Positions 1-33,250 of a stretch of 33,250 bases of DNA are shown here, piece by piece; the stretch's first letter is position 1, and each line of letters opens with the position of its first letter. The position numbers and the translations under genes are program-made. The stretch spans positions 1-33,250 of the forward strand of contig NZ_BIXY01000083.1 of the NCBI RefSeq assembly GCF_008326305.1. The letters run 5' to 3'. The notes beneath the pieces were generated by a model. That model was not told where the DNA came from. It worked only from the letters and a program-made list of their open reading frames with translations, and ran no database searches. This stretch comes from Dictyobacter arantiisoli (lineage in GTDB: Bacteria; Chloroflexota; Ktedonobacteria; Ktedonobacterales; Ktedonobacteraceae).

Positions 1-229
1 GAAAACGATCATCACCCTCCTTTTCGTGGTAGTATATCGCAGAAAGACAGGCTCCTTCTCACCCACCTCTGCAGATACGATGAGGGAAAACAGGGCCGGG
101 TCTCGATGACGGAAAACCATACACCCTGCCTGCTGACGGAGTCTGGGTACGGATCCTGGCGTGCTTGCAAGCGTTTTTTTGGGTGCACTGCCATACCGCT
201 TCATGAAGAGGAATGAAGGCGAGAGGAGC

Positions 230-364
230 CATCCGTAGGAACCACCCTTCACGGGTGGAGGGCAACGACCCTCTCGCACTGGCTCTCCTTCCCGCCTGCT
301 CTGGTGGGGCTTTGGGGCGCAATGGCAATGCCCCTCCACCCGTGAAGGGTGGCTCCTACGGATG
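230..364. repeat. REP-like inverted pair of hairpins
   Basis: Two 33-bp arms (230-262 and 332-364) are inverted copies with about one mismatch. Each arm also contains its own hairpin, CCACCC-5 nt-GGGTGG (242-258 and 336-352). About 70 bp of GC-rich sequence separates the arms. This nested design is that of a REP doublet or a small MITE. The 1-410 stretch otherwise shows no gene I can support: the open frames on both strands have low-complexity or implausible compositions. Confidence 0.6.
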
Positions 365-410
365 CATCGGCGTTCCCATGCTCCCTCTTTCCATTCATTT
401 GTTGGAGTAG

Positions 411-758
411 GTGGGTATGAGGGCTTTGTCGGCTGGTCTGGTACAGATGGCTGAGGCGCTGGCAATGATGGTTGGTTTGCCGATCGCTGGTCGCCTGAGC
501 GATAAAATTACGCCCCGCCCGGTGCTGATCGTAGGATTATTTTTGCTTGTCTGCGCCACGGGATTTCTATCCTTGCTGGCCCTCTCAACGCCGCTCTGGC
601 TTGTTATTCTGGGTTTAATCCTGGGGCTGGTGGCTGTCTTTTGTATCCCACGCCAACGTCACACACATACTACAAGTACTACCAGTAGTTATACTACAGA
701 TACTACAGATATCCCCAGGGAGGATGCAGGAAAGATTTTGGAAGAAGTTGAGATATAA
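411..758 (+). pseudogene. MFS (DHA2/EmrB-like) transporter remnant
   Basis: Codes for 115 residues beginning with GTG-GGT-ATG. A GGAG lies nine bases before the ATG at 417, so ATG would be the start if it is translated. Residues 1-80 give two hydrophobic helices around GRLSDKITPRP, matching the conserved cytoplasmic-loop signature (G-R-x-x-D-x-x-x-P-R-P) of drug:H+ antiporters of the 12-14 helix MFS group. These proteins are normally 450-550 residues, so over 80% is missing. The last 35 residues are a Thr/Ser/Asp tail encoded by an imperfect ACTACAGAT-type repeat (about 660-715) and do not resemble a transporter. I read this as a decayed gene fragment. A recruited small two-helix protein is possible because the next gene starts only 3 bp downstream. 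Confidence 0.6.
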
Positions 759-761
759 TCT

Positions 762-1304
762 ATGCGGCGTGGTCGTAGCTATACAACTTCGTTATGCTTA
801 ACGGATATCGAACACTTTTTTGTCAGGCCCAACCTCAGTCCTTTTTCTGCCGACTATCACAATTATAGTTTCACGGCGGGAATAGAATATATCGCCAGCG
901 AGTTACGTACCCGCTCGGCGGTATCGGAGGTAAGGGTGACGCTTTATCTGCCTGCCGCCAGCATCCAGCCAGGTCTGGAACAGCGCGTGGAAGCCGCGTT
1001 ACAACGCTACTGCCAGAGCCGCATCCAGGAGATTGAGCTAGAGGCGTGTGTGTTGAGCCGACGTGCGCTCCACGCCATGCTGGCGGCCCTGATCGTCCTG
1101 GTTGTCTTCATTGGACTTGGCACCCAGCTCACCGCCAGTCCCATCTTCCTCCTCCAGGTCATCGGGGATGGACTCAGCATCATCGGCTGGGTGTTCGTCT
1201 GGTTCCCCCTTGACACCTTCCTCTTCAGCGTTCGCTACGCCCGACAGGACCAGCGCATCTACAGGACACTCATGCACATGCATATTAGCATCGGCGAAGC
1301 TTAA
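762..1304 (+). CDS. conserved two-helix membrane protein, function unknown
   Basis: A 180-residue protein. Residues 1-100 are soluble and mixed alpha/beta. Residues about 104-127 and 132-152 are hydrophobic helices, and a short basic/aromatic tail follows (SVRYARQDQRIYRTLMHM). The pattern, with W-x-P before a terminal amphipathic segment rich in Arg and Tyr, resembles a widespread family of small uncharacterised membrane proteins; that comparison is from memory. The gene begins 3 bp after the stop of the transporter remnant, suggesting co-transcription. It ends just before a strong bidirectional hairpin at 1334-1378. I do not recognise a function. Confidence 0.65.
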   Translation: MRRGRSYTTSLCLTDIEHFFVRPNLSPFSADYHNYSFTAGIEYIASELRTRSAVSEVRVTLYLPAASIQPGLEQRVEAALQRYCQSRIQEIELEACVLSRRALHAMLAALIVLVVFIGLGTQLTASPIFLLQVIGDGLSIIGWVFVWFPLDTFLFSVRYARQDQRIYRTLMHMHISIGEA

Positions 1305-1333
1305 AATACCTCTAGAAATGATTTATAGTATAT

Positions 1334-1378
1334 AAAGCCCATAGATCCTCATCGAAATGGCGAGGGTCTATGGGCTTT
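1334..1378. terminator. bidirectional intrinsic terminator
   Basis: A 17-bp stem with one G-T type mismatch (arms 1334-1350 and 1362-1378) starts with AAA and ends with TTT, so it can act on both strands. It lies between the convergent genes ending at 1304 (+) and 1406 (-). Confidence 0.75.
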
Positions 1379-1405
1379 GATAATCTCTCCAGGCTAGTGC
1401 GAAGC

Positions 1406-1684
1406 TTATTTCGCAACCGCCTGTGGGAATTTTTTTGCCAGATACGCGGCACCTGGATTGGTTTCAACGGAGCCATCGGGGAAGACAACGGTCGGAACTG
1501 TCTGGTTGCCACCGTTGACTGATTGCACAAATTGGGCCGCTTCCTCATTCTCCTCAATATTCACTGATTCAAAGGGGACACCGTGGGTATCCATCCAGCG
1601 TTTTACATTGCGACAATAAGGGCACCAGGAAGTTACATATATGGTCGTGATTTTCTCTGTCTGGGTATGTTCAAGATCAGTCAT
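1406..1684 (-). CDS. glutaredoxin / mycoredoxin-like thiol oxidoreductase
   Basis: A 92-residue thioredoxin-fold protein. After a charged N-terminus comes the first strand ITTIYVTSWCPYC, carrying the CPYC redox pair near residues 21-24. The cis-proline loop TVPTVVF and a GG-like ligand-binding segment (NPGAAYLAKK) follow. Size and WCPYC context match the glutaredoxin/NrdH/mycoredoxin group, which reduces disulfides or mixed disulfides in the cytoplasm. Which low-molecular-weight thiol is used cannot be read from the sequence; Chloroflexota generally lack a well-defined glutathione system, so a mycoredoxin-like or thioredoxin-coupled role is as likely. The gene is monocistronic: a TATAAT box lies 19 bp upstream and the hairpin at 1334-1378 lies downstream. 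The Shine-Dalgarno is weak. Confidence 0.85.
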   Translation of the reverse strand: MTDLEHTQTEKITTIYVTSWCPYCRNVKRWMDTHGVPFESVNIEENEEAAQFVQSVNGGNQTVPTVVFPDGSVETNPGAAYLAKKFPQAVAK

Positions 1685-1702
1685 TGGGTTTTCACTTTCA
1701 TA

Positions 1703-1731
1703 ATTATAGTTGTATTTACTTATAAAAACAC
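1703..1731 (-). promoter_or_regulatory. promoter of the glutaredoxin-like gene
   Basis: On the minus strand a perfect TATAAT (1703-1708) is preceded at 17 bp by a poor -35 (GTGTTT). The predicted transcript has a leader of only about 12 bases before the ATG at 1684. Confidence 0.4.
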
Positions 1732-1760
1732 AGGTTTAATCGCGCATATTCCAAACAGAC

Positions 1761-1789
1761 CAATCCTCTCCGAGTCGAGAGGTGGATTG
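1761..1789 (-). terminator. weak hairpin downstream of the first P450
   Basis: CAATCC-TCTC pairs with GAGA-(3 nt bulge)-GGATTG across a 6-base loop, about 110 bp past the P450 stop at 1898. There is no clear U-tract, so termination here is uncertain. Confidence 0.3.
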
Positions 1790-1897
1790 ATCTGGCTTGA
1801 CCGTCCCGGATCGCTTATCGATCTGCATAAGCAACGCGCGCTCCAGGACAGGATCAAAGACGGGTGTTTGATGATCTTACAACCGTGCGTGGAGGGA

Positions 1898-3085
1898 TCA
1901 GCGTGCCTGGAAGGAGAGTGGCAGGTTGCGTGGACCAAAGATAAGACGGCTTTCCACTTGCTTCAAGGGCTGATCGTGGTTCAACTGGATCTCACGGAAG
2001 TATCTGGGAAGCGTTTCGAGCGTGGTTTTGATTTCAAGGCGCGCAAGTGGCGCTCCTACACAGAAGTGGATACCGTGCCCGAATGATTGATGACGGTTTG
2101 GGGTACGTGCGATGTCGAATTGCTGCGCATCCGTGAATTGTTGCTCATCGAAATTGGCTGAAATTCGGCTGACTTCAATGCTTTCGCCTTTGTGAATCTG
2201 CTTCTCGCCAATCATGACATCGGTAGTGGCGATACGTCCGACGAGCAGATCGTTGGGACCTGAGCGGAAGGGAGGAATGTAACGTAAGATTTCTTCGACA
2301 GCTGTGGAAGCCAGTTCAGGCTGCTCAGAGAGCCGCGCCAGCTGATCAGGATGTTCGTCAAAGCAAAGAATCATATTGCCCAGGACGTTGGTGGTGGTGA
2401 TGTTGCCAGCAATGAGTAGGGTGAAGCAGAAGTTAACCAGTCCCTCATGATCCAGGTGCTTGCCGTCTACTTCGGCGGCGATGAGGCGGCTGAGCACATC
2501 AGTACCGGGATGCTTATGATGCTCTTCAATGGCCTGCGAGAAATAATTGGCAAATTGTTCCTGTGCATAGCCAGCTTCTGACGTTTTATTGATGATCGCA
2601 TCAGTCCACTGCTTGAATTCAGGCCACTTGTCACGTGGCAAACCAAGCATTTCAGCGATCACAATCACAGGCAAAGGATTGGCTAGCTCAGTCATCCAAT
2701 CCATCTGTCCATGCGCCACAACCTTCTGGAACAGCTCATCGACGATGCTTTGGATACGAGGGGCCATGTCATTGATGGTACGGGCGGAGAAGGCTTGAGT
2801 GATGAGCGAACGCATCGCACGGTGGCGTGGTGGGTCCATCTCGATAATGCTGCCGTTCTCACTGCTAACGCCCTGATTATCCTTGACTGTATGCTCTGAA
2901 GAGAAGGTCGCGAAGTCGCTTTGTACACGGACCACATCATCATAGTGGAATACCACCCAGGTATTATTCTCTTCATTATAGACTACAGGATCGTTGGCAC
3001 GCATCTCACTGGTCCAGTTGCGTAGCTGGTGATGATATTGTTGAGGTGGAATACTCAGATCATTGACAAATGCTGGAAATTTCAA
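1898..3085 (-). CDS. cytochrome P450 (bacterial class I type)
   Basis: A cytosolic haem monooxygenase. I place the start at a TTG (3085) because AAGGA lies 7 bases before it, giving 395 residues, the usual size for soluble bacterial P450s. The frame stays open to a TTG at 3151 (22 extra residues) without a ribosome site. With the short start, the I-helix reads AGNITTTN (226-233), the K-helix ExxR is EILR (265-268), and the haem loop FGHGIHFCVG puts the cysteine ligand at 342. The I-helix acid next to the conserved Thr, usually Asp or Glu, is Ile here; the Thr is kept. That may alter proton delivery or indicate an unusual reaction. The substrate cannot be inferred and no ferredoxin gene is adjacent. 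A second P450 lies upstream on the same strand, separated by 285 bp containing a terminator hairpin, so the two are probably transcribed independently. Confidence 0.9.
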   Translation of the reverse strand: MKFPAFVNDLSIPPQQYHHQLRNWTSEMRANDPVVYNEENNTWVVFHYDDVVRVQSDFATFSSEHTVKDNQGVSSENGSIIEMDPPRHRAMRSLITQAFSARTINDMAPRIQSIVDELFQKVVAHGQMDWMTELANPLPVIVIAEMLGLPRDKWPEFKQWTDAIINKTSEAGYAQEQFANYFSQAIEEHHKHPGTDVLSRLIAAEVDGKHLDHEGLVNFCFTLLIAGNITTTNVLGNMILCFDEHPDQLARLSEQPELASTAVEEILRYIPPFRSGPNDLLVGRIATTDVMIGEKQIHKGESIEVSRISANFDEQQFTDAQQFDIARTPNRHQSFGHGIHFCVGAPLARLEIKTTLETLPRYFREIQLNHDQPLKQVESRLIFGPRNLPLSFQAR

Positions 3086-3195
3086 CGCTGTATCCTTTCG
3101 GACTAGTTCTGCCTGCTGGTATAGTTGCTTACAGACCGCATCAACAATCAAGAAAAGAGTTGCGATTCAAGCACGCCTTTGTGTAATAGCATTCC

Positions 3196-3207
3196 ATTAT
3201 GCATAAT
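3196..3207. promoter_or_regulatory. 12-bp palindrome upstream of the first P450
   Basis: ATTATGCATAAT is a perfect palindrome about 110 bp upstream of the P450 start, in an AT-rich stretch with several possible -10 boxes. It may be an operator, but AT-rich palindromes also arise by chance. Confidence 0.25.
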
Positions 3208-3304
3208 TATGGATTATTCTTCCGCCTATATAGCATAGCACATTCACAATCATAAATGATAGTGCCAGTATTGAATTTCTGTTTTTACTTGTCAGGTATA
3301 AACA

Positions 3305-3338
3305 AGCGAGGCTCCATCTTTTATGATAGAGTCTCGCT
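3305..3338 (-). terminator. terminator of the second P450 gene
   Basis: AGCGAGGCTC (3305-3314) pairs with GAGTCTCGCT (3329-3338) with one G-T pair. On the minus strand it is followed by a moderately T-rich stretch (TGTTTATACC). It lies 33 bp beyond the P450 stop at 3371. Confidence 0.6.
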
Positions 3339-3370
3339 GTTGCTCTAGAAAGGGAAGGGGATATTGTAAG

Positions 3371-4600
3371 CTAGAAGGTGACAGGCAGGGTGCGTAGTCC
3401 CATAATCAAGGCGCCAGGCCGCCAGACGAGATCCTCAGCCGCGACAGACAGTTGTAGGGCAGGTAAACGACGGAGCAGCGTCCCGATAGCGATCTGACCT
3501 TCCAGACGCGCCAGAGGAGCGCCCAGACAATAGTGAATTCCTTTTCCAAAGGCTAGATGGCGATTATCGTGCCGTCTGATATCCAGTGTTTCAGCCTCCC
3601 CAAAGACACCTGGATCATGGTTGGCTGAGGCGAGCAGGACCATGACATAGTCTCCACGCTTGATCTGAGTGCCATCCAGTACAAGATCTTCCCGGGCCCA
3701 GCGCTGTGTGGCCGTCATCAAAGGACCATGGAAGCGTAGAAATTCTTCAATCGCCCCCTTCATCAGCCCTGGATCAGCCTCCAGTAACGCTTTCTGATCA
3801 GGATGCGTCAAGAGTGCCAGCGTGCCATTGCCGATCAGATTGACCGTCGTCTCGTGCCCTGCGATCAGGAGTAGCGACACCATTGAGATCAGCTCTGCCT
3901 CAGACATCTTATCACCTGCTGTTTCGACACTGATCAATTGACTGAGCAGATCATCGGCAGGGTCGGCCCGTTTTTCATTTATAATCTGAACCAGATAGTC
4001 ATGGAAGTCCATCATATCTGCACGATGTCGGTGAAATTCCTCTGGATTGCCGGATGCTTCAATAATCATATTCGACCATACATGGAATTTATCGCGATCC
4101 TCGGATTTAATGCCCAGCATCTCCATGATCACCTGCATCGGAATCGGGAAGGCATAGGCTGCGATCAGATCCGCCTCCCCCCGATCCTGTATCTTATCGA
4201 GCAAATCGTCAGCAATTTGCTGGATACGCGGCCGCCAGCGCTCGATCAGGCGTGGTGTAAAGGTCAGGTTGACCAGATTGCGTAAGCGCGTGTGGTCCGG
4301 CTGATCGTAGGCGAGCATATTGTGCGAGAAATCAATCATGCGTTCCCGCTCCTCTGGTGTGACTTGCTGTGAAGGATAATACCCTTTCAACTCTTCGGGT
4401 GTCAACGCATGCTGAATATCTTTCGCGAATCGGGGATCGCGCAGCACGAGATCGGCATCCTCATAGCGTGAAACCAACCAGCCACGCCGCTCATTCGTCA
4501 ACTTTGTTTGTCGTACAGGATCAGTTGTGCGCAGCTCTGTAAAGGTAGGATAAGGATTTGCCTTGAAATCAGGTGAAGCAAGATTTATTTCTGTAACCAT
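3371..4600 (-). CDS. cytochrome P450 (bacterial class I type)
   Basis: A 409-residue soluble P450. The start is the ATG at 4600, because GGAG sits 6-7 bases upstream; a TTG at 4612 would add four residues with no better signal. Canonical features are all present: I-helix AGHETT (about 247-252), K-helix EFLR (286-289), and haem loop FGKGIHYCLG with the cysteine ligand near 358. The N-terminal half also shows the C-helix pattern DQPDHTRLRNLV. Family members oxidise small lipophilic substrates using electrons from ferredoxin and a reductase, neither of which is encoded nearby. Its sequence clearly differs from the neighbouring P450, so this is not a recent duplication. It has its own near-consensus promoter at 4678-4706. 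Sequence alone does not identify the substrate. Confidence 0.93.
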   Translation of the reverse strand: MVTEINLASPDFKANPYPTFTELRTTDPVRQTKLTNERRGWLVSRYEDADLVLRDPRFAKDIQHALTPEELKGYYPSQQVTPEERERMIDFSHNMLAYDQPDHTRLRNLVNLTFTPRLIERWRPRIQQIADDLLDKIQDRGEADLIAAYAFPIPMQVIMEMLGIKSEDRDKFHVWSNMIIEASGNPEEFHRHRADMMDFHDYLVQIINEKRADPADDLLSQLISVETAGDKMSEAELISMVSLLLIAGHETTVNLIGNGTLALLTHPDQKALLEADPGLMKGAIEEFLRFHGPLMTATQRWAREDLVLDGTQIKRGDYVMVLLASANHDPGVFGEAETLDIRRHDNRHLAFGKGIHYCLGAPLARLEGQIAIGTLLRRLPALQLSVAAEDLVWRPGALIMGLRTLPVTF

Positions 4601-4677
4601 CGTAGACTCCAAATGAGAGAAATTATAGAACTGTTTGTTTACGTAGCATCATGTGTCTTTTTTAATCTCTTGTATGT

Positions 4678-4706
4678 ACTATAAATCATGGATCGAAATT
4701 GGTCAA
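4678..4706 (-). promoter_or_regulatory. sigma70-type promoter of the second P450
   Basis: TTGACC (4701-4706), exactly 17 bp, then TATAGT (4678-4683), read on the minus strand. The predicted leader is about 70 bases. The element abuts the T-tract of the terminator of the PurA-like gene. Confidence 0.65.
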
Positions 4707-4710
4707 GATA

Positions 4711-4750
4711 AAAAACACAATGCCGGGTGCTCTACGTATAGCTCCGGCAT
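4711..4750 (-). terminator. intrinsic terminator of the PurA-like gene
   Basis: ATGCCGG (4720-4726) pairs with CCGGCAT (4744-4750), and the interior can extend the stem. On the minus strand it is followed by TTGTGTTTTTTATC, a good U-tract. It lies 34 bp past the stop at 4784. Confidence 0.75.
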
Positions 4751-4783
4751 CTCTTATTATCCACTCTGTCGAGTTGTGCAGTT

Positions 4784-6193
4784 CTAAGATGCGTGTAGAG
4801 CAGGCGTACATGTTTTGTGACGTTCGTCAGGACCGGTTGAGATGAGGCCAACCGGGATGCCGAGTTGCGCTTCGATACAGGCCAGATAGGCGGCTTGAGT
4901 GTTTGCACGATTACTCTCTTTGGGTAGGATTTGATATTCGGGTGTACAGGCCATTAATTTTCGGGTGAGCTGTTCTTGATGCGGCAGATTGGCGGGACGG
5001 TGTACCTGGATGCCGGTGATGCGGTTGTCGCTATGCTCAAAGTAGCCAGATAGGTCGTCTGTATGGCCTGTATGGCGATAGGCGGTAGTGATCTTGCAGG
5101 CCGGGAAGAGAGGCAGGCGGTCGAGATGAGTGATAGCAAGATAATCGAGTTTGCCGATTACGCGACAGGCATAGCGGGCGGCGATCAGATCAAAGTAGCC
5201 CGCGCGGAAGCTGTGTTGCCAGTCATTCCAGCTATTATGCGCTTCTGGCAGGGTATGTGTCAGGATAGGATCTTCGCTGGGCAGCGGTCCCGCACCATGG
5301 CGGGTGGCATAGGCACGCAAGAGACCAAACCTGGTGATCTCCCCTTCGTAGTTATACGTTTGCAGAAACGCATCAGCATTGGCAAAGGTGGTATGGCTCC
5401 AGGTTGAATAAGGCGCAAAAGCGAAATCTTCATCCAATAACACTCCCTGTGCACCTTCAAAGATCAGTGTTCCTTCGCGATTGCAGATATTTTGGATTAC
5501 CTTTTCATCAATGATGTCCACACAGCTGGCGAAGTGGTGATAGATATCGATGCAATCCTCGATACAGTTTTTGTCACTGAAGATGGCGCATTCCTGCTGA
5601 ACCGCCGGGAGAGCGGGCAGGAGCGGTCGTAGCCTATCCAGTTCCGCCCGCTTGCTATCCTTGATAAAGGTAAGTTTGCGCCGGATGCTCATACGGTCAT
5701 AGAGATCTCCTGCGTGCAGGATATCCTGTCCATAGGTCAGAGAATCAGCCATACATTCGCCAATTCCTTCACCACAACTGCCGTGTCTGTCCGCTCCGCG
5801 AGCCAGTTCACGCAAGCGATTGAGCGTCTTCTGGAAAGGAGTAATGATCAGCGCTTGTTGCGCGATTTGTGTCCGTGCCAGCGCATTTGGGATGTCCAGT
5901 GTGGCAAGGTGGCGCGCCTCTTTGAGCATGTTGAGAGGATTAATGAGCATCGAGTTGGTCAGCAGTGTTCTGGTCCAGGGAAGCAGCATGCCGCTCCCAA
6001 ATTGCGCGAAGGTATGATGTTGTCCGGCACTCGTGACAACATTATGCGCGGCCTGCGGGCCACCATTATAGCGTACAATCGTGTGAGCCTCGGTCTGGCG
6101 GGTCAGGTAGTCGGTCATTGTTCCCTTCCCGGCATCCCCAAAGCCCAGATCGGCAATCAAAAGTGCCTGCCTATATCCTTTTTTCTGCCTCAC
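4784..6193 (-). CDS. divergent adenylosuccinate synthetase (PurA)-like ligase
   Basis: A 469-residue protein with the PurA fold, GTG start. The phosphate loop is GFGDAGKG (residues 17-24; PurA has GDEGKG) and keeps the catalytic-base Asp at 20. The IMP-pocket segment reads RYNGGPQAAHNV with the catalytic His at 50. Later landmarks are a GAQG segment, ATRHGAGPLPSED (PurA: TTRVGEGPFP) and ITHLDRLPLF (guanine-recognition region, usually TKLD). A HGSCGEGIGE segment replaces the usual GRGIGP loop. PurA joins IMP and aspartate using GTP. Retained catalytic residues argue for an active GTP-dependent ligase, but altered substrate loops argue for a nucleotide or acceptor other than IMP/Asp, and it sits away from purine genes. 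It is the third gene of a minus-strand set with a vWA protein and a J-domain pseudokinase, although 372 bp separate it from the vWA gene. I recall similarly altered PurA-like proteins in actinobacteria, with no known role. Confidence 0.8.
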   Translation of the reverse strand: MRQKKGYRQALLIADLGFGDAGKGTMTDYLTRQTEAHTIVRYNGGPQAAHNVVTSAGQHHTFAQFGSGMLLPWTRTLLTNSMLINPLNMLKEARHLATLDIPNALARTQIAQQALIITPFQKTLNRLRELARGADRHGSCGEGIGECMADSLTYGQDILHAGDLYDRMSIRRKLTFIKDSKRAELDRLRPLLPALPAVQQECAIFSDKNCIEDCIDIYHHFASCVDIIDEKVIQNICNREGTLIFEGAQGVLLDEDFAFAPYSTWSHTTFANADAFLQTYNYEGEITRFGLLRAYATRHGAGPLPSEDPILTHTLPEAHNSWNDWQHSFRAGYFDLIAARYACRVIGKLDYLAITHLDRLPLFPACKITTAYRHTGHTDDLSGYFEHSDNRITGIQVHRPANLPHQEQLTRKLMACTPEYQILPKESNRANTQAAYLACIEAQLGIPVGLISTGPDERHKTCTPALHAS

Positions 6194-6250
6194 AGCTGTT
6201 TGCTTTCTTCTACAATATCTTAATGCAGTTAAATCCAGTATTAAAGTCTC

Positions 6251-6280
6251 TTCCGGAATTTTTTCATCTTAACCGGAATT
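6251..6280. repeat. direct CCGGAATT repeat upstream of the PurA-like gene
   Basis: TTCCGGAATT (6251-6260) and AACCGGAATT (6271-6280) are spaced 20 bp, two helical turns, in the AT-rich 372-bp region before the PurA-like gene. A paired regulator site is possible. The rest of 6194-6480 shows no gene. Confidence 0.25.
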
Positions 6281-6486
6281 CTATTCTCTTATGTGATGAT
6301 ATATATTAATGCATATGTTAATGTTTCAATCTTTGTGTATTGGCCTCGCGTGTTTCTTATTCCGACTATATGTATCAGTCTAGCTTACCCGGGACTGTAT
6401 TTATTGATGAGTGTGGTCACGAGATTTTATCGAGCCTGTCTATAAATTTCTGGTGGAGATAGCTATCCAGCTATCCATCTATGGTG

Positions 6487-6551
6487 CAATGGATACCTCG
6501 CTCAAGGTTTTTTTGAGCTTGCAAGCATCGTTTCAGCGCTGGTATCCATTG
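6487..6551 (-). terminator. branched hairpin downstream of the vWA gene
   Basis: A perfect 11-bp outer stem, CAATGGATACC (6487-6497) with GGTATCCATTG (6541-6551), encloses a second hairpin GCTCAA-7 nt-TTGAGC (6500-6518) and a short GCTTGCAAGC palindrome (6517-6526). It begins 15 bp after the vWA stop codon. It may end transcription or separate the vWA gene from the PurA-like gene, but the minus strand has no clean T-run after it. Confidence 0.45.
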
Positions 6552-6565
6552 CCATAGCGTCTCTT

Positions 6566-7576
6566 TTAGATGCGTTCGGTGCCAGTGGGCCGCTTTAAGC
6601 TTTTATGTATCTGTTCCGGCAGGCTGTTGACAGTATGTATGGTCCTACTAACAAGGTTTTTATTGTTAACATAGGTCTGGAGCGCCTGCGCCGCCGCTTT
6701 GACATTCTGCTTATCAGCTCCCGCTTCCTGGAGATCCTGCTCTCCTTCGGCGAGATTGATGGCGTTTTCGGTGAGTCCGATGGTGAGCGCAATCGTCTCG
6801 CACACGGCGTTTTCATCGTCCAGGAAGATGACATTTTGTCCGAGCAGGTCGTGCCAGAAGTTCTGGATATTCCTATCTTTCCCGTGGCTGGCGTTGCGCG
6901 GAAAGATGAAGAAGAAGTGATAGTGGCGCTGCACCTCCGCGATGATACTGTGCAACGAGATTTTCTCCTGTAGCTCATCGCCGATATGCCTGGCTACCTG
7001 CTTTGTATCCACAAATGGATAGGCTTTTTCGTCACCAATCAGGAAGGCGTAGCCCTTGCGACCGCGCTTCTCCCAGCAGTCGATGGCGGTATGGCGCGCC
7101 AGGAAGTAGAGGGCAAGTTCATAGGATTCATGCCTGGTGCCGCCTCCACCGCCTTCAAGGATGATGTTTCGCAGGTGCTCATCCATTTCGACACCACTCT
7201 CAAATTGCCCGATCTGCAAGGGGACGCGATCACAGGTGGCGTCACCGAGAGCCCCAAAGAGGATCTGTGGATCGGGCAGGTAGTTCTTGAGCAACAGCAC
7301 ACGCATCAGTTCGGCCAGTTTGCGCTGGAAGACGCGCGGAATGCCGCCCATGGAGCCGGTTTCGTCAAAGAGGATACTGATCGCGTTGGAGCGTGGATGC
7401 GCCTCGCTATCCCGGCTTTCGCGTACCGTTGCGCCCAGCGGATCAAGGCTGGGATGGATGTGCAGACGTCCGGTTGACCGTGCTGCATCGCTGTACGCAA
7501 AGTCGCTGGTATGAGCTGCTTTGCGCAGGCGGGCGGCCTCTTCATAGCTATCAGTTGACCAACGTGTACTACCCAT
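6566..7576 (-). CDS. von Willebrand factor A (vWA) domain protein
   Basis: A 336-residue protein. The ATG at 7576 is chosen because AGGA lies 7 bases upstream; a GTG at 7591 is also in frame. Residues 65-240 form a vWA domain: the metal-site motif is DETGSMG (Asp 71, Thr, Ser 75), followed by GGGGGTRHES, which supplies the second-loop Thr, and FLIGDEKAYP for the third-loop Asp. No signal peptide or membrane helix is present, so it should be cytoplasmic. The C-terminal 90 residues are polar and helical. vWA domains bind partner proteins through a metal ion. It follows the J-domain pseudokinase gene by 118 bp on the same strand, which suggests that the two act together, as TerY-type vWA proteins do with kinases. 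The exact family is not recognised. Confidence 0.85.
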   Translation of the reverse strand: MGSTRWSTDSYEEAARLRKAAHTSDFAYSDAARSTGRLHIHPSLDPLGATVRESRDSEAHPRSNAISILFDETGSMGGIPRVFQRKLAELMRVLLLKNYLPDPQILFGALGDATCDRVPLQIGQFESGVEMDEHLRNIILEGGGGGTRHESYELALYFLARHTAIDCWEKRGRKGYAFLIGDEKAYPFVDTKQVARHIGDELQEKISLHSIIAEVQRHYHFFFIFPRNASHGKDRNIQNFWHDLLGQNVIFLDDENAVCETIALTIGLTENAINLAEGEQDLQEAGADKQNVKAAAQALQTYVNNKNLVSRTIHTVNSLPEQIHKSLKRPTGTERI

Positions 7577-7628
7577 GTGTCTTTCCTTCACTTATGTATG
7601 CTTCAACGTCTCCTCGACAGTGGAGCGC

Positions 7629-7651
7629 GAACCAGATACTCTATCTGGTTC
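7629..7651 (-). other. perfect hairpin between the pseudokinase and vWA genes
   Basis: GAACCAGATA (7629-7638) and TATCTGGTTC (7642-7651) form a 10-bp stem with a 3-base loop in the intercistronic gap. There is no U-tract on the minus strand, so an attenuator or mRNA-processing/stability hairpin is more likely than a full terminator. Confidence 0.5.
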
Positions 7652-7694
7652 ATAGAAGCTTTTCGAGCGTTTGTCGTTCCTTCAACTTTTGGGA

Positions 7695-8828
7695 TTACCG
7701 TTCGGGCATACGAAATGTATGAAAGGTTCTGGGACCCCAGAGACGCTCGATCAGCGTATCGAAGTCCAGTAGCAGGGAATCAACCTCCTGAGGACGCTGC
7801 ATAGGATGAGGCAGTATACAGGCTTTCAGATAGTCACGGATCTGCCAGGGAACCGTGTCGGGCACAGCGCCCGTGTGCGGATCACCACCCAGGATGTCGA
7901 TCATACAACGGGCTCCCATGGCGATATCCAGAGCGGGTGTAGGCATTTCCCTGGCAGGCACCTCGGCTGGATACCAGTCGCGATAGGGGATACTGATCGC
8001 GCTAATTCGTTCGCCGGTATTACTGACATCCAGAACCGCATATGACCAATCGATCAGTACAAGGCCATGTTGTTCGGGATGCAGCAAAACATGAGTCGGG
8101 AGTACCGCGCCGTGGATGACGTTGTTGCGGTGTGCGAAGCCCAGCGCCACCAGCAGGCGTCGCCAGATCCAGGCCATATCTTTGGGATCGATTCCCAGTG
8201 GATATGCCTCTTTCACCTCCTGTAATGAATACAGACCTTGCGTAGCGGTTAGCACATTTAATTGTCGCACCGCGCCCGAAGCCTCTTCCTGATACATAAA
8301 GGTATCGAGCAGCTGTGAGACAAAATGACGCAAGTTGATATAGTCATAGCCAAGGCTCAGATGCGACAGGATGCGCGCCTCATTCGCCAGCAGATCATTA
8401 TCCTCTGGATGCAGCGGGAATTTAAAGATGGCTGGCTCCTTGCGACCAGTCATTGTATAACTGCCCAGATAGAGCTGGCAGATATCTCCCTGCGCGAGCG
8501 GGTGTTCGATACTATACACATGATCCGGCATCCTCAGGACAAAAGGTTCAAAGACATCCGGACTTGCGTAGGTACCATTCTCAAGCTGCTGTTGAGCCAA
8601 TTCCCAGAAATGCAGCAAGCGTTTAAACGCCTGATCCGCCGTAGCGAAGCCCTCCGAGCCCGCATGGATATCAGGATGAGCCAGCTTTGCCATCTGACGA
8701 AAGATGCGCCTGGCCGTCTCGATCTGCTCAGTGCGGGAGCCTGTTAGCGTCCCAAAAACATCCCGTGGATAACGGGCCTGTGCGAGCGTGCTCTGCAACC
8801 GCTCCAATTCATGATTGCTCACAACCAA
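7695..8828 (-). CDS. J-domain protein fused to a pseudokinase
   Basis: A 377-residue cytoplasmic protein. Residues 20-85 resemble a DnaJ J-domain with the diagnostic HPD at 51-53 (MAKLAHPDIH), the motif that stimulates Hsp70 ATPase. Residues 105-365 have a protein-kinase fold. A Gly-poor P-loop (PLAQGDICQLYLG) precedes a VAIK-like lysine (AIFKFP, K136). The catalytic loop reads IHGAVLPTHVLL where active kinases have HRDxKPxN, so the catalytic Asp, Lys and Asn are all replaced. The DFG Asp remains in LIDWS (D260). It is therefore probably a nucleotide-binding pseudokinase. The start is uncertain: TTG at 8828 has GAGG 5 bases upstream, and GTG at 8822 is also possible. It is the first gene after a strong promoter with an overlapping 16-bp palindrome, and is followed by a vWA gene. 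Confidence 0.8.
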   Translation of the reverse strand: MVVSNHELERLQSTLAQARYPRDVFGTLTGSRTEQIETARRIFRQMAKLAHPDIHAGSEGFATADQAFKRLLHFWELAQQQLENGTYASPDVFEPFVLRMPDHVYSIEHPLAQGDICQLYLGSYTMTGRKEPAIFKFPLHPEDNDLLANEARILSHLSLGYDYINLRHFVSQLLDTFMYQEEASGAVRQLNVLTATQGLYSLQEVKEAYPLGIDPKDMAWIWRRLLVALGFAHRNNVIHGAVLPTHVLLHPEQHGLVLIDWSYAVLDVSNTGERISAISIPYRDWYPAEVPAREMPTPALDIAMGARCMIDILGGDPHTGAVPDTVPWQIRDYLKACILPHPMQRPQEVDSLLLDFDTLIERLWGPRTFHTFRMPER

Positions 8829-8835
8829 AATCCCC

Positions 8836-8872
8836 TCTCATAGTTAGTGTACCGCTTACACTAACTATGAGA
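8836..8872. promoter_or_regulatory. 16-bp perfect inverted repeat: operator of the pseudokinase operon
   Basis: TCTCATAGTTAGTGTA (8836-8851) is followed by CCGCT and the exact reverse complement (8857-8872). It begins 2 bp downstream of the -10 box and covers the predicted transcription start, the classic position for a repressor of TetR or GntR/YtrA type. Its proximal arm also overlaps the Shine-Dalgarno region (GAGAGGGG on the minus strand), so an RNA hairpin limiting translation is an alternative. No regulator gene for it is seen in the window. Confidence 0.8.
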
Positions 8873-8874
8873 AA

Positions 8875-8903
8875 GTTATAACATGAAAAACGTGCGTTGT
8901 CAA
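8875..8903 (-). promoter_or_regulatory. near-consensus sigma70 promoter of the pseudokinase operon
   Basis: TTGACA (8898-8903), 17 bp, TATAAC (8875-8880) on the minus strand: 11 of 12 consensus bases at ideal spacing. Such a strong promoter directly followed by a perfect palindrome implies tight repression and high output on release. Confidence 0.85.
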
Positions 8904-9018
8904 GGTATTTAATCCCTTTGCTGTGAAGAGGACAAGAAAACATCTGCACGCCCTCTCTTGCTTATACGTTCTATTATAAACAAGGGACACAGCGCTGCTA
9001 GTGAAAAGGAAGATCTGG

Positions 9019-9621
9019 ATGTCGAAAATATTGCGTATCTCGGTTATGCAAGCAGGCGAATGGTTTAAGGATCGCGATCCCGAGGAGTGGCGTCGGAAGC
9101 GGGCGCAGGTGCTGCGACAGAGCCAGTATACCTGTAGTTATTGCCAGCTCACCTGTCGAAAATTCATGCAAGTTAATCATATTGGAGCCGAAGATGATCA
9201 TCGACCGGAAAACCTGGAGACTGTTTGTCCAGCCTGTCATAGCGTCATGCATCTTGGCATTAATATCCTTGAAGGCACGCTCAGCATCTTTGACTGCTTG
9301 CCGGAAGTCAATAATATGGCTGCTATTGTTTGCGCTACTCGTGCCCTCGTCGCCAGAGACCTGCCCTGGGAGCAGATTGAGGACCAGATCCTGCAACGCT
9401 TCGCTGCTCCTGCTGGCAGGCTCTATAGCCGGGGAGAGAGCCTGGATTTTGCCAATGACCTGTTGCGAGCTATCCAGCCCGGAGCTTATCGTAGTTATCT
9501 AGCGGCTGGAAAAGCCATCCTCTTCCATGCCGCCTCGCCGTGGAACGACTATCCTGAACGTATCTGGCGCTGGCAATGCCTCCCTGGCAGTCGCTACCGC
9601 ACGACACAGCCAGAGAGCTAG
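9019..9621 (+). CDS. HNH endonuclease-like protein
   Basis: About 200 residues. ATG at 9019 is preferred because AGGAAG lies 6-8 bases upstream; GTG at 9001 is also in frame. Residues about 37-80 form an HNH module. The first CxxC (CSYC) is followed by VNHIGAEDDHRPENLETVCP with the central catalytic His and Asn, a second CxxC (CPAC), and the terminal His (HSVMH). HNH domains cut DNA with a single metal ion; the two CxxC pairs bind structural zinc. The remaining 120 residues are helical and unrecognised, with no known fusion domain. The gene is divergent from the J-domain pseudokinase operon, about 190 bp away. Its stop codon overlaps the stop of the convergent DUF4291 gene. Whether it belongs to the neighbouring system or is a solitary nuclease is undecided. 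Confidence 0.82.
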   Translation: MSKILRISVMQAGEWFKDRDPEEWRRKRAQVLRQSQYTCSYCQLTCRKFMQVNHIGAEDDHRPENLETVCPACHSVMHLGINILEGTLSIFDCLPEVNNMAAIVCATRALVARDLPWEQIEDQILQRFAAPAGRLYSRGESLDFANDLLRAIQPGAYRSYLAAGKAILFHAASPWNDYPERIWRWQCLPGSRYRTTQPES

Positions 9622-10235
9622 CGGCAGCCAATGTTCCGCGCCAGAGCTTCAGCGAGCGGATAGACCCGCTCTCTGGGAAGAAAGTCCCTGGCCTTCGCCT
9701 CCTCGCCTGCTTGCAATAGACCACGGATTTTCCTCACCAACGGTGTGATATCGCGGATCTCCAGGGTCCAATCATTAACATATCTTTCAATTATATGGCG
9801 GCTCAGACCCACCTGAATACTCCTTACAGGCAAGCTTTTCCCCCGCAGATTCCTCTCTGGGTCCCATTGGATAAGCACTGTAGCCTGTTTTAGCCGTGTG
9901 TTCCACTCATCTTGGGATATTCTATACGCATGAGGGTCATAAGACGTCAAAACGGCCTGTGAGAGCGCCTCCTCCCATCCCTGCCGCGAAATGCGAATCG
10001 CCAGAATCGTGTCCTGGCCAGGTTTTTTCCCCCAATTACTGCGTTCCATCATCCATAAAAAAGAAGGTTTAATCCATGTCATTCTATTTAACGAAAAAGG
10101 AGCGACAAAACGATTATGTTGTACCGCAGGGAGAGCAATAGCTTTACTGTACGCCTGATAAACAATAATCGATTTGCTCTCATAATCCGCACGAATTTCA
10201 TGTTTGTTCATAAGCATTATTTTATCAACAATCAT
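9618..10235 (-). CDS. DUF4291 family protein
   Basis: About 205 residues. The ATG at 10235 is supported by AAGGA/GAGAG shortly upstream; an in-frame ATG at 10310 would add 25 Cys/Arg-rich residues unlike the family. The signature is clear: HEIRADYESKSIIVYQAY near the start, then RMTWIKPSFLWMMERS, KPGQ, VLIQWDPERNL and SIQVGLS. These match the conserved blocks of DUF4291, a ~190-residue family spread through bacteria and fungi whose biochemical function is unknown. It lies downstream of the truncated haemoglobin gene on the same strand, 83 bp away, so they may be co-transcribed. It ends tail-to-tail with the HNH gene, sharing CTAG at 9618-9621 so that each strand's TAG stop lies within the other gene's end. 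Confidence 0.9.
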   Translation of the reverse strand: MIVDKIMLMNKHEIRADYESKSIIVYQAYSKAIALPAVQHNRFVAPFSLNRMTWIKPSFLWMMERSNWGKKPGQDTILAIRISRQGWEEALSQAVLTSYDPHAYRISQDEWNTRLKQATVLIQWDPERNLRGKSLPVRSIQVGLSRHIIERYVNDWTLEIRDITPLVRKIRGLLQAGEEAKARDFLPRERVYPLAEALARNIGCR

Positions 10236-10318
10236 CAGCTCTCTATCCTTGTTGCACCTGCGCTCTATTCTGCAGCAGCTGAAAGATAAGGACAATGGGT
10301 TGTTTCTCACTCCTGTTT

Positions 10319-10762
10319 TTATGATTGGATGTTTCGTCGGCCCGGCTGCCTGCCTTCGGTAAGCGGAAGCATGGAGGGACGCATTTTGAGTTGCATAGAG
10401 GGAATGATAGAGCGGGCACGCTTCTTCATCTCCAGGGCGACTGGTCCGGCGTAGTGACGGTCAACCTCTTGTTCAAAGAGGCTTAGCCAGCGGGCAAAGT
10501 GCTCGCGTGTGAGCTGTTTCTGTTGATTGAGGAGAATATGTTTATACATCATGCCCCCATGATAGGTGCCTGTCTGGAAGAGCAGATTTTCCCAAAAATC
10601 ATACATCACGGGTAAATGCTCTTCGAGATTGATTGCGGCAACCTCAGTAAAAAAAGGACCAATGTCGGGATCTTGCATAGCCCGTTCATAAAAAGCGCGT
10701 ACCACCGTTGCAATATCTTCTCGCGACTCTATATCTTTTTGATTCTGCATCATCTTGCTCAT
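10319..10762 (-). CDS. group III truncated haemoglobin
   Basis: A 147-residue globin-fold protein. SREDIATVVRAFYERAMQDP, then IGPFF and LPVMYDFWENLLF near residues 50-65, followed by MYKHILL and REHFARWLSLFEQ, are the conserved blocks of group III (trHbP-type) truncated haemoglobins, cytosolic proteins that bind oxygen or NO and are thought to protect respiration. The last 20 residues (GRQPGRRNIQS end) extend beyond the usual globin. The true start may be the ATG at 10753, which has AGGA 8 bases before it; the ATG at 10762 directly abuts AAAAGG. An extended -10 box lies at 10853-10861 on the minus strand. DUF4291 follows. No partner reductase is adjacent. Confidence 0.88.
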   Translation of the reverse strand: MSKMMQNQKDIESREDIATVVRAFYERAMQDPDIGPFFTEVAAINLEEHLPVMYDFWENLLFQTGTYHGGMMYKHILLNQQKQLTREHFARWLSLFEQEVDRHYAGPVALEMKKRARSIIPSMQLKMRPSMLPLTEGRQPGRRNIQS

Positions 10763-10852
10763 CCTTTTAAGGGTAATTTTCTATCTTTACGGCACAGATA
10801 TCTATCCGACAAAGCACTATCGTGCTTGTTCATAGCTATATTCATCTCTTCA

Positions 10853-10861
10853 ATTATAGCA
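10853..10861 (-). promoter_or_regulatory. extended -10 promoter of the truncated haemoglobin gene
   Basis: TGCTATAAT on the minus strand is an extended -10 element with no good -35. About 30 bp downstream, AAGCAC-TATC-GTGCTT (10812-10827) forms a small inverted repeat that could be an operator. Confidence 0.45.
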
Positions 10862-10919
10862 GACTTCGCCTTCATCAGTAGCGCTCATCGAGAGGATGAG
10901 GATTACAGCGTGGTTAGCG

Positions 10920-13900
10920 TCAGGCTTCCGATAAGAGATCTTTCTGGGCGGACAAGAGGTCAATGACTTTGATAATCATCTCTTCAGGTTGTTCGCATGC
11001 GAAGTTGTGCCATTCGGTCGCGCTCGCCCCGATGAAGGTACGCAGGGATGGGACATAATAGCGGGGATAGGTTTTTTGACGAGCCAGTGACAATAAGATG
11101 CTTCGTGATCCGCACATCCGACACCATATTGAGCCCTCTGCTTGATGGCTGGCCTGCTCGCGATGCACTCTTCCATTGTCTTCCCAGCGCCCTTCACACC
11201 ATACTCCTGTCTGCTCACCCTCATTTCCTTTATAGATATCCTCATCTGTAACAACAATCTCTATCGGCACATTATTTCTCTCTATCTCTGAAAATTCCGT
11301 TTCTATGGGCACACTATAGCACTCTATCTCTGAAGTATTTGTCTCTGTTGGCGGAGTGTTTTCCTCTATCTGAGAAACATCGGTCTCTATTTGCACACTA
11401 TAGGGTTCCACATTTAAAGTATCCCCCTCTATTTCAGCTGCCTCCTCTTCAGTGACTGACGGATATGATGGATATGATGGGTTATGCATAAAACTTTTAT
11501 TTTGAGTGGAAGAATTAAAGGATGTAATATTTAAAAGTTTCGGAGATGATCCGTCATATCCATCATATCCATCATCATCTTTATTTTTCATGCTTGTGTG
11601 GTTGTCTGTTTCTGGTGTTTGCGCTGAATCTTCTACCCGCCGGGCATCATGATTCGGGGAGTAGAGACCGATGCCGCGATAGATAGCTCCAAAGGTTGTA
11701 TGCATCTTCTCAAAGCGTTTGGATAGTTCTGTGCCAAAGGCTTTCAGGCTGAGCGGACGATCTGTGCGGTTGTCATCGTGCCACCGTTCATAATGGCTAT
11801 AGAGAATGCTGGCTTTGATTTCGGACTGGGGAGCGATGGTGCAGCGATCACGGATAAATTGTTCGATGGGATCTTGCGCAGCGCGATATTGCGTGTTGTT
11901 GGCCTGAACTGCGGTTGGTATGTTGAGTCCCTCTTTTTTCCATTGCAGGCAGCCGCGCATCAGCCAGGCGAGGATACCGCTGCGTTCCGCATAGAGTGTC
12001 TCTTCTAACTTTTTATCGCGAGGACGCTCATTCTCTTGCTGCGGATGATCTACAAAGCGCATACTAAAGTCGATCAGGCAGATACGATCCCAGGCTGCTT
12101 GCTCTTTTGAATTGATGATAGGTTTATGATTGGTCATCAGGAGGAGTTTATGGGTGGGCGTAAAGGTGTGCCCATGCTTGCTATAGAGATGGCGGGCGTT
12201 GATGTCTCCTCCACCGGACAATTGCTTGACACGGGCGACATCAATACGGTCCCCCTGGCGTGTCTCGCTACCCCAGACAACACGCTTGCCCTGGAGATCG
12301 CTGAGATGCGGGGTGGGTGCTCCGCCGGTTTTGTTGCGGTTCTCTTCGACAAAAATATCGTTGCTGATGGCGCTAGCAATTGGCCCCAGTACTTGATGCA
12401 GGGCGCGTAGCAGTGTATCCTTTCCGTTGCGCCCCTCTTCTCCATACAAGATGGTGAAGATGTGGTCCTCAGTTGAGCCAGTGATACAGTAGCCAAGCAG
12501 GCGCTGTAGAAAAGCGATGATGTTTGTACGCTCAACCTTATCGGCGAAGATCTCCTCTAAAAAGTATTCAAAGCGTGGACAGGGGGTATCCAGTCCGGCC
12601 CATTCGGTGGGACAGATAGTGCGCAGATAATCGCCAGGGACTCCTGCATTACATTGTCCGGTTCTCAGGTCGAGAACTCCATTCGGCACGGCGAGTAACC
12701 AGGGATTGCTGTCCCACATCGTCGTTTCAATGCTCACATAACTGGTAGCCATGGACATGATATTCTTGATGCGCCGGTAAGAGTGCAGTGCTTTGGCGCG
12801 TGCTTTCAGTTGTTTGAACTGCCCCTCCATCTGTTCTACCTGACGACCGAGCTTCTCTGTTTCGCCGTAATTACGCCCTCGACTCTGCTTTTCAGCTTGT
12901 CGTAGTTGTTCGCACGAGTTGACATAATCAATTTTCAATGCAGCCGCCGCTTTGAGATAGATCGAGGCCAGTGAGCCCCCCACCAGTTGCAGGATCTTGT
13001 CCGTACTATCACGTTTCCAGGCGTGATCGCGCCAGATATACCATTCTTTTTCGAGATTGTCATAACAGACTTTATCCGCAAAAGCCTGGGCAAAGAGTTG
13101 CGCATCACCCATCTCGTCATCCTTGAGACAGGCCAATACGTCCTCAAAGGCAACATCATGCGGTTTTAAGATCCATTTTTTTTCCTCATGCAGCATCTGG
13201 AGTTCGCGTTCACAATCAATGTGGGATTGCTTGAGGAGTTGATCGATGGCTGCCGCGAGCTGCTGTTTGCTGCGTCTGGGAGTATAGGTTTCCGTACAGA
13301 TCGCACAGGCACGGCGCAGAGTCTCCTGTCCGTATGTGCTGACACCACGCCCTGCATCCCATTTGGTGCGATAGAGAGCGCTGCGGCGGAAAAGTTTATC
13401 CATACGGACACTATCACGTCCGGTCCAGAAGGCAAGATGCAGGCTGAGTGCCATATCCGCTTCTGAAGAGGATGTATAGTCAATGGTTGCGCCATCATAA
13501 AAGAGTGCCTGGAAGCGTGCTCCATTACTGGCCTCGCAGGCGCGCTGCAAGAGTTCCTCATCATCTAGAATAAAGAATGAGGTGGTGGGAGGGTTGGGAT
13601 GTTGAGGATTTTTCGCGTTGGAAGTGTCTTTGGAGGGAATGGTGTTCAGGTGTGTAAGTGAGACTGCGAGCTGTTGTTTGGTTCTGTCCACCGCTCCTGC
13701 AGGAGGACCGGATGTAGGTGTGGCTGTTTCTGGGCGGGAAACCTGCTGATAAAGCTTATCCAGAGCCACTTGCCGGGATTCGATGTTCTCTGACGTCTCC
13801 GGTACATGATTTCCCGTCACCGTAAAATAGCGCCGCGAGCAATACATCTCAATTGCGGCATGGTTCTGCAAGGGCTCCCAGTGCGCCGGGATCTTACGAC

Positions 13901-14291
13901 GAGATCCATGGGGTATCTGACCGCGTACGAAGATATGGATACCACTGCCGCTGGGTGAGAACTCGGTGTAGCTGTTGAGATGTTTGATGATGCGCCAGGC
14001 CCAGCGCTCGATCACGCCTTGCTCATCCACACAATGATCCAGATCAATGCCGGTGTAATCTTCATGGAACATATAGCCCAGGCCAGCATAGTTTTCGCGT
14101 GTCGCGGCCTCCTGCGCCTGTTGATAGTTGCACCAGGTTTGTGGATCATTGGAGCGTGCCCAACGTCCGGTTGTCGGGGTGTAAGGAATTTTCGTGAATG
14201 ATCCGTTGCGTTTTTCTTTGCGCCAGCAGATCCAGTGAGGGGAATTTTGTAGTTCTCGTAACGCGGCGGTGTCCCGTATTTTATTGTCCAT
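10920..14291 (-). CDS. mobile-element primase / SF3 helicase (P4 family)
   Basis: 1123 residues. Residues 10-190 form a primase-polymerase domain: GYMFHEDYTGIDLDHC gives the DxD-type metal site, and YTEFSPSGSGIHIFV is the conserved SGxGxH block. Residues about 370-560 are helical (D5_N-like). From about 590 comes an SF3 helicase with Walker A GEEGRNGKDT, an acidic Walker B region (GKRVVWGSET) and sensor segment KLLLMTNHKP, as in phage/plasmid P4-type replication proteins. After about residue 860 is a linker with YDGYDG and SYPSYPSV motifs, then three or so 16-residue repeats (S-V-P-I-E-T ... S-E-I-E), then a CxxC (CRMCGS). It lies 21 bp after an xre-type gene. A large inverted repeat lies within the linker-coding DNA. 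It marks an integrated plasmid or satellite, but no integrase or att site was found. Confidence 0.92.
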   Translation of the reverse strand: MDNKIRDTAALRELQNSPHWICWRKEKRNGSFTKIPYTPTTGRWARSNDPQTWCNYQQAQEAATRENYAGLGYMFHEDYTGIDLDHCVDEQGVIERWAWRIIKHLNSYTEFSPSGSGIHIFVRGQIPHGSRRKIPAHWEPLQNHAAIEMYCSRRYFTVTGNHVPETSENIESRQVALDKLYQQVSRPETATPTSGPPAGAVDRTKQQLAVSLTHLNTIPSKDTSNAKNPQHPNPPTTSFFILDDEELLQRACEASNGARFQALFYDGATIDYTSSSEADMALSLHLAFWTGRDSVRMDKLFRRSALYRTKWDAGRGVSTYGQETLRRACAICTETYTPRRSKQQLAAAIDQLLKQSHIDCERELQMLHEEKKWILKPHDVAFEDVLACLKDDEMGDAQLFAQAFADKVCYDNLEKEWYIWRDHAWKRDSTDKILQLVGGSLASIYLKAAAALKIDYVNSCEQLRQAEKQSRGRNYGETEKLGRQVEQMEGQFKQLKARAKALHSYRRIKNIMSMATSYVSIETTMWDSNPWLLAVPNGVLDLRTGQCNAGVPGDYLRTICPTEWAGLDTPCPRFEYFLEEIFADKVERTNIIAFLQRLLGYCITGSTEDHIFTILYGEEGRNGKDTLLRALHQVLGPIASAISNDIFVEENRNKTGGAPTPHLSDLQGKRVVWGSETRQGDRIDVARVKQLSGGGDINARHLYSKHGHTFTPTHKLLLMTNHKPIINSKEQAAWDRICLIDFSMRFVDHPQQENERPRDKKLEETLYAERSGILAWLMRGCLQWKKEGLNIPTAVQANNTQYRAAQDPIEQFIRDRCTIAPQSEIKASILYSHYERWHDDNRTDRPLSLKAFGTELSKRFEKMHTTFGAIYRGIGLYSPNHDARRVEDSAQTPETDNHTSMKNKDDDGYDGYDGSSPKLLNITSFNSSTQNKSFMHNPSYPSYPSVTEEEAAEIEGDTLNVEPYSVQIETDVSQIEENTPPTETNTSEIECYSVPIETEFSEIERNNVPIEIVVTDEDIYKGNEGEQTGVWCEGRWEDNGRVHREQASHQAEGSIWCRMCGSRSILLSLARQKTYPRYYVPSLRTFIGASATEWHNFACEQPEEMIIKVIDLLSAQKDLLSEA
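11461..11570. repeat. 40-bp-arm inverted repeat inside the primase gene
   Basis: Arms 11461-11500 and 11531-11570 are inverted copies separated by 30 bp. They match almost perfectly over the outer 18 bases (GGATATGATGGATATGA) and again over the inner AAACTTTTA, with scattered mismatches between. The open reading frame is preserved: one arm encodes YDGYDG and the other SYPSYPS. It resembles palindromic elements that insert within coding sequences. Confidence 0.7.
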
Positions 14292-14312
14292 AGAGAATAA
14301 TGTTCTCCCTTT

Positions 14313-14693
14313 TTATAACAAATTTTGTGATGAGATGTGGAGTTCGCCCTGGCAGGCTGCACTATTGGTGGATATGTCTGTGTAAATGTGACGATTTGAA
14401 ATGTAAGGATCAAGGAAGCCCAGTTGCACGGCGTTGAGCGCAAAGATCGCGCAGATGTGTTTGCGATAGACCGGGCTGGGCTGATGAATGCCACATTCCC
14501 AGCGCCGCACCGACTCAGAAGTGATACCGACGGAAACGTTGCCTTCCAGCACGCAGCGTCGATAGATCTCGACCGCCAGATCGTTCTGGGACCAACCGCG
14601 CAAGAGGCGTTGATATTTGAGGGGAGATATCGGGTTGGTGGTTACATGGGTGACTTGAAAATCCTGGAGAGATGGCTGTGGAGGTGAAAACAT
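14313..14693 (-). CDS. XRE-family helix-turn-helix regulator
   Basis: 126 residues from the ATG at 14693, chosen because AAGGAG lies 5 bases upstream; the frame is open to 14843 but without a start signal. Residues about 25-90 contain an HTH_XRE pattern: SPLKYQRLLRGWSQNDLA gives helices 1-2, then an insertion (EIYRRCVLEGNVSV), then ITSESVRRWECGIHQPSP as recognition helix and the typical WExG-x-x-x-P ending. The stretch before helix 3 is longer than in standard Cro/CI proteins. The C-terminus (YTDISTNSAACQ) is unstructured. It immediately precedes the primase/helicase gene (21 bp) and likely controls it, as in plasmid and phage-satellite replication units. Confidence 0.85.
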   Translation of the reverse strand: MFSPPQPSLQDFQVTHVTTNPISPLKYQRLLRGWSQNDLAVEIYRRCVLEGNVSVGITSESVRRWECGIHQPSPVYRKHICAIFALNAVQLGFLDPYISNRHIYTDISTNSAACQGELHISSQNLL

Positions 14694-14784
14694 ACGTGCT
14701 CCTTCAGTGTGCGCCGACCCCTGGCAGGCTACCGGGACCGGGTTGTAAGAGATATGTTGAAGGATGAGCAAGGATGCGTATCTC

Positions 14785-14997
14785 TTACGGCGACAACACC
14801 TTTTCGTATGTTGACCAACCGCATGGTTTGCATTGCACCACACTACCCCGTGCCAATGCTGTTGTGGATATCATTCCCCACCAACCCTTCAACGTGTCCA
14901 AATGATTTATGAATCCAGATTTTCGACTATTTGCTTGGTAAGAAAAGCAATAGTTGCAGTTACACTGTAAGAATGGGACGGTTGAACTGGAGTTCAC
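14785..14997 (-). CDS. possible small leader protein with paired cysteines
   Basis: A 69-residue frame starting with GTG only about 8 bases after the predicted start of the consensus promoter at 15012-15040. It contains CNCNYC near residues 12-17 and CKPC near 57-60, which could bind zinc, and ends SYEKVLSP-like. No good Shine-Dalgarno is visible. It lies in the roughly 310-base leader of the xre gene. It may be a chance frame; I list it because of its position and cysteine pairs. Confidence 0.25.
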   Translation of the reverse strand: MNSSSTVPFLQCNCNYCFSYQANSRKSGFINHLDTLKGWWGMISTTALARGSVVQCKPCGWSTYEKVLSP

Positions 14998-15011
14998 TCA
15001 CCATTACTACT

Positions 15012-15040
15012 ATTATAGTGCTTACTTTTGCCTATGTCAA
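15012..15040 (-). promoter_or_regulatory. perfect consensus sigma70 promoter of the xre-primase unit
   Basis: TTGACA (15035-15040), 17 bp, TATAAT (15012-15017) on the minus strand: all 12 consensus bases with ideal spacing. It lies about 310 bp upstream of the xre start. A perfect TTACACTGTAA palindrome follows at 14960-14970 and could be the regulator's binding site. The 14694-15325 region is otherwise AT-rich without a convincing gene. Confidence 0.85.
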
Positions 15041-15325
15041 GCGAAAAATAGGGAAATATAATGCAGTGTCTTGATTAGCAAAAAAACTCATTCTGAATAA
15101 TAGAGTAAGACAGATATGACCAAAAACTTAATTACTGTTTTTGCTCAATAAAAATGCTTTTACCTGTTTTTATGATTATTTATCTCTTTTCAAAAATCAA
15201 AAAGTGAACATGTTAATGTTTCCCATAGTAGATCGATAGAAGAGTGAGAAGAGTATTGAAATAGCAGCGTGTGCGGCCTTCACTGCATTCTCATAGGTGC
15301 CAAATTCTGAGAGATGGGAACGTAA

Positions 15326-15868
15326 ATGCGCTGGATGTCCTCAGGTACGGTTAACGCGAATACCTCGCTTGCCGACCTCTATGATCGCTATGCATATAGT
15401 ATAATGAATTATGTCTCACGTTATTTATCTACGCGTGAAGATGTTGATGATGTGGTGCTGGATGTCTTTCTGGCGGCGTTGGAGCGGCAGGTCTGGGTAT
15501 CCTGGAGTGCCGGAGAGCAACTGGCCTGGCTGCGCCGTATCGCCTATAACAAGGTGATTGATTATTATCGTCGGACAAGTCGTCATCCATCTATTGATCT
15601 GGAGCGTATCACCTCGCTGCTGGTGGATGATGAGATTTATACACCCGAATATATTGCTGTACGTAATGAAGATTACACCCTGCTGCGTGTGCATATTTCC
15701 ACCCTTTCGGACGTTCAGCAAGAGATTGTGCGCCTGCGTTTCGGCCATGGCCTGAGCATGAAAGAGATCGCGCACCGCTTGCACACGACGGATAATGTAA
15801 TCCGTGTGACGCTCTCGCGTGCCCTTAATGTCCTGCGTCGACTTTATCTGCAAGAGGAGGAAAAGTAA
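15326..15868 (+). CDS. ECF-family RNA polymerase sigma factor
   Basis: 180 residues. Region 2 (about 15-85) includes LADLYDRYAYSIMNYVSRYL, then DVDDVVLDVFLAALE, and the -10-recognition segment WLRRIAYNKVIDYYRR. Region 4 (about 125-178) shows LSDVQQEIVRLRFGHGLSMKEIAHRLHTT as a helix-turn-helix for the -35. The linker has no extra domain. Extracytoplasmic-function sigma factors direct RNA polymerase to stress promoters and are usually held by a membrane anti-sigma encoded next door. Here the following gene starts 2 bp after the stop and encodes a single-pass membrane protein. ATG at 15335 is an alternative start. No matching ECF-type promoter was identified with confidence upstream. Confidence 0.93.
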   Translation: MRWMSSGTVNANTSLADLYDRYAYSIMNYVSRYLSTREDVDDVVLDVFLAALERQVWVSWSAGEQLAWLRRIAYNKVIDYYRRTSRHPSIDLERITSLLVDDEIYTPEYIAVRNEDYTLLRVHISTLSDVQQEIVRLRFGHGLSMKEIAHRLHTTDNVIRVTLSRALNVLRRLYLQEEEK

Positions 15869-15870
15869 TT

Positions 15871-17052
15871 ATGGAGCCATTAGATAAATGGTTTTCGCCC
15901 GATCAGCTTGAGGAACAGCTTGCCAGGCCGTCGCGGTCTCACCCTCCAACAGCAGTGAATGAACGCTTGCTCCACGATCTCACATTTGTCGTGGAAGAGG
16001 ATGCACAGCGTCTGGAACGGCTCCGTGCGCGCCTCCTCGCTCAGGCGGCTGACAATCGCAAGCGCCCACCTATCTCAATCCAGCCCTATCAGTCTGGGAT
16101 GTCAGGACCACAGGGATCATCTGGTCTACAGGATGTGCCAGCGCGACGGCCTGCATCCCATTCTGATGTAAAGCGAACACCCAGGCTGTTCCAGTTATCC
16201 CTGGGACTGGTCGCCCTGCTCATTATAGGGAGTATGCTTGGCATCTTCACCCGGATGAAGTCTCATCAGCCACTCCAGGTCAGCTTTCAGCATCCTGCCA
16301 GCACAGGTGTAGCGTCTGTGCCCGCTTCAAGTGTCCCGATCCACGGTGCAGCTGCTTATATGCTGGATACCATGACTGGTCGTATGCTGGTAGATATCAA
16401 TAGTCGTGCTCATTTGCCGTTTGTTGGCGTTGTCAGGCTTATGACGGCGGTGGTAGCGATCGAAAATGGCAATCTTGATCAATCGGTAACGATTTCCCAG
16501 AACGTGCTCCAGGAGGCACCGCAGTCTCCGAGTAGCGCCCAACTGGTAGCGGGCGACCGGCTAACCTTGCGTGATCTCCTCCCTGCTTTGCTTTTATCTG
16601 GTGGCAATGATGCCGCAGTTGTGATCGCTCACACAGTAACCGGAAATACGCCCAACTTTGTCGCACAAATGAATGATGAGGCTCATCAACTACAACTGTA
16701 TGACACACACTTTAATAATCTCTATGGCACGCCCGTGGGGGATGAATATTCCAGCGCGGCTGATCTTGCTCATCTCACCCGGTACGCGCTCCAGCTTTCC
16801 GAATTTTCCTCGATCTTTGGAGCGCAGCAGCATCGCGTCGCCGCTACAGAGCACAACCATGCCTATCAATGGATCAGCAGTATTGATGCACCGGGTATCA
16901 CAGGAGCGATCAGCGGATATGATGCTCGTGCTGGCGCGTCGATTGTCTTCTCATCTCGGCGTGCAGACGGTCATGTAGTGATTGGAGTCGAGCTAGGAGC
17001 TCCTTCTATGAGTATCCTGAGCGCTGATACCAGATTGCTTTTGCAGCAATAA
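15871..17052 (+). CDS. membrane protein with inactive S11 DD-peptidase-like sensor domain (putative anti-sigma)
   Basis: 393 residues. Residues 1-104 are cytoplasmic and polar with a helical NERLLHDLTFVVEEDAQRL segment, 105-127 form one membrane helix, and 158-393 an external domain homologous to peptidase S11 (PBP5-type D-Ala-D-Ala carboxypeptidase). All catalytic motifs are damaged: the SxxK position reads G-V-V-R (186-189), KTG reads I-S-G (347-349), and the middle motif is SGGN. The next gene encodes a clear paralogue with intact motifs. Gene position 2 bp after an ECF sigma factor and single-pass topology suggest an anti-sigma whose dead peptidase fold senses peptidoglycan or beta-lactam-like ligands. 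The usual zinc anti-sigma HxxxCxxC motif is absent, so the sigma-binding role is inferred. Confidence 0.82.
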   Translation: MEPLDKWFSPDQLEEQLARPSRSHPPTAVNERLLHDLTFVVEEDAQRLERLRARLLAQAADNRKRPPISIQPYQSGMSGPQGSSGLQDVPARRPASHSDVKRTPRLFQLSLGLVALLIIGSMLGIFTRMKSHQPLQVSFQHPASTGVASVPASSVPIHGAAAYMLDTMTGRMLVDINSRAHLPFVGVVRLMTAVVAIENGNLDQSVTISQNVLQEAPQSPSSAQLVAGDRLTLRDLLPALLLSGGNDAAVVIAHTVTGNTPNFVAQMNDEAHQLQLYDTHFNNLYGTPVGDEYSSAADLAHLTRYALQLSEFSSIFGAQQHRVAATEHNHAYQWISSIDAPGITGAISGYDARAGASIVFSSRRADGHVVIGVELGAPSMSILSADTRLLLQQ

Positions 17053-17115
17053 TCAACATTGAATGTACTGACTACTTTGATTTATTGTGTCCAGGTATAG
17101 AAATGCAGGTATAAA

Positions 17116-18087
17116 ATGGCCCAACGTATTATGCTTATCGTTGTATTAGTATTTATGATTGTGATTACCGTGCTTGGTATTATCTATGTCCCGACCATCC
17201 TTGCCAATGTGCGTAGTGGATCAGGCTTACTGACGGCTGCGGCCACGCCGACGCCGACGCCCGAGCCGCCGACGCCAACTCCTGAGCCGCCAACGCCAAC
17301 GCCCACTGTTGCTATTCCGACCGCAACGCCAACGCCAACCCCCTTTGTCAGCGGTACCGAAGCATATTTAATCGATGCCGATACCGGAACCATCCTTTAT
17401 AACTTGAATGGTACCCAGAGCGCTCCGATCGCCAGTACTACCAAGATCATGACTGCGATTATCGCCATCGAGAATGCGAATCTCGAGCAAGGAGTCACTA
17501 TTCAGCAAGCCGATCTGGATCAGGTGCCAGCGGGAGCCAGTACTGCTGGCCTGGTCGCTGGTGACTACTTCCGCCTGCGTACCCTGTTGGATGCTTTATT
17601 GCTCCGTTCAGGGACCGATGCCTCTATTGTGATCTCGCGCGTTGTCGCTGGTAGTACCCAAAATTTTGTGGCTATGATGAATAATAAGGCACAGCAGCTC
17701 GGTTTAGCTCATACCCACTACAGCAATCCACACGGTTTTGGTGGAGCTGACCACTACTCATCGCCTGCCGATCTGGTCACGCTTGCCAACTACGCCATGC
17801 GCAATCCTACCTTCGCGGGCATCGTTGGAAAGAGCAGCTATAGCGTCCAGCCCACGCTCTACACTCGTGCCTATAACTGGTCAAATACCAATACGCTCAT
17901 TTCCAGCTATCCGGGTGCTGACGGTGTCAAGACAGGCTGGACCGATGATGCTGGCGTCTGCCTGGTCTTCTCTGCCCGCCGCAACAGTCATCATCTCATC
18001 GGTGCTGAATTAGGGGCTAAAACCTACGACGCCGTTTTTGCTGACAGCACCAAACTCCTGGATCTCGGCTTCAGCAAAGAATCCTAG
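17116..18087 (+). CDS. membrane-anchored D-alanyl-D-alanine carboxypeptidase (S11)
   Basis: 323 residues; ATG preceded by AGG at 6 bases. Residues 7-27 are a signal anchor, 41-77 a Pro/Thr linker built from repeated PTPTPEPP units (cell-wall spacer), and 80-323 an S11 peptidase domain. The acylating SxxK is STTK (107-110, ASTTKIMTA), and KTG is at 272-274 (GVKTGWTDDAG). The second motif is SGT (165-167) where most family members have SxN, a conservative but notable change. The enzyme should trim terminal D-Ala from peptidoglycan stem peptides outside the membrane, limiting cross-links. It lies 63 bp downstream of its catalytically dead paralogue in the sigma-factor operon, and a 17-bp hairpin terminator follows. 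Confidence 0.9.
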   Translation: MAQRIMLIVVLVFMIVITVLGIIYVPTILANVRSGSGLLTAAATPTPTPEPPTPTPEPPTPTPTVAIPTATPTPTPFVSGTEAYLIDADTGTILYNLNGTQSAPIASTTKIMTAIIAIENANLEQGVTIQQADLDQVPAGASTAGLVAGDYFRLRTLLDALLLRSGTDASIVISRVVAGSTQNFVAMMNNKAQQLGLAHTHYSNPHGFGGADHYSSPADLVTLANYAMRNPTFAGIVGKSSYSVQPTLYTRAYNWSNTNTLISSYPGADGVKTGWTDDAGVCLVFSARRNSHHLIGAELGAKTYDAVFADSTKLLDLGFSKES

Positions 18088-18115
18088 CAATGCTATTCCT
18101 CGGTATCTCATAACT

Positions 18116-18179
18116 AGAGCAGCAAGCGAGCCTGAATATATATATTGATAGTTTATTTGGATGGCTCGCTTGCTGCTCT
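18116..18179. terminator. bidirectional terminator hairpin
   Basis: Arms of 17 bp (18116-18132 and 18163-18179) are perfectly complementary, with a 30-base AT-rich loop. It lies between convergent genes ending at 18087 (+) and 18209 (-). There are no long T-runs flanking it. Confidence 0.65.
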
Positions 18180-18208
18180 GTGTGTAGGGAAGCTGCTTGC
18201 TGATTAGC

Positions 18209-19624
18209 TTATTTGTTGAGATACCAATCGGTAGTGGTGAGATTGGGATATGTGATAGTCTTCTTGCTCAGATCAGCTGGTGGACCCGGAAACGCCTGGA
18301 TCGGCTTGCCAGCTTCCGCAAGCTGCATGCTATCATGCCAGATTTGCGCCGCCCCATCCTGTAGCGTGAGATTCGTCAATTGTGCATAGCTTGTATTTCC
18401 GGCCCAGGCTCCGCCCACCAGATCATTCGTATAGCCAATAGTGATAGTATCTTTGAATACACCGTTGAGCGCACCCACAGCCGCCGCCGGGCGGACCTGT
18501 CCTGGATTTCCTGCCAGACATTGCGCCTCGCTATTGCTATAGAGCAAGAGCGGAGTACATTTGCCGGTTTCATGCGTGCGAGCAGCGTTATCGCTGAGAA
18601 CGTCAGTGAGCATAAAGGCAGTCTCCGCGCTTACGGCCCGCGTCTGTGATGGATGCGCGCTATAAATAGTATGGCCACTGCTATCACTGATACTCTCAAT
18701 CGTGTATGGGGTGGTATGGACGCCCGCATTGGCAAAGCTCTGATAGCCCGCCGTGACATCGAGCAGGGGAAATTCGACGGGTCCAAAGGGTGTACTGTTA
18801 TGGTCCGGACCGAGATCGGCTGCCTGCATACCTGCATGGATAATTACTTTTTTAAGCGCATCGTAGCCCACTTTCTTATAGAGTTTGAGGGCTGGAATAT
18901 TATAGTTATTTTGTAGCGCCTCGCGGTAAGATAGATAACCATGATACTGGTGGTCATAATTGGACGGCGCATACGTTTGACCGGATGGGTCAACAACCGA
19001 AAATGGAGCATCGTAGACTACCTCGCCTGGACTGATCCCCAGCTCGAAGGCGCTTGCATACACAAATGGCTTGAGCGTTGAGCCGATGGCGCGACTTTTG
19101 TGCTGCATGACGTCCAACGGTTGTGTGGATGTTGAACTATCCAGACCCCCGAATAGCGTACGGATCGCCGAGCTATGGGCATCTAGCAGTACGACTGCGG
19201 CATTGTTCATATTATGGAGCGCGCCAGCAGTGCTGATATACTGCTGCGTTTTTTGTAGAATCTGCTTTTGTAGTTGGAGATCCAGAGTTGTCGTGACCTT
19301 TAGTTGTGTGGTTGGTAGATTGTTATTGCTCACCGTGAGATCCCGCGCCAATTCATTGAGCGTATCATCGATAAATTGGAATGCTATCTGTCGGGATGGT
19401 GCATGCTGAGATAGGCAATCACGCCGTGTATCTTGTCCGTGCAACTCGCAGATCAGTTGTCCATGCACATCATAGAGCTGGATTGGTCCCTTCGTCGTAT
19501 TCGTCGTATTTGTCGCCGTGGGAAGCCCCATGCAGGCGCTCAAGATACAGGCCAATAGAAATGACATCCCTATGTTCAAACATCCAGACAGACGTCCAGG
19601 CGGGAAGCCGTGTTTACTATCCAT
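18209..19624 (-). CDS. lipoprotein-like penicillin-binding transpeptidase lacking the KTG motif
   Basis: 471 residues; ATG with AAGGAG 10 bases upstream. The N-terminus is a lipoprotein signal with lipobox LSAC (Cys 31). Residues 105-420 resemble the transpeptidase domain of class A penicillin-binding proteins: TTLDLQLQ, GSTLKPFVYA with SxxK at 182-185, then NNYNIPALKL in place of SxN. The KTG-box region aligns as P-A-A-A-V-G-A-L before FKDTITIGYT, so the Lys is lost. The glycosyltransferase (GT51) half normally present in class A proteins is missing. Acylation by the Ser may still occur but catalysis should be weak, suggesting a sensor, scaffold or beta-lactam-binding role. It is convergent with the sigma/DD-peptidase operon and downstream of an S53 protease. 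Confidence 0.85.
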   Translation of the reverse strand: MDSKHGFPPGRLSGCLNIGMSFLLACILSACMGLPTATNTTNTTKGPIQLYDVHGQLICELHGQDTRRDCLSQHAPSRQIAFQFIDDTLNELARDLTVSNNNLPTTQLKVTTTLDLQLQKQILQKTQQYISTAGALHNMNNAAVVLLDAHSSAIRTLFGGLDSSTSTQPLDVMQHKSRAIGSTLKPFVYASAFELGISPGEVVYDAPFSVVDPSGQTYAPSNYDHQYHGYLSYREALQNNYNIPALKLYKKVGYDALKKVIIHAGMQAADLGPDHNSTPFGPVEFPLLDVTAGYQSFANAGVHTTPYTIESISDSSGHTIYSAHPSQTRAVSAETAFMLTDVLSDNAARTHETGKCTPLLLYSNSEAQCLAGNPGQVRPAAAVGALNGVFKDTITIGYTNDLVGGAWAGNTSYAQLTNLTLQDGAAQIWHDSMQLAEAGKPIQAFPGPPADLSKKTITYPNLTTTDWYLNK

Positions 19625-19801
19625 AAATAAAAAACTCCTTTATATTACTTTCCTGTTTTATTTATCGTGGTCAATCTAGAAATATTAACGAGCACTGCAT
19701 TTCATGCTATCTAGCAGTACCCTTACGTTACATGCGTCTAAAAAGAGACTGGTCGGAGCTGATATGCTTCTGTTATACTGTGCAAAACTGCAAGTAAAAG
19801 G

Positions 19802-19840
19802 AGAAACAAGTAACAGACTCATCACTTGTTGCTTGTTTCT
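19802..19840 (-). terminator. terminator downstream of the S53 protease gene
   Basis: A 14-bp stem with one mismatch (19802-19815 with 19827-19840) lies 25 bp past the protease stop. On the minus strand it is followed by CTCCTTTTACTT. Confidence 0.55.
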
Positions 19841-19864
19841 ATGGTCTGGATGCTGGTTTTAGCG

Positions 19865-21076
19865 CTAGAAGCAGCCGAGCCCATTGGGAGTACCCAAACC
19901 TGATTGATGGCTATAGATGGTGTTCCCGCCTGTCGGCACAGTGTTGAGTTGGCAATTTCCACTCACCTGTCGCAACCAGAGAGATTGGACATTGCTGGAA
20001 TTGGTATTGGCATTGCCGGCCAGACCATAGATCGCGGCGAGAATAGGCGTGGAGGCGCTGGTACCGCCCATTTGATACCAGCCATTGGCGTTATAGGTAT
20101 CATAGACGTAGACGCCTGTGTGAGGATCAGCGACGGCTGAGACATCTGGAACAGCACGCATGCTACAACCTGTGCTGGTAAAACTCTGATAAATAGGCTG
20201 TGATATGTGAGTGCTGCAGCCGCCTCCTGCGCTGGCCCAGGTTGTCTCAGTGCCATTTGTTTGCAAGTTCGTACCACCGACACCAATGACATTTGGACAA
20301 ACAGCGGGTACCTGGACGATGCCATTTGCATCACCCGAACTGGCGACCACGGCAATATTATTATGATTAAAATAGGTATTGCAGGTAGTACTCTCCCCGC
20401 TATATTCTGAGTTTGAGCCGTAACTATTGCTGATCGCTTTGGCTCCCAGACTGGCTGCTGTATTAACGCCCGTCCCAAGATCATGCATACTAGCAGAATT
20501 TGCTTCTACCAGGAGCATCTGGCAATTGCGGCAGACAGCACTGACCATATCCATATCCAGCGAGGTCTCCTGTGCCCAGAATGTGTTGGCGGGCGGATAT
20601 GCCCCCGGGTTGCCTGTCTGATTGGTCTTCAGGAAGCATCCTGTGAGTGATGAGCAGGCTGGCAGCCCGAAGGTTGAGCGGTAGGTCGCCATATCGGATT
20701 CCGCATGGGGATCGTCATAGGCCGTGACAATAGCGATGCGCTGGCCGGATGGCGCAAGTGAGGGAAGGTTGTAAGCTCTGAGAATATCGGCGGGTTGATA
20801 GGGAATACTACCGCCAGTTGGGAATGATCCAGGTGCCTGCACAGGAGGAGGTGGTACTGGTTTGAGCACTTCAACCGTACAGGATGCCAACTCTCGATGA
20901 TGGATATCTGGTGGGCAGGCTCGATGGGGCTTATGAGGCTCAATTGGCCCCGTCTCCAGTCGTTGCAACGAACTTGCATGTACCTGTGTTATTCTATATG
21001 GCGCACCTGGCAGTAAGAGTGTGATAAGACAACTCAGACAAATTAACAGCATCTTGCGTATCATTTTTTCTTCCAT
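19865..21076 (-). CDS. secreted S53 (sedolisin-type) serine-carboxyl protease
   Basis: 403 residues with a signal peptide (about 1-35, cleavage near VHA-S). The sedolisin active site is recognisable: Glu 170 and Asp 174 (QETSLDMD), oxyanion Asp 249 (SSGDAN) and nucleophile Ser 340 in GGTSAST. Several cysteines suggest disulfides. Sedolisins are acid-active endopeptidases. Typical members carry a 150-200-residue activation prodomain, but here only about 60-80 residues, with a PVPPPP linker, precede the catalytic part, and the C-terminal calcium-site signature is not obvious. The exact start is uncertain (ATG 21076 or ATG 21064). It is transcribed toward the transpeptidase-like gene, with a hairpin between them. 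Confidence 0.9.
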   Translation of the reverse strand: MEEKMIRKMLLICLSCLITLLLPGAPYRITQVHASSLQRLETGPIEPHKPHRACPPDIHHRELASCTVEVLKPVPPPPVQAPGSFPTGGSIPYQPADILRAYNLPSLAPSGQRIAIVTAYDDPHAESDMATYRSTFGLPACSSLTGCFLKTNQTGNPGAYPPANTFWAQETSLDMDMVSAVCRNCQMLLVEANSASMHDLGTGVNTAASLGAKAISNSYGSNSEYSGESTTCNTYFNHNNIAVVASSGDANGIVQVPAVCPNVIGVGGTNLQTNGTETTWASAGGGCSTHISQPIYQSFTSTGCSMRAVPDVSAVADPHTGVYVYDTYNANGWYQMGGTSASTPILAAIYGLAGNANTNSSNVQSLWLRQVSGNCQLNTVPTGGNTIYSHQSGLGTPNGLGCF

Positions 21077-21324
21077 TCCTAAATTCCTACTCCAGCCGTT
21101 AGAGTACGATGATCTGCGAAAGTGAGCAGGATTAGTCTCTCTGATCTGTTAATTCATCTTACCGTATACATAAAATGCTTTTGTTTGAAGTATCGATCTA
21201 GCAGGTAGGCTATACTTCTTTGCTCTTTCCATATTTTTATCAGCTTCCAGAAAGACTATTCAGGAGCATATAAGGTGGACAGGTGGATGGACGGTGGTGA
21301 TAAAATGCAGAAGAGGGAGGTTGA

Positions 21325-22608
21325 ATGAATAAAACTATGGGTATTGAAAACAAAGAAAAAAGTATCTTATTATTAATGACCCCGGCTACCTATCGAGCGG
21401 GCGCTTTTTTGCAAGCCGCGCAACGCCTGCATCTTGAGGTCGTTGTTGGCCTGAACCTGCCGGAGGCGCTAGCAGATTACTGGCACGTCCCGTTAGGATT
21501 AGATTTTGCTGATACCACGAAATCGGTGCAGATGATTGTTGATTACGCGCATGAACATCCTTTTGCCGCTATTCTTTCGGTCGATGACAGCGCAACCGAG
21601 CTTGCCGCTTATGCTAATGCCGCTTTAGGGTTAGCCAATAATTCGCCGCAGGCCAGTGAAGCTGCCCGTGACAAGCTATTGATGCGTCAATTAATGTCAT
21701 CCGGTGGAGCACCATGTCCCATCTTCCGTAGCTTCTGGCTCCATGACGATCCTGACTGGATTGCTACCCAGATCAGTTATCCCTGTGTGGTCAAACCGCG
21801 CCGCCTCTCTGGCAGTCGAGGAGTCATCCGTGCCAACGATCCAGCCGAGTTTATTGTCGCCTTTGAGCGTCTGAAGCGCCTGCTCCTGGCTGATGGAGCT
21901 TCTGAGCACGAGACATCCGTGCTTGTCGAAGACTTCATCCCTGGCTTTGAAGTAGCGCTGGAAGGCTTGTTGACTGCTGGTAAACTGCAGGTCCTCACTC
22001 TCTTCGACAAGCCTGATCCGCTGGATGGCCCCTTCTTTGAAGAAACCATCTATGTCACGCCATCGCGCCTCTCTGCTACGCTGCAACAGGCGATTGCTGA
22101 TTGTGTTAGCCGTGCTGCATTATCGCTGGGACTGCGCACAGGCCCTGTCCACGCCGAATTGCGTGTCAACGAGCAGGGACCCTGGATGCTAGAGATTGCT
22201 GGCCGCTCGATTGGAGGACTCTGCTCAACCGTCCTCGAATTTGGTTCGGGCATGTGCCTTGAAGAACTGATCTTGCGCCACGCCATTGGGGAGGAAGTCT
22301 CTTCTGTCCAACGTGAGGAACAAGCTGCTGGCGTCATGATGATCCCTATCCCTGGTGCTGGAATTTTAAAGGGCGTCCACGGCATCGAAGCTGCCGAGGT
22401 AGTGCCATTGATCACAGGCGTTGAGATCAGTGCTCAGCTCAACAATAAGCTTGTTCCCTTGCCCGAAGGTAGTAGCTATCTTGGCTTTATCTTCGCTCGT
22501 GGAGCCAATCCACCAGACGTGGAGGCCGCCATTCGTCAGGCTCATAGCTGTCTACGCTTTGATATTCGCCGCGAGATCCCTCTTTTAAAAGTGAGCGTCA
22601 ACCGCTAA
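21325..22608 (+). CDS. ATP-grasp domain carboxylate-amine ligase
   Basis: 427 residues; start ATG with GGGAGG 4 bases upstream. Residues 12-110 form a Rossmann-like pre-ATP-grasp domain. Residues about 115-310 are an ATP-grasp fold: YPCVVKPRRLSGSRGV holds the ATP-binding Lys and glycine loop, EDFIPGFEVALEGL follows, and ELRVNEQGPWMLEIAGRSIGG carries the metal-binding Glu/Asn residues. The C-terminal 100 residues resemble the LAL-type cap of L-amino acid ligases. Such enzymes form peptide or amide bonds through an acyl phosphate. The substrate is not identifiable. It is flanked by its own intergenic regions and a terminator, so it appears monocistronic. The adjacent PLP enzyme is convergent, so no operon partner is evident. 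Confidence 0.85.
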   Translation: MNKTMGIENKEKSILLLMTPATYRAGAFLQAAQRLHLEVVVGLNLPEALADYWHVPLGLDFADTTKSVQMIVDYAHEHPFAAILSVDDSATELAAYANAALGLANNSPQASEAARDKLLMRQLMSSGGAPCPIFRSFWLHDDPDWIATQISYPCVVKPRRLSGSRGVIRANDPAEFIVAFERLKRLLLADGASEHETSVLVEDFIPGFEVALEGLLTAGKLQVLTLFDKPDPLDGPFFEETIYVTPSRLSATLQQAIADCVSRAALSLGLRTGPVHAELRVNEQGPWMLEIAGRSIGGLCSTVLEFGSGMCLEELILRHAIGEEVSSVQREEQAAGVMMIPIPGAGILKGVHGIEAAEVVPLITGVEISAQLNNKLVPLPEGSSYLGFIFARGANPPDVEAAIRQAHSCLRFDIRREIPLLKVSVNR

Positions 22609-22638
22609 AATCGCTCCTGATATACCTTAGTAGTAAAA

Positions 22639-22687
22639 AGCTGAATGGACCGCGCATGCCTCCCTCGCATATATGGTCCATCCGGCT
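22639..22687. terminator. bidirectional terminator
   Basis: AGCTGAATGGACC (22639-22651) pairs with GGTCCATCCGGCT (22675-22687) with two G-T type pairs. It lies between the convergent ATP-grasp gene (ends 22608) and the PLP-enzyme gene (ends 22730). Confidence 0.65.
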
Positions 22688-22729
22688 CTGTTTGATGCTA
22701 TATATCTTGATTTTACTGGTTGCCGCTCA

Positions 22730-23704
22730 TTACGCCAGTGCCTGCGCATAGACCGCTGGATCGACATTGCCGCCGCTCACAATACAGCAGACACGTTTGC
22801 CGCGAAAGCGCTCAGGCCGCGTGAGGATTGTTCCTAGCGTCAGTGCGCCGGTAGGTTCTACCTTCAGGTTGTTATAGAGGAAGTAGTGGCGCAGGGCACT
22901 CAGTGTTTGCTCGTCTGGTACTTCAATAATATCCGCCAGTCCGCGCTGCAGGATCTCCCAGTTGATGTGTCCCAGACTGAGTGTGCGTGCGCCATCCGCA
23001 ATGGTAGCTGGTTCCTGCTCGTTTGGGATCAATCTGCCCTGGCGCAACGAGCGGGCGGCATCATTTCCTGGCAAAGGCTCTGCGCCCACGACTTCTGTCG
23101 CGCTACCCAGATGATCACGTGCTACAACGATGCCTGAGCTTAAACCGCCACCGCCAACCGGTGCGATAATCGTATCAAATGGCCCGGCAGCCAGGATCTC
23201 CTGACCGAGCGTAGAATTGCCTGCTACCACGCGATAATCATCATATGCCTGCGCCCGAAAAGCGTCGGGATGATCTTCCAGTAGCTGACGCACCCGTGCA
23301 TCGCGACCGATCTTGCGGACATCCACCAGATCGACCGTCCCACCATAGGCCTGGACCGCGTTGATCTTGACCTGTGCGGAAGTGCTTGGCATCACAACCG
23401 TACAGGATTTGCCCAGCAGGCTACTGGCATAGGCGATGGCCTGTCCAAAATTGCCTGAAGATGCAGTTATAATGTGGGTCTGAGGAATACTGGATAAGAG
23501 ATTATAAGCGGCCCGAAACTTGAAACTTCCTGTATGCTGGAATGTTTCACTGGCAATGGTAATCTCACAGTCCAGATCAGCCGACAGACGAGGCGCAGAT
23601 AAAAATAACGCTGGACGTATGGTTGCTGGCAACGTCTGCCATACCTGTGTGAGATAGGCTCCAGTCAACTCTGGAGCGGATTGAGCATAATCAGTAGTCA
23701 GCAT
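22730..23704 (-). CDS. threonine/serine dehydratase-like PLP enzyme (fold type II)
   Basis: About 324 residues from ATG 23704, chosen because GGAG lies 9 bases before it; ATG 23719 has no ribosome site. Residues about 50-65 carry the PLP-Schiff-base Lys in QHTGSFKFRAA. ITASSGNFGQAIAYA holds the substrate-carboxylate loop, PVGGGGLSSG is the phosphate-binding glycine loop, and CIVSGGNVD the C-terminal ring-contact Ser. There is no ACT regulatory domain, so it belongs to the short catabolic/biodegradative threonine dehydratase or serine racemase group, deaminating Thr or Ser to 2-oxo acids and ammonia. Which reaction predominates is not determined by sequence alone. An extended -10 (TGCTATAAT) lies upstream at 23745-23753. 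Confidence 0.9.
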   Translation of the reverse strand: MLTTDYAQSAPELTGAYLTQVWQTLPATIRPALFLSAPRLSADLDCEITIASETFQHTGSFKFRAAYNLLSSIPQTHIITASSGNFGQAIAYASSLLGKSCTVVMPSTSAQVKINAVQAYGGTVDLVDVRKIGRDARVRQLLEDHPDAFRAQAYDDYRVVAGNSTLGQEILAAGPFDTIIAPVGGGGLSSGIVVARDHLGSATEVVGAEPLPGNDAARSLRQGRLIPNEQEPATIADGARTLSLGHINWEILQRGLADIIEVPDEQTLSALRHYFLYNNLKVEPTGALTLGTILTRPERFRGKRVCCIVSGGNVDPAVYAQALA

Positions 23705-23745
23705 AGATAAAAACTCCATATCTGTTCTGTAAAGATATACTCTGA

Positions 23746-23916
23746 TTATAGCATGTCCTTATGGATAATTCTTTCTCCCTCTTTCTGCCGTAGCGACCAC
23801 GCTTCATGGGCAATAGCGCTTAAATAGGAGGAATGATGATGGACAATGTAGGTACGTGGTCGCAACTGAGGTGTGCTTTCCTCATCATCGTACGATATGC
23901 TCGCCCATAGGCTCAT
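23746..23916 (-). CDS. possible small protein upstream of the PLP enzyme
   Basis: A 56-residue frame beginning MSLWASISYDDEES, with GGGG 5 bases before its ATG. Composition is protein-like (RPRTYIVHHHSSYL), but its stop overlaps the predicted -10 of the next gene and I recognise no family. The 23720-24106 interval otherwise contains only promoter-like sequence. Confidence 0.25.
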   Translation of the reverse strand: MSLWASISYDDEESTPQLRPRTYIVHHHSSYLSAIAHEAWSLRQKEGERIIHKDML

Positions 23917-24060
23917 CCGTACCCCAACAGCGGTGCCAGGGGACAAGAAGGAGAGCGTTGGAGCGAGATAGTGGTAGCGGTATTGCCTGTGAAAGGTGGT
24001 TGCCAGGTGGTTGGCAGCCTCTTCTCCATGTGGAGGCTTACGTTGTGTTTTTGGATGTGC

Positions 24061-24066
24061 TATACT
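24061..24066 (+). promoter_or_regulatory. extended -10 promoter of the DnaX-C-like gene
   Basis: TGTGC-TATACT, with a poor -35 (TTACGT) 17 bp upstream. The leader is about 33 bases to the GTG start. Confidence 0.4.
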
Positions 24067-24106
24067 GATTGAACGTCAGATTTTTGTGAGAAACGAGGAG
24101 GCTTAC

Positions 24107-24430
24107 GTGGAGCAAAAGCAACACCGCCTGGGTTATGATGATTTTGCAGAGCAATTCGTTTCCGTCCTGTCTGATCATTGGTCAGACATCATCCGGATTA
24201 TCGAGCGGCAATCTCCCCGAGTTTCGTCACTTTTACGCGTCGCCATACCGACGAATTTGAAGCGCATCAATGGCACCTGGCGTATCCAGATAGCCGTTCG
24301 GCGTATTTCACAACGCGATGGGCTACAATCCCCTCGTGACAATGAGATTGTTGCGCAGGCTATCCGCCTCTGGGCTCATTCGGAAGCACAATTTCGCCTA
24401 CCTCGTATCACGATTGAATTCGTCATATAG
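24107..24430 (+). CDS. small protein resembling a DnaX (tau) C-terminal domain
   Basis: 107 residues starting with GTG at 24107; GAGGAGG lies 5 bases upstream, which decides the start over the ATG at 23996. The segment HWSDIIRIIERQSPRVSSLLR, followed by a beta-rich stretch (WRIQIAVRRI) and a final RITIEFVI strand, resembles the domain at the C-terminus of DNA polymerase III gamma/tau subunits (W-x-x-x-l/i ... lLr ... strand ... fxv). The resemblance is by eye and weak. No AAA+ part is present, so if real this is a detached or domain-only version. The next gene (LOG) has its own promoter. Confidence 0.55.
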   Translation: MEQKQHRLGYDDFAEQFVSVLSDHWSDIIRIIERQSPRVSSLLRVAIPTNLKRINGTWRIQIAVRRISQRDGLQSPRDNEIVAQAIRLWAHSEAQFRLPRITIEFVI

Positions 24431-24627
24431 TCATCCTGGCGTTTGTTTACTGCAAGCCCCGTCCGCCCATCAGTTTCAGTGTCAAACGCACGACATTGCA
24501 TAAAAGATCATACGAATAACAGACGCCAGCCTTGTTCCTCTCAGATGCATAGTCGAGTGCCAACAGCATGTTTAACAAATTTTTACCCGCTGTTTACATT
24601 TTTTTGGTAGTTGGATGCCTCAATTGA

Positions 24628-24636
24628 TGTTATACT
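24628..24636 (+). promoter_or_regulatory. extended -10 promoter of the LOG-family gene
   Basis: TGT-TATACT with no good -35; about 49 bp upstream of the ATG at 24685. Nothing else is seen in 24431-24684. Confidence 0.4.
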
Positions 24637-24684
24637 GGATGTGTTATCGTAAGAAACTAGCTAGAAATAAGAAGAGTTCATAGT

Positions 24685-25584
24685 ATGAAACGTGAAAATT
24701 CACAAAATTCGCATATGAATGGAAAAGGCCCTCAACCTGAAAAAACAGCCTCTGAGCGTTATCAGGCTCTTCGAAATAAAGGAAATGCTGTTACCGATGA
24801 TGAGAGATTGCTCAGTCGCCCCACGCAACCGCTGGTCAGCCCTAAAGAACCTGTATCCACTGAGAGGATCGCAGAAGAAGCACATGCCTTTGAGCGCGCC
24901 TTAAATTTCGATTTTACCATGACCGATCCCTGGCGCGTCTTTCGTATTATAGGTGAATTTGTTAATGGCTTTGATGTTCTGGCACATATTCCGCCTTCAA
25001 TCGCCATTTTCGGTTCTGCACGCACAAAAACAGATAATCCCTACTATGCTGCGGCGCAAGAGACGGCTCGTTTATTGGCTGAAGCTGGTTTTGGTATCAT
25101 CACTGGCGGCGGACCAGGGGTTATGGAAGCGGCAAACAAGGGAGCACAGGAGGGCGGAAACCTCTCCATTGGCTGCAATATTGAATTGCCTTTTGAGCAA
25201 GCATCCAATCCTTACCTGGACATCTCGCTTGATTTCCGCTACTTCTTTGTGCGCAAAACCCTTTTCGTCAAGTATTCAAGTGCCTTCATCATTTTCCCGG
25301 GTGGCTTCGGCACTATGGACGAACTCTTTGAGGCACTCACGCTGATCCAGACGAAAAAGGTCAGCAACTTTCCAGTGATTCTCTATGGATCACAGTACTG
25401 GAATGGACTCATGGATTGGTTGCGTGGCACCATGTTAGAGGTCGAGAATATCTCGCCTACCGATCTTGATCTGTTACGCGTATCGGATGATCCACAAGAG
25501 ATTTGCAAGTTGGTCTGTGACGCCTATCACAGAAATAATCAACTGGAAAAGATTGAGCCCAGGCGCGAAACTTCTATTCGTTGA
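24685..25584 (+). CDS. LOG-family nucleotide phosphoribohydrolase (TIGR00730-type)
   Basis: 299 residues. Residues 100-275 form the Rossmann-like LOG domain: SIAIFGSARTK, GGGPGVMEAANKGA (141-154) and PGGFGTMDELFEA (205-217). These two glycine-rich blocks are diagnostic for proteins once called lysine decarboxylases and now known to hydrolyse the N-glycosidic bond of nucleoside 5'-monophosphates, including cytokinin precursors in plants. The first 95 residues (charged, with MNGKGPQPEK at the start) are an extension that shorter family members lack. A purine-nucleotide salvage role is the general expectation, but substrate preference is unknown. Its stop lies 18 bp from that of the convergent branching-enzyme gene, with no room for a separate terminator. 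Confidence 0.9.
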   Translation: MKRENSQNSHMNGKGPQPEKTASERYQALRNKGNAVTDDERLLSRPTQPLVSPKEPVSTERIAEEAHAFERALNFDFTMTDPWRVFRIIGEFVNGFDVLAHIPPSIAIFGSARTKTDNPYYAAAQETARLLAEAGFGIITGGGPGVMEAANKGAQEGGNLSIGCNIELPFEQASNPYLDISLDFRYFFVRKTLFVKYSSAFIIFPGGFGTMDELFEALTLIQTKKVSNFPVILYGSQYWNGLMDWLRGTMLEVENISPTDLDLLRVSDDPQEICKLVCDAYHRNNQLEKIEPRRETSIR

Positions 25585-25602
25585 GTCAGCGCCCGGCACA
25601 AT

Positions 25603-27672
25603 TTACTCTATAACTGGATCGACTCCTGCACTGCTGGCAGGCGTGGGAGTTTGTTCAGTCCCAACGCTATCGGCATACCGTTTGAGTATCACGGTGCTCA
25701 GCGGTGGTAGCGTGAGGAGTATCGAATGCTGGCTGGATTGCCAGGGAACGGGCCCACTGGGCATATCGTTGTCATTGAGCAGACCGCTTCCTCCATAGCG
25801 TGTATGATCGCTATTGAGTACTTCGTGATACACGCCTGTCTGGGGGACACCCAGTCGATAGCCCTGGCGTGGGACCGGCGTGAAATTGCAGATGAAAACC
25901 AGGGTATCATCCGCATTGGGACTGCGGCGCTGAAACGAGATTACGCTATTATCCACATCATTGCAATCGATCCATGCGAAGCCTTCGGGCTCACAATCCA
26001 GTGCACTCAGCGCTGGTTCCGTTTGATAGAGGTAGTTAAGATCGCAAACAAAGGTATGCAATTGCCGATGGTGAGGATCGCTGGGTGCATCCAGGAGATG
26101 CCAGTCGAGGCTCTCTTTATAATTCCACTCACCCCATTGTCCAAACTCCCCGCCCATAAAGAGTAACTTCTTGCCTGGATGTCCCCACATATAGCCATAG
26201 AAGGCGCGTAAATTCGCGAACTTCTGCCAGAGATCGCCCGGCATCTTGCGAATCATTGATCCCTTCAGATGGACGACCTCATCATGTGAAAGCGGTAGAA
26301 CATAATTCTCTGAAAATGCATACATTAAAGAGAACGTAATATTGTTCTGATGGACGCGTCGATAGATGGGATCAAATTCCATATATTCGAGCATATCATG
26401 CATCCAGCCCATATTCCACTTATGGGTAAAGCCGAGGCCACCGATATAGGTCGGACGAGTCACCAGCGGCCAGGCGCTTGATTCCTCAGCAATCGTGATC
26501 GTGCCCGGTATTTCAGCATAGACCGCTTCATTCAACTGGCGCAGGAAGGCCACTGCCTCCAGGTGTTCGCGCCCACCAAATTCATTAGTCACCTGTTCTC
26601 CCGGCTCACGGAGATAATCCAGATACAGCATTGAGGCCACCGCATCGACACGCAAGCCATCGATATGATACTCACGCAGCCAGAAGAGGGCGCTTGCTAT
26701 CAGAAAATTACGCACCTCGCTCCGCCCATAATCAAACACATATGTGCCCCACTGCTTATGCTCACCTTTGCGCGGATCGGCATATTCATAGAGATGAGTA
26801 CCATCGAAGTAACTGAGCGCGTGACCATCCTTCGGGAAATGTGACGGCACCCAATCCAGCAGCACACCGATCCCTTGCTGATGCAGATAGTCCACGAAAT
26901 ACTGAAAATCCTCTGGCGAGCCAAAGCGGCTGGTAGGAGCATAATAGCCTGTCACCTGATAACCCCACGAGCCATCAAAAGGAAACTCTGTAATTGGCAA
27001 AAGCTCAACATGGGTAAAGCCAAGTTCTTTCACGTAAGAAGCCAGCAGGGGAGCCAGTTCGCGATAGGTCATAAAGCGATCTTCCTCGACCGCACCATGC
27101 TGATGACGTTCTGGAACATGACGCCAGGAACCGAGGTGGACCTCGTAAATTGATAGCGGAGCATTCAACTCCTGGCGTGCTGGACGCCGGGCAATCCACT
27201 CCTGGTCCTGCCAGCTATGCTGCTGAATATCGGCCACAATACTGGCATTATGGGGGCGCAGTTCGCAGGCAAAGGCATAGGGATCGATCTTATCGGCGGC
27301 ATAATTGTGATGGCGGGAATAGATCGCGTATTTATAGAGTGCGCCGAGAGGTAGGTGGGGGATAAAGCATTCCCAGACGCCCAACTCCTGATGGCGGATG
27401 TGCATAGGATGGGTGGCGCGACTCCACTGATTGAAATCTCCGATTACCGAGATCATACGTGCCCCTGGTGCCCAGACCGCGAAATTCACGCCTGCGACGC
27501 CATTCACGACGCGGGGATGCGCGCCCATCTTTTCATAGAGACGATAATGCTTCCCCTGACCAAACAGGTAGAGATCGAAATCGCTCAAAAGAGACGGAAC
27601 CTCTTCTAACGGCGCCTGCGAGGCGTGATTCGTTGCCTTTCCAGGTTGTTGTGGCCGGTGTGGTATTGACAT
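25603..27672 (-). CDS. glgB: 1,4-alpha-glucan branching enzyme
   Basis: 689 residues, within the usual 630-750 range; ATG with GAGG 8 bases upstream. Residues 30-130 form the N-terminal CBM48-type domain ([21 protein letters not shown]). The GH13 catalytic barrel follows: substrate-strand [10 protein letters not shown], catalytic nucleophile in [12 protein letters not shown] (Asp 343), acid/base in [10 protein letters not shown] (Glu 396) and transition-state Asp in [11 protein letters not shown]. The C-terminal beta domain ends near 640, followed by a 40-residue tail rich in Ser/Pro. The enzyme cuts alpha-1,4-glucan and re-attaches the piece through an alpha-1,6 link during glycogen synthesis. 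No other glycogen gene is adjacent. A TGTGCTATGCT extended -10 lies upstream. Confidence 0.97.
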
Positions 27673-27810
27673 AAAAGTATCCTCGTTCCCTGGTTATAAG
27701 GTACATGCATCTTTAGCATAGCACACATCACAAAACAAGCGTTTTTCCATCCCACTCATCCTCCTATGATAGCAGTCCGCAGGTTTTGCGTAGACCGGGG
27801 TGGGATCAGA

Positions 27811-28077
27811 TCAATCAAGTACTTCCTGCAAGGCGGGAAGCGCCTCAGGTATCTCCAGTGCGATCCAGAAATTCGCCGTATTCACCATCACGATTAGCAT
27901 GATACCCACGCCAACCAATGATATCATTATCATATATTTGGGCTGTAAGATGCCAGCAATCCGTTTACTCAACAAGGAAGCGCTCATTGCGCCAACCCCT
28001 TGAGCCGTCATTATCCAGCCCAGAGTCGCCGCATTGCCGTGGAGAACCTGTTGTATCACAATAATAGCTGTATTGCA
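27811..28077 (-). pseudogene. MFS transporter remnant
   Basis: About 89 residues recognisable at the end of a longer open frame. QQVLHGNAATLGWIMTAQGVGAMSASLLSKRI followed by a second hydrophobic helix (MIMISLVGVGIMLIVMV) matches helices 7-8 of MFS exporters of the MFS_3 type (VLHGSAATLGWL...GAQG-like). The rest of a ~420-residue transporter is absent on both sides, and the upstream part of the frame runs antisense through the DksA-like gene. It is another decayed transporter, from a different MFS subgroup than the one at 411-758. Confidence 0.6.
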
Positions 28078-28245
28078 ATATTTGCAAGTTTTTTTCATTC
28101 TTCGGGCTGTGAGGATTCCGTGAAATGTGCTCAAATGAGACCGAATACCGTTGCGTTTCGTGTACTTATCTGAGGGCAAGCTTAACACTGATTGCTTCTG
28201 CCTGAAGATAGGCCGGGGCGAACATGAAATAGAGATGAAGAAAGG

Positions 28246-28671
28246 ATGGGGATGATTATGGCTATTGACGTTGAGAAGATGAAACAGCGTTTGGAGACCT
28301 TGCGCACTGAGTTGGAGGATAGCCTGAAGCAATTGCCCATAGCGCAGCCCTTCCCCGATAATGCTAACGCCGAGGACGATACTGTAGGAGATACTGAGGA
28401 CCTGGCCGTCGATTCTCAGGAGATGCAGCAAGAGCAATCCATCAAACAGGATCAGGAGTATCAGCTCTCTGAGGTGAAGGCCGCTTTACAGCGCATCCAG
28501 GACGGCACGTATGGACGTTGTGTGGTGGATGGAGCAGAAATTCCAGTTAAACGTTTAGAGGCCATTCCCTGGGCCTCCCGCTGCATCAAAGACGAAGAGG
28601 CGTGGGAGCAGGAGCAGCTTCGCAATGCTCCCTCATTGCCCCAGGACAATCAGGGCACCCGCTTCTCTTGA
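28246..28671 (+). CDS. DksA/TraR-family protein with a degenerate zinc site
   Basis: About 141 residues; ATG codons at 28246, 28252 and 28258 are all usable, and the ribosome site favours 28252 or 28258. Residues 8-75 form a coiled-coil hairpin carrying DTEDLA near the tip, which fits the DxxDxA motif that enters the RNA-polymerase secondary channel. Residues 89-118 are the C4 zinc-finger region, YGRCVVDG...RLEAIPWASRCIKDEE. In it the second and fourth cysteines are Asp (C92-x2-D95 and C113-x2-D116). Cys-deficient DksA paralogues that work without zinc are known in other bacteria. Likely a transcription modulator of the stringent-response or redox type. The large palindromic element at 28716-28911 follows the stop. 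Confidence 0.88.
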   Translation: MGMIMAIDVEKMKQRLETLRTELEDSLKQLPIAQPFPDNANAEDDTVGDTEDLAVDSQEMQQEQSIKQDQEYQLSEVKAALQRIQDGTYGRCVVDGAEIPVKRLEAIPWASRCIKDEEAWEQEQLRNAPSLPQDNQGTRFS

Positions 28672-28715
28672 TCGTGTTTGATTCCCATCACCATCGGGAT
28701 TGTGTGGCTCACCTG

Positions 28716-28911
28716 CTGGCAGGCGCACCTGCGCCCTTTTTAGTGTGTGGTGCAGAAAAGGTGTATAGCACCTTTTCTGCACCACACACTAAAACTCTTT
28801 TGAGCACCATTGGTGCTCAAACCAATTTTTAGTATGTATTGTAGAAAAAGTTCGGAGAACTTTTTCTACAATACATACTAAAAAGGGCGCAGGCGCGCAG
28901 GCGCCTGCCAG
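28716..28911. repeat. composite palindromic element of three hairpins within an outer inverted repeat
   Basis: The outer arms, 28716-28744 and about 28877-28911, are inverted copies; the right arm has 6 extra GC-rich bases. Inside are hairpin A (28738-28794, 26-bp perfect stem, 5-base loop TATAG), hairpin B (28799-28821, 10-bp stem, loop ATT) and hairpin C (28826-28884, 28-bp perfect stem, loop GGA). The stems of A and C are related: they differ at six positions, and each difference is matched on the opposite arm. This could fold as a four-way junction. It follows the DksA-like gene and may also terminate transcription. No gene is present in 28672-29066. Confidence 0.9.
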
Positions 28912-29017
28912 TTTGTTTGAAAACAGAGGCGCGGTCTACACATTGGATTGAAGAACAGTGTTTAGAGCAGATAGGGATAAATTTATTATGAAAAATGTGC
29001 TATAAGCCATAAATGTC

Positions 29018-29046
29018 TTGACGTGTACCTCTCTCTCCTCTACAAT
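29018..29046 (+). promoter_or_regulatory. sigma70-type promoter of the TIR-like membrane protein gene
   Basis: TTGACG (29018-29023), 17 bp, TACAAT (29041-29046): 10 of 12 consensus bases at ideal spacing. The predicted start is about 29053. Confidence 0.65.
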
Positions 29047-29066
29047 GGATACTTATCAATGCGCAA

Positions 29067-30734
29067 ATGTTGGATGAGCTAGTGAGCGGGAGATCTGAAG
29101 GTATGGGGTATGATATGCAACCATCGTTTTTGCGACGACGGGTGCTGGTGGCGGTAGCTCCAGATGATAGACAGGCGATTGAACTGATCAAAGCGCTGCG
29201 GATGCAGGGATTGACGGTCCTGGTTGCCTCGACGGTTGTATTGGCCGCCCAGGCGGATGAAGTAGCGGTCTGTGTGGTGGTGTTGCATCCAGAAACGTGG
29301 CGCTCTACGCTTCCCATTATCGTTGCCATGCGTTGCAATCCACGCTATATGATTCCGGTGCTGGAAGAACCTATGATGCTGCCGCGAGCTGCCTGGGCTA
29401 CTGAACCCTTTGCTTTGTCGGAGTTCCCAGCTGAAACTGCCAGAGCACTGGCCCAGATGATCCGTCATCATTTTCAGACGGTGGCGGAGCGAGAGCCAGT
29501 CGTGGTAGCGCCTCGCGTAGCGATCAGTCCCTGGCTGCGCGAGCCTGAACCATTTGAACCATCCATCATCCACAAACCCCGACGAATGGTGTTACCACCA
29601 CAACTTGCGCAACTCCTGCGGCTAGGCTGGCCGCTGACTGTGATGCTCTGCCTCAGCTTTCTCTCCTACTATTTCTTTCAATTATCATCGATGACCAATA
29701 CTGAAGCAGTCACGCGCACTGTCAGGACCACTCCTACCTGGCGCGATCATGTCTATACGGCTGCTGTGCCAGGGGCCAGTTGTGATAACGCAGGAGTTGA
29801 TTGGGAAGTGCCTGACCACTATAAAGGGCAGGTCTCTCCGAGCGTGAAGCCAGGTACAATAGACAATCAGCAACCAGTTGCAACACCTACCTCACAGGTT
29901 ATTGTGGATACTTCGACCGTCGTGACCTGTCAGCAGAGCGGCGCATTATTGACACATATGAATCATTACGCTGCTTTTGCGACAATGATCTTTGCCAGCA
30001 AGGGGCTAGCATTACCTCAGCACTTCAAGGCGCAGATTACAGGCAGTATCGTCAATACCAGCCCTGGAGCTATCTTTGCGCTGGGTGTACGCGATCAAAG
30101 CAACTCGGATCTGAGTTCGCGTGATAGTGGTTATGGTAATGACACGCTGCAGGTAGGTATTGATGGGAGCTGGGAAATCGTTCGCTATAATAACAGCAGC
30201 CAAGCAGTTGATCTCCGCTTTGCGCGTGGTTTTGTCAGGGCGGCGCGTAGTTATATCCTGGCTGCCGAAACCAATGGCGACATCATGAGCTTTTCGATTA
30301 ACAACCAAACGATCGCTACGATCACAGATCCCACCTATGCGGACAGCTATGGGGTCAGCTTTGGTCTGAGTGATCCCGCTGCGGTCCATGCTCCCAGTGC
30401 GCTCTTCTCACAGTTCGTGTATCAACCATTGGCGGAAACGGCACAGGTGCAATCCCAGATACGGACCACTATCACTCCACACTCGCTGCAGCCAGTTCCC
30501 ACAATCTATACAGCGGTTGCACCCGGTTTTGGCTGTGATCCCGGCAAAGGACAATGGCAGCCAACCAGTGTTGCTCTAGATCATGCCATCACGCACTGCC
30601 CTGCCACCGGTCTGACCGTCACATCGCCCGGCAACAGTGCAGCTGGCCTGAATATTCGCCTGGATGAGCGTAGCTCAGGTGTAACCTATTCCAATTTCAT
30701 CTTTACTCCGCTGCCTGGCCTCTATGCTCAGTGA
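29067..30734 (+). CDS. single-pass membrane protein with possible TIR-like cytoplasmic domain and repeated extracellular segment
   Basis: 555 residues from ATG 29067; ATG 29115 (GGGG 6 bases before it) would give MQPSFLRRRV and is an attractive alternative. Residues 24-140 alternate hydrophobic strands and helices (VLVAVAPDD, LTVLVAS, VAVCVVVLHPETWRS, YMIPVLEEP), an arrangement like TIR or receiver folds; I see no certain catalytic Glu. Residues 187-206 are a membrane helix. Outside are two copies of YTAxxPGxxCDxxxxxW (about 231 and 477) flanking a beta-rich domain (FALGVRDQ, LQVGIDGSWEI, MSFSINNQTIA) that resembles concanavalin-like lectin/LamG-type sugar-binding folds. A surface-sensing protein is plausible. 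The family is not recognised. Confidence 0.7.
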   Translation: MLDELVSGRSEGMGYDMQPSFLRRRVLVAVAPDDRQAIELIKALRMQGLTVLVASTVVLAAQADEVAVCVVVLHPETWRSTLPIIVAMRCNPRYMIPVLEEPMMLPRAAWATEPFALSEFPAETARALAQMIRHHFQTVAEREPVVVAPRVAISPWLREPEPFEPSIIHKPRRMVLPPQLAQLLRLGWPLTVMLCLSFLSYYFFQLSSMTNTEAVTRTVRTTPTWRDHVYTAAVPGASCDNAGVDWEVPDHYKGQVSPSVKPGTIDNQQPVATPTSQVIVDTSTVVTCQQSGALLTHMNHYAAFATMIFASKGLALPQHFKAQITGSIVNTSPGAIFALGVRDQSNSDLSSRDSGYGNDTLQVGIDGSWEIVRYNNSSQAVDLRFARGFVRAARSYILAAETNGDIMSFSINNQTIATITDPTYADSYGVSFGLSDPAAVHAPSALFSQFVYQPLAETAQVQSQIRTTITPHSLQPVPTIYTAVAPGFGCDPGKGQWQPTSVALDHAITHCPATGLTVTSPGNSAAGLNIRLDERSSGVTYSNFIFTPLPGLYAQ

Positions 30735-30736
30735 AG

Positions 30737-30755
30737 CTGACTGACTGACTGACTG
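30737..30755 (+). repeat. CTGA tetranucleotide repeat
   Basis: Four tandem CTGA units plus CTG follow the stop codon at 30734 and precede the lspA promoter. Such a tract can slip during replication; no coding effect is expected here. Confidence 0.8.
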
Positions 30756-30792
30756 TAATCATAAGAATACTGGTGCGTGTGTACGGGAGGTG

Positions 30793-30801
30793 TGCTATAA
30801 T
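30793..30801 (+). promoter_or_regulatory. extended -10 promoter of the lspA-rluD operon
   Basis: TGC-TATAAT with no recognisable -35. It lies about 54 bp upstream of the chosen GTG start. Confidence 0.5.
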
Positions 30802-30854
30802 ACGGGATGCCATAGCTGACTGATGAATTGTCAAGGAAAGAAGGAAAAGGAATC

Positions 30855-31466
30855 GTGCCTCTCAAACGTGCGCGTCTTTATGATGTTCTGGCGTTGTGTC
30901 TTGCGATCATTGCCATCGCCTGCGACCAATGGACCAAATCACAGATCGTCCATACCATGACTGTCGGAAGTGAAACTCCATTTCCTATTTTCGGACAGTA
31001 TCTTGTACTCAACTATATCCGCAACTCTGGCGCGGCTTTTAGTATGCTCTCAGGCGGTACTGGCTCGATAGTGCTGGCAGTCTTAATCTCACTTGCCATC
31101 ATTGTTATCTGCGCCATCTATGCGCGCATGTGGAATACCGGCTCACTGGTCTATAAGCTGACGTTTGGGTTGATCCTGGGCGGAGCCTTTGGGAATCTGA
31201 TTGATCGTGTGGTACACAGTGGCTATGTCGTCGATTTTGTTTCTTTTCGCATTCCCGAAATTAATTATTATTTTGCGGTCTTTAATGTCGCTGATGCCTG
31301 TATTTCCGTAGGAGTGATCCTGCTCTTCTTGATGGTCCTGTTTGGCGGTTTGCGTCAGCAGCATGTAGAGAAGGAACAGGTTGAGACCAACGACGAGCAG
31401 CATGCATCGCATACGACCTCTACGCTCGACACAAACAAGGCCACCACGACGGAGTATCATGGATAA
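30855..31466 (+). CDS. lspA: lipoprotein signal peptidase (signal peptidase II)
   Basis: About 203 residues from GTG 30855, chosen because AAGGA lies 9 bases upstream; TTG 30828 is also in frame. Four hydrophobic helices are visible. The conserved blocks are present: DQWTKSQIV near the start, LVLNYIRNSGAAFSML, GGAFGNLIDRV with the first catalytic Asp, VVDFVSF, and FNVADACIS with the second. The enzyme is an aspartyl protease of the inner membrane that removes the signal peptide of prolipoproteins after lipid attachment. The last 40 residues are a polar Thr/Glu tail. The stop overlaps the start of rluD by 8 bp (ATGGATAA), implying translational coupling, a common gene order in many bacteria. 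Confidence 0.95.
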   Translation: MPLKRARLYDVLALCLAIIAIACDQWTKSQIVHTMTVGSETPFPIFGQYLVLNYIRNSGAAFSMLSGGTGSIVLAVLISLAIIVICAIYARMWNTGSLVYKLTFGLILGGAFGNLIDRVVHSGYVVDFVSFRIPEINYYFAVFNVADACISVGVILLFLMVLFGGLRQQHVEKEQVETNDEQHASHTTSTLDTNKATTTEYHG

Positions 31467-32409
31467 TCAAGCACCCACGACCCCGGTTGAAACATGGACC
31501 ATTCAGGACGAACAGGTAGGCACACGTCTGGATCGTTTTCTGGCATCCCAGGTTGAAAATCTTTCACGGAGCGCGATCCAGCAATTGATTGCCGATGGAT
31601 CGGTTGAAATTAATCAGAAGCCAGCCACCAAGCCTGGCTATGCGTTACGCTTAAACGATCAAGTGCGCATCCTCAATTTTATACCCTCTTCGGCGGCCAA
31701 GGATATTGTGCCGCAGGATTTACCGCTGGATGTCGTGTATGAAGATGCAGATCTCGTTGTGTTAAATAAAGCGTCGGGCATGGTGGTGCATCCTGCCCCA
31801 GGCCATTATGATGATACCCTGGTCAATGCGTTGTTGGCGCGCTACCCCGAGTTGCGAGACCACAAAGAAGACGTGCGTCCAGGCATTGTACATCGTCTGG
31901 ATCGTGACACATCTGGTCTGCTTATCGTCGCCAAAAACCTGCAAACTCAGGTAGCATTGATCGAGCAGATGAAGGATCATCGTATTGAGAAGCGCTATCT
32001 GGCACTGGTCGAAGGCATTGTCTCGCTGGATCGTGGTACGATTGAAGCTCCAGTTGGACGCGATCCCCGCAATCGTCAACAGATGACAATTACCTCGGTG
32101 GACAGTCGTGACGCTACCACGCATTTCAAAGTCAAAGAGCGCTTTAATCATCATACCCTGCTCCTCTTGCAGCTAGAAACTGGACGCACCCATCAGATTC
32201 GTGTCCATCTCAAAGCTATCGGACATCCTGTGGTCGGTGATCCTATCTATGGCACGGGCCGTATCAGGTTTGGTATTACGCTGCAACGTCAATTCCTGCA
32301 TGCCTATCAGTTGCGCTTTATTCATCCTCATAGTGGTGAGGTGATCGAACTTGAAGCACCTTTGCCTCCTGATCTACAAAGCGTGATGGACGATCCAAAG
32401 CATTTATAA
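31459..32409 (+). CDS. RluD-family 23S rRNA pseudouridine synthase
   Basis: 316 residues from ATG 31459, with GGAG 4 bases upstream. Residues 18-75 form an S4 RNA-binding domain (GTRLDRFLASQVENLSRSAIQQLI). Residues 90-310 form the RluA/RluD catalytic domain: YEDADLVVLNKASGMVVHPA, IVHRLDRDTSGLL with catalytic Asp 148, RYLALVEG, and LETGRTHQIRVHL. The enzyme converts uridines of structured RNA to pseudouridine; by length and S4 domain it is closest to RluD, which modifies helix 69 of 23S rRNA, although the exact site is not proven. It overlaps lspA by 8 bp and is followed by a strong intrinsic terminator at 32446. Confidence 0.94.
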   Translation: MDNQAPTTPVETWTIQDEQVGTRLDRFLASQVENLSRSAIQQLIADGSVEINQKPATKPGYALRLNDQVRILNFIPSSAAKDIVPQDLPLDVVYEDADLVVLNKASGMVVHPAPGHYDDTLVNALLARYPELRDHKEDVRPGIVHRLDRDTSGLLIVAKNLQTQVALIEQMKDHRIEKRYLALVEGIVSLDRGTIEAPVGRDPRNRQQMTITSVDSRDATTHFKVKERFNHHTLLLLQLETGRTHQIRVHLKAIGHPVVGDPIYGTGRIRFGITLQRQFLHAYQLRFIHPHSGEVIELEAPLPPDLQSVMDDPKHL

Positions 32410-32445
32410 ACAAGTAAGCGCTTATCCATCCGAACAAATAAACTG

Positions 32446-32474
32446 TAAGCCTCTTCCACGAGGCTTATTTTTTT
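32446..32474 (+). terminator. intrinsic terminator of the lspA-rluD operon
   Basis: TAAGCCTC, 6-base loop, GAGGCTTA (32446-32467), then seven T residues. A textbook Rho-independent terminator 36 bp after the stop. A TAAGCGCTTA palindrome at 32415-32424 lies between. The stretch 32475-32669 shows no gene. Confidence 0.92.
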
Positions 32475-32669
32475 ACTTTGATACTTATTCTCCAAATTTG
32501 TCAGATCAAGGCGAATATCGTTTATGTAGTTGCCTGGAACCAGGATAGGCTGCGGATTCATAAAAATAATCTCGTATTGCTCACGTTTTATGAGTATAAA
32601 TGAAAGAGTTTGTATGATCTTTTATCGAACGGAAAGTCGAAATATCGCTATATAGACGTGGTGTCGAGC

Positions 32670-32698
32670 TTGACTGTCGATTGTTTTTAGGGTACTAC
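32670..32698 (+). promoter_or_regulatory. likely promoter of the double-glycine peptide gene
   Basis: TTGACT (32670-32675), 17 bp, TACTAC. The -35 is good and the -10 weak (TACTAT lies 3 bp further). The leader is about 75 bases. Confidence 0.4.
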
Positions 32699-32777
32699 TA
32701 TCTTGACGGCGGTTTCCGATCCGCCAGTTGTATACAGGTTGATGTAGACCTTTTACTGAAAGGATAGGGTTACCCTC

Positions 32778-33005
32778 ATGGGAACGTATAGCAAGATTCG
32801 ATGCGCCGGTGCTGCGAAGCTTCAGGAAAACGCTGTTGTTCTGATGGCAGAACTATCGGAAGACGACCTCACGGTCGTTATGGGTGGTTATGGTGGCTAT
32901 GGTGGTGTCGTTGATGCTGATCCGCGCACCAACCCACATACTAAGCCAAATACTAAGCCACCTCGTCGTAACCGCCGTAACCGCCGTAATGATCGCCGTC
33001 GCTAA
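32778..33005 (+). CDS. double-glycine leader peptide: putative bacteriocin/RiPP precursor
   Basis: 75 residues; AGGATAGGG lies just upstream of the ATG. Residues 1-37 look like a double-glycine leader: a helical segment (AAKLQENAVVLMA) then ELSEDDLTVVMGG, with the acidic/hydrophobic pattern and GG at 36-37 typical of substrates of peptidase-containing ABC transporters (C39) and of several RiPP classes. The predicted core, 38-75, starts YGGYGGVVDADP, contains two TKP units and ends in a very basic tail of Arg-Arg-Asn repeats. Only one Cys exists (residue 9, in the leader), so lanthionine or disulfide cross-links in the core are excluded; Thr, Asn, Tyr and Asp could still be modified. No maturation or export gene lies within the window on this side; the right edge is 245 bp away. 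Confidence 0.7.
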   Translation: MGTYSKIRCAGAAKLQENAVVLMAELSEDDLTVVMGGYGGYGGVVDADPRTNPHTKPNTKPPRRNRRNRRNDRRR

Positions 33006-33072
33006 GCTGTTAATCAGGAGTTTCGAACTGGTATAGGAAGCATACCTTGCATTTTGTTACTTGCCATATCGG

Positions 33073-33123
33073 AATCAGTCTCTGTCTCGTCGCCTGAATT
33101 GCGCGAGAGGGACTGATTTTTTT
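33073..33123 (+). terminator. intrinsic terminator of the double-glycine peptide gene
   Basis: AATCAGTC-TCTGTCTCG pairs with CGAGAGG-GACTGATT (one bulge), followed by seven T residues. It lies 67 bp after the stop, so the peptide gene is transcribed alone. The remaining 33124-33250 holds only an 8-bp GTTCAAAA/TTTTGAAC inverted repeat and no supportable gene. Confidence 0.8.
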
Positions 33124-33250
33124 GTTTAGGCATGGTTCAAAACCACGTGACACTTTTGAACAATCAGGCAGCGAGAGCAGAATAACCCAAAGCTGCCAAC
33201 CAATCTCCCTCGGGAACATTTGAATCCGTCCGTTGTAAAGGGGAAAGTCC

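What the first reader, a model, noticed from the sequence alone, without database searches (positions are those of the whole stretch)
4784..9621. Candidate undescribed system: J-domain pseudokinase, vWA protein and PurA-like ligase with a divergent HNH nuclease
Three same-strand genes behind one strong, palindrome-controlled promoter encode an unusual set: a J-domain fused to a kinase fold lacking catalytic residues, a cytoplasmic vWA protein with an intact metal site, and a PurA-fold ligase with altered substrate loops. An HNH nuclease is divergent. Established knowledge: TerY-type vWA proteins pair with kinases and phosphatases, and ter loci have been proposed to include nucleoside-metabolite synthesis and DNA-processing enzymes. 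Inference: this may be a stress or anti-phage module in which the ligase makes a nucleotide-like signal. The 372-bp gap before the PurA-like gene, and the nuclease's own promoter, weaken the link for those two members.
Basis: partly seen in the sequence, partly recalled or inferred. Interest (0 to 1): 0.75.

Follow-up and report, generated by a model that had tools for sequence, protein, structure and literature searches.

The report
NAD-linked kinase-vWA-PurA gene trio
Three neighbouring genes (a chaperone-linked dead kinase, a metal-binding vWA protein and an altered relative of the purine enzyme PurA) form a widespread, apparently undescribed unit shared by bacteria and large phages, and it appears to be switched together with NAD+ metabolism, which makes it a testable new piece of NAD biology in the phage-bacteria conflict.

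Summary
J-domain pseudokinase (KIN), vWA and PurA-like genes lie in this order in five genomes of the window's family, 70 of 80 bacterial loci (Actinomycetota, Chloroflexota), 59 of 80 viral loci and about 190 Bixzunavirus mycobacteriophages. NrtR is the Nudix-type, ADP-ribose-responsive repressor of NAD genes. In Actinomycetota nrtR lies just upstream of the trio (70 of 80 loci). In two viral contigs NrtR, nicotinamide phosphoribosyltransferase and an NMNAT/Nudix gene share one run of genes with the trio. The PurA-like enzyme is its own clade: catalytic Asp13/His41 kept, N38Q, V273H, aspartate-binding TTGR loop replaced. All 19 trio genomes tested also have ordinary PurA. Best reading: an NrtR-controlled, NAD/ADP-ribose-linked unit in which a GTP-dependent ligase modifies a purine nucleotide. 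The regulatory link is well supported; substrate and product are inferred. No description of the trio was found in the papers searchable here.

The parts
7695..8828 (-). KIN: J-domain (HPD 51-53) fused to a kinase fold without the catalytic HRD Asp; ATP-site Lys136/Glu150/Asp260 kept
   Evidence: (phrog_3043 3e-44)
6566..7576 (-). vWA protein with intact metal site (conserved start ATG 7576; the open frame begins at GTG 7591); family-specific invariant Q126, QFE 129-131, GGG 149-151, E155
   Evidence: (phrog_2971 9e-66)
4784..6193 (-). PurA-like GTP-dependent ligase: catalytic Asp13/Lys16/His41/Gln224 kept, N38Q, V273H, TTGR loop replaced by WQG (WQH in the window)
   Evidence: (phrog_1211 3e-67)
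8875..8903 (-). Promoter: -35 TTGACA (8903-8898), 17-nt spacer, -10 TATAAC (8880-8875)
   Evidence: sequence; same architecture in four relatives
8836..8872 (.). Operator: perfect 16-nt inverted repeat with core TAGTGTAAGCGGTACACTA (minus strand), predicted NrtR site

Best explanation
KIN, vWA and the PurA-like ligase form one functional unit that belongs to the NrtR (NAD+/ADP-ribose) regulon. Proposed working: when NAD+ is broken down and ADP-ribose rises, NrtR leaves the TAGTGT-N7-ACACTA operator and the trio is transcribed from the TTGACA promoter. The PurA-like enzyme uses GTP to activate the oxo group of a hypoxanthine-type purine nucleotide (Asp13/His41 chemistry kept) and joins an amine other than aspartate. 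The changed phosphate-end residues suggest that the nucleotide is not plain IMP, possibly an ADP-ribose- or NAD-like dinucleotide. The vWA protein (metal-dependent binding) and the J-domain pseudokinase (ATP-binding, DnaK-recruiting) form the control or assembly complex for the ligase. Large phages carry the same unit, sometimes within their own NAD-salvage operon, so it probably maintains, repairs or alters the NAD-linked nucleotide pool during NAD stress. Shown by computation: the conserved unit, its shared operator, the linkage to NrtR and NAD genes, the kept and changed residues. Inferred: NrtR ligand, substrate, product and protein complex.
For: Conserved order KIN-vWA-PurA: five genomes of the window's family; 80 bacterial loci with KIN in 71 and PurA in 78; 80 viral loci with KIN in 60 and PurA in 78, same strand; Bixzunavirus gp106-105-104. 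Flanking genes differ, so the unit is conserved by itself. NAD link, four lines: (1) operator AGTGT-N7-ACACT: 13 sites in 197 kb of 12 Chloroflexota loci, 12 of them within 250 bp upstream of the first trio gene (9 of 12 loci), the 13th before nrtR; (2) genome-wide, other copies precede nrtR in G000, G008, G012 and nadB in G012 (NrtR_WHD 7e-29, TIGR00551 nadB over cut-off); (3) an nrtR-type gene lies upstream of the trio on the same strand in 70 of 80 bacterial loci; (4) viral L132 runs nrtR-vWA-NMNAT/Nudix-NAMPT-PurA-KIN with overlapping genes, and L160 runs nrtR-NMNAT/Nudix-NAMPT-two small genes-KIN-vWA-PurA. Distinct enzyme: single clade against PurA/PurZ (100/99); a separate ordinary PurA in 19 of 19 trio genomes; diagnostic substitutions near 100% in bacteria and viruses.
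Against: No biochemistry exists. NrtR-family regulators do not all sense ADP-ribose (an arabinose-sensing member: PMC4666351). The operator count per genome (1-6) is no higher than a reversed control motif; only its location is significant, and 6 of 15 copies stand at unrelated or unexplained genes. NAD-salvage genes were found within 8 kb of the trio in only 3 of 80 viral loci. Physical interaction of the three proteins was not tested. KIN is missing in some loci (6 of 77 bacterial, 15 of 75 viral), so it may be accessory.
Confidence: 0.6

Rival explanations
1. Anti-phage or stress defence module: the PurA-like enzyme makes a nucleotide signal or antimetabolite, gated by the vWA-pseudokinase sensor; phages carry captured copies as counter-measures.
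For: Patchy distribution (7 of 251 Chloroflexota, 76 of 151 of one actinobacterial family); sharing between phages and hosts; NAD+ depletion and ADP-ribose are known currencies of anti-phage defence (PMC9503650, PMC12774641).
Against: No effector (nuclease, membrane protein, NADase) was seen conserved with the trio. No PADLOC model for vWA or PurA-like. Very frequent in phages themselves, which argues against a purely anti-phage role.
Confidence: 0.2
2. The PurA-like enzyme makes a modified purine for DNA, as PurZ does for 2-aminoadenine DNA, and the other two genes serve the same end.
For: Same enzyme superfamily; many phage carriers.
Against: PurZ replaces Asp13 by Ser and keeps N38 and V273; this family does the opposite. 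PurZ model 41.5 bits against a cut-off of 300. It is also common in bacterial chromosomes and tied to NrtR.
Confidence: 0.07
3. A TerY-P-like regulatory module: the vWA-kinase pair is the functional unit and the PurA-like gene is a frequent passenger.
Against: vWA-PurA is the tighter pair: PurA-like is kept in 78 of 80 viral loci and KIN in 60; Rhizobium and Vibrio phages keep vWA-PurA with no KIN found; the kinase is inactive by sequence and no PP2C was seen.
Confidence: 0.08
4. A four-gene system that includes the divergent HNH nuclease.
For: Divergent neighbour in the window only.
Against: Unlinked in every other genome tested.
Confidence: 0.02

Closest known systems
Adenylosuccinate synthetase PurA (PF00709, TIGR00184)
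   Same: Fold, GTP site (GDxGKG, TxxD), catalytic Asp13/His41, Gln224
   Different: N38Q, T129C/V, R143 lost, V273H, TTGR aspartate loop replaced by WQG; below all PurA cut-offs; present in addition to PurA
PurZ of 2-aminoadenine (Z) phages (NF038379)
   Same: PurA-superfamily enzyme in phages
   Different: PurZ has Ser13 with N38 and V273 kept; the trio enzyme has Asp13, Q38, H273
TerY-P triad (vWA, kinase, PP2C) of ter loci
   Same: vWA gene next to a kinase-fold gene
   Different: Kinase lacks the catalytic Asp and has a J-domain; no PP2C seen; third gene is a PurA-like ligase
NrtR regulon (ADP-ribose-responsive NAD regulation)
   Same: Shared predicted operator with nrtR and nadB; nrtR upstream of the trio in Actinomycetota
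   Different: The trio was not among NrtR targets in the texts I could read; its enzyme is not a known NAD enzyme
NARP1/NARP2 phage NAD+ reconstitution
   Same: Phage-carried, NAD-linked; L132 and L160 join the trio to NAMPT and NMNAT/Nudix genes
   Different: The trio holds none of the NARP enzymes and usually stands without them

Membership tests
Canonical PurA | Catalytic Asp13, Lys16, His41, Gln224, GTP-site Asp333 | tested here: met
   99-100% conserved in bacterial and viral trio proteins
Canonical PurA | IMP phosphate contacts Asn38, Thr129, Arg143 | tested here: not met
   Gln, Cys/Val, and Arg lost; roles from general knowledge of the enzyme
Canonical PurA | Aspartate-binding TTGR loop (300-303) | tested here: not met
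   replaced by WQG with the Arg303 column deleted
Canonical PurA | Curated equivalog score | tested here: not met
   177 bits against 402, 157.8 against 395.55
PurZ | Asp13 to Ser exchange and curated score | tested here: not met
   Asp kept; 41.5 bits against 300
NrtR regulon | Operator shared with nrtR and NAD genes of the same lineage | tested here: met
   nadB and nrtR identity
NrtR regulon | NrtR binds the site and is released by ADP-ribose | not testable with these tools
   needs gel shift
TerY-P triad | Active kinase plus PP2C phosphatase plus vWA | tested here: not met
   catalytic Asp lost in KIN; no recurrent fourth gene other than nrtR among neighbours
vWA domain | Rossmann-like fold with DxSxS/DxTxS metal site | tested here: met
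   (Z about 16, 190 residues, 2.8-3.5 A)
J-domain protein | HPD motif in a helical hairpin at the N terminus | tested here: met
   HPD in 45 of the 46 KIN relatives that cover the position; helices 32-50 and 61-83; Pfam score below cut-off
NARP1/NARP2 | Adps/Namat, or NAMPT plus NMNAT, as the core enzymes | tested here: not met
   not part of the trio; NAMPT with NMNAT/Nudix only in L132 and L160, NMNAT/Nudix in L187; Adps was not searched for
Known anti-phage systems (PADLOC 2023) | Match of component models | tested here: inconclusive
   no model for vWA or PurA-like; only generic kinase and HNH matches

The most novel reading that the evidence does not exclude
A new ADP-ribose-responsive nucleotide ligation pathway: a PurA-derived enzyme joins an amine to a hypoxanthine-containing NAD/ADP-ribose-type nucleotide under control of a vWA/pseudokinase complex, used by bacteria and by large phages to repair or alter the NAD pool when NAD+ is depleted in the phage-host conflict.
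Probability: 0.3. Interest if true: 0.9.

Novelty: categorically new. Interest (0 to 1): 0.78.

Why it matters
It carries an enzyme whose catalytic core is intact but whose substrate pocket is rebuilt in the same way in bacteria and viruses, so a new reaction is likely. Its place in the NrtR regulon points to NAD+/ADP-ribose, the molecules over which phages and hosts fight, and gives direct tests: one gel shift, one knock-out, one metabolite profile. Bixzunavirus mycobacteriophages on M. smegmatis offer a tractable laboratory system.

Tried and rejected
HNH as a member: rejected. DUF4291 neighbour 9618-10310 as a member: absent at all other trio loci tested. PurZ-type Z-DNA enzyme: rejected on residues and scores. 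Genes just upstream of vWA in the Vibrio and Rhizobium phages as hidden kinases: they are Met/Gly-rich unrelated proteins. The Rhizobium 'NMN adenylyltransferase/Nudix' annotation: the protein is 187 aa and looks Nudix-only, and its PRTase neighbour is a ComF-like PRTase_3, so this locus was not counted as NAD-salvage evidence. A repeat or mobile element in the 372-bp gap: single copy in the genome. A first operator count with a wrong gap length gave zero and was corrected. Three literature leads (PMC7159879, PMC7824862, PMC9503650) searched by keyword: the passages do not describe the trio; direct keyword searches found nothing on it. The library holds only CC-licensed papers and no preprints. 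The published NrtR motif of Mycobacterium (GTTTTCGA-N7-TCGAAAAC, PMC6800001) does not match the sites here; NrtR motifs differ between lineages, as that paper notes for Streptococcus. TerY was not among the listed structural matches of the vWA model, which says nothing either way.
Full report
What is there. The window is one contig (C83, 33,250 bp) of a genome whose family includes a named Ktedonobacterales assembly. On the minus strand lie KIN (8828-7695), a vWA protein (7591-6566; conserved start at ATG 7576) and a PurA-like protein (6193-4784). KIN models with very high confidence as an N-terminal J-domain hairpin followed by a kinase fold (pLDDT 95.5; best solved matches are protein kinases). 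Across 48 diverse relatives the HPD motif is kept in 45 of the 46 that cover the position, Lys136 in 43 and Glu150 in 44; the HRD catalytic Asp is never present (Ala in 41) and the DFG Asp is present in 37. It is therefore a pseudokinase by sequence that probably still binds ATP in most members. The vWA model (pLDDT 90) matches vWA/I-like domains at Z about 16; no Pfam model sees it. The metal-site residues D76, T78, S80, D187 and the family-specific Q126, Q129-F130-E131, G149 and E155 are invariant or nearly so.

Is the trio a unit? Yes. Homologues of each protein in 40 relatives put all three side by side in four other genomes of the family besides the window, with another one cut off by a contig end. 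Flanking genes in these loci differ. A scan of IMG/VR gave 384 stretches; of the best 80 loci 78 have PurA-like and 60 have KIN. About 190 Bixzunavirus mycobacteriophages carry the three genes in order (gp106, gp105, gp104 in Tonenili), and Rhizobium and Vibrio phages carry vWA-PurA. In one family of Actinomycetota 76 of 151 genomes hold the vWA gene, once each; in Chloroflexota 7 of 251.

The HNH gene is not part of it. Its orthologue in G008 lies 2.7 Mb from that genome's trio, G003 and G004 have it without a trio, and a search of all other trio loci found only one weak match.

What controls it. The core TAGTGT-N7-ACACTA is present, once or twice, at the same place in all five Ktedonobacterial trio promoters, exactly or with one changed flank base. 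In 12 Chloroflexota trio loci (197 kb) AGTGT-N7-ACACT occurs 13 times: 12 within 250 bp upstream of the first trio gene, in 9 loci, and once before nrtR. Genome-wide in five genomes the motif is rare (15 sites, no more than a reversed control), but 9 of these 15 stand at trio promoters (5), before nrtR (3) or before nadB (1). The regulator gene next to the site in the window's own genome encodes NUDIX plus NrtR_WHD domains (7e-29) and best fits the 'ADPR responsive transcriptional repressor' family, though below that model's cut-off; the nadB match is over its cut-off. So the site is most likely the NrtR operator of this lineage (inference from position, not binding data).

Independent confirmation comes from Actinomycetota: in 70 of 80 bacterial loci (nearly all of them Actinomycetota, plus one Anaerolineae) an NrtR-type gene lies upstream of the trio on the same strand, usually directly next to it. 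Its upstream region carries CTCA-N3/4-GAG repeats in 58 of 68 loci (46 with two or more), against about 0.04 expected per window. Two viral contigs add a further line: L132 reads nrtR, vWA, NMNAT/Nudix, NAMPT, PurA-like, KIN with overlapping genes, and L160 reads nrtR, NMNAT/Nudix, NAMPT, two small genes, KIN, vWA, PurA-like; L187 has an NMNAT/Nudix gene nearby. Caution: these are 3 of 80 viral loci, and NrtR-family proteins can sense other ligands (an arabinose-sensing member, PMC4666351).

What the PurA-like enzyme may do. It forms one clade with the viral ones, separated from PurA and PurZ with 100/99 support; bacterial rows lie among viral ones (at least two changes of label are forced), so exchange between phages and bacteria is likely, direction unknown. 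All 19 trio genomes examined also have an ordinary PurA elsewhere, so this is not the housekeeping enzyme. Numbered as in E. coli PurA, Asp13, Lys16, His41, Gln224, Thr239, Arg272 and Asp333 are essentially invariant, whereas Asn38 is Gln, Thr129 is Cys or Val, Arg143 is lost, Val273 is His in every sequence, and the TTGR loop that binds aspartate is WQG without the Arg. PurZ has the opposite pattern: Ser13 with N38 and V273 kept. From the known mechanism of PurA (my own knowledge), the kept residues imply GTP-dependent activation of a 6-oxopurine, and the changed ones imply another amine donor and another phosphate end. With the NAD link, an ADP-ribose- or NAD-like hypoxanthine dinucleotide is an attractive but unproven substrate.

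Mechanism proposed. ADP-ribose rises, NrtR releases the operator, the trio is made, the PurA-like ligase modifies a purine nucleotide of the NAD-linked pool, and vWA plus J-domain pseudokinase act as a metal- and ATP-dependent control or assembly complex that can recruit DnaK. Shown: unit, order, operator, regulator linkage, residue changes, folds. Inferred: ligand, substrate, product, complex. The membership tests separate 'works like' from 'is': it is not PurA, not PurZ, not TerY-P, not NARP; it behaves as a member of the NrtR regulon.

Novelty. No paper found in the searchable library describes the trio; the library lacks most subscription papers and all preprints, so an unseen description is possible. 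I rate the system categorically new because no known system that I could compare has this set of parts and every membership test against a named system failed on a defining feature, while its regulation appears to belong to a known regulon.

Noticed in passing
L219:258-1535 (genome G000, contig C95, about 17757-19034): An extra PurA paralogue in the window's genome in which Gln224 and Arg272 are lost (EGQLSAMKDID, YSTQVG) while Asp13/His41 stay; many relatives have a second copy of about 27-29% identity to the query.
   Followed up: partly
window 6479-6557: A very stable hairpin between the vWA and PurA-like genes (first 130 nt of the gap fold at -40.9 kcal/mol as the transcript strand), single copy in the genome; it may tune PurA-like expression.
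   Followed up: partly
L054, L088, L092, L109 and others, upstream of nrtR: Tandem CTCA-N3/4-GAG repeats in front of the actinobacterial nrtR-trio operon, a probable lineage-specific operator.
   Followed up: partly
L235:1501 and L236:1501: The TAGTGT-N7-ACACTA site stands near an uncharacterised 209-215-aa gene in two genomes of one genus; it could mark another member of the regulon.
   Followed up: no
window 9618-10310: DUF4291 gene next to the HNH gene; strong Pfam match (237 bits), not linked to any other trio.
   Followed up: partly
window 1898-3151 and 3371-4612: Two adjacent same-strand genes that look like cytochromes P450 (read from the translations, not searched), just downstream of the trio.
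   Followed up: no
window 10920-14291: A 1123-aa D5-type phage/plasmid primase-helicase with an NrS-1 HBD domain, suggesting an integrated or degraded mobile element beside the trio.
   Followed up: no
L046, L047, L061 (Hamadaea) and L059 (Actinomadura xylanilytica): nrtR-vWA-PurA without a detectable KIN gene, so the pseudokinase seems dispensable in some lineages.
   Followed up: no
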